A stretch of DNA of 64,000 nucleotides from Sulfurihydrogenibium sp. YO3AOP1. Its GTDB lineage: Bacteria; Aquificota; Aquificia; Aquificales; Hydrogenothermaceae. Both the position numbers and the translations under genes were made by a program. This document shows positions 1 to 64,000 of this stretch, in pieces (position 1 is the stretch's first letter; each line of letters starts with the position of its first letter). The DNA lies in assembly GCF_000020325.1 (NCBI RefSeq), contig NC_010730.1, forward strand, positions 1,385,501 to 1,449,500, given 5' to 3'. Under the pieces are notes generated by a model. That model saw nothing but the letters and a program-made list of their open reading frames with translations, had not been told where the DNA came from and ran no database searches.

Positions 1-356
1 AAGACATATCCAATTGCATCTCTTACTACAATATTTGATTTATGATTTTCGTTTGGATTTAAGTCTAAATGTATTTCTAATTTTCTACCATCAATACAGT
101 CAAGTAAATTTAAAGCAGTATATACAGATAGGTCAACTTCTTTCATCAGCCTTTCTCTTAAAGAATTTATTTTTCTTTCTTTTTTTAAACTATAAAAGAT
201 TTTTGCTCCTCTGCAAGAATCTATGTGAATTACAACCGCCGTCACAAAGATTGTTGAATCTCTATATTGTTTTGAATCTGAACCTATGTAAATCGAAGTT
301 TCTTTAGATGTCTCTGAAATGAACTTTTTTATTTTTTCAAATTTTAGGTCAATCAT
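1..356 (-). CDS. YkuK-like (DUF458) RNase H-fold protein, 3' part cut by window edge
   Basis: Reads leftwards from an ATG at 356 and runs off the window edge, so only about 118 N-terminal residues are visible. The sequence MIDLKFEKIKKFISE, then IYIGSDSKQYRDSTIFVTAVVIH and RLMKEVDLSVYTALNLLD, has the pattern of the DUF458/YkuK family, whose members have an RNase H-like fold with an acidic residue in the GSDS strand. No enzyme activity is established for the family to my knowledge. The ATG overlaps the stop of the upstream small gene by 4 bases (ATGA), so the two are probably translated together. The assignment is by motif recognition only. Confidence 0.65.
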   Translation of the reverse strand, partial: MIDLKFEKIKKFISETSKETSIYIGSDSKQYRDSTIFVTAVVIHIDSCRGAKIFYSLKKERKINSLRERLMKEVDLSVYTALNLLDCIDGRKLEIHLDLNPNENHKSNIVVRDAIGYV

Positions 357-561
357 ATTAATCTTGAGATTGTCTTTGTAATTACGTTTTCTATCAAAGC
401 ACCGATAACGAAAGATTCTATCAATATCTGTTTGTCTTTATCAGTGAAATGGACATCCTGCTGTCTTTTTCTTGATTTTTCTTTTTCTCTAATAATTTTT
501 GCATATCTTTTTTTATAGACTCTAACTCTTTTTGTAGGTTATCAAATTCGTCAATTGCCAT
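353..561 (-). CDS. Small coiled-coil protein gene with an apparent -1 frameshift
   Basis: An ATG at 561 has a strong Shine-Dalgarno (GGAGGG at 568-573, 6-base spacing). Read straight, it gives only 46 residues (MAIDEFDNLQKELESIKKDM...), stopping at 421-423. The -1 frame is open through the rest and ends (…ESFVIGALIENVITKTISRLI) at a TGA at 353-355 that overlaps the next gene by ATGA. Switching frames would give a 69-residue product that joins the two ends naturally. An A7 run at 508-514, read ATA AAA AAA, is a classical slippery site. Alternatives are a sequencing error in a homopolymer or a real frameshift mutation. The function is unknown. The N-terminal half looks like a charged coiled coil. 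Confidence 0.4.
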
Positions 562-603
562 CTAATTCCCTCCAATACTCTTTTTGATGTGATAACTTGA
601 ACC

Positions 604-763
604 AGGTAAGAAGTTCAATAAAAGTATGAGATTCTTCGCTTCGCTCAGAATGACAAAAAATGCTTATCAATCAATCTTTAGCTGTCATCCTGAGGACATC
701 CTGAGGACATAAGTCCGATAGATCTTCTTTTTAAATTTTATAAAAACTGCTAATTTCTCATCT
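604..763. repeat. REP cassette, family A (copy 1)
   Basis: This stretch has no gene. It holds two facing REP units: GAGATTCTTCGC...AGAATGACA at 628-655 and TGTCATCCTGAGGAC...GATCT at 683-725, the latter with an internal 13-base repeat of the CATCCTGAGGA unit. Outer ends read GGTAAGAAGTTC on the left and TAATTTCTCATC on the right, which are degenerate versions of the family A ends. The site TGTCATCCTGA (683-693) is an uninterrupted copy of the sequence into which the IS110 element has inserted elsewhere in this window. A clear flanking duplication is not visible here. Confidence 0.7.
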
Positions 764-852
764 AAGGTATGATAATTTTATATCAAGAATTTTAAATTTC
801 TATTAAGAATTTGTTAAAATTAAGTTAAAAAAGCAAAAGGTACGAGTATAAT

Positions 853-1617
853 TTATTTGCTTAAGATTTCAAACTCTTCAAATAGTCTTGCATTAAATTT
901 AACTTTAAAGCTGTCCATTGGAAGGAAAAGCTCATAAAATCCAAAACTTCCTTTGATTAGGTTTGGCTTGCCTTTTTCTCCTTCTAAAAAGTTTCTACAT
1001 ACCTTTGTTATTCTATAGTCTTTGTATATAATTTCAAATCTTTCTGGCAGTTTTTCAATATTTGTGATAGCGTTTCCGAATTTATCAAACTTTATTATTT
1101 TTCCGATTATACGACCATCAAATACTTTTGGCTCAAATATATCATTAGTTTTTATATTCTTAATCTCATCACCGAATTTTTCCGGCTTAATCCCTTTGCT
1201 TAAAAAAGCAGCCACAGGAGCAAATATATCTCTACCATGAAATGTGTTAGTGTCTGATTCTAAGAAAAATTCTTTATTTTTGATTTCTACCATCTTTTCT
1301 ATTCTTTCTTTTTTCAAAACAAGTGTAAGCAGGCCATTGTCTGGGCATACAAAAAAGTAATCTTTTGTTTTTACAATTATAGGCTTTCTTTCTGTTCCAA
1401 CTCCGGGGTCAACCACAGACACAAAAATTGTACCTTTAGGAAAATATCTGTAAGTTGCATTTAAAACTATACTACATTCTATTATGTTAAATGACTCTAT
1501 CTCGTGGGATATATCAACAATTTTAACCTCTGGATTTATAGACAAAATAACTCCTTTCATTGAGCCAACAAATCCGTCTTTTAAGCTAAAATCTGTAAGC
1601 AGTGCTATTATACTCAT
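853..1617 (-). CDS. SAM hydroxide adenosyltransferase (DUF62 family)
   Basis: 254 residues. The start LLTDFSLKDGFVGSMKG, the strand SVVDPGVGTERKPI, the DNGLL segment and the FHGRDIFAPVAA motif are signatures of the SAM-dependent halogenase/hydroxide adenosyltransferase family. Members lacking the halogenase insert hydrolyse S-adenosylmethionine to adenosine and methionine, and the usual length (about 250-270) fits. The C-terminal beta-barrel follows with a GNAITNI segment. The physiological role in bacteria is not settled. The ATG overlaps the cmk stop by 4 bases (ATGA), so it is translated from the same transcript as cmk. It is the last gene of this minus-strand set. Confidence 0.9.
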   Translation of the reverse strand: MSIIALLTDFSLKDGFVGSMKGVILSINPEVKIVDISHEIESFNIIECSIVLNATYRYFPKGTIFVSVVDPGVGTERKPIIVKTKDYFFVCPDNGLLTLVLKKERIEKMVEIKNKEFFLESDTNTFHGRDIFAPVAAFLSKGIKPEKFGDEIKNIKTNDIFEPKVFDGRIIGKIIKFDKFGNAITNIEKLPERFEIIYKDYRITKVCRNFLEGEKGKPNLIKGSFGFYELFLPMDSFKVKFNARLFEEFEILSK

Positions 1618-2258
1618 TTGTTTATTAAACTCTTTACGTAATTAATCACCTCTTCTATGGATTTGTCAGTTGTATCGATGATGATGTAATCTTCTGTTGG
1701 TCTAAGTGGTGATTCTTTCCTCTCATAATCTAATTTATCTCTTTCTATTATTTTTTGTAATATATGATTATAATCTACCATAAAACCTTTTTCTTTTAAC
1801 TGCTGAACTCTTCTTTGTGCTCTAGTTTCCGGTGATGCTGTCATGAATATTTTTAAGTCTGCATCGGGAAAGATCCTTGACCCCGCATCTCTTCCTTCTA
1901 TAACAACGTTCTTTGCTATTTCTCCAAGCTCCCTTTGTTTGCTAACCATCCATTTTCTAACTTTTGGATATCTTGCAACGATTGATGCAATATTTCCAAT
2001 CTCTTCTGTTCTGATAATATCAGAAACATCTTCACCATCTAAAAAGACTTTAGAGTCTTTTAATAATATCTGAGTATTTTCTAAAACATTCATTATTTCT
2101 TCTTCATTTTCAAGATTGATGTTTAATCTTAAAAGTTTTAATGCAGCAGCTCTGTACATAGCTCCCGTGTCTATGTAAGTATATCCAAGTTCCTTGGCTA
2201 AAAATTTTGCAATTGTGCTTTTGCCAGACCCTGCAGGTCCATCTATGGCTATAATCAT
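1614..2258 (-). CDS. cmk: Cytidylate kinase
   Basis: 214 residues, the normal size of a type 1 CMP kinase. It phosphorylates CMP and dCMP with ATP in the cytosol. The P-loop GPAGSGKST lies at residues 6-14, followed by the CMP-binding DTGAMYRA at about 31-38, VIEGRDAGSRIFPDADLKIFMTAS (NMP-binding and core) near 120-145, and the lid RRVQQLKEKG. It lies 12 bases downstream of the HAD-family gene and overlaps the SAM hydrolase gene by 4 bases, so the three form one minus-strand transcription unit. Confidence 0.95.
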   Translation of the reverse strand: MIIAIDGPAGSGKSTIAKFLAKELGYTYIDTGAMYRAAALKLLRLNINLENEEEIMNVLENTQILLKDSKVFLDGEDVSDIIRTEEIGNIASIVARYPKVRKWMVSKQRELGEIAKNVVIEGRDAGSRIFPDADLKIFMTASPETRAQRRVQQLKEKGFMVDYNHILQKIIERDKLDYERKESPLRPTEDYIIIDTTDKSIEEVINYVKSLINK

Positions 2259-2270
2259 TTTTATACTCCT

Positions 2271-3026
2271 TTAATAATATTTAATAATATTTAAAAGCTC
2301 TTGTGGTTGTTTTATTTTATACTTAGCAGGAAGGTTGTAATTATGATTATTCTGATACAAAATAAACTCTACATTTTTACCCTCTTCTCTGTTATAGTTA
2401 TAAACCATCATCAAATCTGCGATTGTATCTCCAATGTAAAAAACAGGCTCTTTATAATCAAATTTTTTAAAGAATGTTTTTAATGGATAGGAAGATGGCT
2501 TTCTTAGATGTGGATTTGGTATATCATCTTCTGTAATGATAAAATCAAAGTATTTATAAATATCAAATAATTTGAACGTGTAATCTAAATCTTGAAAAGG
2601 TCTTCCTGTGATTACCCCGACAACATCAGAAAGTTCTCTTATTTGTTTTAAAACTTCATGTGGAATAATGAGCTGTTCTTTATCTCTGTGGACTTTATAC
2701 CTATCTTCAAAGTATTCAACCAGCTCTTGATAAGATGGTAAATTTATGTTTAACTCTTTTGCAAGTTTATAAAAGTCTTCAAGCTTTGTGCTGTAGGCTG
2801 TAAAAAGTTTTTTAAAATTTTCTAAATCTAAACCAGATTTAGCATAAATTATTCCAGCTAAAGAGGCGTCCCAATCGTTATTTATTCCAAAGGTTAGCTT
2901 AATATCTAATAAATCTTTTAGATTGTTGTTTTTTTGCGAAAAGTAATCAACTGTGTCTTTTATTGAGTAATGATAAGATTTTGTAACATCAATCAGCACT
3001 CCATCAACATCAAACATATTAATCAA
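2271..3026 (-). CDS. HAD-superfamily (subfamily IA) phosphatase
   Basis: 251 residues. Motif I is MFDVDGVLIDVT (residues 4-15) with the two catalytic aspartates. VITGRPFQD is motif II, and the KPSSYPLK lysine and FYIGDTIADLMMV (metal-binding aspartates) are motifs III and IV. The sequence resembles the TIGR01548-type HAD hydrolases. The substrate cannot be told from the sequence. The start chosen is a TTG at 3026, because GGAGG (3033-3037) lies at an ideal 6-base spacing from it, while the ATG at 3017 would be 15 bases away. It heads the cmk/SAM hydrolase unit. Confidence 0.8.
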   Translation of the reverse strand: MINMFDVDGVLIDVTKSYHYSIKDTVDYFSQKNNNLKDLLDIKLTFGINNDWDASLAGIIYAKSGLDLENFKKLFTAYSTKLEDFYKLAKELNINLPSYQELVEYFEDRYKVHRDKEQLIIPHEVLKQIRELSDVVGVITGRPFQDLDYTFKLFDIYKYFDFIITEDDIPNPHLRKPSSYPLKTFFKKFDYKEPVFYIGDTIADLMMVYNYNREEGKNVEFILYQNNHNYNLPAKYKIKQPQELLNIIKYY

Positions 3027-3145
3027 TCTTTGCCTCCGTAGATTTATAGAAATTTAATTTTATCACGATTGATTAGTATTTTGCAGACATGAAAGGTGTT
3101 TCAAATTTTAACTAAATCTAAAGACTGGTTAATTTTTTTTGATAG

Positions 3146-3195
3146 TTATTCTGAAGCCGGCGAAGAATCTCCTGTTTTATTGAATTTCTCACCCG
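3146..3195. repeat. Half REP cassette, family A
   Basis: A single REP arm (TTATTCTGAAGCCGGCGAAGAATCTCC) is followed by TTGAATTTCTCACCC, the family A right end. The left half is missing, so this looks like a decayed or partial cassette between the HAD gene and the ChaN-like gene. Confidence 0.55.
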
Positions 3196-3275
3196 GCGAT
3201 TTTTAATCTTATAATACTGAGCTATCATCGATGTTAAATTGCTGTCCATCTTCACTGTGTTATAATTCTACGATT

Positions 3276-3965
3276 ATGAAATTATATTTATCTCCAATAG
3301 CAGTTTTTATGATAGGTTTTATTTTAGTATTTTCAACGTTTAAAAGCTATAACATTATCATTGTTGGAGAAAATCACACAGATGAGCTTGACCATAAAAA
3401 GCAGCTTGAAGTAATTAAAGATTATTATAAATATGATAAAAAAATCATCATTGCAATGGAGATGTTCCAGCAACCTTTTCAGGAGTATTTGGATAAGTAT
3501 ATTCAAGGTGAGATAGATTTAAACCAGCTTATAGAAAAAACAGAGTATAAAAAAAGATGGGGCTTTGATATTAATCTATACAAAGATATTTTAGAGTTTG
3601 CAAAAGAAAACAAGATAAGAATCGTTGCTTTAAACATTCCGTCTGAGCTACTGTCTGAAATTAGAAAGAAAGGATTGGAAAATATAGATTCTGCATATTT
3701 GCCAAAGCCAATTCCAAAGCACACACCGGAGGAGATAAAGTTTATTGATGAAGCAATTAAAGAGCATAAAAACATTAAAAATAAGCAGGCTTTTTATGAT
3801 ATCCAGCTTGCCTGGGACTACGGCATGGCATACAAAATATATGATACATATAAAAAATATCCTGATTATAAAATCATTGTTTTAATTGGCAAAGGTCATG
3901 CAAACACTGTAAAAAGATTTTTGAATATTTTAGATAGCAGTTTAAAAGTTTTTGTGTATGATTGA
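3276..3965 (+). CDS. ChaN-family (DUF399/Tiki-like) protein
   Basis: About 229 residues from the ATG at 3276. A hydrophobic N-terminus (LSPIAVFMIGFILVFSTF) is a signal anchor. Next come IIIVGENHTDELDH, a run of EMFQQPFQEYLDKYIQGEIDL, and a C-terminal VLIGKGHANTVKRF. The GENH and GxGH histidine motifs are typical of the ChaN/haem-binding uptake (Tiki-like) superfamily. ChaN of Campylobacter is a haem-binding lipoprotein, but this one has no lipobox cysteine. An upstream in-frame ATG at 3231 lacks a ribosome-binding site. The chosen ATG also lacks one, but it lies just 9 bases after a TATAAT (3261-3266), so a near-leaderless message is possible. Confidence 0.75.
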   Translation: MKLYLSPIAVFMIGFILVFSTFKSYNIIIVGENHTDELDHKKQLEVIKDYYKYDKKIIIAMEMFQQPFQEYLDKYIQGEIDLNQLIEKTEYKKRWGFDINLYKDILEFAKENKIRIVALNIPSELLSEIRKKGLENIDSAYLPKPIPKHTPEEIKFIDEAIKEHKNIKNKQAFYDIQLAWDYGMAYKIYDTYKKYPDYKIIVLIGKGHANTVKRFLNILDSSLKVFVYD

Positions 3966-4098
3966 AAAAACCCCCGTCGGTCCGGCAGGGAGTGAGATGG
4001 TTATTTTGAGTAATCACCCATTTTTTTACCATATTTAAAAACTATATTTCCCCCATTTTCTGACATAAATCTAAAATCCTTGATTATCTTCTCAAAAC

Positions 4099-4343
4099 AT
4101 TATACATTAGAAAGTGTGATTACCAATGTTTTGGGGTGAGAAATTAGTGATTTTTATAGAATTTAAAAATGAGACCCTTCGGCCTTATGGCCTCAGGATG
4201 GCCTCAGGATGACATAGAAAGCAAAAGCATGCTAACAATTACCTTATTTGTCATTCTGAGCGAAGCGAAGAATCTCATGTTTTTGTTAAATTTCTCACCC
4301 TAAAATATATTATACATTCATTAGAAAAAGTATGATTACCAAT
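4099..4343. repeat. REP cassette, family A (copy 2) with flanking direct repeats
   Basis: The cassette core at 4133-4300 begins GGGGTGAGAAATTAG and ends AAATTTCTCACCC. Inside are two facing REP units (4173-4214, containing the target-type sequence TCAGGATGACA at 4204-4214, and 4250-4278). Outside lie imperfect direct repeats at 4099-4127 and 4309-4343, which share ATTATACATT, AGAAA and TGATTACCAAT in the same order. This fills the gap between the ChaN-like gene and nfeD. The right repeat lies just upstream of the nfeD ribosome-binding site. Confidence 0.75.
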
Positions 4344-4365
4344 AACTTAATACATGGAGAACAAA

Positions 4366-5655
4366 ATGGTTAAGATTTTAACAGCTTTGTTAATGATTTT
4401 TAACTTTTCATATGCAACTATCATAGTTGGAAAATGGAATGACCCAATCACACCAACAACGATAGATTATGTCAATAGAATAGTAAATACAGCAGAAGAA
4501 AAATCAGCAAAGGCTATAATCCTACAGCTTGATACACCCGGTGGATTAGAGACATCAATAAGAGAGATAATAAAAACAATCCAAAAAACAGATATTCCGT
4601 TTATAGTTTATGTGTATCCAAAAGGTGCAAGGGCGGCATCTGCCGGTGCTATCATCACAATATCGGCAGATGTAGCAGCAATGGCTCCGGCAACAAACAT
4701 AGGCTCAGCATCCCCTGTGTCTATGGAAGGCAAAGACATAGAAGAGACAATGAAAAAGAAAGTAATGAACGATATGGTAGCATTTGTTAAAAGCATTGCT
4801 AAAGAAAAAGGAAGAAATGAAGAAATTGCAGAAAAAATGATTACAGAAAGCATAAACCTTACATCAGAAGAAGCATTAAAAAGTAAAATAATAGACATAA
4901 TAGCAGAAGATTTAAATGATTTAATCTTAAAGCTTGATGGTAAAAAAGTTATAAAAAATAATAAAGAGATTACTCTTAATCTAAAAAATCAGCCGATTGA
5001 ATTTGTAGAGCTTAATTTTAAAGAAAAACTTTTAACAATTTTATCAAATCCAACGGTTGCATATTTCTTATTGATGATAGGATTTTATGGAATTTTCTTT
5101 GAGCTTTACAATCCCGGCTCTATCATCCCCGGAACGGTTGGAGCAATCTCTCTTGCACTGGCTTTATATTCTCTTAATATCATCTCTGCAAACTGGCTTG
5201 GTGTGATTTTGATAGGTTTAGGTGTTTTATTCTTTATCTTAGAGATGATAACTCCGTTGTTTGGTGGGCTTGCTGTTGCCGGTGTTATATCCTTAGCTCT
5301 TGGGTCTATTATTTTAATCCCTTCCGATTCAGCTTATGGTGATATATCATTGCAAGTAATCATTCCAACGGTAATTTTCAGTGCTGTATTTTTCTTTTTA
5401 GTGGCATACAAAGGTGCAAAAATTCAAAGAGAAAAACCAAAAACAGGCTCAGAGGCTATGATTGGAGATAAGGCAGTGGCTTATACAGACATTAATAAAG
5501 AATGCGGGAAGGTGATGTATCACGGCGAGCTTTGGTTTGCTTACTCAGATGAAGAGATAAAGAAAGATGAAACGGTAATCATAGAAAAAGTAGAAGGTTT
5601 AAAGTTAAAAGTTAGGAAAGCTAAGCCAAATGATGAGTTAAGCTGTGGAATCTGA
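4366..5655 (+). CDS. nfeD: Long-form NfeD: membrane serine protease (ClpP class)
   Basis: About 429 residues. A signal peptide (MVKILTALLMIFNFSYA) is followed by a ClpP-like protease domain. This has LQLDTPGG near residue 55, and the nucleophile-serine strand ASAGAIITISAD preceded by the catalytic region YVYPKGARA. After residue about 225 come four to five membrane segments, and the end is an OB-fold NfeD domain (GDKAVAYTDI...VEGLKLKVRKA). It acts in the membrane, classically with a stomatin-type SPFH partner, which is absent next to it here. The start at 4366 is chosen because GGAG (4356-4359) sits 6 bases upstream. The ATG four codons earlier overlaps that site. Confidence 0.9.
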   Translation: MVKILTALLMIFNFSYATIIVGKWNDPITPTTIDYVNRIVNTAEEKSAKAIILQLDTPGGLETSIREIIKTIQKTDIPFIVYVYPKGARAASAGAIITISADVAAMAPATNIGSASPVSMEGKDIEETMKKKVMNDMVAFVKSIAKEKGRNEEIAEKMITESINLTSEEALKSKIIDIIAEDLNDLILKLDGKKVIKNNKEITLNLKNQPIEFVELNFKEKLLTILSNPTVAYFLLMIGFYGIFFELYNPGSIIPGTVGAISLALALYSLNIISANWLGVILIGLGVLFFILEMITPLFGGLAVAGVISLALGSIILIPSDSAYGDISLQVIIPTVIFSAVFFFLVAYKGAKIQREKPKTGSEAMIGDKAVAYTDINKECGKVMYHGELWFAYSDEEIKKDETVIIEKVEGLKLKVRKAKPNDELSCGI

Positions 5656-5866
5656 GATTTTGGTATAGCTAAGAATGAGACATCCTTTCTTCGTTATCCT
5701 AAGGCTGTAAAGCTGAAAGATCTACTCCTTTTAATGTTTTTTTTAAAACAGGAGATTCTTCGCTGACGCTCAGAATGACACTGTAGAGGTAAAAAGGTGG
5801 AAGATTCTTTACACGGCTTCAGAATGACAAATTGAAACAATCTTTAATTTAAGTTGTGGTATCTGA
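5638..5866. repeat. REP cassette between 18-bp direct repeats at the ends of nfeD and queC
   Basis: Direct repeats TTAAGCTGTGGAATCTGA (5638-5655) and TTAAGTTGTGGTATCTGA (5849-5866) match at 16 of 18 positions. The left copy encodes the end and stop of nfeD. The right copy, read on the other strand, encodes the end and stop of queC. Between them lie three degenerate REP arms (about 5671-5715, 5752-5781 and 5799-5828). The arrangement fits an insertion that duplicated its target and so gave the two convergent genes related 3' ends. Confidence 0.7.
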
Positions 5867-6517
5867 AAAAGTTTCTCTTAAAGCCTCTTCTCTCTGTCTG
5901 CAGGTTGCACACTCTCCGCAGGGTGGAACGGTTCCTTTATAACAAGAGTATGTTTTTTCAAATGGAACTCCAAGCTCCCTGCCAAGTTTTGCAATATCTG
6001 TTTTACTCATGCCCAAGAATGGAGTAAAAATCTTTATTCTGTTTTTCTTCTTTGCTACCATCACAGAACTTGCATTTATAACCGCTTCTGCAGATGATGC
6101 AAACTCCGCCCTGCAGTCTGGATATGGTGAGTCTAAGGAATGTATGCCAATTCCTATATTTTCTATCTCATAAACATCAGCAAACGATGCTGCTATTGAC
6201 AAAAATATTAAATTTCTCATTGGTACAGTTGTTATCGGTGGCTCATCCGGATAGTTTTCTGATGGAATTTCTAAATTCTCATCTGTTAAAGCACTTCCTT
6301 TAAGCTGTTTTAGGTGTGGCACTTCAACGATAAAATGCTCCTTTACGCCTGCAATTTTTGAAAGTTCTTTTGCATATTCAAGCTCTATACTGTGTTTTTG
6401 TCCATAAGAGTAAGATATAGTATATACATCTTTAAATATAGTTTTTGACAGCCATAGTAAAACAGCACTATCCATTCCACCGGACAATAAAACGATTATA
6501 TTTTCTTTCTTTAACAT
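5849..6517 (-). CDS. queC: 7-cyano-7-deazaguanine synthase
   Basis: 222 residues. QueC converts 7-carboxy-7-deazaguanine to preQ0 using ATP and ammonia, for queuosine in tRNA. The PP-loop LSGGMDSAVLL is at residues 11-21. The zinc site is made of the cysteines in YSCYKGTVPPCGECATCRQREEAL near the C-terminus, and the HSLDSPYPDCR segment is typical. It begins one base after the prfB stop, so the two are co-transcribed. The last residues (FSDTTT) and the stop lie inside the direct repeat of the neighbouring REP cassette, so the native C-terminal tail may have been replaced. Confidence 0.95.
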   Translation of the reverse strand: MLKKENIIVLLSGGMDSAVLLWLSKTIFKDVYTISYSYGQKHSIELEYAKELSKIAGVKEHFIVEVPHLKQLKGSALTDENLEIPSENYPDEPPITTVPMRNLIFLSIAASFADVYEIENIGIGIHSLDSPYPDCRAEFASSAEAVINASSVMVAKKKNRIKIFTPFLGMSKTDIAKLGRELGVPFEKTYSCYKGTVPPCGECATCRQREEALRETFSDTTT

Positions 6518-6518
6518 T

Positions 6519-7628
6519 TTACTGTCCGCCTTTTGCTTTCCATTTTAGATAGCTTTCTATAAAGTCGTCTATTTCTCCATCCATTACGGCTTCTATATTT
6601 CCAGTCTCAAATCCTGTTCTTAAATCTTTGACCATTTGATATGGCTGGAAAACATAAGACCTTATCTGACTTCCCCATGTGATGTCTTTTTTCTCGCCTT
6701 CAAGCTCTTTTTGTTTTTCTTTTCTTTTTTCAAGCTCTAACTGATAAAGCTTTGCTTTAAGCATATTCGTAGCTTTAAGTTTGTTTTGAAGCTGAGACCT
6801 TTCACTCTGACAAGCAACTACAATACCGGTTGGAATATGTGTAATTCTAACAGCTGAATCTGTTTTGTTTACATGCTGACCACCCGCACCGCTTGCTCTG
6901 TATGTATCTATTCTAAGGTCTTCTTCGTTTATTTCTACTTTTATATCTTCATCAATTTCTGGAATTACTGAAACAGCTGAAAAGGATGTATGTCTTCTTT
7001 TGTTTGCATCAAATGGAGAAATTCTTACAAGTCTATGAACTCCTTGTTCTCCCTTTAAATACCCATAAGCATAAGGTCCTTTTATAATCAGCGTTGCACT
7101 TTTAACGCCTGCTACATCATCCGGCTGAAAGTCTACAAGCTCAACTTGATAACCTCTCTTTTCTGCCCATCTTGTGTACATTCTAAGTAGCATCTCTGTC
7201 CAGTCGCAAGCCTCAACTCCACCTGAGCCAGCCTGAACAGTAAGAATTGCATTTTTTGAATCCATCTCATCCGATAACAGACTGCCAAGCTCTAATCTGC
7301 TGATTTCTTTTTCTATCTCTTTTAATTCTTTTTCAACTTCGTTATAAAGCTCTTGGTCTTCTTCCATTTCAAGAAGTGTGATATAGTCTAAAAGATTATT
7401 GACTTTTTTATCAACTGTTAAAATTTCTTCTAATTTTTCTCCTAAATAGTTTCTCCTTGATGAAATTTCTTGAGCTTTTTTCGTATCGTTCCAAAAGTTA
7501 GGGTCTGCCATTAAATCATCAAGTTGTTTTATCTCTTCTTCTAACTTTTCTGGCTTTAAAATCTCTTTTAAATTATCCCACTTCTCTTTTATCTCTTCCC
7601 ATTTAGTCTTTATTTCTTCTACTATCAT
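6519..7628 (-). CDS. prfB: Peptide chain release factor 2
   Basis: 369 residues, full length for RF2. It recognises UGA and UAA stop codons. The SPF tripeptide ([14 protein letters not shown]) and the GGQ loop ([18 protein letters not shown]), which triggers peptidyl-tRNA hydrolysis, are both present, with the coiled N-terminal domain before them. The reading frame is open from the first ATG, so the programmed +1 frameshift with an in-frame UGA near codon 26, found in many bacteria, is absent. It is the first gene of a prfB-queC pair. Confidence 0.95.
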
Positions 7629-7684
7629 CGCTGCACCTTTAAAGAATTTTTTGAAATGATAATTTTATCAAATTTTAAGTTATT

Positions 7685-8962
7685 TCAAGATGGATATCTA
7701 ACTCTAATTTTTCCTGTCATGAGCTGTTGTAGTAGTGTTTTAAATAGGTTTTGCAGAGCTTCTTTTTTCTTTTCTTCTGCTTGGATTTTTTGGTCTATGG
7801 TTGTTAGAATGTTAGCTATTTTTTGTTGTTCGTCAAGGAGTGGGAGGGGGATTGGGATTTTATTTAGCTTAGAAGTATTTAGAGTATTTCCTTTTATCGC
7901 TTTGTCTTGCAAATTGGAGTAATCAACGGCTGGTAGATAGTAAAATAGAAACTCTTTTAAAACTTTATTTTCTTTTGGGTAGATTGAGATAATAGCCTCG
8001 TTATGGTAAGCATCCACGTTTAATATTGCTGTTCTTCCGATTGTTAACTTGAAACTCATTAATAACGTTCCTGCTGGAGTTAATTTCTCTTTGAATATTT
8101 CTTTATGTGCTTTTTCGGAAACCATCTCAGATGTATTGTTAATATATCGATTTTTCATATCTGAAATACTAACCCAATAATACTTTCCATTTGTCCAATA
8201 ATCTTTATTTTTTCTTGGCGAAGTTCTACCAATTTTGAAATTTACTATATCCCCAAACCTCACAACCTCCCAATGCTCTGGAATTAATCCGATTTCAGAC
8301 TCTTTTAATTTAACTTTATCAATCTCATCAACTACAACAGCTCCATATGTAAAAAGATGCTTCATCATAGACTTTTTAAGCTGTTTTGTAGCATTTATAA
8401 CTTTTTCTGTTTTTTCTATAGCATTTTGGACAGTAGAAAGAATATCAGCAATAGCTTTTTGCTCTTCAAGTGGTGGTAGGGGGATTGGGATTTGTTTAAA
8501 ATCGTGAGGTTTTATAATTTTTCTTCTATGGACTGTATTTGAAATAAACGGCTTAAATAAATTTAAGATAATAGGACTTCTTAATAAGTAATCTAAAAAA
8601 ATATAATAAGTTTTTTCTGGATACTTTAATTTCCATGTATAGTAAGCTGGGCTAACTGCACCCATTTCATATCTCCAAAGAAAAGCTATTACACCCTCAT
8701 TTATAGGAAATCCATAAACCAATTCACCTTTTCTAACAAGTTTATAATCTGATATATTCTGAGATGCAACTCTATGCTTAAATTTCCTATTTTGTTCAAT
8801 AAGTCCATCTTTACTTGTAATTGAAAGAACTACAATATTTTTAAAATCATAATTCTTGACTTTTTCATTCTTCTCTTCTAATATCTCTCCCAATCTCACA
8901 ACTTCCCAATCCTCTGGAATTAAACCTATCTCAGTTTCTTTAAACCCTTTACTCTCTTTCAT
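7685..8962 (-). CDS. hsdS: Type I restriction-modification specificity subunit (orphan)
   Basis: 425 residues with the two-fold layout of HsdS: two target-recognition domains and two conserved spacer helices. Each half opens with a near-identical segment (ETEIGLIPEDWEVVRLGEI and ESEIGLIPEHWEVVRFGDI) and closes with IPIPLPPLEEQKAIADIL or IPIPLPLLDEQQKIANIL followed by a coiled helix. HsdS picks the DNA site for the HsdM methylase and HsdR nuclease, but neither is present on either side. The gene sits between prfB and tyrA, 9 bases from tyrA and 57 from prfB. It may serve an RM system elsewhere or be a spare specificity cassette. The frame is intact. Confidence 0.9.
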   Translation of the reverse strand: MKESKGFKETEIGLIPEDWEVVRLGEILEEKNEKVKNYDFKNIVVLSITSKDGLIEQNRKFKHRVASQNISDYKLVRKGELVYGFPINEGVIAFLWRYEMGAVSPAYYTWKLKYPEKTYYIFLDYLLRSPIILNLFKPFISNTVHRRKIIKPHDFKQIPIPLPPLEEQKAIADILSTVQNAIEKTEKVINATKQLKKSMMKHLFTYGAVVVDEIDKVKLKESEIGLIPEHWEVVRFGDIVNFKIGRTSPRKNKDYWTNGKYYWVSISDMKNRYINNTSEMVSEKAHKEIFKEKLTPAGTLLMSFKLTIGRTAILNVDAYHNEAIISIYPKENKVLKEFLFYYLPAVDYSNLQDKAIKGNTLNTSKLNKIPIPLPLLDEQQKIANILTTIDQKIQAEEKKKEALQNLFKTLLQQLMTGKIRVRYPS

Positions 8963-8970
8963 TTCTAAAA

Positions 8971-9843
8971 CTAATCCAACGACATTCTCTTTTCTCTACT
9001 TTCTGACAAGATATTTAAAATCTCTTTCTCATCCTCTTTTTTGATAGCCTCTTTTAACCTTTCTAAGGATTTTTGAAAAACATCTATTGTATGTAAAACA
9101 TTTTCTTTATTTTCTAAGAATATATCCTTCCAAACCGTTGGTGAGCTTGCTGCTATTCTTGTAAAGTCTTTAAATCCTCCGCCCGGATATTTAAATAAAT
9201 CAATTCCTGTCTCTTTTGATAAATCTATCAAGCTATCAACAAGTGCAAAAGCTATTGCATGGGGCAGATGTGATACACTGGCAAAGACAAAATCATGTAA
9301 ATGTGGGTCCATTATTTCTGTTTTTGAGCCAATGTCCTTCCAAAACTTTTCAACCTTTTCTATTTTCTCTCTATCTTCTCCTACAGGAGTTAATATCAAT
9401 CTTGCATTTTTAAATAAATCATACTTTGCATTTTCTATGCCTTCTTTTTCTGTTCCTGCTATTGGATGGACTCCTACAAAAACATGTGGCTTTAGTATCT
9501 CATACAATCTTAGTACCAAATCACCTTTTACACTGCCAACATCAGATACAACTGTATCATCTTTCAAAAAAGGTTTTATTTTTAATGCTATGCTTTCAAA
9601 GGTTTTAACAGGTGTTGATAAAACTACAAAATCTATATTTTCCCAAGGAATCTTTTCATAAAAATCATAACCTTCATCGATTGCTTTAAGCTCTAATGCT
9701 TTCTCTATTCTGTTTTTATTTAAATCAAACCCGTAGATTTTGCCTTTATAACCTTCTTTTCTTAATGCTAAGGCTAAAGAACCTCCAATTAGTCCAAGAC
9801 CAATGATTAAAATTCCCTTAAATCCACCAAAATCTTTTTCCAC
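8971..9843 (-). CDS. tyrA: Prephenate dehydrogenase
   Basis: 290 residues. It oxidises prephenate to 4-hydroxyphenylpyruvate with NAD+ in tyrosine synthesis. The dinucleotide-binding GLGLIGGSLALALR is at residues 16-29. VLSTPVKTF, SDVGSVKG and GVHPIAGTEKEGIENA (active-site histidine) follow. The helical dimerisation half contains ASVSHLPHAIAFAL with the catalytic histidine. The length matches the dehydrogenase-only form found in Aquifex, with no chorismate mutase or ACT domain. It ends 9 bases before the hsdS start and begins 12 bases after the stress-protein gene. Confidence 0.93.
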   Translation of the reverse strand: MEKDFGGFKGILIIGLGLIGGSLALALRKEGYKGKIYGFDLNKNRIEKALELKAIDEGYDFYEKIPWENIDFVVLSTPVKTFESIALKIKPFLKDDTVVSDVGSVKGDLVLRLYEILKPHVFVGVHPIAGTEKEGIENAKYDLFKNARLILTPVGEDREKIEKVEKFWKDIGSKTEIMDPHLHDFVFASVSHLPHAIAFALVDSLIDLSKETGIDLFKYPGGGFKDFTRIAASSPTVWKDIFLENKENVLHTIDVFQKSLERLKEAIKKEDEKEILNILSESREKRMSLD

Positions 9844-9854
9844 TGTATCACCTC

Positions 9855-10700
9855 TTACTTAACAAGCAATACGGGGACAGGAGACCTTGACATTATATAG
9901 TTTGTTGTACTTCCAAGAATAAGCTCTTTAACGACACTTTCACCAAACGCACCCATTACAATAAGGTCAAGATTGTCTTTATTTGTGGTTATGTATTCAT
10001 CTAATACATCTTCCGGTAAGCCGTATTTATCAATGAATTCAAACGGAACTTCAAGAATAGACTCAAGCCTTTCTTTAAAGCTTTCTGCTAATGGTTGGTC
10101 TTCTACTTTATCCTTAAACACAGAGATAACTTTTACATTTGTTTGTAATGTTTTTGCTAAATAGTTTACATAGATTGCAGCATGGACTGATTTTTCTCTT
10201 CCATCAAATGCAAGTAAAATATTTTTTATTTCTCTAAATTCTGGTGGTGTTACCATCACTGGGCAGTGTGCTTTTCTTGCTACTGCTTCAGCTGTAGAGC
10301 CAAGGAAAAGTGGAGCAAATCCTGCATGCTCACCTTTCTTTCCAACTATCAATATATCCTCCGGGTCAGCCATGTTAATAAGCTCATCTACAACCACGCC
10401 ATAAGCTGATGCAATAGAACAATCACCGCCTTCTTCTCTACATCTTACAGCAAATTCATCTAAAATTGCATCTGCTTTTGCATCAAGAACTTCTTTTATT
10501 TTAGCTGTTAAATCTCCGTAAACAGTAAAACCAAGACCGCCTGCTATATCTGATAAGAAAGGTCCTTCTAATAGTCTTATATCAATGATATGAATACCTA
10601 CAACCGGTCTTTTTAATTTTTTTGACAGATAAATTCCGTATTCTCCTGCTACTTTACTAATTTTTGAACCATCTAATCCAACAAGAATTCTGCCAATCAT
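9855..10700 (-). CDS. Tandem universal stress protein (two UspA domains)
   Basis: About 281 residues from the ATG at 10700, chosen because GGAGAGG (10708-10714) lies 7 bases upstream. A longer frame to 10733 would overlap the transporter gene and has no such site. Two UspA domains lie in tandem. The first opens RILVGLDGSK and carries GKKGEHAGFAPLFLGSTAEAV. The second opens NILLAFDGREKS and carries VMGAFGESVVKELILGSTTNYIMSRSPVPVLLVK. The G-2x-G-9x-G(S/T) ATP-binding pattern is seen in both. The cellular role is unknown beyond stress association. It is co-transcribed with the CDF transporter just upstream. Confidence 0.85.
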   Translation of the reverse strand: MIGRILVGLDGSKISKVAGEYGIYLSKKLKRPVVGIHIIDIRLLEGPFLSDIAGGLGFTVYGDLTAKIKEVLDAKADAILDEFAVRCREEGGDCSIASAYGVVVDELINMADPEDILIVGKKGEHAGFAPLFLGSTAEAVARKAHCPVMVTPPEFREIKNILLAFDGREKSVHAAIYVNYLAKTLQTNVKVISVFKDKVEDQPLAESFKERLESILEVPFEFIDKYGLPEDVLDEYITTNKDNLDLIVMGAFGESVVKELILGSTTNYIMSRSPVPVLLVK

Positions 10701-10702
10701 GA

Positions 10703-11893
10703 CTATACCTCTCCTTTTATAAATTCTTTCCAAGATTTTACCACTTCATTGACTGATTCATCTACTTTATTTTTTTCTGTTTCCCATACCATGATACTAC
10801 TTTTTGATAGTAAAAATCTTACTTTAAAATCAAGTGGATGATTTTTTGATACTAAAACATCTAATCCAAGCTTTGAAAGAAGTTTAGATAGACTGCTTTC
10901 TTCTATGGTTATATTATAACTGCTAAGAATTTCTAAATCTTGGCTAATATCGTAAATGCATACGACTCTTGCTGTTTCAAAATCTTTTATGTTTTGATTT
11001 TCATCACATAAAACGCCTATTCTTAAACCTTCCTGTCTTGCCGGTTCGTAATGTATTACGACAGATTCTATGTTTTGTATTTTTTGTTTTATCTCCTCTG
11101 CAATTTCATCAACGATTCTGTGTGCCTCTCTAAGAGACATATTATGAAGAAGTATTTCTGCTTCAACAAATTTATAACTTCCCGCAGTTCTTCCTTTTAT
11201 TTCTTTTATATCAACTACTGCCGGATTTTTAAGAATTAAATTTTTGATTTTATTAAGCTCATCTAAGTCTAATGAATAATCAAGCAAAACTTTTATTGAA
11301 TCTTTTAAAATTTCAAATCCGCTTTTAAAAATAAATACAGATACGATTGCTGCTGCATACTTATCTAAGTTATAACCAAAATAAACACTGATTAGACCTA
11401 TCAAAACTATAATGGAAGAAAGAAAGTCAGCCCAAATATGCTCAGCATCTGCAACAAGAACAGGAGAGTTTAGTTTTTCACCGGCTTTCTTTTCGAATCT
11501 TGAATAGAAAAATGTTAAAACCATCGCAATCAACATAACAATGATTGCATACTCTGGATTTTTTACTTGATGGCTTTCATGTGATAAAAATGCTTCTTTA
11601 AGTATTTCATAAGCTGCAAAGAATAAGAAAAAAGATATTATTACAGCTGCTATGTTTTCTACTTTATAAAGACCGTAGGGAAAATCTTTTGATTTTTTTG
11701 CTGTAATCTTTACGCTGATAAATGATATAACAGATGCTATGAGGTCAGAAAAAGAGTGGATAGCCTCAGCAATAAGCCCAAGACTATTTGTGATAAGTCC
11801 AACAACAAGTTTTAAAATCGATAAAAAAAGATTTAAAGTTAGAGAGCCAAGTATCCAACGCTCTTTTAAGGTTTGGTGATGATTGTTATTCAT
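10703..11893 (-). CDS. Cation diffusion facilitator with C-terminal FeMo-cofactor-type domain
   Basis: 396 residues. The N-terminal 210 residues are a six-helix CDF exporter of divalent metals (Zn, Fe, Co or similar). The metal-site helices read EAIHSFSDLIASV and VADAEHIWADFLSSI, with histidine in place of one of the usual aspartates in each. A cytoplasmic dimerisation domain follows (VVDIKEIKGRTAGSYKFVEAEILL...VVIHYEPA). From about residue 290 there is an extra domain (LRIGVLCDENQNIKDFETARVVCIYDI...) resembling the dinitrogenase iron-molybdenum cofactor-binding fold. It may sense or chaperone metal. Its stop lies 3 bases before the stress-protein start. Confidence 0.85.
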   Translation of the reverse strand: MNNNHHQTLKERWILGSLTLNLFLSILKLVVGLITNSLGLIAEAIHSFSDLIASVISFISVKITAKKSKDFPYGLYKVENIAAVIISFFLFFAAYEILKEAFLSHESHQVKNPEYAIIVMLIAMVLTFFYSRFEKKAGEKLNSPVLVADAEHIWADFLSSIIVLIGLISVYFGYNLDKYAAAIVSVFIFKSGFEILKDSIKVLLDYSLDLDELNKIKNLILKNPAVVDIKEIKGRTAGSYKFVEAEILLHNMSLREAHRIVDEIAEEIKQKIQNIESVVIHYEPARQEGLRIGVLCDENQNIKDFETARVVCIYDISQDLEILSSYNITIEESSLSKLLSKLGLDVLVSKNHPLDFKVRFLLSKSSIMVWETEKNKVDESVNEVVKSWKEFIKGEV

Positions 11894-11911
11894 TTTCTAA
11901 TTTTTTACCTC

Positions 11912-13042
11912 TTACTTCTTACACGCTTTAATCAAATTGTAAAATTCATCAAAAATATAGAATGAGTCATGAGGTCCCGGTGCTGCTTCCGGATGATGCT
12001 GGATTGAAAATACAGGATAATTTTTATGTCTCATTCCTTCTACTGTGTTATCATTTAAGTTAATATGGGTAATTTCAACATCTTGAGGGAGTTTAGATTC
12101 ATCCGTTGCGTAGTTGTGGTTTTGTGCTGTAATTTCAACTTTTCCTGTTTTTAGATTTTTGACTGGATGGTTTCCACCATGATGACCAAATTCAAGCTTA
12201 TAAGTTCTACTTCCAAAAGCCCAAGATAAAAGCTGATGTCCAAGACATATACCAAAAATTGGCTTTTCTGAAGCAATAAGTTTTTTTATCTGCTGTATTT
12301 GATAGGTTAAAATCGCCGGGTCTCCCGGTCCATTTGATAAGAAAATTCCATCCGGATTTATGCTTAACACCTCTTCTGCTGAAACGTTGTGAGGAAAACA
12401 TATTAGCTCTAAATTTCTATCGGCAAGAAGTCTTAAAATATCTTTTTTAACGCCATAGTCTATTACTGCAACTTTATAATGAAATTCTGTTTGCTCCGTA
12501 TAACCTTCTGGCCATTTCCAACTTTTTTGAGTCCATCTATAAACTTTTGATGTTGATACTTCCTTAACTAAATTTAGCTCTGAAATATCCGGAATGCTTC
12601 TTGCTTTTCTTACTGCTTCTTGGGGTGAAATATCACCAATGCCGATGTATCCTTTCATTACTCCGTAGTCTCTTAAAACTCTAACTACAGCTCTTGTATC
12701 TACGCCAAAAATTCCAATTACGTTGCTTTCTTCCAAGTACTCTTTTAAGCTTTTTTTTGCTCTATAATTTGAATAAATAGCAGGGACATCCTTTACAACA
12801 AAGCCATTAACCCAAACTCTGTCAGATTGACTGTCTTCGTCGTTTATCCCGTAGTTTCCAATTTCTGCACCTGTCATAACTACAATTTGACCTTTGTAAG
12901 ATGGGTCTGTTAAGATTTCTTGATATCCTGTCATTGATGTATTAAAGATTACTTCTCCGTCTGTTTCTTTTAATTTAAAGCCGGAAAATGCATAACCATA
13001 GAAAAAATGACCATCTTCAAGTGCTAAAATCGCTCTTTCCAT
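11912..13042 (-). CDS. carA: Carbamoyl-phosphate synthase small subunit
   Basis: 376 residues. It is the glutaminase subunit that feeds ammonia to CarB for carbamoyl phosphate, serving arginine and pyrimidine synthesis. The N-terminal small-subunit domain reads LEDGHFFYGYAFSG and FNTSMTGYQEILTDPSY. The class I amidotransferase domain has the nucleophile cysteine in FGICLGHQLLS and the histidine/glutamate pair in FSIQHHPEAAPGP. carB is not in the window. It is 18 bases upstream of the CDF gene, probably in the same transcript. Confidence 0.95.
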   Translation of the reverse strand: MERAILALEDGHFFYGYAFSGFKLKETDGEVIFNTSMTGYQEILTDPSYKGQIVVMTGAEIGNYGINDEDSQSDRVWVNGFVVKDVPAIYSNYRAKKSLKEYLEESNVIGIFGVDTRAVVRVLRDYGVMKGYIGIGDISPQEAVRKARSIPDISELNLVKEVSTSKVYRWTQKSWKWPEGYTEQTEFHYKVAVIDYGVKKDILRLLADRNLELICFPHNVSAEEVLSINPDGIFLSNGPGDPAILTYQIQQIKKLIASEKPIFGICLGHQLLSWAFGSRTYKLEFGHHGGNHPVKNLKTGKVEITAQNHNYATDESKLPQDVEITHINLNDNTVEGMRHKNYPVFSIQHHPEAAPGPHDSFYIFDEFYNLIKACKK

Positions 13043-13355
13043 TAAACAACCTCAATCATTTTAAGATAATATTTTATCATGTTAGGATGTGGAAATGTAA
13101 ATTGACTTTAAGGATGTTCTAAAATTTTAGCAAGTTTATCTTCATTACGTCATCTTGAGGATTTTAGTCCAAAGGTTCTCCTCTTTTAAAAAGTGAGGAG
13201 GCAAAAAAGTGAGAAGTAATATTTAGAAAGGTAGGAGATTCTTCACTAACGCTCAGAATGACGAATATGAGGACTGTTAACGTATGGCTTTCACTTTCTT
13301 TGTCATCGTATATTAAATATACTAAAAATTTTTTAAACTATAAGAGAATAAGTTT

Positions 13356-13361
13356 TATAAT
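13356..13361 (+). promoter_or_regulatory. Likely -10 box for bridge RNA and transposase
   Basis: TATAAT lies about 28 bases before the first stem of the structured RNA, with an AT-rich TTTAAA-type -35 near 13332. The identical sequence is present upstream of copy 2 (39514-39519). This would produce one transcript covering the RNA and the transposase. No terminator is visible between the two. Confidence 0.4.
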
Positions 13362-13388
13362 AATTATAGACATGGGAGAAAAAAAGAA

Positions 13389-13528
13389 GGACAGATCAAG
13401 TTTCTGTCATTGGTCTTTTAAGACCGATCAGGATGTTTTAGACTGTCCTTCCTCTACTTCCTAAAACCTGAATCAGAACATTAGGCTTTTAAGCCTGTAT
13501 TTAACTACGATGATAGGTTATCAGGAAG
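13389..13528 (+). ncRNA. Bridge RNA of IS110 copy 1 (predicted)
   Basis: Two stem-loops in a row have the layout of an IS110 bridge RNA. Target loop: outer stem GGACAG (13389-13394) with CTGTCC (13443-13448); left guide TGTCAT (13405-13410); inner hairpin GGTCTT/AAGACC (13412-13425); right guide TCAGGATG (13428-13435). Donor loop: outer stem CTTCCT (13457-13462) with AGGAAG (13523-13528), plus ACCT/AGGT; left guide AGAACAT (13475-13481); inner hairpin AGGCTT/AAGCCT (13483-13496); right guide TACGATG (13506-13512). The target guides equal one strand of TGTCAT and the other strand of CATCCTGA in the REP site. The donor guides equal the element's own right end (AGAACAT, 15871-15877) and the complement of its left end (CATCGTA, 13304-13310). 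The exact RNA ends are not known. Confidence 0.85.
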
Positions 13529-14030
13529 TTTCTTTCATGTCAAGTATTTTATGAAAGGAGGTACTATTATGAACAGCTACAAAATTGTTATAGGAGTTGA
13601 TGTATCTAAAAACTCATTCACTGCTACAGTTTTGTATGATAACAAGAAAGAAACTTTTGAAGTTAAATCTGACCCGGTTGAGTTTGAAATGAAAATAAAG
13701 CCTTACCTTAAGAAGTTTAAAAAGTCAGATATGCTTATCATAATGGAACATACGGGAGTTTACCATTTAAAGCTTGCTAATTATCTGTATGAAAATGGTT
13801 ATAAAGTAGCAGTAGTAAATCCATTTTCAATAAAGAAATTTATGGAAGCTAAAATGACAAGAGTTAAAACAGATAAAGCTGATTCATTCTTTATAGCAGA
13901 GTATGGAAGAACGTTTTTCGATGGAGAGCTTTATAAACCAAAATCAGATGTAGAAAAAGAAATAGAAGTAAAACTAAAGATATTGGAAGACTTACAACAG
14001 CAGCTTACAATGCTAAGAAACAAAAGAGAA

Positions 14031-15327
14031 GAGACTTGTCAATAATTTTGTGTCTGGATTGAAAACTTTTTATTAAACAATTGTAAAATTTCATAAGAGA
14101 CTCCTTTAAAAGCAGGTATAGGCTTTTTCCATTTTCCATTCTTTAAATTGTCTCTTTGTATAAGCAGATTTATCTCAAGAATGTCCACAGATTGAAAATA
14201 TCCACCTAAATTTATTCTTACCTTTTCTATCATGCTATTAACACTTTCAACTGGATTTGTTGTGTATATGTGCTTTCTTAGATTTTCTGGATATTTTAAA
14301 AAACATAAGTATCTCTCTTTGTTAGATTGAATATGTTTTATAAAGCTTGGATATTTAGACTTAAATCTACCGCATAAATCATCTAATTTTTCTAATCCAT
14401 CTTCATAATCTAAGCTGTTTTCTTTTATGTTTTTCAGTTCTTTGTTAAATACTTGTGAATCTTCTTTATCCATCTGATTTCTAACGTTTCTTTGTAAATG
14501 GACTAAACATAGCTGATGGTCTGTATAAGGAAATAGTGTTTCTATGGCTTTTGTTATCCCAGGAAAATCATCACTTACTATAAGCATTACCCTTTTTAGT
14601 CCTCTATCTATTAAATCATTGAATACTTTTATCCAGTCTGCTTTGTTTTCACTACTGAAAAATGTGTAAAATCCAAATATATCTTTATTTCCTTGTAAAT
14701 CTATTCCAAGAACTACATAGACAGAAGCCTTTCTGATTTTGTTTTTCTCTTTTATATCACAGTGATATGCGTCTATATACAGTACAAATGCATCCGATGG
14801 AAGCTCTCTTGTTTTAAAATCATTAAGTCTTTCTATAAGCTGTTTTTTGATTGCATCCATATGTTGTTTTGAGTAGTTTAAGCCCAAGCTTTTTAATGTA
14901 GAATCTATCTTGCTTTCTGAGTATCCATTGGATACCAAACTCATAAGAAGGTCTATATAATCTTCATTAACTCTTTTATAAGGGTCAGGTAATATTTGTG
15001 GTCTAAATTTACCCTTTCTATCTCTTGGGACATTTATGTTAAGCTTGAAAGAACCAGTATTTAGGCTTCTTTCATAATATCCGTTTGCTTTGTTGTCTTC
15101 ATCATTTTCAAGGAAGAAATTTCTTTCCTGATTCATAATCAGTTCCACAACAGATTCTAAAAGCTTTCTTATACCTATCTTTTCTTCTTGAGTTGTTATA
15201 CCGTTTGGGAAAAGTTCTTTTACTAATTCTTCGGTAGATCTGTCTAATATTTTTTCAAAGTATTCTTTCTTATCCATTACTACTCCTCCTTATAATTTTA
15301 TTTAGACACAACATTATTTTAACTCCC
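14031..15327 (-). mobile_element. IS256-family insertion sequence
   Basis: The 1297-bp element lies inside the IS110 transposase gene and is flanked by the 8-bp direct repeat AAAGAGAA (14023-14030 and 15328-15335), the duplication size expected for IS256. Imperfect terminal inverted repeats of about 24 bp share AATAATnTTGTGTCT at positions 14041-14055 and, on the other strand, 15303-15317. It carries a single intact transposase gene on the minus strand. Because its frame and ends are whole, the insertion may be fairly recent. Confidence 0.9.
14039..15277 (-). CDS. IS256/Mutator-type transposase
   Basis: 412 residues, normal for the family. The DDE triad lies in VLYIDAYHCDI (about residue 168), MLIVSDDFPGI (about 230) and TTNPVESVNSMIEKVR (about 340). 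HQLCLVHLQRNVRNQM is the typical C/H-rich signature before the insertion domain. An N-terminal helical domain with NPRD-like NVPRDRKGKFRPQILP is present. It cuts and pastes the element that has broken IS110 copy 1. The stop lies 8 bases from the element's end. The frame is intact. Confidence 0.95.
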   Translation of the reverse strand: MDKKEYFEKILDRSTEELVKELFPNGITTQEEKIGIRKLLESVVELIMNQERNFFLENDEDNKANGYYERSLNTGSFKLNINVPRDRKGKFRPQILPDPYKRVNEDYIDLLMSLVSNGYSESKIDSTLKSLGLNYSKQHMDAIKKQLIERLNDFKTRELPSDAFVLYIDAYHCDIKEKNKIRKASVYVVLGIDLQGNKDIFGFYTFFSSENKADWIKVFNDLIDRGLKRVMLIVSDDFPGITKAIETLFPYTDHQLCLVHLQRNVRNQMDKEDSQVFNKELKNIKENSLDYEDGLEKLDDLCGRFKSKYPSFIKHIQSNKERYLCFLKYPENLRKHIYTTNPVESVNSMIEKVRINLGGYFQSVDILEINLLIQRDNLKNGKWKKPIPAFKGVSYEILQLFNKKFSIQTQNY

Positions 15328-16050
15328 AAAGAGAATCATTAAGTCATGTACCAATGAAAAAATTGAAAGAGAATTTAGAATATTACGATGAGCTAATTAG
15401 AAAAATAGAAAAAAACATAAAAGAACTTGAGAAAGAGATAAAAGAATTGTCTAAGAAGAATTATCAAGAGGAATACAAACTTTTAAAAAGCATACCTGGT
15501 ATAAGTGATAGGACTATAGGAATGATAATATCAGTATATGGAAATTTTGAAAGATTTAAGAGTGTAAAAGATATATCGAGTTTTATAGGAATCAGTCCAA
15601 GCCCATATGAAAGTGCAGCATGTGTAAAGAAAAGTGGCTGGATAAAGAAGATGGGAAATCCATATGCAAGGAAAATATTATACATGGCAGCATTATCAGC
15701 AATAAGGTTTAACAAATACTGCAGAGAATTATACGAAAGATTAGTAAGTAAAGGTAAGGCTAAAAAGTTAGCATTAGTGGCTGTAGCACATAAGTTATTA
15801 AGGCAAGCATATGGTGTATTAAAAAGCAGAAGACCATTTGATGAAAATTTTTGTACTTGACATTTAACATAGAACATCCTGAGGACCTTAGTCCGAAGGA
15901 TTTCTTTTTTTAAAAACCGGGAAAATAAGAAGTGAGATGTAAAAAAGGGAGATGATTCTTCGCTTATGCTTAGAAGGACGATCAGAAAGTCAATTAATTT
16001 TTTGACTTAATCAAAATTTTAAAGCACTCTCAAATATACTCAAAAAAGAT

Positions 16051-16310
16051 TTACAAACTTTCTAACTTTTCTACAACCTCGTCTAAATTTTGACTTCTTC
16101 CGATTAATCTTAAAATCTGTCTTAAAGTATCTATATTGTTTGTTTTATTAATCTTTTCTACTATTGTCTCATCAACCGCTCCAAACCTAACATCCATTAG
16201 GTTTATTATATTCTCTCTTAAAGTTTCTAATTTACCGTCCAATTTCCATTTTCTGTTAAAGTCATCATCTTTTTATCAAGTCCTGATACTTCTTTTAATA
16301 CTTCTCACTT
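16051..16310 (-). pseudogene. Remnant of an Rpn/PD-(D/E)XK-type transposase-like nuclease
   Basis: Only the C-terminal part remains. One frame reads EVLKEVSGLDKKMMTLTE and then runs into a stop at about 16230. Another gives KLETLRENIINLMDVRFGAVDETIVEKINKTNNIDTLRQILRLI, typical of the DUF4351-like tail of recombination-promoting nuclease (Rpn) proteins. The two pieces join only with a frameshift near 16250. The N-terminal nuclease domain is missing, replaced by recR on the left of the reading direction. A TTG start at 16242 without a good ribosome-binding site is unlikely to be used. Confidence 0.55.
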
Positions 16311-16907
16311 CAAAATCTGTTTATTTTCCAATGCTTTGGCTAATGTAAAATCATCTGCATTTTCTAATACTCCGCCAAAAGGTAAGCCATAAGCTAATCT
16401 TGAGATGGTTATAGGATAGTTTTTTATCAAATTATGTATATAATTTGCTGTTGCTTCGCCTTCTACTGTTGGATTTGTTGCAAAGATAATTTCTTTTACA
16501 TTTAATTTTTTTATTCTGTCAATCAAAGATTTTATGTTTAGCTTTTCTGGACCTATTCCCTCTAATGGAGAAAGCCTTCCGCCTAAAACATGATAAAGTC
16601 CGCTGTATTTGCCTGTATTTTCAATCATAAAAGCATCAAAAGACTCTTCAACTACACAGATAACAGACCTATCTCTACTTTCATCACTACATACATCGCA
16701 AATTTCTTTTTCTGTAAAAATTCCGCATTCTCTGCAAAGATGAACTTTGTCAAGCATTAAAGCCAAGTGTCTTACAAGGTCTACCGCTTCACCTTTGGGC
16801 ATTTTTAATAGATTGACAGCTAATCTTTGGGCTGTCTTTTCTCCATAACCTGGTAGTCTAGATATTTCCGATATAACCTGCTGAATAGTCTCCGGAACTA
16901 TATTCAA
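16305..16907 (-). CDS. recR: Recombination mediator RecR
   Basis: 200 residues. RecR works with RecO and RecF to load RecA on gapped DNA. The helix-hairpin-helix region reads EISRLPGYGEKTAQRLAVNLL (residues 13-33). The four-cysteine zinc finger is CRECGIFTEKEICDVC (about 58-73). The Toprim domain starts VICVVEESFDAFMIENTG and includes VLGGRLSPLEGIGPE. It overlaps the ybaB gene start/stop by 4 bases and forms the conserved dnaX-ybaB-recR operon. Confidence 0.96.
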   Translation of the reverse strand: MNIVPETIQQVISEISRLPGYGEKTAQRLAVNLLKMPKGEAVDLVRHLALMLDKVHLCRECGIFTEKEICDVCSDESRDRSVICVVEESFDAFMIENTGKYSGLYHVLGGRLSPLEGIGPEKLNIKSLIDRIKKLNVKEIIFATNPTVEGEATANYIHNLIKNYPITISRLAYGLPFGGVLENADDFTLAKALENKQILK

Positions 16908-17236
16908 AACATACCACCAAATTTAGACATATTCATAGGAAGACCGGTAGCTTGAGAAATTTTATCTGCTACAACTTCCTTAGACCTTTCTGATACTTCA
17001 TTTATAGCCGCGATAAGCAAATCTTTTAAGACTGGGTATTCGTTTTCATTAAGAAGTGATTTATCTATTTCTAAATCTAACACTGTTCCAAGACCATCTG
17101 ATACAACCTTCACCATTCCTCCGCCAACTTCAACGACTATTTTTTCATTTTTAAGCTCTTCTTTTGCTTTTTCAACGTTTTCTTTTATGCTTTGTGCCTG
17201 TTTCATTAACTCAGCCAAATTTCCAAAGTTAAACAT
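16904..17236 (-). CDS. ybaB: YbaB/EbfC nucleoid-associated protein
   Basis: About 110 residues: MFNFGNLAELMKQAQSIKENVEKAKEELKNEKI, then VEVGGGMVKVVSDG and a helical C-terminus ending KFGGMF. The dimeric tweezer-like protein binds DNA. The start at 17236 is chosen because the upstream GGAGG lies 6 bases away. The alternative ATG at 17242 directly abuts that site. The start lies within the end of dnaX (dnaX stop at 17229-17231), so translation is coupled. recR follows with a 4-base overlap. Confidence 0.93.
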   Translation of the reverse strand: MFNFGNLAELMKQAQSIKENVEKAKEELKNEKIVVEVGGGMVKVVSDGLGTVLDLEIDKSLLNENEYPVLKDLLIAAINEVSERSKEVVADKISQATGLPMNMSKFGGMF

Positions 17237-18734
17237 TATCATCCTCCTTTTTGTAAGTGATTATTTTTGAACCGGGGAAAAGCTCTAAAACCTTTTCTAC
17301 TGCCTCGTCTTTTTTAGATTCTTTAACTTTACTTTTTTTTTCTTCCGGAGACGATATAAATATTTCTTTACTGAAGTATTTAGTTAAAATACTCATATTG
17401 TCTCTTAAAATGTCTTCTTCGCTTTTTGATTTAACTTTTATGTAAACTGCGTTTTCATCTTCTTTAATTTCTGCGTTTTTAATTATTACTGCTATGACTT
17501 TTTCATTTTTTATAATCTGACTAATGATTTTGTTTAAATCCTGTTTTTGCTCTTCTTTTGGCTTTATTTCTTCTTGTTGTTTAGTTTCTTGTTTTTCTTG
17601 TGGTTTGATTTCTTGTTTTAATACTTCAGGTTCTTTTTTAGGGACAACTTGAACGCCTTCAGCAAAAAGCTGCTCTATTCTTTTAATGCTGTCTAAATAC
17701 AACGTTTTTAAAATTGTTAGATGATAAATCTGTTTTGGGTCAAAAAATGTTCTTGCCTCTGAATATGTTTTTGTGAAAATGGTTTTTAAATAAATAAGAG
17801 ATTTTAAATCTTCTTTTGAAAAAATTTCATCTTCTTTATCAAGTGCTAAGTCTATAAGTGTTTTGTGAATGGCTTCTAAAAGCTGTTTCCAAAATACGTT
17901 TATATCATATCCTTCGTCTTCAAGTGTATCAATTAATTTTATGTTTTCATCAACTTTTAAGTCTTTAATATTTCTTAAAAACTTTTGTACATAGCTGTAT
18001 GGAACTATTCCGAGAATTTCTTCTACATCTTTTCTTGTAAGCTTTCCTTCTGCATAAGTTACTGCTTGGTCTAAAAGACTTGCCGAATCTCTCATACCAC
18101 CTTCAAGCTCTTGGGCTAATAACTCTACCGCATCTTCTTCATATGGAATTTTTTCATTGTTTAATATTCTCAAAAGATAGTTTTTTATCTGCTCTTTTGT
18201 TGGTGGCTTAAATATAAATGTTTGACATCTTGATTTTATGGTTTCAGGTATTTTGTAAAGTTCTGTTGTTGCTAAGATAAAAATGTTTCTTGGTGGTGGT
18301 TCTTCTAAGGTTTTTAAAAGGGCGTTGAATGCTTCTTTTGTAAGCATATGTGCTTCATCTATTATATATACTTTGTATTTTCCTTTTATTGGCTGGTATC
18401 CAACGTTATCACGAATCATTCTTATATCATCTATACCTCTGTTAGATGCTGCGTCAATTTCATACATGTCCGGAAAAGAGCCTTTATCTATTTCAATACA
18501 GTTTTCACACTGATTGCAAGATTCATAATCTACCGGATTTTTACAGTTTAAGACTTTTGAAAGGATTCTTGCTATGGTTGTTTTTCCAACGCCTCTTGGT
18601 CCAGAAAAGATGTAAGCATGTGATACTCTATCAAGCTTTACAGCATTTTTTAAAGTCTTAACAACATGCTCCTGACCTATCACTTCTTGAAAAGATTTTG
18701 GTCTATATTTTCTTGAAAAAGCTTCGTAAGCCAA
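17229..18734 (-). CDS. dnaX: DNA polymerase III gamma/tau subunit
   Basis: 501 residues. It is the clamp-loader ATPase. The Walker A motif GPRGVGKTTIARIL is at about residues 45-58, the zinc-binding cysteines are CKNP...SCNQCENC (64-82), the Walker B is VYIIDEAHM, sensor 1 is FILATTELYKIPETIKSRCQTF (arginine finger SRC), and sensor 2 is GGMRDSASLLDQA. After the collar, a lysine/glutamate-rich linker (KKEPEVLKQEIKPQEKQETKQ) leads to a short tau-like tail. It starts the dnaX-ybaB-recR operon. Confidence 0.96.
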   Translation of the reverse strand: MAYEAFSRKYRPKSFQEVIGQEHVVKTLKNAVKLDRVSHAYIFSGPRGVGKTTIARILSKVLNCKNPVDYESCNQCENCIEIDKGSFPDMYEIDAASNRGIDDIRMIRDNVGYQPIKGKYKVYIIDEAHMLTKEAFNALLKTLEEPPPRNIFILATTELYKIPETIKSRCQTFIFKPPTKEQIKNYLLRILNNEKIPYEEDAVELLAQELEGGMRDSASLLDQAVTYAEGKLTRKDVEEILGIVPYSYVQKFLRNIKDLKVDENIKLIDTLEDEGYDINVFWKQLLEAIHKTLIDLALDKEDEIFSKEDLKSLIYLKTIFTKTYSEARTFFDPKQIYHLTILKTLYLDSIKRIEQLFAEGVQVVPKKEPEVLKQEIKPQEKQETKQQEEIKPKEEQKQDLNKIISQIIKNEKVIAVIIKNAEIKEDENAVYIKVKSKSEEDILRDNMSILTKYFSKEIFISSPEEKKSKVKESKKDEAVEKVLELFPGSKIITYKKEDDNV

Positions 18735-18797
18735 TATTTACCTCGAAGATAATCCTAAATATTTCATAAATTATAATCCATTAAACAGATGTTTGCA

Positions 18798-18973
18798 ATA
18801 AGCTACAAAGAGTGTTCCAAAATTCTCGCAAACTTACCTTTCTGTGTAATCCTGAGGACGTAAGTCCGAAGAATCTTCTCTTTTGATTTTTTGATTTGAA
18901 AAGAAAACAGGAGATTCTTCGCACGGCTGCAGAATAACAATGTTGATTTTTGCAAGCAGTCTCATAAGCTACA
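18798..18973. repeat. REP cassette, family B (copy 2) with perfect 10-bp duplication
   Basis: ATAAGCTACA occurs at 18798-18807 and again at 18964-18973. Between them the cassette opens AAGAGTGTTCCAAAATTCT and closes GCAAGCAGTCTC. Inside are two facing REP arms (about 18848-18876 and 18911-18939). The right 10-bp copy includes the tonB stop codon region, so the insertion landed at the 3' end of tonB, between it and dnaX. Confidence 0.78.
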
Positions 18974-19802
18974 TATAAATAATCTGAAATACTATCGGGA
19001 TTTCTACTGTTATTCTCTTTGGCGGTTTTTTGTATGGTTGTAATTTCTTTAAAATCTCAATGGCTCCTCTGTCAAGAACGTTATATCCGCTTGATTCTAC
19101 TATTTTTATAGAGTTTTCGTCTATTGTTCCATCTTCATTTATAGTTACCCTTACAATTACTTGACCTTCTATTTTTAATCTTTTAGCAATTGGTGGATAT
19201 AAATCTCTCTCTCTTGCCTGCTGATTTAGATATCTTATCAATTCTTTAAGGTAGCCGTCTATATCTTCTTCCTTTTTTTCCGGTTGTTTAAATTGGTCTG
19301 GTCTTCCTTTTGATAAGTCTATCGGCGTTGGTTCTGTTTTTTGTGTCTGTGCTGTGGTAGGTTGTGTTTGTTGAGTTGGTTGAGTTTGTGGTGGATTTTG
19401 TTTTATAGGTTGTTGAGTGTTTTGTTTTTCTTGCGGTTTTTGAGCTTCTTGTTTTGGCGTTTCTGATTCTGGTTTGACGATAGGTTTAGGTTTTTCCGGC
19501 TGTGGCTTTGGTGCAGGTTGCGGTGGTGGTAATGTTTCTTTTTGCTGCACTATCTTTTTTTCTTCTACCTTTGGTAAGGATTTAGTTTGCGGTAATGCTT
19601 CATTTTTCTGTATCATCTTTTTTTCTTCTACCGGTGGTTTAAACTCTTTTTTAAAGTCTTCATCAAGACTCACTGTGATTATTTTTTCTTTTTCTTCTTT
19701 TGGCTTTGGTTTAAGCAGAAAAAATGAGCTAAAAAGCAGCGCATGGATTAATAAAGATAATGCTAAGGATATAACTAAAAGTCTTTCTTTCTTAAAGTTC
19801 AT
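18969..19802 (-). CDS. tonB: TonB energy-transducing protein
   Basis: 277 residues. A single N-terminal membrane anchor (LLVISLALSLLIHALLFSSFFLL, with the SxxxH-type motif) is followed by a long proline/lysine/glutamine-rich spacer (about residues 33-180) that spans the periplasm. The C-terminal TonB domain reads YPPIAKRLKIEGQVIVRVTINEDGTIDENSIKIVESSGYNVLDRGAIEILKKLQPY. It passes proton-motive energy from ExbBD to outer-membrane receptors. It sits 1 base after exbD and is the last gene of the receptor / Fe-S protein / exbB / exbD / tonB set. Confidence 0.93.
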   Translation of the reverse strand: MNFKKERLLVISLALSLLIHALLFSSFFLLKPKPKEEKEKIITVSLDEDFKKEFKPPVEEKKMIQKNEALPQTKSLPKVEEKKIVQQKETLPPPQPAPKPQPEKPKPIVKPESETPKQEAQKPQEKQNTQQPIKQNPPQTQPTQQTQPTTAQTQKTEPTPIDLSKGRPDQFKQPEKKEEDIDGYLKELIRYLNQQARERDLYPPIAKRLKIEGQVIVRVTINEDGTIDENSIKIVESSGYNVLDRGAIEILKKLQPYKKPPKRITVEIPIVFQIIYM

Positions 19803-19803
19803 A

Positions 19804-20205
19804 CTATTCTTTTTTTGTCTCTATTATGTACTTTTCTAATCCTACCTGTCTACAAACATCTATAACTGTTACAACATCTTGAAAAATTACATCTTTTTCT
19901 GACCTTAAAGCGACTACTTGATTTTCATCTGTTTTTACTGCTTGGAGTTTTTGTTTAAGCTCTTCTGGACTTACTTTTTGCCCTTCAAAATATATACCAT
20001 CTTTTTTGATTGTTATTTCTATTCTTTTTTGTGTAGATTTTGCAGGTTCTCCTGTTTTTGCCTTTGGAAGGTCAAGGGGAATTTTTCCTTCTACCATAAA
20101 CGTAGCAGTTGCCATAAAAATGATTAAGATAACTAAGACTATATCTACCAAAGGAATCATGTTTATTTCAGATATTTCTTTTTCATTTTCGTCAATAAGT
20201 TTCAT
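19804..20205 (-). CDS. exbD: ExbD/TolR-family proton-channel subunit
   Basis: 133 residues. A short cytoplasmic start with EKEISEINMIPLVDIVLVILIIFMATATFM contains the single membrane helix and the conserved aspartate (about residue 22) needed for proton use. The periplasmic domain follows (GKIPLDLPKAKTGEPAKST...IVALRSEKDVIFQDVVTVIDVCRQVGL-type sequence). It works in complex with ExbB and TonB. Spacing to exbB is 9 bases and to tonB 1 base. The link to TonB and a receptor favours ExbD over TolR. Confidence 0.92.
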   Translation of the reverse strand: MKLIDENEKEISEINMIPLVDIVLVILIIFMATATFMVEGKIPLDLPKAKTGEPAKSTQKRIEITIKKDGIYFEGQKVSPEELKQKLQAVKTDENQVVALRSEKDVIFQDVVTVIDVCRQVGLEKYIIETKKE

Positions 20206-20214
20206 CTTCAGCTC

Positions 20215-20658
20215 CTACTTTTTAGACTCTTCGTAGACCATCATTAAAAATTTTGCCTTTCTTACAAAGTAGTTATAAGCTATAACAGCCGGAATTGCTA
20301 CAAAAAGACCCATCGCGGTTGCTACCAATGCTTCTGATATTCCAGCCATTACAACTCTCACTCCAAACTCTGTTGAGGTTGCAAGACTATGAAATGCTTT
20401 TATTATTCCTAAAACTGTTCCAAATAAGCCTATAAACGGTGCGTTGTTTCCAAAAGTTGCCAAAATTCCAAGCCTTTTTTCTAAGGACATTTTCAACTCT
20501 AACGGTTCAAACTTTGTTAAGTTTTTTTCTATCGTCTTGTAAGTGATAAATCTCTCGATGATAATTGCAAAGTTGATGATGCTCATGATAAGCAAGATAT
20601 AAAGAACAGGGTCTCCACCGATTAAGGCAAGTTTTAAAACTATTTCTGTAATGCTCAT
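20215..20658 (-). CDS. exbB: ExbB/TolQ-family proton-channel subunit
   Basis: 147 residues, a short ExbB. Three membrane helices: GGDPVLYILLIMSIINFAIIIERFI, then NNAPFIGLFGTVLGIIKAFHSLAT and GISEALVATAMGLFVAIPAVIAYNYFV, which hold the conserved GLFGTV and small-residue helix faces. It forms the pentameric channel round ExbD. It lies 39 bases after the Fe-S protein gene with a separate ribosome-binding site. Confidence 0.92.
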   Translation of the reverse strand: MSITEIVLKLALIGGDPVLYILLIMSIINFAIIIERFITYKTIEKNLTKFEPLELKMSLEKRLGILATFGNNAPFIGLFGTVLGIIKAFHSLATSTEFGVRVVMAGISEALVATAMGLFVAIPAVIAYNYFVRKAKFLMMVYEESKK

Positions 20659-20697
20659 TTATTTCTCCTTATCGAAAATTATAAATCAATTATACCA

Positions 20698-22122
20698 TCA
20701 ATGGTGATGGTGATGGTGAGTTGGCGGATAAGCCATAAATGCGTACTGCTGAAATACACTTAGCAGAATATAAAATATAGGAAGTGCGGAAGCAAATAGG
20801 AATGCTATCTTGAACCTTGGATGCAGATTAAAACCAAACAAAGACATTCTTCTATAAATCAAGTATAAACTCCAAAAGCCAGCTATGTAGTTAAAGATTG
20901 TAAAGAACCTAAGCCATGGGTCTGACCTTGAAGCAAGAGGTTCTACGGTTATATTTAAGAAAAACGCTTGGGATATTCCATTTACAAAGTGTGGATAGTA
21001 ATCAAAGAAGAAAAATGAGAGCGCATGAGACAATCCCCCAACAATCATGATTGGAGCAAAAGCATAACCTATGTTGTTAAATAAGTTTGTATAATCGGTG
21101 TTTAAAATTTTTGATGCTATATAAAATCCAACTGTACTAAAGAGCAAAGCCGACCCGATACCCATCAACAGAGCAACAAAACCAACTATATCAACGCCTT
21201 TTGGGAATTGAAAGATACTGTCTAAATATTTACCGATTATTGTCCAAGGTAAAGAGTCAGCAAGTCCTGTTCTTGACAAGCCATGATGAAACTTCATGGT
21301 AATTGTTATCACGCCGATTATTAATATGTAAGTCCAAACTTCAAAGCTATGAGGTTTTGATATTTTTTCATACAGAGAATGACCCCATTTTCTAATCTCC
21401 CATCTTACTGAGCTGCAAGCGTTTGCACATTCCATGCAGAGAATACATTCTTCCATTGAGTTTTTGCTGTCAAACTTAGATGGGTTAAATTTATACGGAC
21501 AAGCTATCGCACAATCAGGCTTTTTACACTTTAAGCAGTCTTCATGGTTGGTAGAGAGCCATGTAAAGCCAACTCTATTAAAAGATGTACAAATAGAGCC
21601 TATTGGACAAAAATATTTACAATAAACACCATTTCTAAATACAAACGATACAGTAATAGCTAAGATCGTAAAGGCTAAGAAAAGTAAAGCTGTTGGAAGT
21701 GGGTTATTGTAAACAGATGGGAATGTATATACTACAAACCAATAAACCAAAATCAGTACAAATAGACCGATTAGAGGATTTTTCAGTTTAACCGGAAGGT
21801 TTTTGTTTAATCCTATCTTAGTAAAGAATCTACCTAAAAACCCATGAGGACAAATGGTGCAAAAGAATCTTCCAACGGTTGGAAGTGTGATAATCATGAA
21901 AAATGGCCAAAATAGACCCCAAAAAAGACCGGTTGTAAATAAGTTTTCTTTGGTAGGATTAATAAAGCCATAAACGATTGCATAGATGACTAAAAAAAGT
22001 AAAAACAACCTAACACCGTTTAAAAAGTTAATATTTCTTAATAGATTGCCAGCAACAGGAATGTCAAAAATATTCCTTCCCTCTTTTCTAAAATCTTTTA
22101 ATTCAACTTTTACCTCTTGCAT
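20698..22122 (-). CDS. Polytopic membrane protein with 4Fe-4S centres (NapH/Fer4_5-like) and a histidine tail
   Basis: 474 residues. At least eight membrane helices are visible. CTICPHGFLGRFF, then CKYFCPIGSICTSFNRVGF, precede a ferredoxin-like segment CLKCKKPDCAIACPYKFNPS...ECILCMECANACSSVRWEIRKWG, enough cysteines for two 4Fe-4S clusters. This is the layout of NapH/MauN/CcoG-like electron-transfer proteins. The C-terminus ends in six consecutive histidines after YPPT, encoded in the genome. Sitting between a TonB receptor and exbB, it may reduce the imported metal complex at the inner membrane. That role is an inference from context. Confidence 0.75.
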   Translation of the reverse strand: MQEVKVELKDFRKEGRNIFDIPVAGNLLRNINFLNGVRLFLLFLVIYAIVYGFINPTKENLFTTGLFWGLFWPFFMIITLPTVGRFFCTICPHGFLGRFFTKIGLNKNLPVKLKNPLIGLFVLILVYWFVVYTFPSVYNNPLPTALLFLAFTILAITVSFVFRNGVYCKYFCPIGSICTSFNRVGFTWLSTNHEDCLKCKKPDCAIACPYKFNPSKFDSKNSMEECILCMECANACSSVRWEIRKWGHSLYEKISKPHSFEVWTYILIIGVITITMKFHHGLSRTGLADSLPWTIIGKYLDSIFQFPKGVDIVGFVALLMGIGSALLFSTVGFYIASKILNTDYTNLFNNIGYAFAPIMIVGGLSHALSFFFFDYYPHFVNGISQAFFLNITVEPLASRSDPWLRFFTIFNYIAGFWSLYLIYRRMSLFGFNLHPRFKIAFLFASALPIFYILLSVFQQYAFMAYPPTHHHHHH

Positions 22123-22145
22123 ATCACCACACCTCCAAAATGTTG

Positions 22146-24251
22146 TTAGAATTTATAACTACCATAGACAAAATAAGTTCTTGGGGCACCAGGAACATAT
22201 GGAGTAGATGAATCTTCTTTAACTTCAACTGCATATTTTTTATCTGTCAAGTTGTAAACACTAAAACCAAGCTCTAAATTTTTCTTTTCATAGCCTAAAA
22301 ACAGATTTGTCAAAAACTCATAACCTTTGTATTTTCCTGTATTTGCTGCATTTGTGTAGTACTGACCCCAAGTGTTAGTGTCTATCTTTGCCTTAAATCC
22401 AGATGGATGGAAGTAATAAACATACAACGTGTATTTATGCTTTGGAATATACTCCAATCTATTATTGCTTCTATCATATGCACGAAAGCTTGAACCAACC
22501 CTTTTAACTTCTATATATTCTTTATAAATAAAATCGCTATATGTATAGGACCCGCCTATATACAAACCATCGTATACTTTAAACCTTCCGTCTATTTCAA
22601 CGCCTTTTTTATTAACTTTACCAGCATTTGCAAAAGACGTCCTTGACCCATCTAACACTTGTGTTATCTCGTCCCTCGAGTCTATGAAGAAGAACGCTGT
22701 GTTAAAACTGTATTCGTCTGACTTAACTGTCTTTGTTCCAATCTCATACTGGTAAGCTTTTGTATTTTTTAAATTTGGATTATAGGTTAGCTGACTCCAC
22801 TGTGGTGTCTGGAATCCTGCACTAAAAGATGCATAAATATTCGTTATAGGTGCTACCGCATAGCTAAACCCTATCTTTGGGCTTATAAATCTAAACGTTC
22901 TGTTAATTTGTGTATTACTGTTAGAGATTATATATCTTGCATTTGTTAGTGAGTAGTTATAATCAATATAGTTTTGTTGATTTAGGTCAAATTTAACAGC
23001 ATCCCATCTAAGTCCAATGTCGATTAGGAGATTTTTTGTGGGTATAAGCGTTTCTTGGGCGTAAAATCCGTATTTAAGAATTTTGTTATGATCTGTTTCT
23101 GCTAATCTTCCTTTTTGGTCGGAAAGTGTGTATTTTATGACATCTATATTTGGTCTTGGATTACATGGTCCGGTTGAACACATAACATATCCATAAGTAT
23201 ATTTATCTGCATCATATTTGTCATGTTGAATTTGAAAGCCAGAGATTAACGTTGAGTTGATGCCAAACAATGAATGTTTAAGCTCTGTTATAAAATCGGT
23301 ACCAAAAACCTTAGCACCACCATCGTTTATGAAGCCTGTTACAGGGTGGTAATGACTCCACTTTTGAATGTAAAATATTGGTTTAATTGTAAAGCTATCT
23401 GTTAACTGATTTTGATATTTCGTATTAAAGAAATAAATCTCGCTGTATCTTCCACTATGTATCCATACATTTTCTTTATATTGCTTAGATGGGTCTGTAT
23501 CAAATTGTTGTTTAGTTAAACTGTTAGGAAGTTGTAAATCTGCTTTTGAGTAGTTAAAGTATGTTTCTATGGAAGATTTATCATCAAAGAGATATCCAAT
23601 TTTAAAAGATGCTTGCGTAGATTTAAACTCGTTCCATTCCCGCCATGAGTCTGTTGACCTTCTTGTGATGTCAACGTAGTAGAATAATTTTCCTTTGTAA
23701 TTATTCCCATACAGTAAGTTGTAAAGCTGTGTGTTATAATTTCCGAAACCAGTCTTAAGCTTTAAACCTTGGACAGTCCATACTGGTTTAGTAATAAAGT
23801 TTACAACACCACCAATTGCGTTAGCACCATATAAAGTTGAGTTTGGACCCTTTACTATTTCTATTTGGTCAATAAGTTGTGGATTTACAAAATCAAGCCT
23901 TGTCATACCGTCTGGGTCAGTAATCGGAACGCCGTCCAATAAAATGTTAATCTGTCTTATACCATAAGGAGCGTTTAATCCCCCTCCCCTGATGATTAAT
24001 CTAACATCATAACCACCGTTTTTTGTTTCAGCATTAACGCCAGAGACTTCACTTAAACTTTCTGATAGATTAAATCCTCTTTCAAATTTTAACTCTTCTT
24101 TTGTAATCGTAGCCGTAGATGCCGGCGTTTCCTTTTCTTCTCTTTCTGACTTTGTAGCTGTAAACTGGACTTTATCAAGTTTTAAAACCTCCTCAGCTTG
24201 AGCTAAGAAACTTAATGATAAAATTCCAGCGACAAAAAGTGATTTCCTCAC
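22146..24251 (-). CDS. TonB-dependent outer-membrane receptor
   Basis: 701 residues. It starts at a GTG (24251) with GGAGG 5 bases upstream. A signal peptide (MRKSLFVAGILSLSFLAQA) comes first. The plug domain has TATITKEELKFERGFNLSESLSEVSGV, the RGGGLNAPYGIRQINILLDGVPITDPDG segment and IEIVKGPNSTLYGANAIGGVVNFITK. A 22-strand barrel follows, ending in the expected aromatic residue (YGSYKF). One loop holds a cysteine pair (MCSTGPC). The ligand is unknown: iron complexes are likely given the ExbBD-TonB set and nearby Fur-family gene, but copper, nickel or cobalamin cannot be excluded. Confidence 0.9.
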   Translation of the reverse strand: MRKSLFVAGILSLSFLAQAEEVLKLDKVQFTATKSEREEKETPASTATITKEELKFERGFNLSESLSEVSGVNAETKNGGYDVRLIIRGGGLNAPYGIRQINILLDGVPITDPDGMTRLDFVNPQLIDQIEIVKGPNSTLYGANAIGGVVNFITKPVWTVQGLKLKTGFGNYNTQLYNLLYGNNYKGKLFYYVDITRRSTDSWREWNEFKSTQASFKIGYLFDDKSSIETYFNYSKADLQLPNSLTKQQFDTDPSKQYKENVWIHSGRYSEIYFFNTKYQNQLTDSFTIKPIFYIQKWSHYHPVTGFINDGGAKVFGTDFITELKHSLFGINSTLISGFQIQHDKYDADKYTYGYVMCSTGPCNPRPNIDVIKYTLSDQKGRLAETDHNKILKYGFYAQETLIPTKNLLIDIGLRWDAVKFDLNQQNYIDYNYSLTNARYIISNSNTQINRTFRFISPKIGFSYAVAPITNIYASFSAGFQTPQWSQLTYNPNLKNTKAYQYEIGTKTVKSDEYSFNTAFFFIDSRDEITQVLDGSRTSFANAGKVNKKGVEIDGRFKVYDGLYIGGSYTYSDFIYKEYIEVKRVGSSFRAYDRSNNRLEYIPKHKYTLYVYYFHPSGFKAKIDTNTWGQYYTNAANTGKYKGYEFLTNLFLGYEKKNLELGFSVYNLTDKKYAVEVKEDSSTPYVPGAPRTYFVYGSYKF

Positions 24252-24293
24252 ACCTTCCTCCTTTTGTTAATTTTTCTAAAAAATTTTAACATA

Positions 24294-24322
24294 ATTATAA
24301 CTCATATTTAACATTAAATAAA
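24294..24322 (-). promoter_or_regulatory. Candidate promoter and palindrome before the TonB receptor
   Basis: On the minus strand TATAAT lies at 24294-24299 with a weak TTTATT at 24317-24322 (17-base spacing). A palindrome TATTTAACATTAAATA (24305-24320; arms TATTTAA/TTAAATA) covers the spacer. It may be an operator, but it does not resemble the palindrome before metE. The family B cassette begins immediately upstream, so sequences further up have been displaced. Confidence 0.35.
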
Positions 24323-24523
24323 CGTGAATTATGAGAATGTTCTAATATTTTTGTAAATTTACCTTCTCACGTCATCCTGAGGACTTTAGTCCGATGGACC
24401 TCCTGATTTAAAGAAGGTGAGAAAGTAAGTAGAGGCAATTCATGAATTGCCCGTACAGTGATAAGTGAGAGTAAAAGAACGGAGATTCTTCGTTAAAATT
24501 TAAAAGCACTCTCACGTAAATTA
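24322..24523. repeat. REP cassette, family B (copy 3) with 10-bp duplication and a second palindrome
   Basis: ACGTGAATTA (24322-24331) and ACGTAAATTA (24514-24523) flank the cassette, matching at 9 of 10. Ends read TGAGAATGTTCTAATATTTT and AAAATTTAAAAGCACTCTC. It contains one good REP unit (GTCATCCTGAGGACTTTAGTCC, from 24369), a partial REP arm near 24481, and an unrelated palindrome GGCAATTCATGAATTGCC (24434-24451). Confidence 0.75.
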
Positions 24524-24729
24524 CTTTAGAATTTTTTATCATTTTGAAAAATTTAAAAATGATAATAAATAGCGAAAAATAGCATAAAAAGATTTGTTTC
24601 TATATTGGAAGATAGGTAATATATATTGCTGAATTAATTAACAGGTTAATATTTTCTTTTGAAAGTTAAAAAAATTGAGAACTTATAATTAGTTAGCTAA
24701 GTTAAATCTTATGTTAATATTAACAATTT
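24524..24729. other. AT-rich gap without recognised gene
   Basis: This part of the 478-base gap between the receptor and fur-like genes is very AT-rich. It contains short inverted motifs such as TTAATTAACAGGTTAATA (about 24635) and TTAATATTAA just past the fur-like stop. I see no gene, no clear terminator and no RNA motif here. Confidence 0.5.
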
Positions 24730-25137
24730 TTATTCCTCTTTCTTACACTCTGGACAGATGCCATAAACTTCAATGCTATGGTCTAAAATATCAAATCCAT
24801 GAACTTCTATCAACTCTTCTTTAAACTTTTCAAACGGGCAGTTATCAATAATTACAATCTTTTTACATTTTTGGCAAATTAAGTAATTCTTCTTAGAAGA
24901 AAGACCAAACCTTGCTTTATCTTCTCCAATCATGTAAGCTTTGACTACCAATCCTTGTTTTTGAAGCATATCAAGATTACGATAGATAGTAGATAAACTT
25001 ATATCAATTCCTTTTTCTTTTAGCTTTAAATAAATATCCTCTGCATGAACAGGTATTTTACATTCTTCCAAAACTTCTAAGATTGCCTTTCTTTGTTTTG
25101 TTGCTTTAAATCCTTTTGGTATGATTAACTTTTCCAT
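24730..25137 (-). CDS. Fur-family metal-dependent repressor
   Basis: 135 residues. The winged-helix N-terminus reads ATKQRKAILEVLEECKIPVHAEDIYLKLKEKGIDISLSTIYRNLDMLQKQGLV. The dimerisation domain has two CxxC pairs, CQKCKK and CPECKKEE, forming the structural zinc site. The family includes Fur, Zur and PerR, and residues here do not settle which. The regulator lies between a TonB uptake set and metE, whose promoter carries a Fur-type 7-1-7 palindrome, so both neighbours are candidate targets. Its ribosome-binding sequence is part of the 15-bp repeat flanking a REP cassette. Confidence 0.9.
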   Translation of the reverse strand: MEKLIIPKGFKATKQRKAILEVLEECKIPVHAEDIYLKLKEKGIDISLSTIYRNLDMLQKQGLVVKAYMIGEDKARFGLSSKKNYLICQKCKKIVIIDNCPFEKFKEELIEVHGFDILDHSIEVYGICPECKKEE

Positions 25138-25139
25138 AA

Positions 25140-25369
25140 CTCTCCTTTATATTAGAATAAAGCTTACTTTTCATCAATTCTTCTTTGTCATCCCGAGGTC
25201 GAAGACTCTCCTCTTTTAGACAAAAGGAGAAGAGATTCTTCGCTTACGCTCAGAATGACACCATTGGATCGTTCTTTGTCATCCTGAGGCCGTAAGGCCG
25301 AAGGATCTCATTTTAAATTCTATAAAAATCGCTAATTTTTCATCCAAGATATAGCTCTCCTTTATATTA
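25140..25369. repeat. REP cassette, family A (copy 3), inserted in the fur-like gene's leader
   Basis: The 15-bp direct repeat CTCTCCTTTATATTA occurs at 25140-25154 and 25355-25369. Between the repeats lie three REP arms: 25189-25215 (degenerate), 25233-25261, and 25277-25310 (a full unit TGTCATCCTGAGGCCGTAAGGCC...GATCTC). The right end reads CTAATTTTTCATCC. The left repeat supplies the Shine-Dalgarno of the fur-like gene. The right repeat keeps the ancestral leader copy, so the insertion probably pushed the original promoter about 215 bp away. Confidence 0.75.
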
Positions 25370-25454
25370 ACTAATACCGTTTAAAGTAGTGAGAAATAAT
25401 TTTTCATACAACTCACTATTTACTTGTCATTTAATTTTAAACTACCAAACGATA

Positions 25455-25475
25455 AAATGCAAATGATTTGCATTT
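25455..25475. promoter_or_regulatory. Fur-family-type operator palindrome upstream of metE
   Basis: A perfect 21-bp palindrome: arms AAATGCAAAT and ATTTGCATTT around a central G at 25465. Its core TGCAAAT-G-ATTTGCA has the 7-1-7 form of Fur/Zur/PerR operators. It touches the -35 box of the metE promoter, so a bound repressor would block transcription. A Fur-family gene lies about 320 bp to the left. Confidence 0.7.
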
Positions 25476-25502
25476 GAAATTAGAATCAATATAAGGTATA
25501 AT
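25474..25502 (+). promoter_or_regulatory. Sigma70-type promoter of metE
   Basis: TTGAAA (25474-25479), a 17-base spacer and TATAAT (25497-25502). Transcription should start near 25509, giving a leader of about 30 bases that contains the AGGAGG ribosome-binding site. No room is left for a SAM or cobalamin riboswitch, so control is likely at the palindrome. Confidence 0.75.
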
Positions 25503-25538
25503 TTATGGCAAAATTAATATTTTTCAGGAGGAAAATTT

Positions 25539-27827
25539 ATGAAAACAACCATTCACGGCTATCCAAAAATTGGACCAAACAGGGAGTTAAAAAAAGTTGT
25601 AGAAGCTTACTGGAAAGGTCAAGTATCAAAAGATGAGCTTATCTCAAAGGCATCAGAAATAAATCTTAGTAGAGTTAAAAAGGCTATTGATAACGGTGTT
25701 GATATTATTCCATCTAATGATTTTTCTCTCTATGACTTTGTTCTTGATACAGCAACTATGTTTAATGTAATCCCGGAAAGATTTAAGTATATAGAAGACT
25801 CTCTTGATAGATACTTTGCAATGGCAAGAGGAACAGATAAAGCTATTGCCTGCGAAATGACAAAATGGTTTGATACAAACTATCACTACATAGTTCCGGA
25901 GCTTGCAGGAGATATTAAGCTTGTTAAAAACAGACCCCTTAAATCATACAGATATGTAAAAGAAGCACTTGGAATTAAAACTAAGCCTGTTTTGGTAGGA
26001 CCATTTACTTTTGTTTACCTTTCAAAAGTCTATGAAAGACAAGAAGGCTCAATCTTAATGAAAATGGTTAAAGCAAGCGAAAGCAGTAAATTTGCAGGAT
26101 ACTTAGACCTTTTTACATCTTTATACAACCAAGTTTTAAAAGAGCTTGAAAATGAAGGCGTTGAATACGTTCAGTTAGACGAGCCAGCATTTGTTTTAGA
26201 TTTATCTGATGAAGAAGTTGGACTAGCATTAAAAGCGTATGAAAAAGTAATGGACGAAATCAAAAACTTAAAAGTAATTGTTAACACTTATTATGAAAGC
26301 CTTTCAAGCTATGATAAGCTTGTAAACTTACCGGTTCATGGAATTGGTCTTGATTTTGTAGTAAACAATGAAAACTTAGAAAACATTAGAAAATATGGAT
26401 TTCCGGCAGATAAAATATTGGTTGCTGGCGTTGTATCCGGAAGAGACCCATGGAAGACAAATTTGAAAGAAACTGCAAACTTAATTAAAGAATTATCAAA
26501 CTATATAAAACCAGAAAACATTATCTTGTCTAATGCAGCACCATTATTCCATTTACCAGTTAGTTTAGAGCCGGAGAAAGGACATTTATCACAAGACCTT
26601 ATAAATATTCTTGCTTTTGCTGACGAAAGATTGGCAGAGCTAAAATCATTGAGAGACCACTTTGCAAACGGCGTTGATCTACCAGACACAGATGTTAAAT
26701 CTATCATATCTAAATACAATAACGAAGCAGTAAGACAAACAGTTGCGCAAATAAGAAATGCAGAAGTTGGAAGAAAAACTCCATTTGAAGAAAGATATAA
26801 AAAGCAAATGGAATTATTAAAACTTCCTTTACTTCCAACAACAACAATCGGAAGCTTTCCACAAACACAAGAAGTTAGAAAGTACAGAGCAGACTACAAA
26901 GCCGGAAGAATTTCCCAGGAAGAGTACGAAAACTTTATTAAAAAACAGATTGAGTATGTTATAAAAGTTCAGGAAGAGTTAGACTTAGACGTTTTAGTTC
27001 ATGGTGAGTTTGAAAGAACAGATATGGTTGAATTCTTTGGCGAGAAGTTGGAAGGTTTTGCATTTACTAAAAACGGCTGGGTTCAATCATATGGTACAAG
27101 ATGTGTAAGACCACCTATTATTTACGGTGATGTTTCAAGACCAAATCCAATGACATTAAAAGAAACAGTTTATGCACAAAGCTTAACTGACAGACCGGTA
27201 AAAGGTATGCTTACAGGACCTGTTACAATTCTAAACTGGTCTTTCTACAGAAAAGACATTCCAAAAGAAGAAGTAGCTTATCAAATAGCAATAGCCTTAA
27301 GAGAAGAAGTTTTAGACCTTGAAAAAGCCGGCATAAAAATCATTCAAATAGACGAACCGGCATTTAGAGAAGGATTGCCGCTCAAAAAATCTAAACAAGA
27401 AGCTTACTTAAACTGGGCAGTAAAAGCGTTTAAGCTTAGCCATGATACGGTTAAAGATGAGATCCAAATCCATACTCATATGTGTTATTCAGAATTCAAT
27501 GAAATTATTGAGTACATCCACAAAATGGATGCTGATGTTATCTCTATTGAAGCATCAAGAAGTAAAGGAGAAATCTTAGAAGCGTTTGAAAGATTTAACT
27601 ACGACCATGGAATTGGTATAGGAGTTTACGATATACACTCTCCAAGAATTCCAAGAGAAGAAGAAATAGAAGAAATTTTAAGAAGGTCATTAAAATACAT
27701 TAGAAAAGACCTTATCTGGGTAAATCCAGACTGTGGTTTAAAAACAAGAGGATGGGAAGAGACAATACCATCATTAAGAAATATGGTAAACGTAGCTAAA
27801 AGATTAAGAAAAGAACTTTCTCAGTAA
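25539..27827 (+). CDS. metE: Cobalamin-independent methionine synthase
   Basis: 762 residues, full length. It transfers a methyl group from methyltetrahydropteroyl-glutamate to homocysteine. The two-barrel layout is visible: an N-terminal barrel from MKTTIHGYPKIGPNRELKK, and the catalytic barrel from LPTTTIGSFPQTQEVRKYR. Zinc ligands lie in IQIHTHMCYSEF (His and Cys), in the glutamate of IIQIDEPAFREGL, and in NPDCGLKTRGWEET. A strong AGGAGG site precedes the ATG. The gene is alone on its transcript, ending in a hairpin terminator. MetE being a zinc enzyme makes a metal-responsive operator plausible. Confidence 0.97.
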   Translation: MKTTIHGYPKIGPNRELKKVVEAYWKGQVSKDELISKASEINLSRVKKAIDNGVDIIPSNDFSLYDFVLDTATMFNVIPERFKYIEDSLDRYFAMARGTDKAIACEMTKWFDTNYHYIVPELAGDIKLVKNRPLKSYRYVKEALGIKTKPVLVGPFTFVYLSKVYERQEGSILMKMVKASESSKFAGYLDLFTSLYNQVLKELENEGVEYVQLDEPAFVLDLSDEEVGLALKAYEKVMDEIKNLKVIVNTYYESLSSYDKLVNLPVHGIGLDFVVNNENLENIRKYGFPADKILVAGVVSGRDPWKTNLKETANLIKELSNYIKPENIILSNAAPLFHLPVSLEPEKGHLSQDLINILAFADERLAELKSLRDHFANGVDLPDTDVKSIISKYNNEAVRQTVAQIRNAEVGRKTPFEERYKKQMELLKLPLLPTTTIGSFPQTQEVRKYRADYKAGRISQEEYENFIKKQIEYVIKVQEELDLDVLVHGEFERTDMVEFFGEKLEGFAFTKNGWVQSYGTRCVRPPIIYGDVSRPNPMTLKETVYAQSLTDRPVKGMLTGPVTILNWSFYRKDIPKEEVAYQIAIALREEVLDLEKAGIKIIQIDEPAFREGLPLKKSKQEAYLNWAVKAFKLSHDTVKDEIQIHTHMCYSEFNEIIEYIHKMDADVISIEASRSKGEILEAFERFNYDHGIGIGVYDIHSPRIPREEEIEEILRRSLKYIRKDLIWVNPDCGLKTRGWEETIPSLRNMVNVAKRLRKELSQ

Positions 27828-27837
27828 ACATCTACTT

Positions 27838-27868
27838 CCGGGACTCAGTTTTTGGGTCTCGGGTTTTA
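27838..27868 (+). terminator. Rho-independent terminator of metE
   Basis: CCGGGAC (27838-27844) pairs with GTCTCGG (27856-27862), with one G-U pair and an 11-base loop, followed by GTTTTATT. It lies 10 bases after the metE stop. Confidence 0.75.
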
Positions 27869-27907
27869 TTAGTTTAAGTTTTTATACAAAAATCCGATAA
27901 ATTTAAT

Positions 27908-29143
27908 ATGGAAACATTAAGATATATATTTTTAAGCATATTAATATGTATTTTTTATGTAGAAGCATTTGAAATCAGAACTGGAATAAAAGATTATGGT
28001 TATAGAATTGTTTTTGATGATGTAAAAAATTATGAATATTTACCATTATCTAATACTCTTATTTTCAAGATAAATGGTGAATTTAAAAACTCAGCTATAA
28101 ATTTTGACCCAAAATTTGTTAAATCTATAGAAATATCAAAAGATATAATTACTAAGAAAACCATAATCTATTTAGATATAAATGATAACATAGACCCTAA
28201 AGTGTTTAGTCTTTCAAATCCAGATAGATTGGTTATTGATTTGAAAGTATTAAAACAAAGTATAAATGAAAATAACAATACTACTAAAGAAAATAAAGAC
28301 TCTAAAAAAGCGGTTTCAAAAAAAGATTCAGATGATGTTTTAAATAAAATTCTAAGAAGTTTAGAAACGCAAGCTTCAGATAACAACTCTTCAGATTCTA
28401 TAGAAATAGAAGTACCAAAAAGTTTTGCAGGAAGAAAGAAAATAATAGTCATAGACCCGGGACATGGTGGACATGACCCTGGTGCAACGGCTAACGGTCT
28501 AAGAGAGAAGGATATCAATCTAAAAGTTGCTTTAAAACTTAAATCATTATTAGAAAAAGACCCAAGATTTAAAGTATATCTAACAAGAGAAGATGATAGA
28601 TTTATTCCCCTGTATGATAGAACATTGATCGCTTTAGAAAAAAAGGCAGATTTGTTTATAAGTATTCACACAAACGCATCTGAAAATCCAAATCTTTCCG
28701 GAACTTACATATACACATTAAATTTAAGAGGTGCTACTTCAAAACTTGCCAAAATCGTAGAGGAAAGAGAGAATAAAACAGTATTAAATGTTATAAAAGT
28801 TAGTGCTAATCCAAATGTAAATAAAATAGTAGCAGATATGGCTATAAGCCATACAATGACAGAAGGATTAAACTTTGCAAAATTTGCTCAGATTTATTTA
28901 AAGAGAAACTTGAAAGATACTGAGTTTAAAAGAATTGAATCGGCTAACTTTGCAGTTTTAAAAACTCCATCAATTCCATCTGTTTTGGTAGAAACAGCAT
29001 TTATAACAAATGAAAATGATGCAAGATTATTGGCAAATGATGAATTTTTAGAAAAGTTTGCTCAAAGTCTTTACAAAGCAACTGTTGATTATTTCTTTAG
29101 ATATAAAAATTTAGTCTTTAGTAAAGGTAAAGAAGAAAGTTGA
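27908..29143 (+). CDS. amiC: N-acetylmuramoyl-L-alanine amidase (AMIN + Amidase_3)
   Basis: 411 residues, exported. A signal peptide covers residues 1-20. An AMIN domain (about 21-120, ending SNPDRLVIDLK) targets the protein to the septum or cell wall. A charged linker (NENNNTTKENKDSKK) leads to the Amidase_3 zinc hydrolase from about 178: IVIDPGHGGHDPGA (His), REKDINLKVALKLK (Glu), FISIHTNAS (His), and SVLVETAFITNENDA with the catalytic glutamate. It cleaves the amide between muramic acid and the peptide stem. Its stop overlaps the TTG start of coaX. The symbol is by family resemblance. Confidence 0.9.
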   Translation: METLRYIFLSILICIFYVEAFEIRTGIKDYGYRIVFDDVKNYEYLPLSNTLIFKINGEFKNSAINFDPKFVKSIEISKDIITKKTIIYLDINDNIDPKVFSLSNPDRLVIDLKVLKQSINENNNTTKENKDSKKAVSKKDSDDVLNKILRSLETQASDNNSSDSIEIEVPKSFAGRKKIIVIDPGHGGHDPGATANGLREKDINLKVALKLKSLLEKDPRFKVYLTREDDRFIPLYDRTLIALEKKADLFISIHTNASENPNLSGTYIYTLNLRGATSKLAKIVEERENKTVLNVIKVSANPNVNKIVADMAISHTMTEGLNFAKFAQIYLKRNLKDTEFKRIESANFAVLKTPSIPSVLVETAFITNENDARLLANDEFLEKFAQSLYKATVDYFFRYKNLVFSKGKEES

Positions 29144-29898
29144 TATTAGCAGTTGACATTGGTAATACAACCACAGAGATTGGATATATAAAGGATTTAG
29201 ATAAAATTGAAACATTAAAATTTAAAACAGACCACGGAAAAACCATTGATGACTGGTTGATTAACTTTTCTTTTTTCTTAAACTTTTACAATTTGGATGA
29301 AACAAATATTAATAAAATTTATATATCTTCTGTAGTTCCACAGGTTGAAGAAAAAATCACTAAGGCTTTAGAAAAACTATTGAATGTAAATCCGTTATTA
29401 ATAGGAACGGATGTAAAAGTTCCTTTGAAAATCAATTATGAAAACCCGTCAGAAGTTGGAGCGGATAGGATTTTGAACGCTTTTGCTTCTATAAATATTT
29501 TAAATCCACCATTAATAGCAATCGATTTTGGTACGGCAGTAACTTTTGATGTGGTTAATAAAAACTCTGAATATGATGGCGGGCTTATTTTTCCTGGATT
29601 AGAATCTTCTGTAAATTGCTTGTTTTCAAAAACTGCCAAACTTCCAAAAGTTAAGATTGAAAAGCCTTCAAATATTGTAGGTAAAAATACTATTTCAAGC
29701 ATTCAATCTGGAATATATAATGGATACATCTCATTAGTTGAAGGTGTTATTAGTAAAATTGAAGATGAATATAAATGTAAATTTAACATAATACTGACTG
29801 GCGGACACGGAAAAATCATTAGCGAGTCTTTAAATCTACAACATGTTTTTGAACAATACTTACCAATTAAAGGAATATACTTTTTAGATAAATATTAA
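29140..29898 (+). CDS. coaX: Type III pantothenate kinase
   Basis: 252 residues. It phosphorylates pantothenate, the first step to coenzyme A. ASKHA-fold motifs are present: LAVDIGNTTTEIGY at the N-terminus, YISSVVPQVEEKITKAL, VGADRILNAFAS, the second phosphate motif LIAIDFGTAVTFDVV, and the ILTGGHG adenosine motif near the end. The start is a TTG at 29140 that overlaps the amidase stop (TTGA). An ATG is not available in frame without losing the phosphate-binding strand. It ends at a hairpin shared with the convergent small gene. Confidence 0.93.
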   Translation: MILAVDIGNTTTEIGYIKDLDKIETLKFKTDHGKTIDDWLINFSFFLNFYNLDETNINKIYISSVVPQVEEKITKALEKLLNVNPLLIGTDVKVPLKINYENPSEVGADRILNAFASINILNPPLIAIDFGTAVTFDVVNKNSEYDGGLIFPGLESSVNCLFSKTAKLPKVKIEKPSNIVGKNTISSIQSGIYNGYISLVEGVISKIEDEYKCKFNIILTGGHGKIISESLNLQHVFEQYLPIKGIYFLDKY

Positions 29899-29901
29899 AA
29901 A

Positions 29902-29919
29902 GTGGGCTTTTGAGCCCAC
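29902..29919. terminator. Bidirectional hairpin terminator
   Basis: GTGGGCT (29902-29908) and AGCCCAC (29913-29919) form a perfect 7-bp stem with a 4-base loop, between the convergent coaX and small membrane gene. On the minus strand it is followed by TTTTT, making it a good terminator for the small gene. On the plus strand the T run is weaker. Confidence 0.75.
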
Positions 29920-29927
29920 CATAAAGG

Positions 29928-30134
29928 TTATTGTTTTTCTTGAGTTTTGAAGTGAATTTCTCCTTCTTCGCATTCGTATTTTTCTCCAGAAATTTTTTGA
30001 ATTACTGGGTTAATTTTGCAGGATACCTCTTCAACTTTTTCTTTAATTTCTTCCTTTGATCTTTTGACAAAATAAATTACGTAAGCTAACATACCTAAAG
30101 TAAATAAGAGCAGAAATACTACATAAGTTTCCAT
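29928..30134 (-). CDS. Small single-pass membrane protein
   Basis: 68 residues: one N-terminal helix (YVVFLLLFTLGMLAYVIYFV), then a charged cytoplasmic tail with two cysteines (VSCKIN and KYECEEGE). A good GGAGG site lies 8 bases before the ATG. There is no recognised family. A gene of its own is supported by the ribosome-binding site, the strong terminator after it, and the lack of a competing frame. Confidence 0.6.
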   Translation of the reverse strand: METYVVFLLLFTLGMLAYVIYFVKRSKEEIKEKVEEVSCKINPVIQKISGEKYECEEGEIHFKTQEKQ

Positions 30135-30401
30135 AGCACATACCTCCTTTTATTTGTTGATATAAAGATAATACTAATTACGATAAATTTCAACAATATA
30201 TTATATTTAATATATTTTTATATTATAATTATAATGTCTTAGTTTTTAAGACCAGGAAGCTGGAAAAAATTATTTATTTACTATTCTCAATTTAGCAAGA
30301 AAATACTAAGCTGAAAACTTAAAGGAAATAAATGTAGTTAAAAATTTGGATACAAAGTCATTCTGAAGCTACAACGAAATATCTCAAACTTTTTCGAATT
30401 T

Positions 30402-31964
30402 TTAATCATATGTATTGTTAGAATTAAAACCAATCAAACCGGAAATCCACATATAAATAACAGGTAAAGCTCCAAGTAAGCCAAATAGTCCGGCAATAAA
30501 AAATGTATCTTGAAATGAAAAGTTTAGACTGTGAAGATATTCGACGCCATAAAATAAAGCCTTGGCTTTTAGCTCTGCTACGTTTTCCGGAACTGCTACC
30601 ATATTTTCTTTGATTTTATCAATAAACTGACTTATGTAATTGTAATTTTGCATTGCATTTATCCCTTCAAAATGCTCCCATTGGTGCTTGTATAAGTCAT
30701 TTGTAGCTATAGCGGTTCCAAATGAACCACCTACAAACCTTCCATAATGCATAAGTCCTGTACCGAGGGATGTTTTTGGTCCAAGCTTTCTAAGTGCTAA
30801 GGTTGTAACCGGTGCAAAAAACATTCCCATAGAAATGCCAAGAGGAATGGTCATTATTGCAGCTTTAACTGTTGGTGTGTAGTAATCTAACTTTGGAATT
30901 ATAAAGATAGATGTAATCAAGTATAAAACTGTTGCTATGTATAAAACATACTTTTCATTCCACTTATCAGACAAAATGCCGGCAACGGGAGAGAATAAAG
31001 CTATAAAAAACGCAAAGGCAAGTATATGAAGTCCTGCCTCAAAGGTTGGAAGTCCTTTTAAGTTTTCATAGTAAAGCGGAAGAAGGTAAAAAATCTGATA
31101 CATTGAAAATCCAAGAAGTAAGAAAAATACCATAAAACCGACAAAGTATTCTTTGATTAAAAAAATTCTAAAATCTATCAATGGCTCTTTTGATAGGAGT
31201 TCTGAAAGAATGTAAAACAGTAATGCAAACCCTGAAATTATCGTTAGATATACTATAGCATCAGACATGAACCAACCAAGCTGTTGTCCTTTTGAAAGCA
31301 ATATTAATAAAGCTATTGTAAAAACAGATAAGAAAAAATAGGATATAAAATTTAGCTTTGCCTTTTCTCTTATCATGCTTGTTTCTGGAAGATAAAAAAT
31401 TGCAAGGATAGTTGTTAAAATTCCTACTGGAAGGTTGATAAAAAACACCCATCTCCAATTTAAATACTCTGTAATGTATCCCCCAAGAGTTGGTCCAAGT
31501 GCCGGTGCAAAGCTAACACCAAGCCCAAATATCCCCATTGCTAATCCTTTTTTTTCTTCCGGATAGACAGAAAATAAAATCGTTTGTGCTGTTGCCATAA
31601 TCAAAGCTTCGCCGATACCTTGCGTGATTCTTGACGATATCATCCAATCTAATGATTGTGCTACTCCACACATATAAGATGAAAGTGTAAATATCACGAT
31701 TCCGGCTATAAATACCTTTCTAAGACCTATGACTTTATCAAGCCACTCTGATAAAATTAACATTACAGCTGAAGCTATCATGTAGGCTGTTATTACCCAC
31801 TGAATACCGTAAAGGTCTGTTTGAAGTGGTCCCATCATCTTTGGAACGACAATGTCAACGATGGTTGTATCCAAGATAGCCATAAAGGCTCCGGTCATAA
31901 CTATAAAAGTGATTAATCCTCTTTCTAAGTTTGTAATTGTTTCATAGATAGGCTTATTTTCCAT
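30402..31964 (-). CDS. DHA2-family (EmrB/QacA-like) multidrug MFS exporter
   Basis: 520 residues with about 14 membrane helices. Motifs of proton/drug antiporters are visible: GAFMAILDTTIVDIVVPKM (motif D1), QWVITAYMIASAVMLILSEWLDKVIGLRKVF (motif A), RITQGIGEALIMATAQ (motif B), and GVSFAPALGPTLGGYITEYLNWRWVFFINLPVG (motif C). With the fusion protein and TolC-type gene just upstream it should form a tripartite pump across both membranes. An ATG at 31964 overlaps the previous stop (TGATG). A GTG one codon earlier is also possible. It is the last gene of the efflux operon. Confidence 0.9.
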   Translation of the reverse strand: MENKPIYETITNLERGLITFIVMTGAFMAILDTTIVDIVVPKMMGPLQTDLYGIQWVITAYMIASAVMLILSEWLDKVIGLRKVFIAGIVIFTLSSYMCGVAQSLDWMISSRITQGIGEALIMATAQTILFSVYPEEKKGLAMGIFGLGVSFAPALGPTLGGYITEYLNWRWVFFINLPVGILTTILAIFYLPETSMIREKAKLNFISYFFLSVFTIALLILLSKGQQLGWFMSDAIVYLTIISGFALLFYILSELLSKEPLIDFRIFLIKEYFVGFMVFFLLLGFSMYQIFYLLPLYYENLKGLPTFEAGLHILAFAFFIALFSPVAGILSDKWNEKYVLYIATVLYLITSIFIIPKLDYYTPTVKAAIMTIPLGISMGMFFAPVTTLALRKLGPKTSLGTGLMHYGRFVGGSFGTAIATNDLYKHQWEHFEGINAMQNYNYISQFIDKIKENMVAVPENVAELKAKALFYGVEYLHSLNFSFQDTFFIAGLFGLLGALPVIYMWISGLIGFNSNNTYD

Positions 31965-33088
31965 CACTTTTTCTCAATCTCTACCTCTCCGCCTAAGCCA
32001 ACTCTTAAAAGGCTTATATCCCCTTTTGTTATTCTTATTTTCACCGGTATCCTTTGTGCCAATTTAGTAAACTCTCCTGCTGATATATCCCTTGGAACAA
32101 GTGCAAACTTTGCAGCAGATGAAATATCTATACTTTCCACCTCACCTTCAAAGGTTTTGTCAGGATATGCGTCCAACTTTATGTATGCTTTGTTGCCAAC
32201 CTTTACACCGCTTAGCTTAGTCTCTTCAAGTAAAACTTTTATATAAAAGCTATTTTCTTTGACTATTGCATAAATCGGCTGTCCGGCTTTTACAATATCA
32301 CCAATGGATACGTACTTTTTAGCAATGATGCCATTGTACGGAGATTTAAGCTCTGTGTATTTTATTTGATTTTCTAAATCTTCTTTTTGTTTTGTAAGTG
32401 CTAAAATCTTATTTTCAAGTGCTGAGATTTGGTCTTGGATTTCTTTACTTACCTGTCCTTGTGTTTTTACAAGCTCTACACTCTCTTTAGATTTAGCCTT
32501 TGATACATTAAGTTCTGAGATAGATTTTTCTATTGCTTTTCTCTGGTCTAATAACACTTTTAGCTGTGTGTTTATCTCTTCATACTTAGCCTTTGGGACA
32601 AGCCCTTTTTCTAAAAGGTTTCTATATCTTTCTTCATCTTTTTTAGCTTTTTCAATCTGTGCTTCTGCTTGAGATTTTTGTGCGCTTAGGCTCTCTATTT
32701 TTTTCTCAATCTCCTGCGTGGTTAAGCTTGTAATTTTTTGATTTAATTCATTTTCGTGTATGATTCTTGAAAGCTGATTTTCTAATTGTGATTTTTGTTT
32801 TTTTAGACTTTCTATCTCATAGTTTATATTTTCAAGTTGGATTTTGTAATCTGTGTCATCTATTTTAGCTATTGTTTCATCTGCTTTTACTGCGTCGCCT
32901 TCTTTTTTGTACAGCTGGATGATTTTCCCGCTTACTCTGTTGAATCCTACATTAGACAAATAATCAGTCTCAACAAAAACAGCATCTGATATTACATACT
33001 TCATTCTGTGTTCTATCCATGTGAAGGCAAAAACTGTAAAAATAAGAATTAAAACTAAGACAACAAAAAGACCTATACTTTTCTTCAT
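31964..33088 (-). CDS. HlyD/EmrA-type periplasmic membrane-fusion protein
   Basis: 374 residues. A single N-terminal anchor helix (IGLFVVLVLILIFTVFAFTW) is followed by a lipoyl half-motif (GKIIQLYKKEGDAVKADETIAKID), a long coiled-coil hairpin (about 70-240, repeated heptads of Q/K/E/L), the second lipoyl half (ELKSPYNGIIAKKYVSIGDIVKAGQPIYAIV) and a beta-barrel domain. It bridges the MFS pump and the TolC channel. The coding region overlaps both neighbours by 3-4 bases, so the three proteins are translated together. Confidence 0.92.
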   Translation of the reverse strand: MKKSIGLFVVLVLILIFTVFAFTWIEHRMKYVISDAVFVETDYLSNVGFNRVSGKIIQLYKKEGDAVKADETIAKIDDTDYKIQLENINYEIESLKKQKSQLENQLSRIIHENELNQKITSLTTQEIEKKIESLSAQKSQAEAQIEKAKKDEERYRNLLEKGLVPKAKYEEINTQLKVLLDQRKAIEKSISELNVSKAKSKESVELVKTQGQVSKEIQDQISALENKILALTKQKEDLENQIKYTELKSPYNGIIAKKYVSIGDIVKAGQPIYAIVKENSFYIKVLLEETKLSGVKVGNKAYIKLDAYPDKTFEGEVESIDISSAAKFALVPRDISAGEFTKLAQRIPVKIRITKGDISLLRVGLGGEVEIEKK

Positions 33089-34362
33089 TTTAATACCTCT
33101 TCTAATCTTCCTGCTGACTTCATAAGGTCAACGTATGCTTTTTGCAGATTGTAGAAGTTTATTTCTTTGCTTTCGTAGGCTTTTGTATATGAGCTTTCAG
33201 CATTTAATAAATCTGTGTTTGTTGCAAGCTGGTTAGCGTACTGCTCTTTTACAAGCTCAAAGTACTCTTTTGCATAGGCAAGACTTTCTTCTGCTACTTT
33301 TAGGTTTTGTTTTGCAGTGATGTAATTTTCATAGGCTGTTTTTATCTCAAGTTTTATATTTTCTTTAATATTTTCAAGGTCATAGTTAAGTTTTTGCGTG
33401 TTTGATTTTGCTGACAGATATTTATAATATGGCTCCACTCCTTGAAATTCTACTTGTAATCCTGCTGTAAATACAAAATTTCCTTTTGGGTCAAGGTATG
33501 GACTCTGTGTTGTGTACAGATATTCACCTTGAACAAAAACCTTTGGCAAAAACTGCGCCTTTTCTATCTCTGCCTTAGCTTGAGATTGTTTTATGTTTTC
33601 TTTGTAGAATGAGATTATATTTCTGTTATTTAATGCTTGCATTAAAAGCTCTTGATAATTTTCTAGCTCTTTTATGTTTAAAACTGGTTTTTCAAATTTT
33701 TCATCTTCCTGTATATTTTTTCCTGTTAGCTTTGAAAGTCTTGCAAGTGCTATTTTCAGATTTCCTTTTGCTTCTGTTAGAGACCTTTCTACTTCTGCAA
33801 GTCTTACCTTTGATTGTAGTAAGTCAACCTTTGTTATCAAACCTTCTTTAAAAAATTCTTGCTGTTGTTTATAGATAGACTCAACAGCTTGATACTCTTT
33901 TTTATAAACATCTACTAACGCCGATGCAACAAAAACATCTAAATAAGCTTTTACTACTTGTGCTGTAATCTCATCTTTCATCTCTTTATAGTAATACTTT
34001 GTAGCTTCAAGGTTGTGCTTTGATATCTGGATCTTGTTTTTTACCTGTCCGCCTGTATAGATTGCTTGGTTTAGTCCTATGTCGAATGTAAAAAAGTCTT
34101 TGTTAGACTGTTTAAAGGAGATTGGAAAGTTAGGAATTTTTGTCATTGGTGTTTTGTTATAAAATTTTTCTGATGCCGATGCAAAAAAAGTTGGAAATTG
34201 AAGATTTTCATCTGCTTTTAACTGATACTCAGAAGTTACTATCTGCTGACTATAAGATTTTAGCTCTGGATTGTTTGCAACTGCTTCATTTATAGCATCT
34301 TGTAAGGTGAGTCCGTAGGAAAACGTCCAAGCTGTTAAGACGGGGAGAATTAATTTTTTCAT
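33085..34362 (-). CDS. TolC-family outer-membrane efflux protein
   Basis: 425 residues. A signal peptide (MKKLILPVLTAWTFSYG) is followed by two repeats of the OEP domain: LTLQDAINEAVANNPELKSYSQQI opens the first, and the second ends with the usual EQYANQLATNTDLLNAESSYTKAYESKEINFYNLQKAYVDLMKSAG. Long amphipathic helices form the periplasmic tunnel. It probably serves both the MFS and the RND pump in this operon. It lies 12 bases after the TetR gene. Confidence 0.92.
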   Translation of the reverse strand: MKKLILPVLTAWTFSYGLTLQDAINEAVANNPELKSYSQQIVTSEYQLKADENLQFPTFFASASEKFYNKTPMTKIPNFPISFKQSNKDFFTFDIGLNQAIYTGGQVKNKIQISKHNLEATKYYYKEMKDEITAQVVKAYLDVFVASALVDVYKKEYQAVESIYKQQQEFFKEGLITKVDLLQSKVRLAEVERSLTEAKGNLKIALARLSKLTGKNIQEDEKFEKPVLNIKELENYQELLMQALNNRNIISFYKENIKQSQAKAEIEKAQFLPKVFVQGEYLYTTQSPYLDPKGNFVFTAGLQVEFQGVEPYYKYLSAKSNTQKLNYDLENIKENIKLEIKTAYENYITAKQNLKVAEESLAYAKEYFELVKEQYANQLATNTDLLNAESSYTKAYESKEINFYNLQKAYVDLMKSAGRLEEVLK

Positions 34363-34374
34363 TACAAAACCTCT

Positions 34375-34929
34375 TTATTTTATGCCTTTGAATATTATAT
34401 TTAAGCCCTGGTCTAACCTTTCCTTTAATTTCTCTAAACTTTCATTTTTCATAAGTAAACAGTTAAAAATAAGCTGTCTAATGTATCCAATGATAAGATT
34501 GGAAACGACAAAAGAGTCCTGACCTGGCAGGTCTTTTTCTATGATTTTTGCTAAAAGTTTTTGTAAATCTGAGATTTTTTGAATGTAGATATTCTTAAAC
34601 TCTTCGTTAATTCCAAGTAGATAATGGAAAAATATTATTGCTATTTCTTTGTTGTTGTAGATTTCTGTTATAAAATCTTCTAAAAGATTCTTTATTTTAA
34701 CTTCAAAGCTATCTTCTTTGTGATAGTATTTTTCTAAATCTTCCATAAGCCTGCGATGAAGAGTTTTTATCAGCTCTAAAAATAAATCTTCTTTACTTTT
34801 AAAGTATAGATAAAATGTTCCTTGTGCGACGCCGGCTTTTTCTACAATATCTGAGACTTTCGTCTCGTGATATCCTTTTGTAGAAAACAGCTCTTTTGCT
34901 GCTAAGATAATTTTATCCTTTGTGCTCAT
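34375..34929 (-). CDS. TetR-family repressor of the efflux operon
   Basis: 184 residues. The N-terminal helix-turn-helix reads IILAAKELFSTKGYHETKVSDIVEKAGVAQGTFYLYFKSKEDLFLELI, a typical TetR DNA-binding domain. The ligand-binding helical domain is AT-biased and not assignable. It overlaps the alcohol dehydrogenase gene by 4 bases. A perfect 18-bp palindrome in the promoter of the first gene of the set (39370-39387) is the obvious operator, so the protein probably represses its own operon until a toxic ligand binds. Confidence 0.88.
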   Translation of the reverse strand: MSTKDKIILAAKELFSTKGYHETKVSDIVEKAGVAQGTFYLYFKSKEDLFLELIKTLHRRLMEDLEKYYHKEDSFEVKIKNLLEDFITEIYNNKEIAIIFFHYLLGINEEFKNIYIQKISDLQKLLAKIIEKDLPGQDSFVVSNLIIGYIRQLIFNCLLMKNESLEKLKERLDQGLNIIFKGIK

Positions 34930-36092
34930 AGAGTATTACTCCTTAATGCCAAGTATAAAATCTCTTTTATTTTATCTACTGTATAGATTTTATCCAATCC
35001 CCATAGCTTTGCAGTTGTGTTATAAACATGGTTAGCTATCTTATCTATATCTGATGATGGTATTTTTTCATCTTGAAGTGAAACCGGTGCTCCAACTTTA
35101 CTAAACCAATTTTTTAAAGCTTTTATTCCTTCCTCTGCTGTCGGTAGGTTAAACACTTCTTTTGCAAATCTATCAAATTGTTTTCTGTTTTTGTCTTTAT
35201 ACCACCACATCCAGGCAGGAATAACAATGGATAAACAAGCTCCATGTGGAAGGTCGTATAAAGCTCCAAGAGAATGGGCTATCATATGATTTACATAAAC
35301 ACCACCTGCATAGCCTGTTCTTGTAATGCCATTTAGTGCAAGGGTTGCTGCCCACATAAATTCAGCCCTTGCATCATAATCTGTTGGATTTTGTAATATT
35401 TTCTCTGTTGTTTCCATAGCTGTTTTCACTATGCTTTCTACAAGCCTATTTTCTAAATTAGGACAGACTGTGCAAGTAAAATACCATTCTATTGTGTGTG
35501 CTATTGCATCAACCGCCGCGTAAGCTTGATACTCCTTAGACACTGTGAAAGTCAATTCTGGATTTAAAATAGAAACTTTTGGATAGATTAACTCAGAGCC
35601 TATGGATAATTTTTCTTGCGTTTCTTCATTTGTGATAACAGCGTATCCATTCATTTCACTTCCTGTTGCTGCCAACGTGAGAATTGCAAACACAGGAAGT
35701 GCATCTGTAATCTCTTTGTCTCTATGGAAGTATTCCCATACATCTACATCTGATTTTGCTCCCACTGCAATGGCTTTTCCTTCATCAAGTACAGAGCCGC
35801 CGCCAACAGCTAAAACAGCATCTACATTTTCTTTTTTAGCTTTTTCTATTCCTTCTCTTGTATGGCTAAGTACCGGATTAGGCTTTACTCCTCCATGTTC
35901 AATCCACTGGATGCCATTTTCATTTAAGCTTGATATCACTCTATCATACAAGCCTATCTTTTTGATTGATGATTGACCATATAAAAATAAAACTTTTTTG
36001 ATGCCGTAATCTTTCAAAACTTTTCCAATAAGGTTTTCTTTACCTTTCCCAAAAATAATTTTTGTCGGATTGTAAAACTCAAAGTCATGCAT
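34926..36092 (-). CDS. Iron-dependent alcohol dehydrogenase (BDH/YqhD-like)
   Basis: 388 residues. It is a group III NAD(P)-dependent alcohol or aldehyde reductase. FEFYNPTKIIFGKG opens the protein. GGVKPNPVLSHTREGIE and VLAVGGGSVLDEGKAIA are the nucleotide-binding motifs. Metal ligands lie in VDAIAHTIEWYF, MIAHSLGALYDLPHGACLSI and the later histidine. The sequence resembles butanol dehydrogenase BdhA/YqhD, which detoxify reactive aldehydes. That fits its place in an efflux operon under a TetR regulator. GGAGG lies 8 bases before the ATG. Confidence 0.9.
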   Translation of the reverse strand: MHDFEFYNPTKIIFGKGKENLIGKVLKDYGIKKVLFLYGQSSIKKIGLYDRVISSLNENGIQWIEHGGVKPNPVLSHTREGIEKAKKENVDAVLAVGGGSVLDEGKAIAVGAKSDVDVWEYFHRDKEITDALPVFAILTLAATGSEMNGYAVITNEETQEKLSIGSELIYPKVSILNPELTFTVSKEYQAYAAVDAIAHTIEWYFTCTVCPNLENRLVESIVKTAMETTEKILQNPTDYDARAEFMWAATLALNGITRTGYAGGVYVNHMIAHSLGALYDLPHGACLSIVIPAWMWWYKDKNRKQFDRFAKEVFNLPTAEEGIKALKNWFSKVGAPVSLQDEKIPSSDIDKIANHVYNTTAKLWGLDKIYTVDKIKEILYLALRSNTL

Positions 36093-36132
36093 TTTTATTA
36101 CCTCCTATTTTAAAGTATTGCATTGTGTATCT

Positions 36133-36338
36133 TATTTTATCAATAATCATATAAAAAATACCTTGGGGTTTTTATAAAATTTAAAAATGAGATCCTTCGG
36201 CCTTACGGCCTCAGGATGACAGATAAAGCGAAAGCATGTTAACAATTACCTTATTTGTCATTCTGAGCAAAGCGAAGAATCTCATGTTTTTATTAAATTT
36301 CTCACCCGACGTATTTTATCAATAATCATATAAAAAAT
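36133..36338. repeat. REP cassette, family A (copy 4) between 27-bp direct repeats
   Basis: A 27-base direct repeat (TATTTTATCAATAATC and the following 11 bases) lies at 36133-36159 and 36312-36338. The insert between them (36160-36311) holds two facing REP units: 36189-36221, including TCAGGATGACA at 36211-36221, and 36256-36284. It ends with AAATTTCTCACCC. The right repeat codes for part of the RND protein (FYMIIDKI). The left repeat keeps the same frame open as far as a TGA at 36085-36087 that overlaps the alcohol dehydrogenase ATG, so the insertion probably split a formerly coupled gene pair. Confidence 0.82.
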
Positions 36339-39338
36339 TGGTATTACAAATAAACTCAGTGGAAGTGCTGTCATTAGTCCACCGATTACAGCTATTGCTA
36401 ACGGCTGACGCATCTCTGAGCCTTCTGTAAGTCCAAGTGCAACAGGAATTAACGATGCTACTATTGTTAAAGTTGTCATTAAGATTGGTCTTAATCTCTC
36501 TTTCCTTGCTTGAATGATTGCGTTGTAAGTGTCTAAACCATCTTTTTTAAGCTGGATAATTCTTTCTATGAATAAAACACTATCTCTTGTAACTAAGCCA
36601 ATTAGCAGAATAATTCCAAAGTATGATGTTACGTTTAGCGATGTACCGGTTAATAGAATAAATCCAAATACTCCTGAGATTGCAAGTGGTAAAGTTAGTA
36701 AAACTGTAAATGGATGTAGCAAGCTTTCAAATAATGATGCAAGAATCATATACACAGCTATGATTGCAACGATTAAAGCAAGTCCTAAATAAGAAAACGT
36801 TCTCTTAAACTCTTTTGTCTGTCCTCCGATTTCATAGCTGTATCCCGGTGGTAATGTTTGTTTTATGAAATTCTCTACCTCTGCCACTGCATCACCGACT
36901 GACTTTCCGCCTGTAACGTTAGCATAAAGTGTAAAGCTATACTGTCTGTTATATCTGTTAATAACGTTATACCCTGGAGACAATTCATACTTGATTACAT
37001 TAGAAAGTGGAACTAAACTTCCATCTTTTCCTCTAACATAAACCTTTGAGAGATTTTCAAAGCTTTTTAAAAAATCCTCATCAGCCTTAACTATCATGTC
37101 ATAACTTTCTGAGCCTTTTTCGTAAGTGCCAATTTTAAACTTTCCAAACAAAAAGTTTAGCGTATTTGCTATATCTTCAACGGAAATGCCAAGTGCTGAA
37201 GCTTTATCTCTATCTATAAATACTTTTACCTCCGGTTTATTTATTCTTAAATCTGTATCAACGTCTGTATAGCCCGGCGTCTGTCTTAACTGTCCTTCTA
37301 ATTTATTTGCTATTTGAGATAAAACCGGCAATTCTGGACCTTTGATGACGTACATAACATCTGCAGACCTTCCTGCTGCCGGTCCTACAGCTGATGGTAT
37401 ATCTACTATAGCTCTTACATCTTGAACCTTTCTAAACTCATTTCTAAACCAATCCATGATTACTTTTTGATGTGGTCTTCCTGTGGACCTGTCTTTCAGT
37501 GTGATAAAGAATATTCCACCGTTAACCTCCGGTCTTCCCGCTATACCTTCACCAAAAGCAACCCCATATCTTAAAACATATGGATTTTTTTCTACTATTT
37601 TTTCAAGCTCTTTTGCCTTTCTATCTGTAAAATCAAAAGATGAACCGGTAGGTGTTTCAAATCTGACTAGGAATCTCCCTTCATCTACAACCGGTGTAAA
37701 CTCTTTTGGAACAAAGCTTGCAAGTTTATAGCCAATCATAACTGTAACTATTGAGATAGCTAAAACAATAGCTTTATGGTTTAAAGACCATTTTAAAGTA
37801 ACATCAAAAAGAGATTCAAATTTATCATAAGCTCTTTGAAAGATATTTTTCTCCTTAGCTTGAACTAATCTTGCACTAATCATTGGAGTAAAGCTTAAAG
37901 ATACTATGTAAGAAATTGCTATTGCTACAATTAGCGTAAGTGCAAATCCAAAGAAAAACTTACCAATTACACTTTTAACAAATAAGATAGGTATAAAAAT
38001 AGCTATCAAAGAAGCTGTTGATGCAAGCAAAGCAAATACAACTGTTCTTGTCCCCTTTTCTGCTGCCTCTATACCTGTTAATCCTTCTTCATTTCTTCTA
38101 TAAATACTCTCCATTACAACTATCGCATCGTCTATAACTAAACCAACTGCAACGGCTAAAGCTAATAGTGTAAATGTGTTTAAAGATTGACCGGCAAAGA
38201 ATAAAACAGCTATAGCTCCTAAAACAGACACTGGAATTGCCATAGATGGTATAAAAGTCATCTTTAAACTTCCTAAGAATAGGAAAACTACAAAAGCAGT
38301 CAGCAGTGCTCCGATGACTATCTCATGCAAAGCATCGTTTACACTCCTTTCAATAAACGTAGAAGCATCATAGTTTATGTCCAATCTTAAACCGGCTGGA
38401 AGTTGTTTATTAAGCTCATTCATTTTTTCAATGACTCTTTTAGAGACTTCTACCGTGTTTTCTTTTGATTGTCTGTAAATGATCAAAGCAATACCCGGCT
38501 CTGCTTCCTTAGAGTCAAAAGCTTTAAATCTTACTAAACCCCTCTTTTCATCAAATGTAAATTCAGCCTTTCCAACATCTTTAATTCTTATATTATTTTT
38601 AATTATGATATTATTTATCTCTTCAGGAGATTGACCCTTTCCATAAACTCTTATTGTATACTCTCTATTTTGACTGTCTATTCTACCCGCCGGAATTTCA
38701 ACATGATTTTTTTGTAGTGCATTAACAACATCCATAGGTGTTAACTTAAATCCCGCAAGTTTTAACGGGTCTATTCTAACCCACATTACATAATCTCTAA
38801 AACCTCCAAGGTCTACCTGACCAACTCCTTTAACCCTTTCAAACTCTCTTTTGATTACTTTGTCAGCATAATAAGCCATAGTTCCATAGTCAGCATAGCC
38901 ATGAAGCAGGATAGCCATCGTTGGAGCCATTCCGGTGTCTACTTTTCTAACAATCGGTGGGTCAACGTTTACAGGAAAACTTCTTTGCGCCCTGTTTACA
39001 GCATCCCTCACTTCCTGAGCTGCAATATCAATATCTTTATCAAGGTCAAAGATTACTGTTATTCTTGAAGTCCCTGTATAACTTGCTGAATTTATAGCCT
39101 CTATACCACTTATAGTTGCAAGCTGATCTTCTATTTTTCTTGTAACGTTTGTATCAACTACATAAGGAGAAGCTCCTTTATACGTTGTAGTTATTGAAAC
39201 AATCGGAAAATCTACATTTGGATTTCTATCAACCGGAATATATTTAAGACTGTATAAACCGGCAATGATGAAAGCAAGCATAAACATCCATGTTGTAATT
39301 GGTCTTCTTATAAAAAAGCTGTACATTATTTGCTCCAA
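36282..39338 (-). CDS. RND-family (AcrB/MexB-type) efflux transporter
   Basis: 1018 residues with 12 membrane helices and two large periplasmic loops. The N-terminus FFIRRPITTWMFMLAFIIAGL, the AVAVGLVIDDAIVVMESIYR helix with the paired proton-relay aspartates, and the second-half GLVTRDSVLFIERI are family signatures. It is shorter than AcrB (about 1049) but normal for many RND proteins. The last codons and stop (RRVRNLIKT) come from REP-cassette DNA, so the original tail has been replaced. No separate fusion protein is adjacent; the one downstream in the operon may be shared. Confidence 0.92.
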   Translation of the reverse strand: MEQIMYSFFIRRPITTWMFMLAFIIAGLYSLKYIPVDRNPNVDFPIVSITTTYKGASPYVVDTNVTRKIEDQLATISGIEAINSASYTGTSRITVIFDLDKDIDIAAQEVRDAVNRAQRSFPVNVDPPIVRKVDTGMAPTMAILLHGYADYGTMAYYADKVIKREFERVKGVGQVDLGGFRDYVMWVRIDPLKLAGFKLTPMDVVNALQKNHVEIPAGRIDSQNREYTIRVYGKGQSPEEINNIIIKNNIRIKDVGKAEFTFDEKRGLVRFKAFDSKEAEPGIALIIYRQSKENTVEVSKRVIEKMNELNKQLPAGLRLDINYDASTFIERSVNDALHEIVIGALLTAFVVFLFLGSLKMTFIPSMAIPVSVLGAIAVLFFAGQSLNTFTLLALAVAVGLVIDDAIVVMESIYRRNEEGLTGIEAAEKGTRTVVFALLASTASLIAIFIPILFVKSVIGKFFFGFALTLIVAIAISYIVSLSFTPMISARLVQAKEKNIFQRAYDKFESLFDVTLKWSLNHKAIVLAISIVTVMIGYKLASFVPKEFTPVVDEGRFLVRFETPTGSSFDFTDRKAKELEKIVEKNPYVLRYGVAFGEGIAGRPEVNGGIFFITLKDRSTGRPHQKVIMDWFRNEFRKVQDVRAIVDIPSAVGPAAGRSADVMYVIKGPELPVLSQIANKLEGQLRQTPGYTDVDTDLRINKPEVKVFIDRDKASALGISVEDIANTLNFLFGKFKIGTYEKGSESYDMIVKADEDFLKSFENLSKVYVRGKDGSLVPLSNVIKYELSPGYNVINRYNRQYSFTLYANVTGGKSVGDAVAEVENFIKQTLPPGYSYEIGGQTKEFKRTFSYLGLALIVAIIAVYMILASLFESLLHPFTVLLTLPLAISGVFGFILLTGTSLNVTSYFGIILLIGLVTRDSVLFIERIIQLKKDGLDTYNAIIQARKERLRPILMTTLTIVASLIPVALGLTEGSEMRQPLAIAVIGGLMTALPLSLFVIPIFYMIIDKIRRVRNLIKT

Positions 39339-39358
39339 CGTTTGGTTATCTTGCTTTC

Positions 39359-39388
39359 ATTATATAATATGACTGATAAATCAGTCAA
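39359..39388 (-). promoter_or_regulatory. Promoter of the efflux operon with TetR-type operator
   Basis: On the minus strand, TTGACT (39383-39388) is the -35 and TATAAT (39359-39364) the -10, 18 bases apart. A perfect palindrome TGACTGATAAATCAGTCA (39370-39387; two 8-bp arms, 2-bp centre) fills the spacer and overlaps the -35. The length and position are typical of TetR-family operators. The likely ligand is the TetR protein at 34375-34929. Confidence 0.75.
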
Positions 39389-39546
39389 GGAATTAGTAAA
39401 GCTATTCTAAAATTTTTGCAAGTTGTAGAATGTATATGTAAATATAACTTTACCTTTTTGTCATCGTATATTAAATATACCAAAAATTTTTTAAACTATA
39501 AGAGAATAAGTTTTATAATAATTATAGACATGGGAGAAAAAAAGAA

Positions 39547-39686
39547 GGACAGATCAAGTTTCTGTCATTGGTCTTTTAAGACCGATCAGGATGTTTTAGA
39601 CTGTCCTTCCTCTACTTCCTAAAACCTGAATCAGAACATTAGGCTTTTAAGCCTGTATTTAACTACGATGATAGGTTATCAGGAAG
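39547..39686 (+). ncRNA. Bridge RNA of IS110 copy 2 (predicted)
   Basis: The sequence is the same as in copy 1, shifted by 26158 bases. The target loop has outer stem 39547-39552/39601-39606, guides TGTCAT (39563-39568) and TCAGGATG (39586-39593). The donor loop has outer stem 39615-39620/39681-39686, guides AGAACAT (39633-39639) and TACGATG (39664-39670). The guides agree with the REP half-sites flanking the element and with its own ends. The complete conservation of this non-coding stretch between the two copies supports a functional RNA. Confidence 0.85.
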
Positions 39687-39726
39687 TTTCTTTCATGTCA
39701 AGTATTTTATGAAAGGAGGTATTCTT

Positions 39727-40713
39727 ATGAATGGCTACAAAATAGTCATAGGAGTTGATGTATCTAAAAACTCATTCACTGCAACAGTTTTGTATGATAA
39801 CAAGAAAGAAAATTTTGAAGTTAAATCTGACCCAGTTGAGTTTGAAATGAAAATAAAGCCTTATCTTAAAAAGTTTAAAAAGTCAGATATGCTTATCATA
39901 ATGGAGCATACGGGAGTTTACCATTTAAAGCTTGCTAATTATCTGTATGAAAATGGTTATAAAGTAGCAGTAGTAAATCCATTTTCAATAAAGAAATTTA
40001 TGGAAGCTAAAATGACAAGAGTTAAAACAGATAAAGCTGATTCATTCTTTATAGCAGAGTATGGAAGAACGTTTTTCGATGGAGAGCTTTATAAACCAAA
40101 ATCAGATGTAGAAAAAGAAATAGAAGTAAAACTAAAGATATTGGAAGACCTACAACAGCAGCTTACAATGCTAAGAAACAAAAGAGAATCGTTAACCTAT
40201 GTACCAATGAAAAAATTGAAAGAGAATTTAGAATATTACGATGAGCTAATTAGAAAAATAGAAAAAAACATAAAAGAACTTGAGAAAGAGATAAAAGAAT
40301 TGTCTAAGAAGAATTATCAAGAGGAATACAAACTTTTAAAAAGCATACCTGGTATAAGTGATAGGACTATAGGAATGATAATATCAGTATATGGAAATTT
40401 TGAAAGATTTAAGAGTGTAAAAGATATATCGAGTTTTATAGGAATTAATCCAAGCCCATATGAAAGTGCAGCATGTGTAAAGAAAAGTGGCTGGATAAAA
40501 AAGATGGGAAATCCATATGCAAGGAAAATATTATACATGGCAGCATTATCAGCAATAAGGTTTAACAAATACTGCAGAGAATTATACGAAAGATTAGTAA
40601 GTAAAGGTAAGGCTAAAAAGTTAGCATTAGTAGCTGTAGCACATAAGTTATTAAGGCAGGCATATGGTGTATTAAAAAGCAGAAGACCATTTGATGAAAA
40701 TTTTTGCACTTGA
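39727..40713 (+). CDS. IS110-family DEDD recombinase (transposase)
   Basis: 328 residues from the ATG at 39727, chosen because an AAGGAGG site lies just upstream. The in-frame ATG at 39709 overlaps that site. The N-terminal RuvC-like domain carries D11 (VIGVDVSKN), E60 (IIMEHTGVYH), D102 and D105 (KTDKADSFF). A coiled coil spans about 125-200. The C-terminal Tnp domain (SIPGISDRTIGMIISVYGNFERF...INPSPYESAACVKKSGWIKKMGNPYARKILY) holds candidate nucleophile serines S243 and S247. In this family the enzyme uses a bridge RNA to join donor and target DNA. It could act on both copies in trans. Confidence 0.95.
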   Translation: MNGYKIVIGVDVSKNSFTATVLYDNKKENFEVKSDPVEFEMKIKPYLKKFKKSDMLIIMEHTGVYHLKLANYLYENGYKVAVVNPFSIKKFMEAKMTRVKTDKADSFFIAEYGRTFFDGELYKPKSDVEKEIEVKLKILEDLQQQLTMLRNKRESLTYVPMKKLKENLEYYDELIRKIEKNIKELEKEIKELSKKNYQEEYKLLKSIPGISDRTIGMIISVYGNFERFKSVKDISSFIGINPSPYESAACVKKSGWIKKMGNPYARKILYMAALSAIRFNKYCRELYERLVSKGKAKKLALVAVAHKLLRQAYGVLKSRRPFDENFCT

Positions 40714-40796
40714 CATTTAACATAAAACATCCTGAGGACTTTAGTCCGAAGGATCTCTTATGTATCGTATTTGTGCTTTGTAATTATTTTATCCAC

Positions 40797-41354
40797 CTAT
40801 CTTTTAGAAGATGGAGTTTCTATTAGTAATTCCTTGATTCCTGCAACCTCTAAATCTTTAACTTTTAAAAGCTCTTCTAATTGCTTTTTATCTAATTTAG
40901 ATGGGATTTTTTTCTCTAATTTATTGGACTTATCAAACCAGATTTCCTCATCTTCAAAAGAAAGAACATCAGATGGTGCGATGATTTCATTAGACTTCAA
41001 TACGAATTCATCGTTTATAGACAAGATAGCATAAACTTTCTTAAATGGTGCATGATAATGAATGTATACATCACCATAATGGTTATATACTTTTGTTTTT
41101 AGTACTTCTACATCTTCTACAAATAGCTTTATCTCCGGATAACTTTCTTTGTATTTTTCTATGTTATCTTTTGATAGCATCCAGTATATAAAAAATCTTG
41201 ACGGATTAACAGGTAAAATAGTAATTCTATTTACATCAAAATAATCAGGTATTTTATACTCTTTTAACGTTGGTTCAAAGACATCTTCAGATTTATGTTG
41301 TATATGACTTGAAAAATTGTCCTCTGTCAAGCTTAGCTTAATTAGTTCTGTCAT
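40797..41354 (-). CDS. DUF4912 protein next to glycogen synthase
   Basis: 185 residues. The central part ([43 protein letters not shown]...[37 protein letters not shown]) matches the DUF4912 pattern of a small beta domain often encoded beside glycogen-metabolism genes. No catalytic residues are known. It overlaps glgA by 4 bases and is translated with it, so a role in glycogen synthesis or its control is plausible but unproven. Confidence 0.7.
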
Positions 41355-42784
41355 ATTTTAACCTCTCTACTATACTTTAAGCTCTCGTATAGCTTTATAT
41401 ACTTTTTGGCTGTGTTGTTGATGGAAAAATCTATCTCCATAACTTTTTTTTGTAAACTTTCAAATAATTTCTTATTATTATATAATTCCACAGCTCTATA
41501 AAGTGCATTTAAAAATTCATCTTTTATTGGATTTTTAAATAAAATTCCATATCCGTCTGGCTGTGATACATCCTTAACTGTATCTTTCAAACCTCCTGTA
41601 TCTCTTGCAACAACCAAAGTCCCATATCTCATTGCTATCATCTGATTAAGACCACAAGGCTCAAACAGTGATGGCATTAAAAGAAAATCGGCTGCAGCAT
41701 ACATTTTCCTGCTGAAAGCCTCATTGTAATCAACCTTTATAAAAATATTTTCATATTTTCCTTCGATAGATTTAAAAAAGTCATTGTATCCTTTATCACC
41801 AGTTCCTAAAATAGCAAAGTTTGCAGGCATTTTAGACATTTCTTCTATTGAATCTCTAATCAAATCAACGCCTTTTTGATGTGCAAGCCTTCCGATAAAA
41901 ATATAAAGTGGCTTTGCTTCATCTTTAAGTCCAACTTCTTTTAAAAACAGCTTTTTATTAATAGATTTTTTTTGAATTGTAAAAACACAATAATTTTCAT
42001 AAATATATTTATCCGTCTCAGGATTCCAGACATCATAATCTATCCCATTTAAGATTCCATATAGCTTATTTGAATACTTCCTAAGCACTCCATCAAGTCC
42101 ATAGCCATATTCTGGAAAAGTAATTTCTTTTGCATAGGTTGGGCTAACTGTTGTTATGGCTGAGCTAAAAACTATTCCACCTTTTAAAAAATTCACTTTA
42201 TCATAATACTCTAAGGCTTCCATATGAAACAGATCCCAGCCAAGATTAAGTCTTTCTATTGCAAACTTGTCAAAAATACCTTGATATGCAAGATTATGTA
42301 TTGTTATAACCGTTCTCACATGATGATTATTGTATTTGTGATAATTTAAAACTGGTATTAAAGCTGTTTGCCAATCATTTACATGAATCAAATCCGGATT
42401 TAAATTTTCTCTTTTGATAAACTCCATAACAGCATAGCAAAAAGATCCGAACCTAATATCGTTGTCTGGATAGTCACCTTCCGGTGGTCCATATAGATAA
42501 TCTCTTCCAAAAAGTTCATCATTTTTTAGAAAGAAAAATGTGGCATCGTCTATTTTTTTATAAACTTCAAAAGTATAAACTCTGTTATTTAGATTAACAT
42601 CTACAGAAGCATCTATCTTGATAATTCCATGTTTATTTATATCTACTGTTTTATACAACGGCATAAATCCAAATACTTTAACACCTTGCGAGGCAATTTT
42701 TCTCGGTAAAGCTCCTGTAATATCAGCAAGTCCGCCTGTTTTTGCAAAAGGATATATTTCGCTTGATACAAATACTACTTTCAT
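41351..42784 (-). CDS. glgA: Glycogen (starch) synthase
   Basis: 477 residues, the normal bacterial length. It adds glucose from ADP-glucose to a growing alpha-1,4-glucan. The N-terminal GT5 domain has the substrate motif [20 protein letters not shown] (residues 9-28). [15 protein letters not shown] and [12 protein letters not shown] follow. The C-terminal GT-B domain carries [13 protein letters not shown] and the [33 protein letters not shown] catalytic region. Its start abuts the galT stop with no gap. Confidence 0.96.
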
Positions 42785-43816
42785 TTAAATCACCTCAATT
42801 AAATATTTTGCTGCATCTTCCGGCGTCGTTGGATTAATATAATAATCGGTCCCAAGCTCGAATCCTGCAAGGGTTGTTAATCTCGGTAAAATCTCAATAT
42901 GCCAATGAAAATGTAAATCAAGACCTTTATATATTTCTTCATCGGTAATAGAATTTCTTATAGGTGGTGAAGTATAAAGGATTAGATTAAAAGATGGGTT
43001 TATTAGAGTTTTATTCAATTTTCTAACTGAAAATTTTAAAACATCCGCAAGGTCTTTTAGTTGTAAATCTGATATGTTTGTAAAATCATGGCTATGAAAT
43101 TTAGGTGCTATTTTTATTTCAAAAGGGAATAAGCTTGCATAAGGACAGTAAGCTATAAAACTATCATTTTCATAAATTGTTCTAATTTTTAAATTTTTTT
43201 CAGTTTTTATCTCATCACATAAATAACATCTTTCTTTTTCATAAAAGTATTTTTTAGATTGAAGTATCATCGTTTTTTGTAATTTTGGAATGATAGGTAA
43301 GGCTATTAACTGGCTATGGCTGTGCACTATACTTTTTCCTGCTTCTTTACCATGATTTTTAAACACATGAACGTATTTTATCCTAAGGTCTTTATATAAA
43401 GCTGAAACCCTTTGTTTAAATGCAATGAACATATATATAAAATCTTCATCTTCAAAATCTTGTATATGTTTAAAATGGTCTGGAGTTTCCACAATAACCT
43501 CATGGGCACCAAAACCACCTATTTTTTCAAAAATAAATTCTCCTTCTCTGATAGGTGGATTTTCTATTTTTAATGCGGGATATTTATTTGAAAAAACTCT
43601 AACTTTCCATCCTGGTGTGTTTGGCGGGGAATCATCGGGTCTTATTGCAAATATCTCAGGTGGTGTTTTATCTTCATTTCCGTACTCAAATGGGCATTTA
43701 GATGGGTCTGTAGATTCTTCATAAATTGAAATATTGTATTCATGGGGTCTTCTTGCCCGGTCAGCAGATATAATCACCCACGTATCTTTAAGAAAGTTAT
43801 ATCTTATCTCGTTCAT
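42785..43816 (-). CDS. galT: Galactose-1-phosphate uridylyltransferase family protein
   Basis: 343 residues. [23 protein letters not shown] opens the protein. The active-site [19 protein letters not shown] has the H-S-H nucleophile motif, and the C-terminal half has [23 protein letters not shown]. Zinc ligands (CPFEYGN, CYLCDE) are visible. The enzyme swaps UMP between hexose-1-phosphates. In thermophiles next to glgA, related proteins act as ADP-glucose or glucose-1-phosphate nucleotidyl-type transferases, so the exact substrate is uncertain. It is the first gene of galT-glgA-DUF4912. Confidence 0.9.
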
Positions 43817-43835
43817 ATTTTCACCTCTTTTTAAA

Positions 43836-44072
43836 ATTATTATAATTCATTATTCATTAGTGTTTAAATATGTCAGGTGAAAAATTCAATAAAAGTAGGA
43901 GATTCTTTGCCGGCTGCAGAATGACAAATAAGGTTATCCTTTCTCTGATACCTATCATTCAACTTTTTCCCGTCATCCTGAGGACGTAAGTACGAAGGAT
44001 CTCATTTTTAAATTCTATAAAAATCACTAATTTCTCACCCCCAAAGTATTATTATAATTCATAAGTGTTAAA
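43836..44072. repeat. REP cassette, family A (copy 5) with flanking repeats
   Basis: The core at 43874-44040 begins CAGGTGAAAAATTC and ends AATTTCTCACCC. It contains facing REP units (43891-43925 and 43972-44003). Outside, 43836-43868 and 44048-44072 are imperfect direct repeats sharing ATTATTATAATTCAT and AGTGTT. Immediately to the right another partial cassette starts (next entry). Confidence 0.65.
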
Positions 44073-44094
44073 ATTTCATTAAATTGTTAATTTT

Positions 44095-44151
44095 GTCAGG
44101 TGAGAAATTCAGAAAATTATTAGATTCTTTACACAGATTGAGAATGACAAG
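44095..44151. repeat. Partial REP cassette, family A
   Basis: TGTCAGGTGAGAAATTCAG is the family A left end, followed by a single degenerate REP arm (AGATTCTTTACACAGATTGAGAATGACA). The right half is missing. The remaining bases to the rmlA start (44152-44321) show only an AT-rich leader and a GGAG ribosome-binding site 9 bases before the ATG. Confidence 0.5.
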
Positions 44152-44321
44152 CAAAGTGACCGGTTTGGAGGAAGTTTTATTTTTAGCATTTACTTGAGGC
44201 TTTATTTTTATAATTCAGGAACCAAGTGAAGAATCTTATAGCTTTTAATTTCCCTGAGATCAATGAGTATAAGTAATATGCTAAAATATAAGAAAAAAGG
44301 CATAAAACGGAGTCTATCATA

Positions 44322-45209
44322 ATGAAAGCAGTTATACTTGCCGGTGGAAGTGGGACAAGATTATATCCTGTTACTATCTCAATAAACAAACATTTTTTAC
44401 CAATTTATAACAAACCTATGATTTATTATCCTTTGTCTCTTGTTATGCTTCTTGGAATTAAAGATGTTATGTTTATAGTTAATCCGGAAGATTTAGACTC
44501 TTTCAAAAAATTATTTAATGATGGCTCTCATCTTGGAATGAACATTCATTATAAAATTCAAAATAAACCAAACGGACTTGCAGAAGGATTGATTCTTGCA
44601 GAAGATTTTATAAAAGACGATAATGTGTTTTATCTTCTTGGAGATAATGTTTTTTTTGGTCATGACCTAACAAAAGTTTTAAAAGAAGCAAAAGAAGATG
44701 TTGAGAAAAATGGCGGAGCTTATGTGTTTGGATACTACGTAAAAGACCCAGAAAGATTCGGTGTGATTGAGTTTGATGAACTAGGAAATGTTTTATCAAT
44801 AGAAGAAAAACCCAAAAAACCAAAATCTAATTATGCAGCTGTAGGGATGTATTTTTACGATAAAAAAGCTGTAGATTATGCAAAGAATGTAAAACCATCA
44901 GAAAGAGGGGAGCTTGAAATTACATCTGTTAATGAGATGTACTTAAAAGATAAAAAGCTAAAAGTAAAGCTGCTTGGTAGAGGTTTTGCATGGTTTGATG
45001 CAGGAACCCATGACAGTTTTCTTGAAGCCGGAGAATTTGTTGCAACAATAGAAAAAAGAACAGGTTTAATGATAGGCTGTATAGAAGAAATAGCCTACAA
45101 TAATGGATGGATTTCGAAAGAGCATCTTTTAAAATTAGCACAACCGCTTAAAAAGACAGAATACGGTAAATATCTTTTAAGTTTAGTAAAAGAACATGAA
45201 AGGAGCTAA
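44322..45209 (+). CDS. rmlA: Glucose-1-phosphate thymidylyltransferase
   Basis: 295 residues. It makes dTDP-glucose, the first step to dTDP-L-rhamnose. [38 protein letters not shown] is the nucleotidyltransferase signature. [12 protein letters not shown] carries the metal aspartate, and [22 protein letters not shown] and [16 protein letters not shown] are typical RmlA strands. It is three bases upstream of rmlC and starts the plus-strand rml block. Confidence 0.95.
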
Positions 45210-45212
45210 GTA

Positions 45213-45779
45213 ATGCCATTTGAAATAATTGACACTGAAATTCCCGAGGTAAAAATAGTCAAGTCAAAAGTTTTTGAAGATGCGCGGGGATTTTTCTTAG
45301 AATTTTATAAAAAATCTGACTTTGAAAAAGCCGGATTAAATGTTGAATTTGTTCAAGATAATCATTCTAAGTCTGTTAAAGGCGTGCTCAGAGGACTTCA
45401 TTTTCAAGAAAAACCTTACGAGCAAGGTAAATTGGTAAGATGCATAAAAGGAAAAATTTTTGATGTGGCAGTAGATATAAGACCGGATAGTCCATACTTT
45501 AAAAAATGGGTAGCCGTTGAATTATCTGAAGAAAATAAGCTTATGCTATGGATTCCGCCAGGATTTGCTCATGGATTTTTAACCTTATCAGAAGAAGCAG
45601 AGATAATTTATAAAGTTTCCCATAACGAGTATTCTCCAGCTTATGACAGAGGAATAATATGGAACGACCAAGATATAAATATAAAGTGGCCATTAGAAAC
45701 TATTGATAATCTTATCTTATCAGAAAAAGATAAAAAACTTCCAACTTTAAAAGAATATATAAAGGAGATAAAAAGATGA
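45213..45779 (+). CDS. rmlC: dTDP-4-dehydrorhamnose 3,5-epimerase
   Basis: 188 residues. It epimerises dTDP-4-keto-6-deoxyglucose at C3 and C5. The cupin motifs EFVQDNHSKSVKGVLRGLHFQEKPYEQGKLVRCIKGKIFDVAVDIRPDSPYFKKWVAVELS hold the catalytic His (RGLHFQ) and Arg. IPPGFAHGFLTLSEEAEIIYKVSHNEYSP completes the active site. It overlaps rmlB by 4 bases. Confidence 0.95.
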   Translation: MPFEIIDTEIPEVKIVKSKVFEDARGFFLEFYKKSDFEKAGLNVEFVQDNHSKSVKGVLRGLHFQEKPYEQGKLVRCIKGKIFDVAVDIRPDSPYFKKWVAVELSEENKLMLWIPPGFAHGFLTLSEEAEIIYKVSHNEYSPAYDRGIIWNDQDINIKWPLETIDNLILSEKDKKLPTLKEYIKEIKR

Positions 45780-46744
45780 AAATTTTAATCACCGGTGGAG
45801 CTGGTTTTATTGGAAGTGAATTTACAAGACAGGCTGTAAAAAAAGGCTTGGATGTTGTAGTTGTAGACAAATTAACATATGCTGGAGATTTAGAGAGACT
45901 CAAAGAAGTTGAAGAAAAAATTACATTTTACAAAGCAGATATTACAAACAAAGAATTTATTGAATATATCTTTAATAAAGAAAAGCCCAATATTGTAGTA
46001 CACTGGGCAGCAGAAAGTCATGTAGATAGAAGCATTTTAGACCCGACTCCTTTTATTGATACAAACGTAAAAGGAACACAGGTATTACTTGATGTTACAA
46101 GAGATAATAACGTTAAATTGTTTATAAACATAGCAACTGATGAAGTTTATGGTGAGCTTGGCGAAGAAGGTCAGTTTTATGAAACTACTCCACTTGTACC
46201 TAACTCTCCCTATTCTGTATCCAAAGCTTCAGCTGATATGCTTGGAAGAGCTTATTTTAGAACCTATGGATTACCATTAATCACTGTAAGACCATCTAAT
46301 AATTATGGTTGGTGGCAGTATCCAGAAAAACTTATACCGGTTGTTATTTTAAAAGCTTTAAGTAATGAACCTATCCCAGTTTATGGTCAAGGATTAAACA
46401 TTAGAGAATGGTTGTTTGTCTCTGATTGTGCAGATGCAGTTTTTGAAATTATAGAAAAAGGTAAAGTTGGAGAAATTTATAACGTTGGAAGCGGTCAAGA
46501 AAAAAGAAATATAGATGTTGTAAAATCTATTTTAAAAATATTAAATAAACCTGAAGATTTAATAACTTTTGTTAAAGATAGACCAGGTCATGATTATAGA
46601 TATTCATTAAATACGGATAAAATAAATAAGGAAATAGGCTGGAAGGCAAAGGTAAACTTTGAGGAAGGTATAGAAAAAACAGTTAAATGGTATTTGGACA
46701 ATTTAGACTGGGTTAATAGAAAGGTGAACTACTCCACCTTATAG
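45776..46744 (+). CDS. rmlB: dTDP-glucose 4,6-dehydratase, extreme C-terminus replaced by IS605 DNA
   Basis: 322 residues. It is an SDR enzyme that makes dTDP-4-keto-6-deoxyglucose. The NAD motif TGGAGFIGSEF is at residues 7-17. HWAAESHVDRSI, INIATDEVYGELG, and the YxxxK pair in NSPYSVSKASADM follow. The end KTVKWYLDNLDW is near the natural terminus, but the last residues (KVNYSTL) and stop read into the right end of the IS605 element. No rmlD follows, so the rhamnose pathway is incomplete in the window. Confidence 0.93.
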   Translation: MKILITGGAGFIGSEFTRQAVKKGLDVVVVDKLTYAGDLERLKEVEEKITFYKADITNKEFIEYIFNKEKPNIVVHWAAESHVDRSILDPTPFIDTNVKGTQVLLDVTRDNNVKLFINIATDEVYGELGEEGQFYETTPLVPNSPYSVSKASADMLGRAYFRTYGLPLITVRPSNNYGWWQYPEKLIPVVILKALSNEPIPVYGQGLNIREWLFVSDCADAVFEIIEKGKVGEIYNVGSGQEKRNIDVVKSILKILNKPEDLITFVKDRPGHDYRYSLNTDKINKEIGWKAKVNFEEGIEKTVKWYLDNLDWVNRKVNYSTL

Positions 46745-47940
46745 AAGGTGTGGCTTCCTGCTTCACAGCATGATGGCTTTTTAGGTACCCATTGCTGGAT
46801 ACGGTCATCCGCCAGAGCATGCTCCACAGGCTTGAATTCGGGTCGCTCCAACCCTACTTTGTATAAGTTTATAGATGCATTTACACCTCTATCGTGATGT
46901 GTCCCACATATAGGACATTGCCAATATCTATCAGACAGCTTCAACTGTTTATGTTTATACCCACATACATTACAGAGCTTAGAGCTTGGATAGAACCTGT
47001 CAGCTATAATGAGAGTTCTTCCATACCAATCTGCTTTATACTCTAAATATCTAACAAATGTTCCAAATCCGCTGTCTGATATTGATTTGGAGAGATATGG
47101 ATTTTGTTGCATACCTTTAACACTCAAATCCTCCACCACTATGACTTGGTTTTCGTCAATAATGGCTTTGGATAGTTTATGTAGAAAATCGTTTCTTAAA
47201 TTTGCTACATATTCGTGTTGTTTTGCTAACTTTCTTCTTGCTTTCTCAAAGTTTTTAGACCCTTTTTGTTTTCTTGATAATGCTCTTTGTAATCTCTTTA
47301 GTTTTTTCTCAGCTTTTAACAGATATTTAGGATGCTCTATCTTGTATGTCCCTGTATCATCTGTTATTGTTGCGAATTCTTTTAAGCCTAAATCTATACC
47401 ACAAATTTTGTTTTTAGATTGTTTTACTTTATTTTTAACATCTTCAGTTTCTACCAATATAGACACATAATAATTACCGCTTTTTGTTTTTGTAATGGTT
47501 ACAGATTTTATTTTCCCTTCGAACTTTCTATGCAATTTTATTTTTATTCCGTCTTTGATTTTCGGAAGATATAGTAGTCCTTTTTCGAAATCTATTTTGA
47601 TATTGTTCTTTACTTTGTTAGTTGTGTATGCCTGTTTGTCTTTTTTCTTTTTAAATTTAGGGAATTTATAGTGCTGTGGGTTTTTGAAAAAATTCTTGAA
47701 AGCTTTTTCTAAATTTAGTTGTGCGTTGGCAAGTGCTAAGCTGTCAACTTCCTTTAGAAAAGGAAACTCTTCTTTATACTTGGCGGGAGTAATTGTAGGT
47801 AGTGGTTGTTTATTTTTTAGAGCTTCTATTTTTTCTGCCAACATTTTATTCCAAACAAATCTAACACATCCAAAGGTTTTAGCAAAAAATATTCGTTGTT
47901 CTTTATTTGGATATATACGGTATCTATACGCTTTTAGCAT
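46729..47940 (-). CDS. tnpB: TnpB RNA-guided nuclease
   Basis: 403 residues, complete. The wedge/REC start reads LKAYRYRIYPNKEQ. RuvC residues lie in ICGIDLGLKEFATI (Asp), VIVVEDLSVKGM (Glu) and HHDRGVNASINL (Asp), with a zinc finger CNVCGYKHKQL...WQCPICG between. TnpB is the ancestor-type of Cas12 and uses an RNA made from its 3' end and the element's right end. Here the last codons (HTFYKVE) are the right-end hairpin itself, so that RNA would read out into rmlB sequence on the other side. It overlaps tnpA by 17 bases. Confidence 0.93.
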   Translation of the reverse strand: MLKAYRYRIYPNKEQRIFFAKTFGCVRFVWNKMLAEKIEALKNKQPLPTITPAKYKEEFPFLKEVDSLALANAQLNLEKAFKNFFKNPQHYKFPKFKKKKDKQAYTTNKVKNNIKIDFEKGLLYLPKIKDGIKIKLHRKFEGKIKSVTITKTKSGNYYVSILVETEDVKNKVKQSKNKICGIDLGLKEFATITDDTGTYKIEHPKYLLKAEKKLKRLQRALSRKQKGSKNFEKARRKLAKQHEYVANLRNDFLHKLSKAIIDENQVIVVEDLSVKGMQQNPYLSKSISDSGFGTFVRYLEYKADWYGRTLIIADRFYPSSKLCNVCGYKHKQLKLSDRYWQCPICGTHHDRGVNASINLYKVGLERPEFKPVEHALADDRIQQWVPKKPSCCEAGSHTFYKVE

Positions 47941-48340
47941 TGCCTTGACTCTTTATGTATTTCTGTATCATTTCCATAGGTGCTTCACCACTCGTAAGCA
48001 GACAGTAGCTTTTAGACCAAAAATGCTCTTTCCACAGATGCTTTCTAATTTCAGGAAATTGCTTTTTTATTATTCTTGAAGATGCACTTTTATAAGCATT
48101 TATAAATTTAGATAACTCTGTTGTAGGTTTTGCTTTGAATAAACAATGAACGTGATCTTCTTCACTTTCCCATTCCATTAGTGTTATTCCATAATTTTTG
48201 CCTATTTCTATGAACATCTCTTTAAGCTTCTCTGAGATGTCTTTGTTTATCACCTTTCTTCTATATTTAACAACTAAAATTAGATGATAGTATAGCAGAA
48301 ATACTGAATGTTTATTTGTATCAAATTTATTAGCATTCAT
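47924..48340 (-). CDS. tnpA: IS200/IS605 Y1 transposase
   Basis: About 138 residues from the ATG at 48340. The HUH motif is DHVHCLFKA, and the catalytic tyrosine lies in the helix IQKYIKSQG near the C-terminus. RHLWKEHFWSKSYCLLTSG is typical. The upstream in-frame extension to 48376 reads through the promoter and is not expected to be translated. A perfect sigma70-type promoter ends 7 bases before the ATG, implying a leaderless message. Catalytic residues are present, so it may still be active. Confidence 0.92.
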   Translation of the reverse strand: MNANKFDTNKHSVFLLYYHLILVVKYRRKVINKDISEKLKEMFIEIGKNYGITLMEWESEEDHVHCLFKAKPTTELSKFINAYKSASSRIIKKQFPEIRKHLWKEHFWSKSYCLLTSGEAPMEMIQKYIKSQGNAKSV

Positions 48341-48347
48341 ACGGATT

Positions 48348-48376
48348 ATTATAATACGAAACTGAATAATTGTCAA
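48348..48376 (-). promoter_or_regulatory. Promoter of tnpA
   Basis: TTGACA (48371-48376), a 17-base spacer and TATAAT (48348-48353) on the minus strand. The start codon lies 7 bases after the -10, so the message would start at or very near the ATG. The IS481-like insertion lies only 5 bases upstream of the -35 and leaves it intact. Confidence 0.75.
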
Positions 48377-49497
48377 GATGTTGTATAGGTCATACCAGTT
48401 TGGGAAAATTCCGATTTTCTTGAATTTATAATATCACAAAAGTATGCAATAGGTGATTTTTTGTTTAAACTATGATGAGGTCTTTCTATGTTATACCATA
48501 GCATATACTCCATCATTTTTTTATTAAACTCATAAACATCTTTTAATTCATAATCTTCGTAGTACATGATAAATTCATCCTGTAATGTCCTATTCATTCT
48601 CTCTACATATGCTTGTCCTTTTGGATATCTTGGATAGTTAAAATAATGTTTTATATCTTTTTTCTTTAATGCTTTGCTAAACTCGCCTAAGAATTCGCTC
48701 CCATTATCTGTTTGTATACCTTTTATCTCAAATGGTATTGCTTTTATTAATTTCTCTAAAAAGTCCTTTGCGTTTTTACTGTTTAGCCTGTCATATGCAA
48801 AAGTAAAAGAGATTCTTGTTTTTACATCCTTGGCTACAAATATATAAACTTTTCTACCATTTACATATTCATGCTTTGTATCTATTTGTACCAATTCTCC
48901 TGGTTTTGTTGGTTTTTTGTCTTTATATCTATCTTTCTTTGTTTTCTTTTTATCTTCTTTCACTATTAGCTTTCCAGTTCTTCCGTTGATTGTGATTCTT
49001 TGCCTGGCGTACTCATGATTTAACTTCCTTTCCTCTTTAAGCATTTTTATTATATTTCCAATTGAACTTGCAGATATCGTAGGAATATTGTGCTGCTTGC
49101 AGAGTTTATCAAGTAAAACCTTTATTTTTTCTTTCCCAAGCTTAGGATGTTTCTTTCTTATTTCTAAAACTAATTGTTTATGTTTTTCTGTTATTTTTTG
49201 TAATTTTTCTAATTTCATTCCTTTTTTTGATATATAACGATTTTTAAGAGATACAGGATTGTTATTACTGCTTTCATACTCTTTAATCCATCTGTATATG
49301 GTAGATTTTGATACACCAAAAGCTTCAACTGCAACCTTCACTGAATGTTTTAAAGCAAATTCTACTACTTGCAATCTAAAGATTATTTCTGGATGTTTTT
49401 CCATAACATCATCTAATTCTTTTACTTGTTTTAAAAGCTTTCTTTCAAGTGTATTAATTCTCTGAATGTAGGTAGATGTTCCTAATCTCTTTCTCAT
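48373..49497 (-). CDS. IS481-like DDE transposase
   Basis: 374 residues. An N-terminal helix-turn-helix reads VVEFALKHSVKVAVEAFGVSKSTIYRWIKEY, followed by a helical middle part and the rve integrase core. Here ELVQIDTKHEYVNG (Asp), GIQTDNGSEFLGEFS (Asp) and QAYVERMNRTLQDEF (Glu) give the DDE triad. WYNIERPHHSLNKKSPI is the typical C-terminal signature. The frame passes through the element's own end: the final codons and TGA lie in target DNA, inside the tnpA promoter's -35. Confidence 0.9.
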   Translation of the reverse strand: MRKRLGTSTYIQRINTLERKLLKQVKELDDVMEKHPEIIFRLQVVEFALKHSVKVAVEAFGVSKSTIYRWIKEYESSNNNPVSLKNRYISKKGMKLEKLQKITEKHKQLVLEIRKKHPKLGKEKIKVLLDKLCKQHNIPTISASSIGNIIKMLKEERKLNHEYARQRITINGRTGKLIVKEDKKKTKKDRYKDKKPTKPGELVQIDTKHEYVNGRKVYIFVAKDVKTRISFTFAYDRLNSKNAKDFLEKLIKAIPFEIKGIQTDNGSEFLGEFSKALKKKDIKHYFNYPRYPKGQAYVERMNRTLQDEFIMYYEDYELKDVYEFNKKMMEYMLWYNIERPHHSLNKKSPIAYFCDIINSRKSEFSQTGMTYTTS

Positions 49498-49567
49498 CTT
49501 TATCCCCCGATTTTCATAATTTTAAATTCTTATATTATATTTTCCCATATTTCTTTTAGCTTATACA
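48382..49567 (-). mobile_element. IS481-like insertion sequence
   Basis: The 1186-bp element has ends that both start TGTATA and share TGGGAAAAT about 16 bases further in (48382 rightwards and 49567 leftwards), an imperfect terminal inverted repeat. The 5-bp target repeat GATGT lies at 48377-48381 and 49568-49572. It sits between the left hairpin and tnpA of the IS605 element. Confidence 0.85.
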
Positions 49568-49743
49568 GATGTTTTAGCAATTCATCCCCACCTTATAGAA
49601 TGTGGGAACTTCTTGCTATAATTGTGTTAAACTATCTAAAATCTTTTTGGGAAAAGGTTTATAAATGATTGTGGGTTATATAATAGAACAAGGTAATTAT
49701 TTCTTACTTGTTAGTCTAAAGGACTTGAAAATCTGAAAATCTG

Positions 49744-50916
49744 TTAGCCTTGTTTTATGGCACTATAATAATTTTCAGCAATTCCAAACATGAGAAAATA
49801 CAAAGGTAAAATTGCATCCCACATACCGCTAAATATTCCACCTACAAGAAAATATGCAGGAAAAACTATGAATGGTAGCCCTATGATTTGATTAAATTCA
49901 GAAAGTTTTACAGTAATGGCAAACTTAAAAAATCTATACATTAAAAATATTATTCCAATTAAACCTATCAAGCCAATATTTATAAGTTCAGAGATTAAAA
50001 AAATTGATTCATAAGACCTTCCAACCGGTGATGGTGGCTCTAATCTTTCTCCCGCTGCATACCCATGACCTATTAGCAGAGGAAGAATATTTCCATTTTC
50101 AATATCTTTTTTTATAACTTCTATTCCTTTCTTTCCAATTTCCCATCTTAAACTTGAAAATTCGTTTAATTGTTGATCAGTTAGCTCTTTTCCTTGAATT
50201 AAATGTATAACCATATTTTTATGCCTTGGAAATTTTTCAAATGCGTAAAATACACCTACAATAGTAATAATTATAAAGGTTGAAATTAATCCATAAACCC
50301 ATTTTTTACTAACATTTGTAATTCTAATAATAATGACAAAATATAATATATACGCAAATATTAATCCAATCATTGGATTTCTCTTGCCAGAAAAAAACAC
50401 CAAGAATGTAAAAACTAAGAATAAAACAAAAAATAGATATTTCCATCGTTTTTTATTTTCCAATAAAAATAACGTAAAAGCTGATAGGCTTCCTAAGGTA
50501 AAAATAATCCCTATTTCAAACTCTCCGCCCCAAATCGGCTTTAATACACCATTAAAATAGTAATAAGTAGTAACAATCGCTTCTACCGTGCAAAATAAAA
50601 CTATTGTGTAATTTACCTTTTTAAACAGCTCATATGATGGCGTGAATAAATCTTTTGCAAAGTATGTAATGTTAAAAAACGTCTGATTTAGTGCTCCTGT
50701 TATTTCGTGTGGTTTGCCATAGATTGCCGAGCTTAAAATAGACGGCGTAATTATCATAAAAAGTGGTATCTTTAAACGTCCATTTAATTTTATTTGTCTT
50801 TTTGCAATTAAGTATATTTCATATAGAAGAAATAAAATTAAGACTCCTGTAAATACAGAGATTGATAAATAAGCTGATGCAAACATAATTATCAGCCAGT
50901 TTTCTTTATTTTTCAT
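49744..50916 (-). CDS. O-antigen polymerase/ligase family membrane protein
   Basis: 390 residues with about 10-12 membrane helices. A large loop (about 235-310: FEKFPRHKNMVIHLIQGKELTDQQLNEFSSLRWEIGKKGIEVI...GHGYAAGERLEPPSPVGRSYESIFLISELINIGLIGL) has the layout of the Wzy/WaaL (O-antigen_lig) family. The protein either polymerises O-units or ligates them to lipid A core. Sequence alone does not decide between the two roles. Preceded by a gap to the right with a REP-like cassette. Confidence 0.75.
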   Translation of the reverse strand: MKNKENWLIIMFASAYLSISVFTGVLILFLLYEIYLIAKRQIKLNGRLKIPLFMIITPSILSSAIYGKPHEITGALNQTFFNITYFAKDLFTPSYELFKKVNYTIVLFCTVEAIVTTYYYFNGVLKPIWGGEFEIGIIFTLGSLSAFTLFLLENKKRWKYLFFVLFLVFTFLVFFSGKRNPMIGLIFAYILYFVIIIRITNVSKKWVYGLISTFIIITIVGVFYAFEKFPRHKNMVIHLIQGKELTDQQLNEFSSLRWEIGKKGIEVIKKDIENGNILPLLIGHGYAAGERLEPPSPVGRSYESIFLISELINIGLIGLIGIIFLMYRFFKFAITVKLSEFNQIIGLPFIVFPAYFLVGGIFSGMWDAILPLYFLMFGIAENYYSAIKQG

Positions 50917-51079
50917 TTTTCCTCCGATTTATATTAAAAGTTTTAAAAAAATATAAGCTTGATAAAAATTTTTTTTGTTATTTGATTCACTATATCCATT
51001 ATACCTAAACACAGAAGACGACATTTTTTAAATTTTGATAATTTAATTGTTTTTATTTATATTCAAACCTATACTTTAA

Positions 51080-51293
51080 GTGAGAAATTGGTAAATCTTG
51101 TAAAATTCATCAAGAGATGTTTCGGACAAAAGTTCTGAGGATGAGTAAAGAGTAATGGGTAGTTAAATAGATGTCTCACGTCTCACCTTTTACGTACGGG
51201 CAATTTATGAATTGCCTCAACATACAAACCTCTAACTTATTCTCTTCTTACAGCCGAGAGAAGATTCTCATATCTTTATTGAATTTCTTACCC
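51080..51293. repeat. Degenerate REP cassette, family A, with a GGCAATT palindrome
   Basis: The left end is AAGTGAGAAATTGG and the right end TTGAATTTCTTACCC. Inside are a worn REP arm (near 51125), the palindrome GGCAATTTATGAATTGCC (51199-51216) and a second arm ending AGATTCTC. A related palindrome is found in the family B cassette at 24434. No clear flanking duplication is visible. Confidence 0.55.
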
Positions 51294-51495
51294 GATGTAT
51301 GATTTATTTTATGAATACGGTTTTATCTCTTTAATATAATGTCAATTATATTAAAAAATGTAGATTAAAATTTAAAGTGTAAATAATAATTGACAAAATT
51401 TATTCATTTATGATAACAAAAATCATTATGATAAAATAATACTTTAAGGATAATGATAATTACTTATAAACGTTGCGGTTTGGAGAAGTTTTTGA
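51294..51495 (+). promoter_or_regulatory. Leader of the initiating sugar transferase gene
   Basis: Very AT-rich. It holds TTGACA (51390-51395), TATGAT (51427-51432) and GGATAATGATAAT (51448-51460). The last resembles the GATAATGAT(A/T)ATC half of a Fur box. GGAG lies about 13 bases before the ATG at 51496. No clean promoter spacing is seen, so this is only a candidate regulatory region. Confidence 0.3.
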
Positions 51496-52908
51496 ATGAA
51501 AAAAATTTTAAAAATAATCCTTTTACTTGTGTTTGATTTATCTGCATATTATCTGTCTTTGTATTTAGCATTTTTAACAAGAAAGTTTTTATCCGTCAGT
51601 ATTCTAAAAGATATTGATTACAATTATACTTTTAGCTATCTTCTAAGTTTTTGGTGGATACCAATTATTTTTCTATTTTTCCTGTGGTATGAAAAATTAT
51701 ATACAAAAAACTATCCATTTTGGGATGAGATCAAACAAATTATACGAGCTATTAGTTTTTCTATTATTTTTATATTTTTTATATTGTCCCTATCAAAACA
51801 AGCTCATTTAGTCTCAAGGTTGACGATAATCTTCTTATATTTCTACTCGATAATATTTTTCCTTTTATTTAGGCATTTTGGTAAAAAAATTTTGTTTAGC
51901 TTCTACAGAAATCCTATCTTAATTATTGGCGCTGGCGAAACAGGAAAGAGTGTAGCAAAAAGTATAATAGAAGACCCGCATCTTGATTTTGAGATTAAAG
52001 GTTTTTTAGATGACAATAAAGAAGGATATATTGAAATAAACAATAAGAAATATCCAATTCTTGGAAAAATTTCTAATATAGAAATTCTTAATGAAATAGA
52101 CACAGTAATCATTGCAATGCCATCTATAAATTCAAACAATCTTAATGACTTGATTAATAAAATTCATAGACATACAAAAAATGTATTTATTATCCCGGCT
52201 TTAAATGATATAGGTTTGTTAAATAGTGAAATTTATAATTTATTTAATGAAAAGATGTTTTTACTTAAAATTGAAAATCATTTAGAATCCGGCATAAATC
52301 AAGCCATAAAAAGATTTTTTGATTTAACTTTATCGGTCTTAATGCTACCTATCTTATTGCCTACCATACTAATTATTGGAGTATTAATAAAGCTGGACAG
52401 TAAAGGTCCTATTTTTTATACTCAAGAAAGAATAGGAAAAAATGGTAAAAAATTTAAGGTAATAAAATTTAGGTCAATGTATACAAATGCAGATGAGTTA
52501 TTAAAGGAGTTTTTAGAAAAAAATCCTGAACTAAGAGAGGAGTTCGAGACTTTTAGAAAATTAAAAAATGATCCAAGAGTGACAAAAGTTGGAAGATTCT
52601 TAAGAAAAACTTCATTAGATGAACTGCCTCAAATATTTAATGTTTTAAAAGGTGAAATGTCCTTAGTTGGTCCAAGACCGGTGACTAAAGAAGAAATTGA
52701 TAAATATTATAAAGATTACGCAATCTATTATTATGAAGTTTTGCCCGGTATTACAGGCTTATGGCAGATTAGTGGAAGAAGCGACACTTCTTACGATGAA
52801 AGAGTTGAATTAGATGTTTGGTATGTGAAAAATTGGAATTTATGGCTTGATATAGTTATCTTAATAAAAACTATTAAAGTTGTTTTAAAGAGAGAGGGGG
52901 CTTATTGA
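51496..52908 (+). CDS. Polyprenyl-phosphate sugar-1-phosphate transferase (WbaP-like)
   Basis: 470 residues. Four N-terminal membrane helices (from MKKILKIILLLVFDLSAYYLSLYLAFL) are followed by a CoA-binding-like domain (NPILIIGAGETGKSVAKSIIEDPHLDFEIKGFLDD). The catalytic bacterial sugar transferase domain then begins AIKRFFDLTLSVLMLPILLPTILIIGVLIKLDSKGPIFYTQERIGKNGKKFKVIKFRSM and includes the TSLDELPQIFNVLKGEMSLVGPRP motif. It loads the first sugar phosphate onto undecaprenyl phosphate. It is the only plus-strand gene after the rml block. Confidence 0.93.
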   Translation: MKKILKIILLLVFDLSAYYLSLYLAFLTRKFLSVSILKDIDYNYTFSYLLSFWWIPIIFLFFLWYEKLYTKNYPFWDEIKQIIRAISFSIIFIFFILSLSKQAHLVSRLTIIFLYFYSIIFFLLFRHFGKKILFSFYRNPILIIGAGETGKSVAKSIIEDPHLDFEIKGFLDDNKEGYIEINNKKYPILGKISNIEILNEIDTVIIAMPSINSNNLNDLINKIHRHTKNVFIIPALNDIGLLNSEIYNLFNEKMFLLKIENHLESGINQAIKRFFDLTLSVLMLPILLPTILIIGVLIKLDSKGPIFYTQERIGKNGKKFKVIKFRSMYTNADELLKEFLEKNPELREEFETFRKLKNDPRVTKVGRFLRKTSLDELPQIFNVLKGEMSLVGPRPVTKEEIDKYYKDYAIYYYEVLPGITGLWQISGRSDTSYDERVELDVWYVKNWNLWLDIVILIKTIKVVLKREGAY

Positions 52909-52925
52909 ATATTAAGAATTTTATT

Positions 52926-54146
52926 TTATTTCAATAATTCTTCTATTTTTGACCTAAATCTTTCAAGCACTTTCTCATATGAATAATTCTCTAATATAAA
53001 CTCTCTCGCTTTAAATCCTGTTTCCTTAGCATAGGATGGATTTTCTTTTAACTTATAAACAAAGTTTACACACTCTTGAAGTTGTGATGGTTCAAAATAT
53101 CCTTCTCCTTGAGATTTTTTAAAGATTTCGTTTAATTCTGAATTAATATTTCCAGTTACGAGCGAAGGCTTTCCACTTGCCATCATACCTAAAATTTTTG
53201 AAGGCATTACAGAATCTATTACGTTACTTTTTTGAAAAAGAATATGTAAATCAGCACTACATAGTAGGTCTGAAAGCTCTTGCAGTGGAACTGGATCGTA
53301 TATCTTAAGGTTTTTTAGATTTGTAGTTTCTTTTATTAATCTTTCTTTAAAAGCACCATCCCCAACTACAATAATTTCTATTGAATCATCTTTTTCTAAA
53401 AAGCCTGCAAATTTTTTAAAAAATTCCCAGTCTTGTTTTGCACCAATATTACCGCTGTATAAAATTTTAAACTTACTTGAATTTAAGTATCTATGTTTAC
53501 TAGAAGTTTCGGGATTTATAAAATTTCCATCGACCCAATTAGGTAATAGAAATGTTTCCGATGAAGTTTTCTTTTTGAGCTTTTCAATCATTTTATAACT
53601 TATAGTGCTTACAATATCTGCTTTATTAAACAGCTTAGTTTCTATATAAAATAGAAAATTAGCAAAAACTTTTTTGAATTTACTATTTTTACTCAATAAT
53701 CCAGATTCTATAGCTGCGTCAAACTCGAAGTCTTGTATATGAACCCACAGTTTTCCTCCTTTAAATTTTTTAACCAAAAGACCAAGGATTATAGATGATG
53801 TAAACGGTACTATGCATATAGTTAAATCACTTTTTTGAACTTTAAAAGAATTTTTGATACTACCAATGGTAAAATCTATCATATGTAATATTCTCTTTTT
53901 GAAAGAAGGATCTTTAGGAACATATTGTTTATACCTATAAATTTTAATACCTTTAATTTCTTCAAAATAGTATTTTGGTAAATCTTTATATTCTTGTTTT
54001 ATCTCCCATTGTGGATAGTATGGAAATCCTGTAATAACATTTACGTTATAAAATTTAGATAAATATTCAGCCATTTGTGTTGTATAAAGACCGGTAGAGC
54101 TATCTTCTGGATAAAAATTGATTCCTATTATCGTTATAGTTTTCAT
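52926..54146 (-). CDS. Glycosyltransferase family 4 (WbuB/WcaI-like)
   Basis: 406 residues, GT-B fold. TIIGINFYPEDSSTGLYTTQMAEYLSK is the start typical of WbuB-like transferases, with GFPYYPQW and KFKILYSGNIGAKQDWEFFKKFAGFL (donor domain). VMPSKILGMMASGKPSLVTGNINSELNEIFK is the E-x7-E-like nucleotide-sugar region. It acts on the cytoplasmic face, adding a sugar to the lipid-linked unit. Donor and acceptor are unknown. It is 9 bases downstream of the next glycosyltransferase gene. Confidence 0.88.
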   Translation of the reverse strand: MKTITIIGINFYPEDSSTGLYTTQMAEYLSKFYNVNVITGFPYYPQWEIKQEYKDLPKYYFEEIKGIKIYRYKQYVPKDPSFKKRILHMIDFTIGSIKNSFKVQKSDLTICIVPFTSSIILGLLVKKFKGGKLWVHIQDFEFDAAIESGLLSKNSKFKKVFANFLFYIETKLFNKADIVSTISYKMIEKLKKKTSSETFLLPNWVDGNFINPETSSKHRYLNSSKFKILYSGNIGAKQDWEFFKKFAGFLEKDDSIEIIVVGDGAFKERLIKETTNLKNLKIYDPVPLQELSDLLCSADLHILFQKSNVIDSVMPSKILGMMASGKPSLVTGNINSELNEIFKKSQGEGYFEPSQLQECVNFVYKLKENPSYAKETGFKAREFILENYSYEKVLERFRSKIEELLK

Positions 54147-54155
54147 AAAATTACC

Positions 54156-55274
54156 TTAAATTCCTTTTTCAATCTCTTCATATACTTTTAAATTTCTTAG
54201 CAAAAAATTTTTCCAACTATATTTATTTAAGAGTTCATTATCTGTACAATAATTTTTATATTCATCATCAATCTTTTTTATCGCAGTATTTAAGGATTTA
54301 TAATCATAAGGGTTAAAATAAATAAACTTTTCTCCATAGACTTCGTGTAAAACTTCAATATCTGACAAAATAATTGGTTTGTTAAAACTAAGAGCTTCTA
54401 AGGGAGTTAGAGCAAAACCTTCAAAGAGTGAAGGGCAAACATACGCATAACAATTTTTATAAAGAAAAGCTTTTTCATCTTCGTTAATAGATTCTAAAAT
54501 TATCACATTGTCTAAATTTTTTGATAGGTCTACACAGTATTTAAAATAATCTTCTTGGATTGAGGATCCTGCTAAGACAAAGATAATATCCTTGTTTTCT
54601 TTTGCAGCCTTAATCATAACTTCATGGTTTTTTAGTTTATAGAAGCTTGAAAGATAAAACACAAATTTTTTATTTTTTAAATTTTTTATAATATCTTTTA
54701 TATTTTCTAATTTAAAATCTTTCTTTACGTATGGTAGACCGTTATATATTGGGATAAAATTAATTTTTCTTTTTAAGAATCTTTCTAACTCTCTACCTGT
54801 AACTATGGTTGTTGTTAAAATTTTTTTAGAATTTAACGCTGAGTATTTTATAATCAAATTTGAAAGCCAAGTAGCCAAGAAACTTCTACCATGCATACTC
54901 CTTGGAAGCATAAAAGTGGTAGAAGCATGAAAAAAAAGTATTTGTGGTTTAATGCTAAATACAGTCCCTAAGGTAGCTGGTGAATGTAAAATATCACAAT
55001 TATATTTTTTTAAGTAGTAATTTATGATCATCTGGTCATATACTAATCTGGTTGGGAGATTTAAATTTTTAACTATAATGAATTTTATTTTGTCATGAAG
55101 TTTAACGTTAGAAAAAAATTCTAAATATGCCCTTTTTTGAATAAGTATAAAAATCTCTAAATTTATATCATTATCAGAAAGATATTTAGATAATTCATAA
55201 ACATAATTTGATATAACTGTGGAATAACCTGTATGCTTTTCTGTAAGTATAAGCGAGTTCAATAGAATCCTCAT
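54156..55274 (-). CDS. Glycosyltransferase family 4/1
   Basis: 372 residues, GT-B fold. The N-terminus MRILLNSLILTEKHTGYSTVISNYVYELSKYL and the C-terminal FVFYLSSFYKLKNHEVMIKAA, then YVCPSLFEGFALTPLEALSFNKPIILSDIEVLHEV, show the Rossmann donor domain and the EGFxxxxLEA nucleotide-sugar motif. The sugar is unknown. Between it and the next gene upstream lie about 130 non-coding bases. Confidence 0.88.
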   Translation of the reverse strand: MRILLNSLILTEKHTGYSTVISNYVYELSKYLSDNDINLEIFILIQKRAYLEFFSNVKLHDKIKFIIVKNLNLPTRLVYDQMIINYYLKKYNCDILHSPATLGTVFSIKPQILFFHASTTFMLPRSMHGRSFLATWLSNLIIKYSALNSKKILTTTIVTGRELERFLKRKINFIPIYNGLPYVKKDFKLENIKDIIKNLKNKKFVFYLSSFYKLKNHEVMIKAAKENKDIIFVLAGSSIQEDYFKYCVDLSKNLDNVIILESINEDEKAFLYKNCYAYVCPSLFEGFALTPLEALSFNKPIILSDIEVLHEVYGEKFIYFNPYDYKSLNTAIKKIDDEYKNYCTDNELLNKYSWKNFLLRNLKVYEEIEKGI

Positions 55275-55403
55275 TCTACACTCTTAAACAAATTAAATAT
55301 TTCAGAAATTAATATCTTAATTTTAAAACAAAGCGTTACATAAGATATATTGTAATACATCACATCTGAAGTTTCCCAATTTAATACTCTCATTCTTGAC
55401 AAC

Positions 55404-56384
55404 CTAACCTTTAAACTTTTTATAAGATCTATATAAAAATAAAAACAAAGGAAGAAAATTATCTCTCAAAAATTTATTTGACTCAAGAAAATTCCTGAAC
55501 TTACGTCTTAAAACTGATAAATGATTTATATTAAATTGTACTTTTTCAATTAATCTATCATATTCTTCATTTATTTTAATATCCTCAGGATGGACTAACG
55601 GAAAATCTAATTCTTCCAATTTAAGTCCCTTTAAATGTGCTGGAACCCATGTTGTATATATCGCGTCTTTACCATAGCCAATATTTAGAATAAGATTTTG
55701 TTTAGGGGTTATCGTTAACAGATTTTTTTTGAAAAGTTGATAAGTAAATTGGGTATCCCAAGTAAGGTTGGGATTTCTATGAATTTGATCAAAAATAGTA
55801 ATCCAAAATAATTTTACTACATTATCTTTTGTTATCATATCTAAAAAATCAGTTTTCTTAATATGTGGCCAATCCTTTGTATACATATCTTGATACTGCC
55901 ACCTATCTCTCCATGTAGCCCATCCCCATTTTAAATCATATTTAGAGAAAAAATAACTATAAGGATAATCTTTTTTGGGAAATGGATTAAAGCCTTGAAT
56001 AACAGCAATTTTTTTGTTATTTCTATATTTATCTAATAGTTCACTACAAAAGTGGAAAAAACTAATCGATGGCAAACAATCATGTTCAAGTATTATTCCT
56101 TCTTCTTCATGCGAAAAAAACCAATCAATAGCGTCATTTGGACCAAAACCAACTCCCAAGTTTTTATCTCTAAATCTTGTCTTTATATCACATCTCCAAT
56201 CCACATTATTTATAATAAAATTCCTAACTTGCATAACCTTTTCTTTCTCAGCTTCATTTCTTGGACCATCAGAAGCAACATATAATTTTATCGGTTTTAC
56301 CTTTTTTATTTGCTCAAAAACTTTTTTAGTAGTATCTAATCTATTAAAAACTACAAATAATATAGGTTTTCCAAATTGATTCAT
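55404..56384 (-). CDS. GT-A type glycosyltransferase (HlpA-like)
   Basis: About 326 residues from the ATG at 56384, one base after the upstream stop. An earlier in-frame start lies inside that gene. The protein opens NQFGKPILFVVFNRLDTTKKVFEQIKKVKPIKLYVASDGPRNEAEK, with a DxD-like EHDCLPS in GIILEHDCLPSISFFHFC and GWATWRDRW later. This resembles a family of nucleotide-diphospho-sugar transferases sometimes named haemolytic protein HlpA. It is likely a sugar transferase of the surface polysaccharide. Confidence 0.75.
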   Translation of the reverse strand: MNQFGKPILFVVFNRLDTTKKVFEQIKKVKPIKLYVASDGPRNEAEKEKVMQVRNFIINNVDWRCDIKTRFRDKNLGVGFGPNDAIDWFFSHEEEGIILEHDCLPSISFFHFCSELLDKYRNNKKIAVIQGFNPFPKKDYPYSYFFSKYDLKWGWATWRDRWQYQDMYTKDWPHIKKTDFLDMITKDNVVKLFWITIFDQIHRNPNLTWDTQFTYQLFKKNLLTITPKQNLILNIGYGKDAIYTTWVPAHLKGLKLEELDFPLVHPEDIKINEEYDRLIEKVQFNINHLSVLRRKFRNFLESNKFLRDNFLPLFLFLYRSYKKFKG

Positions 56385-56385
56385 C

Positions 56386-57519
56386 TTATTTTTCCCCACT
56401 CTTAAATAAATTAACAATTTCATAAATTTTATTTTTCCATTTACAATTTTCATAGTCTAAGTTATAATTGATTTTATTATCTCTCTCAAGAATGATTTTT
56501 TGAATTGTCTCAAATAAACTTGTAATATTTCTTAAATTAAAGTAATATCCTTTATCTTTTAATAGTTCTTTATAAATTGGCATATCTGGAACGATAATTT
56601 TTTTACCGGTTAAAATAGATTCAATTATTGGAAAACCATAGCTTTCACTGCTTGATGGGAAAATAACAATATCTATGTTTTCATAATAGCATCTAATTTC
56701 ATAATAGCTAATTTCACCTAAGTTAACTACTATATCTTTAAGGCTTTCTGAATTGTCATTTAGTAAATGTTTATATTCATTTTCTTTTAAAGTTAAAAAT
56801 ATTTTTATTGGTAGATTGTTCTCGTTAATGTACTTAGCCAACTCTGAAATAATCCAAAAATTCTTATTTGGATGGAACTTTGCAGGAAGAAACATCTTTA
56901 TATAGCCGGCATATTTTAAAAATTTTTCACTAATTTTTTTATAATTTTTCTCATCACATCTAAACTCATTTTCTGGAGGAATCATTTTGTGTAGGAATAT
57001 TTTTTTAGTGTGTTTTGATAGTTTGTCTTTTATAAATTTAGTCTGCACTAAATAGATTGGATCTTTACTTTTTAATGTTAAAAAAAATAATTTTTTTTCC
57101 AAAATAAGTTTTAATTTTTGTTTTAATGATTTAAATGGATTAATGTTTTCAACATAATGAGGATTATGGAAAAGTACTATTTGCTTTTTTCTTGTAAATA
57201 AAGATGCAAAGTTGGCAGTCATGAATATGTAGTCTATTTTATATTTGTGTGAAATCCATGGAGTGTATATATGATCATAAAATAATTTGTAAATAAATCT
57301 TGGCTCTACATTTGGATACTCAACTGTTATTATATTGCATTTATTATATAAGTCTAATTTTTTAGCTTTATTTATGATTTCATCAACTTTTGGCATGATG
57401 ATGATAAATTCAGCTTCTTTATTTTCTTTGATAAATTCACTAATTCCTTCTAAATAGCCTAAGGCTACTGTCTTTGGTCCACCTTGAAAAAGACTTATCA
57501 TATTAATTAGGATTTTCAT
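56386..57519 (-). CDS. Glycosyltransferase family 1/4
   Basis: 377 residues. MKILINMISLFQGGPKTVALGYLEGISEF is the GT-B acceptor start. FLPAKFHPNKNFWIISELAKYI and IVIFPSSSESYGFPIIESILTGKKIIVPDMPIYKELL carry the donor-domain SESYGFPIIES motif. The sugar is not determined. The gene ends one base before the next glycosyltransferase start and begins 2 bases after a glycosyltransferase remnant. Confidence 0.88.
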   Translation of the reverse strand: MKILINMISLFQGGPKTVALGYLEGISEFIKENKEAEFIIIMPKVDEIINKAKKLDLYNKCNIITVEYPNVEPRFIYKLFYDHIYTPWISHKYKIDYIFMTANFASLFTRKKQIVLFHNPHYVENINPFKSLKQKLKLILEKKLFFLTLKSKDPIYLVQTKFIKDKLSKHTKKIFLHKMIPPENEFRCDEKNYKKISEKFLKYAGYIKMFLPAKFHPNKNFWIISELAKYINENNLPIKIFLTLKENEYKHLLNDNSESLKDIVVNLGEISYYEIRCYYENIDIVIFPSSSESYGFPIIESILTGKKIIVPDMPIYKELLKDKGYYFNLRNITSLFETIQKIILERDNKINYNLDYENCKWKNKIYEIVNLFKSGEK

Positions 57520-57521
57520 TA

Positions 57522-57836
57522 TTAAAATAAACTATTTATAAATTTGATTAATTTCTTTATCTTATTTTTAATTATCATATATGGGTAATATATTTTAATA
57601 TGCCAAAATGACAAGTTCATCTGCTCTTTATTTTTTAATTTTGATTTTGTAAATTCATTTATAGTCTGTTCAATAAACTTTGCAGCAATTCCATTCATAT
57701 GTATAAATGATACTGGATAATTTACATATTTTATTTTTAAATTTCTGTAAGCTCTCAGCAAAATTTAGTAATCCTCGGCTAATTTAAAATTTGGCAATGG
57801 CTTTTTAATATCCTCTGATCTTTTAGATTCTTGCAT
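57522..57836 (-). pseudogene. Remnant of a GT2-type glycosyltransferase with nonsense codon
   Basis: A short frame from ATG 57836 gives MQESKRSEDIKKPLPNFKLAEDY and then a TAA. The same frame continues ILLRAYRNLKIKYVNYPVSFIHMNGIAAKF. Joined across the stop, AEDYxILLRAYRNLKIKYVNYPVSF is the usual C-terminal part of WcaE-like GT2 transferases. The catalytic N-terminal domain is missing. What remains as a 79-residue frame would need a TTG start without a ribosome-binding site. Confidence 0.7.
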
Positions 57837-57892
57837 AATTAATTACCTCTAATTTTATAAACATCTCAGATCTTGTCTCTCCCTCTCAACTT

Positions 57893-58400
57893 TTACCTCT
57901 CACTTTCCTTATACTTTCCATGCATATCATTATATCTTATAATATCATCTTCTTCCACATACTCACCAACTTGAACTTTTATTAGCTCTAATGGAATTTT
58001 TCGGGTATTAACTAATCTAAGTTTAGTTGTTTTTTGAATGTATATACTTTTATTTTTACGAACAAAGTATTCTTTTATCTCTCCATTGTTTTCCATAACC
58101 ACTTTGTAGTGCCTTTTACCACTATCCAATGTTCACTCCTGTGATAATGTATCGAAGACTTAAAGACTATCCCGGGTATGCTACAGTTGTTCTTTTTATT
58201 TTGTTCTTTCTCCTTTTTTAAGCCCGTATAGCTTCCTCCCATGGTCTGTAAACTTGTGGTATGCAAATCTACAATATGTCTACAACCTTGCATACTTTTA
58301 TGTTTCGACTTTCATCTTTCGAAAGTATTTCATATATACTATCCCATAAACCTACATCTGACCACATAATATTCATTGAAATTACTGCGGCTTTGTTTAT
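57893..58400 (-). pseudogene. manC: Decayed manC (mannose-1-phosphate guanylyltransferase / isomerase)
   Basis: Pieces appear in several frames in the right order: KAAVISMNIMWSDVGLWDSIYEILSKDESRN (nucleotidyltransferase end), CRHIVDLHTTSLQTMGGSYTG (linker, normally DLHTT...RPWGSYT), HYHRSEHWIVVKGTTK and EIKEYFVRKNKSIYIQKTTKLRLVNTRKIPLELIKVQVGEYVEEDDIIRYND (cupin isomerase domain). Frameshifts and an internal deletion break the gene, and the N-terminal half is gone. GDP-mannose needed for gmd and fcl must therefore come from another locus. Confidence 0.85.
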
Positions 58401-58453
58401 TTTTCTTCATTATACATAGTCTATTGATATATTTGACATGATTCACCAAATAA

Positions 58454-59572
58454 CTAATCAATATCTTTTAAATCTTTAAAAAAGAAAGGTTTATATTCTG
58501 AATACTTTTTATTCATTATTGTCCGTTTAAATAATATAGCCATTTTGAGAACTATAGGCATTCTTAATGAATACGCAAGCTTTACAACTTTTAATTTTTT
58601 CTTAAATATATCCGGGAATATATCTTCAATATAGGGACAGTTTGCTATCTCTTTTAGCAGTTGCCCAGAAGTTTTAAAATCTCTATTTAAAATTGCAAAT
58701 CTTGCTAATTCTATCTTAACTAAAACACCAAGACATCTTTCGAATTCTGTAAACTTACCATTCAATTTATCTAAAATTTTTTCATGGAAATTCTTCCAAA
58801 AATACTCAGAAATTTGGATACTGTATTGAACTATTTCTTCGCTATACTGCATAGTTATAGAATTTGAATGTCTTCTCCAAAAGTGAAGAAATTTAGGAAT
58901 ATATAACCATTCTCCTTCTAAAGCTAAAAAAGTCCATGTGCAATAATCTACACTTCTTATTTCTCTTGGTATCTGTTTAAAACCTCCAATTTTAAGTAGC
59001 TTTTCTTTGCTCACTAAAACCGTGCCTGGAAAGATAAAGTTAAACCCAGAAAGTAGCCAAATCAAAGCCATACCTGATGGAGTATTGTTGACAATGTTTG
59101 AATATTTGAAGTCTTCGTAGTATGGTATAGGCAGTTCTACTGTTTTACTATTCATCCATATTCTTCCATAACGACCATGAATTAACGAAATATTATTTCT
59201 CTTTTCTTCAGGTAGTTTATTTAAAGCATTTACTCTTATTTTAAGTGACTTTGGAGTAAATACGTCATCACCCTCTAAGTACCCTATCCAATCACCTTTA
59301 GCCTCCTTAAGAGCTAAATTGTAATTTACATCCAAGAATAATGGACCATTATTCTTTTCATTTCTAATAAACTTAATTCTGCTGTCCTTTTTAGCATACT
59401 GCTCGACTATATAGGGAGTCTTATCTGTAGAAGCATCATCAACTATTATCATCTCCCAATTTTGGTAAGTTTGACAAAGTACAGATTCAATACACTCTGC
59501 TATATAGTTTTCGTGATTGTAGGTTAAGGTAATTATTGAAATCAATGGTTCGAATTTTTGTTGATTAATCAT
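58454..59572 (-). CDS. Glycosyltransferase family 2
   Basis: 372 residues. The GT-A domain opens PLISIITLTYNHENYIAECIESVLCQTYQNWEMIIVDDASTDKTPYIVEQYAKKDSRIKFIRN. WIGYLEGDDVFTPKSL holds the metal-binding DxD-like EGDD. LLSGFNFIFPGTVLVSKEKLLKIGGF and FHFWRRHSNSIT-like sequence follow. A helical C-terminus is of unknown role. It is intact, unlike its two decayed neighbours. The sugar is not known. Confidence 0.88.
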   Translation of the reverse strand: MINQQKFEPLISIITLTYNHENYIAECIESVLCQTYQNWEMIIVDDASTDKTPYIVEQYAKKDSRIKFIRNEKNNGPLFLDVNYNLALKEAKGDWIGYLEGDDVFTPKSLKIRVNALNKLPEEKRNNISLIHGRYGRIWMNSKTVELPIPYYEDFKYSNIVNNTPSGMALIWLLSGFNFIFPGTVLVSKEKLLKIGGFKQIPREIRSVDYCTWTFLALEGEWLYIPKFLHFWRRHSNSITMQYSEEIVQYSIQISEYFWKNFHEKILDKLNGKFTEFERCLGVLVKIELARFAILNRDFKTSGQLLKEIANCPYIEDIFPDIFKKKLKVVKLAYSLRMPIVLKMAILFKRTIMNKKYSEYKPFFFKDLKDID

Positions 59573-59654
59573 GTTTCCTCCAAAATTTTAATAAACTATT
59601 TTTTATCAGACTTCTGATAATAATACAATTTTTTGTTCCTTGTTTTTTTATGTA

Positions 59655-59994
59655 ATGAATTCTAAAAAATATAACAATACTTTTAACGAATCTTCTGCAA
59701 GTTTATTGTCATCATTTAAAATCGCAATCTTGATCGTTATATCCTTCTTCTAAACCTATTTTGAATCCACCTGCAAATCCATATCATCATTAAGATATAA
59801 ACCTTTTATCTCTTAACTGCCACGTTATTTCTCATATTCTTTTAACTTTTCTTTACTTTCTGGATCTAATCTATTATCAATAACAATAACTTGATAATTT
59901 AGATAATCATTCCTTAAAACTCTTTCTAAACATTCAATAGTATCGGCCAGTCGTTGTAGTTATGTAAGATTATATATACTTTTGGATAGGTCAT
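59655..59994 (-). pseudogene. Decayed GT2 (rhamnosyltransferase-like) gene
   Basis: An ATG at 59994 overlaps the upstream stop by ATGA and reads MTYPKVYIILHNYNDWP. After a frameshift it reads DTIECLERVLRNDYLNYQVIVIDNRLDPESKEKLKEYEK. Further on, another frame gives GFAGGFKIGLEEGYNDQDCDFK and NDDNKLAEDSLKVLLYFLEF, the usual GFAGG...NDD order of this family. Frameshifts and deletions break it repeatedly. It fills the gap between the two GT2 genes. Confidence 0.75.
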
Positions 59995-60833
59995 TTTTTA
60001 TATTCCTCTATAAATTTTTGAGCAATTTTATTATATTCTATTAAAATTTTTTCTCGTGGATTTTCTGAATTAAATTTTTTCATTATTTTGTATTTTAAAT
60101 AAGAGCTTGTATGATAAGCTACCATTAGAATTATTAATGAAAATCCATAAAGACCATCTTTATATCCTTTTCTTCTTATAAATCTATTAAGTATTTCTAT
60201 TAATAATTTTAATAAAAATTTTCTCAGGCTTGGTGCTGGCTTTATACCATTAAACATATTTTTTGCTTCTATTGTTGTATACCTATTAAGTTTATCTAAA
60301 AAATGTTCTACATCAATGTAATTAAAATGAATAAAACCTGCTTCCGGATCATCAATATAATATATTCTTGCATCTTTATTTATTCTGAAAATATCATGTA
60401 TTCTTTCTGAAAAGGAAACGAAATTTTTCTTAAAAAACCTCGGATGATAATTCTGTAAAGCCCCCCAACCAGTTCCTTGCATTAGTCTACCAAAAAAATA
60501 GTTATTATGAGGTATAAATACAACATCTGCTAAATTTTTTTCCATTATTTCAATTAATTTATTTTTTAGCTTTAATGGTACAAGCTCGTCAGCATCTACC
60601 ACGAGTATCCATTCATGTGTAGCCTTTTCTAAAGCGAACTGTCTAGCAGGTTCAACATACCCAACTCTTTCAAAAAAATATATTTTATCTGTATACTCTT
60701 TTGCAATTTCTACGGTTTTATCATCGCTATACATATCTACAATAATAATTTCATCAGCCCACTTTACAGTTTCTAAGCAATTACGAATATTCTTTTCCTC
60801 GTTAAAAGTGTTAATTAAAACTGAAATCTCCAT
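59991..60833 (-). CDS. Glycosyltransferase family 2 (WaaE/KdtX-like)
   Basis: 280 residues. ISVLINTFNEEKNIRNCLETVKWADEIIIVDMYSDDKTVEIAKEYTDKIYFFERVGYVEPARQFALEKATHEWILVVDADELVPLKLK shows the GT-A domain and DADE metal motif. Then IPHNNYFFGRLMQGTGWGALQNYHPRFFKK, as in transferases that add sugar to LPS core. It ends with an amphipathic C-terminus. It probably works on the inner face of the membrane and is 6 bases downstream of the flippase gene. Confidence 0.88.
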   Translation of the reverse strand: MEISVLINTFNEEKNIRNCLETVKWADEIIIVDMYSDDKTVEIAKEYTDKIYFFERVGYVEPARQFALEKATHEWILVVDADELVPLKLKNKLIEIMEKNLADVVFIPHNNYFFGRLMQGTGWGALQNYHPRFFKKNFVSFSERIHDIFRINKDARIYYIDDPEAGFIHFNYIDVEHFLDKLNRYTTIEAKNMFNGIKPAPSLRKFLLKLLIEILNRFIRRKGYKDGLYGFSLIILMVAYHTSSYLKYKIMKKFNSENPREKILIEYNKIAQKFIEEYKK

Positions 60834-60839
60834 TTGGTT

Positions 60840-62096
60840 TTAGCTCCTCAGCTCGTTTTTACAAATATAAATTAAAATTAATCCTATTATAAATATCATA
60901 ATTTCAACATACAATAAAGATAAAGCAGTGCCTATTAAGCTTAGCTTTAGCGATAGATATATACAAATAGGCATAAAGCTAATACCAGTAAAAACGTACA
61001 TTTGCAGATTATATTTATCCATTTTGCAGGCATATATGTAAGGTTGTTTAATTACATTTAAAAAAGTAAAAAATAGAGTCATAGAAAGAATTTTTAATGT
61101 TAAAACAGCATCTTTATTATGGATTTTAAAAAACTCTATTATTATTTCTGAAAAGAGGTATAAAAAAATAGATATAAAAAGAGACACGATAAAAGAATAC
61201 TTAAAAACTGTCTTAAACGAATTAAATTTTGTTCTCATTACATATGGATATAAAGCCTGAGCAAAAGGTTGAGATAAACCAGCAACAGCTTTCATAACTC
61301 TCTCAGCCACAGAATAATAGCCTACAATTGTATTATTTGATACCAAGCCAATTATTATAATTGTTCCACGACCATATATATTGCCTGATATTTCGGATAT
61401 AAATATATACAATCCCTCTTTTAATTGCCTCTTTAACTCTTTCAAACTTACAAACTTAAACCCAGCCTCAAAATTCCTAAACACAATCCATAAACCCAGT
61501 ATGCCTGCAATTATAAAACCCAAACTATTTAATAATGGCACATACAAATAATCAGATGCTTCTTTAACAAACACAAATATAGCAACAGTAAATATAACTT
61601 TTGCAAGAATATTCAAAAATGTTATATATTTCATTTTTTCCATACCTTGAAAAAACCAGGTAGGAAACAAAACCTGTCCCACAACCATTCCAAACGTTAA
61701 GTAATAAACTATCCAATTTTGTCTAAACTTTTCGAAATAAAATATTATAATAGACATTAAAATTAAAGATATTATCATTAAAGCAAGTTTAATTATCATA
61801 ACAGAGCTGAATATCTCAGAAACCTTTTCTTTATTTTCTCTATTTATAGATATATCTCTTGTAGCTGAAAGATTAAAGCCATAATCAGTTAGTATCATAA
61901 AATACCCAATAAAAGCTTGCGAAAAAGCAATAAGTCCAAATTTTTCAGGTCCCAGTACTCTAACAAGATAAGGTAAAGTAATTAAAGGTAATATATAGTT
62001 AGCAATCTGAAGTACTGATAAAGATAAAAAATTTTCAATCAATCTTTTTCTTGTATCGGATTTAAAAAGCTTTTCTTTATATTCTTTTATATTCAT
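60840..62096 (-). CDS. Wzx-type polysaccharide flippase
   Basis: 418 residues with about 12-14 membrane helices. RLIENFLSLSVLQIANYILPLITLPYLVRVLGPEKFGLIAFSQAFIGYFMILTDYGFNLSATRDIS is the signature start of PST/RfbX proteins. It moves the finished undecaprenyl-linked O-unit to the periplasm. It lies between fcl and a GT2 gene in the same direction, with about 20 and 6 bases of spacing. Confidence 0.92.
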   Translation of the reverse strand: MNIKEYKEKLFKSDTRKRLIENFLSLSVLQIANYILPLITLPYLVRVLGPEKFGLIAFSQAFIGYFMILTDYGFNLSATRDISINRENKEKVSEIFSSVMIIKLALMIISLILMSIIIFYFEKFRQNWIVYYLTFGMVVGQVLFPTWFFQGMEKMKYITFLNILAKVIFTVAIFVFVKEASDYLYVPLLNSLGFIIAGILGLWIVFRNFEAGFKFVSLKELKRQLKEGLYIFISEISGNIYGRGTIIIIGLVSNNTIVGYYSVAERVMKAVAGLSQPFAQALYPYVMRTKFNSFKTVFKYSFIVSLFISIFLYLFSEIIIEFFKIHNKDAVLTLKILSMTLFFTFLNVIKQPYIYACKMDKYNLQMYVFTGISFMPICIYLSLKLSLIGTALSLLYVEIMIFIIGLILIYICKNELRS

Positions 62097-62117
62097 GGAT
62101 TTTATCTTATATACTTC

Positions 62118-63248
62118 TCACATTTCACTTTTGTACTCCTCACTTCCTTGCTTTTCATTTTCTAATTTTCTTATATATTCCTCATAAGTCTTTAGAATTC
62201 CCTCTTCCAAGCTTGTTTTTGCTTTCCAACCAAGCTGATTTATTTTACTAACATCTAAAAGCTTTCTTGGAGTTCCATCTGGCTTAGTTAAGTCATGTAT
62301 TATCTCACCTTTAAATCCTACAATATCCTTAATCAAGATAGCAAGGTCTTTAATCTTAATATCCTTTCCAGTTCCAACGTTTACAAAGTAGTCATTACAC
62401 AGCTTAGCCATATCTAGAGCATTTATATTTTCCATCAAGTACACACAAGCATCAGCAAGGTCATCAACATATAAAAACTCACGATAAACTTCACCAGACC
62501 CCCAAATGGTTAGCGAAACCTTGGAGGCAAGAGATATTATACCAAGTTTGGATAAAACTTTTAGAATACTATCATTATCATTAAAATCAATCTCCTTGTC
62601 TAAACCAAAGCCTATTGTATATTTTCTAAAATCTTTTTTTATTCCTTCAATATCTCCTTGTTCTAATAACTTAGCTAAATGAAATTTTCTTATTAAAGCT
62701 GGTAGCACATGAGATGTTTCAAGGTTAAAATTGTCATTTGGACCATATAAATTTGTAGGCATAACAGAAATAAAGTTAGTCCCATACTGCTGATTGTAAT
62801 ATCTAACAAGCTTTATAGCAGAAATTTTGGCAATGGCATAAGCTTCGTTGGTTGGTTCTAAACTTCCTGTTAGCAAATACTCTTCTTTCATAGGCTGTGG
62901 AGCATATTTTGGATAAATACACGAAGAGCCTAAATTTAAAAGCTTTTTTACTCTGTATTCATATGCTGAATGAATAACATTTAGAGCTATTGCTAAATTA
63001 TCATAAATAAATTCAGCTGGATAGGTGTTGTTTGCTAATATTCCGCCAACTTTTGCGGCAGCAAGAAATACATAGTCTGGTTTTTCTTTTTCAAAAAATC
63101 TTTCAACCTCTTCCTGTCTTCTTAAATCAACCTCTGATTTATCCTTAGTTATTATATTTGTATAGCCTTTTTCTTTTAATTTTCTAACAATAGCAGAGCC
63201 AACTAATCCCTTATGTCCAGCTACAAATATCTTTGCTTCTTTTTCCAT
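62118..63248 (-). CDS. fcl: GDP-L-fucose synthase
   Basis: About 376 residues from the ATG at 63248, which has GAGG 9 bases upstream. The TTG at 63263 lacks one. It is an SDR epimerase-reductase. IFVAGHKGLVGSAIVRKL holds the NADP site, and LNLGSSCIYPKYAPQPMKEEYLLTGSLEPTNEAYAIAKISAIKL carries the Ser-Tyr-Lys triad. EFLYVDDLADACVYLM follows. An insertion of about 60 residues (QGDIEGIKKDF...SLASKVSL) makes it longer than the usual 320. It uses the gmd product, 30 bases upstream. Confidence 0.93.
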   Translation of the reverse strand: MEKEAKIFVAGHKGLVGSAIVRKLKEKGYTNIITKDKSEVDLRRQEEVERFFEKEKPDYVFLAAAKVGGILANNTYPAEFIYDNLAIALNVIHSAYEYRVKKLLNLGSSCIYPKYAPQPMKEEYLLTGSLEPTNEAYAIAKISAIKLVRYYNQQYGTNFISVMPTNLYGPNDNFNLETSHVLPALIRKFHLAKLLEQGDIEGIKKDFRKYTIGFGLDKEIDFNDNDSILKVLSKLGIISLASKVSLTIWGSGEVYREFLYVDDLADACVYLMENINALDMAKLCNDYFVNVGTGKDIKIKDLAILIKDIVGFKGEIIHDLTKPDGTPRKLLDVSKINQLGWKAKTSLEEGILKTYEEYIRKLENEKQGSEEYKSEM

Positions 63249-63278
63249 ACAAAATATCCTCAATTTTTAAAAATAATA

Positions 63279-64000
63279 CTATCTTTCACGTAGTTTTTCA
63301 TAGAAAGAGTATTCATGATTAGTCCAACCATAACCAAGCTCTTTGGAAATTTTTATCCCTTCTCCTTTTGGCTTTATTCCATTTTGGAGAAGGTCATAGT
63401 CTACCATAATTTTAACTAAATGCTCAAATTTTACTACCGGCTCCCAGCCAAGTTTTTGCTTAGCTTTTGCTATATCTGCTTGTAAAAATTCAACCTCTGT
63501 TGGTCTAAAATACCTTGGGTCTATTTCGATCACAATATCCCCTGGTTTAACATGATTAGTAAGATTTGATTCAACAGATTTAACAATACCTTTTTCTTCT
63601 ATACCTTCGCCTCTCCATTCAAGCTCTATCCCTGCATAACTAAATGCAAAATTTACAAATTCTTTAACCGTATGGCTTTCCCCCGTTCCAACTACATAAT
63701 CATCTGGATCGTCTTGTTGAAGCATTAACCACATCATTTTTACATATTCAGGAGCATAGCCCCAGTCTCTTTTTGCATAAAGGTTCCCAAGATATAGAAT
63801 TTTTTGCTTACCAGCTATAATGTTAGCTAGAGCTCTTGTTATCTTTCTGGTAACGAATGTTTCTCCTCTTCTTGGGCTTTCATGGTTAAACAAAATACCA
63901 TTACAAGCAAAAAGGTTATAAGCTTCTCTATAATTCACTGTCATCCAGTAAGCATAAACTTTTGCAGCTGCATAAGGACTTCTTGGATAAAAGATTGTAT
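63279..64000 (-). CDS. gmd: GDP-mannose 4,6-dehydratase, N-terminal part beyond the window
   Basis: The frame is open to the window edge, so the N-terminus lies beyond it. Visible is [58 protein letters not shown], with the catalytic YxxxK pair in [11 protein letters not shown]. Then [46 protein letters not shown]. The enzyme makes GDP-4-keto-6-deoxymannose, which fcl converts to GDP-fucose. Confidence 0.95.

Follow-up and report, generated by a model that had tools for sequence, protein, structure and literature searches.

We consider it probable (about 0.82), judging from sequence comparison, that the short REP cassettes of family A are MITEs and that an IS of approximately 0.97 kb related to IS982, with which they have inverted ends of ~17 bp in common, supplies the DDE transposase that mobilises them in trans. 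The assignment as MITEs of a DDE IS follows from the common ends, the DDE transposase encoded by the IS and the equally long target-site duplications (TSDs). The window denotes the whole stretch of 64,000 nucleotides that was analysed, positions 1385501–1449500 of contig C1 of a genome of 1,838,442 bp (G000). G004 and G006 are sister genomes and G045 is an order-level relative.

At least 40 family-A cassettes were detected genome-wide by DNA similarity search, among them the index cassette at 4129–4305 (Table 1). The cassettes are non-autonomous, approximately 175 bp long and bounded by inverted ends of ~17 bp (ACCTTGGGTGAGAAATT / ACGTCGGGTGAGAAATT). Intact copies of this length are asymmetric, with ACCTTGGGTGAGAAATTAG as the E1 end and ACGTCGGGTGAGAAATTCA as the E2 end. 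As in other MITEs, terminal inverted repeats are combined with a size too small for transposase coding. In the index cassette, the outermost bases are decayed at both ends (TTTTGGGG replaces ACCTTGGG) and an additional partial arm copy (GGCCTCAGGATG) follows the left arm. The end motif GGTGAGAAATT (≤1 mismatch) occurred 11 times in the window versus 2.0 times expected. A stricter 19-bp pattern consisting of the element end plus the flanking AT (≤2 mismatches) was found 157 times in this genome, 205 times in G004 and 124 times in G006, but G001 and G005 had only 11 matches each; the reversed-pattern control gave 0 matches apart from a single one in G005. An earlier note on this DNA had rightly described the cassettes as MITE-like with consistent ends. 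At the sequence level, they are MITEs that share their ends with complete ISs of relatives.

Table 1. Family-A elements, their parts and their flanking duplications in the window.
Feature	Position	Strand	Remarks
Left TSD copy, index cassette	4098..4127	+	matches 4308-4343; single copy at the empty site in G004
Family-A MITE, index (L001), length 177	4129..4305	+	end scan, alignment
Left terminal inverted repeat, E1 end, TTTTGGGGTGAGAAATT	4129..4145	+	
Left REP-like hairpin arm	4171..4200	+	alignment and fold
Right REP-like hairpin arm, opposed to left arm	4250..4276	+	
Right terminal inverted repeat, E2 end, AATTTCTCACCCTAAAA	4289..4305	-	points at downstream gene start
Right TSD copy, index cassette	4308..4343	+	
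Left TSD copy, second family-A MITE	36134..36159	+	26 bp, letter-perfect
Second family-A MITE, short left-end deletion	36160..36312	+	right 101 nt 94% identical to the 4129 copy
Right TSD copy, second family-A MITE	36313..36338	+	26 bp, letter-perfect
Left TSD copy, third family-A MITE	43836..43869	+	single-copy site in G006 (L195)
Third family-A MITE, reverse orientation, L021	43870..44047	-	
Right TSD copy, third family-A MITE	44048..44074	+	
Decayed family-A MITE, left end lost	25155..25350	-	flanks 25136-25154 and 25351-25369
Decayed family-A MITE, L012, without clear TSD	605..760	-	
Stretch of 226 bp, family-A-like ends, without clear TSD	51073..51298	+	end scan

TSDs were scored by alignment of the left-flank suffix to the right-flank prefix with indels allowed and a threshold score of ≥15. 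In a first set, this score was reached by 34 of 75 true flank pairs and by 0 of 855 mispaired ones. The 45 insertions scoring ≥15 in an enlarged set had TSDs of 22–38 bp (mean 28.6, sd 3.8), and length differed within this range even between near-identical copies. Letter-perfect duplications were present in 20 of the 45 and spanned 23–38 bp. Perfect TSDs of ISs measured 24, 33, 26, 27, 25 and 32 bp in G001/G005 and 23, 23, 24, 27, 27, 28, 28, 34 and 38 bp in G045, those of MITEs in the scored set 24 bp in this genome and 28, 30, 30 and 36 bp in G004; an additional IS in G034 has a TSD of 27 bp with one mismatch. Flanking repeats of unusual and variable length, as claimed in the earlier note, are thus present and exceed what mispaired flanks produce by chance, whereas the lower limit of 15–18 bp given there fails for intact family-A insertions. 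Three of its five cases, the index cassette and those at 36133 and 43836, held up, but the cassettes at 25140, which has lost its left end, and at 5638, which has no family-A ends, are poor or different cases and give no grounds for postulating short TSDs. The direct repeats of the index cassette are imperfect, with small indels, those of the third MITE match except for an indel of ~8 bp, and the 19-bp repeat at 25136/25351 is identical at 18 of 19 positions, with 19 bp as a lower bound on its length because the left element end is lost.

Single-copy empty sites were found in G004/G006 for nine family-A loci (L001, which is the index cassette, L003, L008, L015, L017, L021, L140, L162 and L165), several of them in both sisters. 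As the empty sites of the sister genomes carry one repeat copy, the flanking repeats are true TSDs, and the comparison favours insertion. Empty sites already holding both repeats, which according to the earlier note would speak against insertion, were not seen among them.

Four pairs of family-A ends in G001 are located 968 bp apart. The IS of 968 bp that is bounded by these ends in G001/G005, and in a version of ~967 bp in G045, codes for one DDE transposase of ~283 aa, and D117, D218 and E243 are invariant in nine homologues. The transposase matches the Pfam DDE_Tnp_1 and IS982 profiles weakly; the best profile is NCBIfam NF033520 (IS982), which is matched by 9/9 homologues, with 48.2 bits for the transposase and thus below the curated cut-off of 130. 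A search of solved structures by transposase sequence gave no match, and a fold search of the transposase returned weak matches to mariner Mos1 only (best E = 0.04). G045 contains 18 IS copies that are mostly 95–99% identical to each other and encode a transposase with ~49–50% identity to the query. One 28-bp TSD in G045 is divided between two IS copies, which is the pattern that recombination between ISs would leave. The window's genome has one decayed IS copy with both ends at 348799–349641 (839–843 bp) and a duplicated core of ~23 bp. Many contig edges of G004 carry IS ends or the terminal part of the transposase gene, as is common for multi-copy ISs in draft assemblies. From these contig edges and from G001/G005 we infer an active IS source. 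The IS family is present in 26 of 136 Aquificota genomes, and a profile scan of a wider bacterial collection yielded 15 loci, all with Aquificota lineage labels; a single-protein query in the first scan of the genome collection gave no match. At L041, an IS of G001, a run of nine G in the left flank adjoins the target duplication.

AT was the beginning of 38 and the end of 33 of 47 TSDs, compared to 0.21 expected inside (p < 1e-12), and in 33 of 94 cases the adjacent outer base was C (left edge) or G (right edge) (p = 2e-6). The AT content is 0.84 within TSDs and ~0.69 outside, which equals the window average. The targets are unrelated AT-rich tracts with the borders (C)AT...AT(G), and the letter-perfect duplications of the ISs place the element boundary at AC and assign the preceding AT to the target. 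The apparent target is roughly palindromic, (C)AT-N(18-34)-AT(G), which would fit two transposase subunits that each read one short signal on their own strand. The -10 box was rejected as target, because the ~2-fold enrichment of exact TATAAT is found on both strands and is not strand-specific, and the distance is not fixed; AT-richness explains most of the enrichment. Start codons were likewise rejected as target in G045, where junctions often read AT|G, yet several of these ATGs run into a stop within few codons (L118, L124). The G of these junctions is part of the target signature.

The length of a TSD usually mirrors the fixed spacing between the transposase active sites, a rule that is broken by a single-gene DDE transposase of ~283 aa with variable TSDs of 22–38 bp. 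Wide-stagger strand transfer is a possible reading of the origin of these TSDs and the one that we prefer. A transposase dimer would bind both element ends and capture an AT-rich tract, and the two 3′ ends would be joined to opposite strands beside two ATs that lie 22–38 bp apart and flank the easily melted tract. Filling of the wide gaps by host repair would then produce the long TSD, and its length would be variable because the choice of the second AT would allow slack in the distance. Insertion would not require the REP hairpins, which would be cargo of the MITEs. We propose tentatively, and at less than even odds, that a group of ISs confined to Aquificota branched off from IS982 and evolved a transpososome that spans a melted AT tract and joins its two ends at paired AT(G) sites with a spacing of ~22–38 bp. 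If true, a small DDE transposase would here have an integration geometry of its own, and both ISs and MITEs would land in promoter-type DNA, with the complete duplicated tract kept beside the gene. The near-identical multi-copy ISs, the abundant MITEs, the empty sites in sister genomes and the defined target signature make the mechanism directly testable.

Alternatively, insertion may proceed in two steps or from one end, with joining of one end followed by local unwinding or fork movement and a distant second join on the other strand, in which case TSD length would reflect the extent of unwound DNA. The variation from 22 to 38 bp even among near-identical copies would be explained in this way, and the duplications of IS1549 and IS1634 are very variable as well, with no agreed model (PMC2266710). 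We nevertheless regard two-step insertion as unlikely, since TSD lengths are confined to a narrow range (sd 3.8 bp) with no tail of very short or very long TSDs, and the same AT signature is present at both edges. It competes with the last step of the preferred reading only and leaves the relationship between MITEs and IS unchanged, and its sequence scar would be the same as that of a wide stagger.

The earlier note had suggested another mechanism than ordinary transposition, and of its proposals the staggered cut is possible and preferred here, whereas template switching or retro-insertion is very improbable. LINE-like target-primed reverse transcription does yield long, variable TSDs similar to those observed, but the autonomous element that shares the ends codes for nothing but a DDE transposase, and the ends are precise and carry inverted repeats, with no pattern of poly-A or 5′ truncation. 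With the cassettes being MITEs of a DDE IS that has the same ends and the same long TSDs, retro-insertion is needless. Pre-existing direct repeats, between which the cassettes would have moved in or out by homologous recombination, might account for the imperfect repeat pairs, but given the single-copy sites at nine loci, the lack of any observed two-copy site and 20 perfect, unrelated repeats that each begin exactly at the element ends, we hold this to be highly unlikely. The probability that a Cas1-like integrase moves the cassettes is negligible: such integrases duplicate CRISPR repeats of 28–37 bp, a comparable length, but the autonomous IS encodes a DDE transposase of its own within the ends that it shares with the cassettes, and insertion is into AT tracts that are unrelated.

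ISs of the IS982 family are 845–1282 bp long, encode transposases of 239–326 aa, follow the end consensus AC(N)6T(N)5TT and generate TSDs of 2–10 bp (PMC7335449). With 968 bp and ~283 aa, the IS described here is within both size ranges, and it further resembles the family in the DDE transposase, the matches of 9/9 homologues to NF033520 and the ends that begin with 5′-AC and have T at position 9. In the IS end ACGTTGAGTGAGAAATT, AC and T9 are present and TT is located at positions 16–17, with 15–16 expected for IS982. The differences lie in the TSDs (22–38 bp here versus 2–10 bp) and in the score of 48 bits versus the cut-off of 130. Since published TSDs of IS982 are only 2–10 bp (PMC7335449), the group, which is restricted to Aquificota, would appear to be a new, distantly IS982-like variant with long TSDs; ISfinder may already hold an Aquificota member. 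TSDs of unusual length are also known from the long-TSD subgroup of the IS1202 family (16–28 bp; PMC10132070), which differs in its TnsB-like transposase of 394–507 aa, its ends with 5′-TGT...ACA and its size of 1.3–1.75 kb (PMC10132070). The ~283-aa transposase and the AC ends rule out IS1202 as source. IS1549/IS1634 share long direct repeats of variable length, but at 8–514 bp these are far more variable than the 22–38 bp observed here, and the ISs are 1.5–2 kb long, with a large transposase and ends that begin with C (PMC2266710). They were excluded as source by the length of 968 bp, the ends beginning with AC and the ~283-aa transposase. For the variable TSDs of IS1549/IS1634, no mechanistic model had yet been proposed according to a 2008 review (PMC2266710).

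The opposed REP-like hairpins within the family-A cassette resemble REP/BIME elements with RAYT, from which the cassettes differ by their terminal inverted repeats and TSDs. BIMEs are not known to have such terminal inverted repeats or TSDs. In 9 of 31 copies, both sides of an A-U pair at the left arm's tip are changed to give C-G, and the hairpin therefore seems to be maintained. An Rfam search of window positions 3900–6000 gave no match. A REP-associated transposase was not found in the genome, and RAYT-driven REP mobility was ruled out because the sole Y1 protein (window 47924–48376) adjoins a TnpB-type gene. This gene (403 aa) and the only Y1 (TnpA) gene of the genome together occupy window positions 46729–48376 in an IS200/IS605-like arrangement, and a 374-aa ORF at 48373–49497, which by eye resembles an rve-type (IS481/IS3-like) transposase, is located directly upstream of the Y1 gene.

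In tandem gene contexts, defined by simple ORF calls around the insertions and counted after removal of shared insertions, the E2 end was directed toward the downstream gene start in 13 versus 4 cases (n = 17, p = 0.049). This orientation bias is suggestive and may reflect selection instead of targeting.

The 18-bp repeat at 5638–5655 / 5849–5866 is genuine and surrounds a REP-containing insert, whose empty site in G004 has one repeat copy. The insert has no AT edges and, since GGTGAGAAATT ends are absent, lies outside family A; it may represent another type of mobile REP cassette. Two repeat pairs, 15328–15627 / 40181–40480 and 13299–13598 / 39457–39756, are 98% identical and ~25 kb apart. 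A separate family of 32-nt inverted repeats (GGCAATTCATGAATTGCC) is represented at 24425–24456 / 51194–51225 with 91% complementarity.
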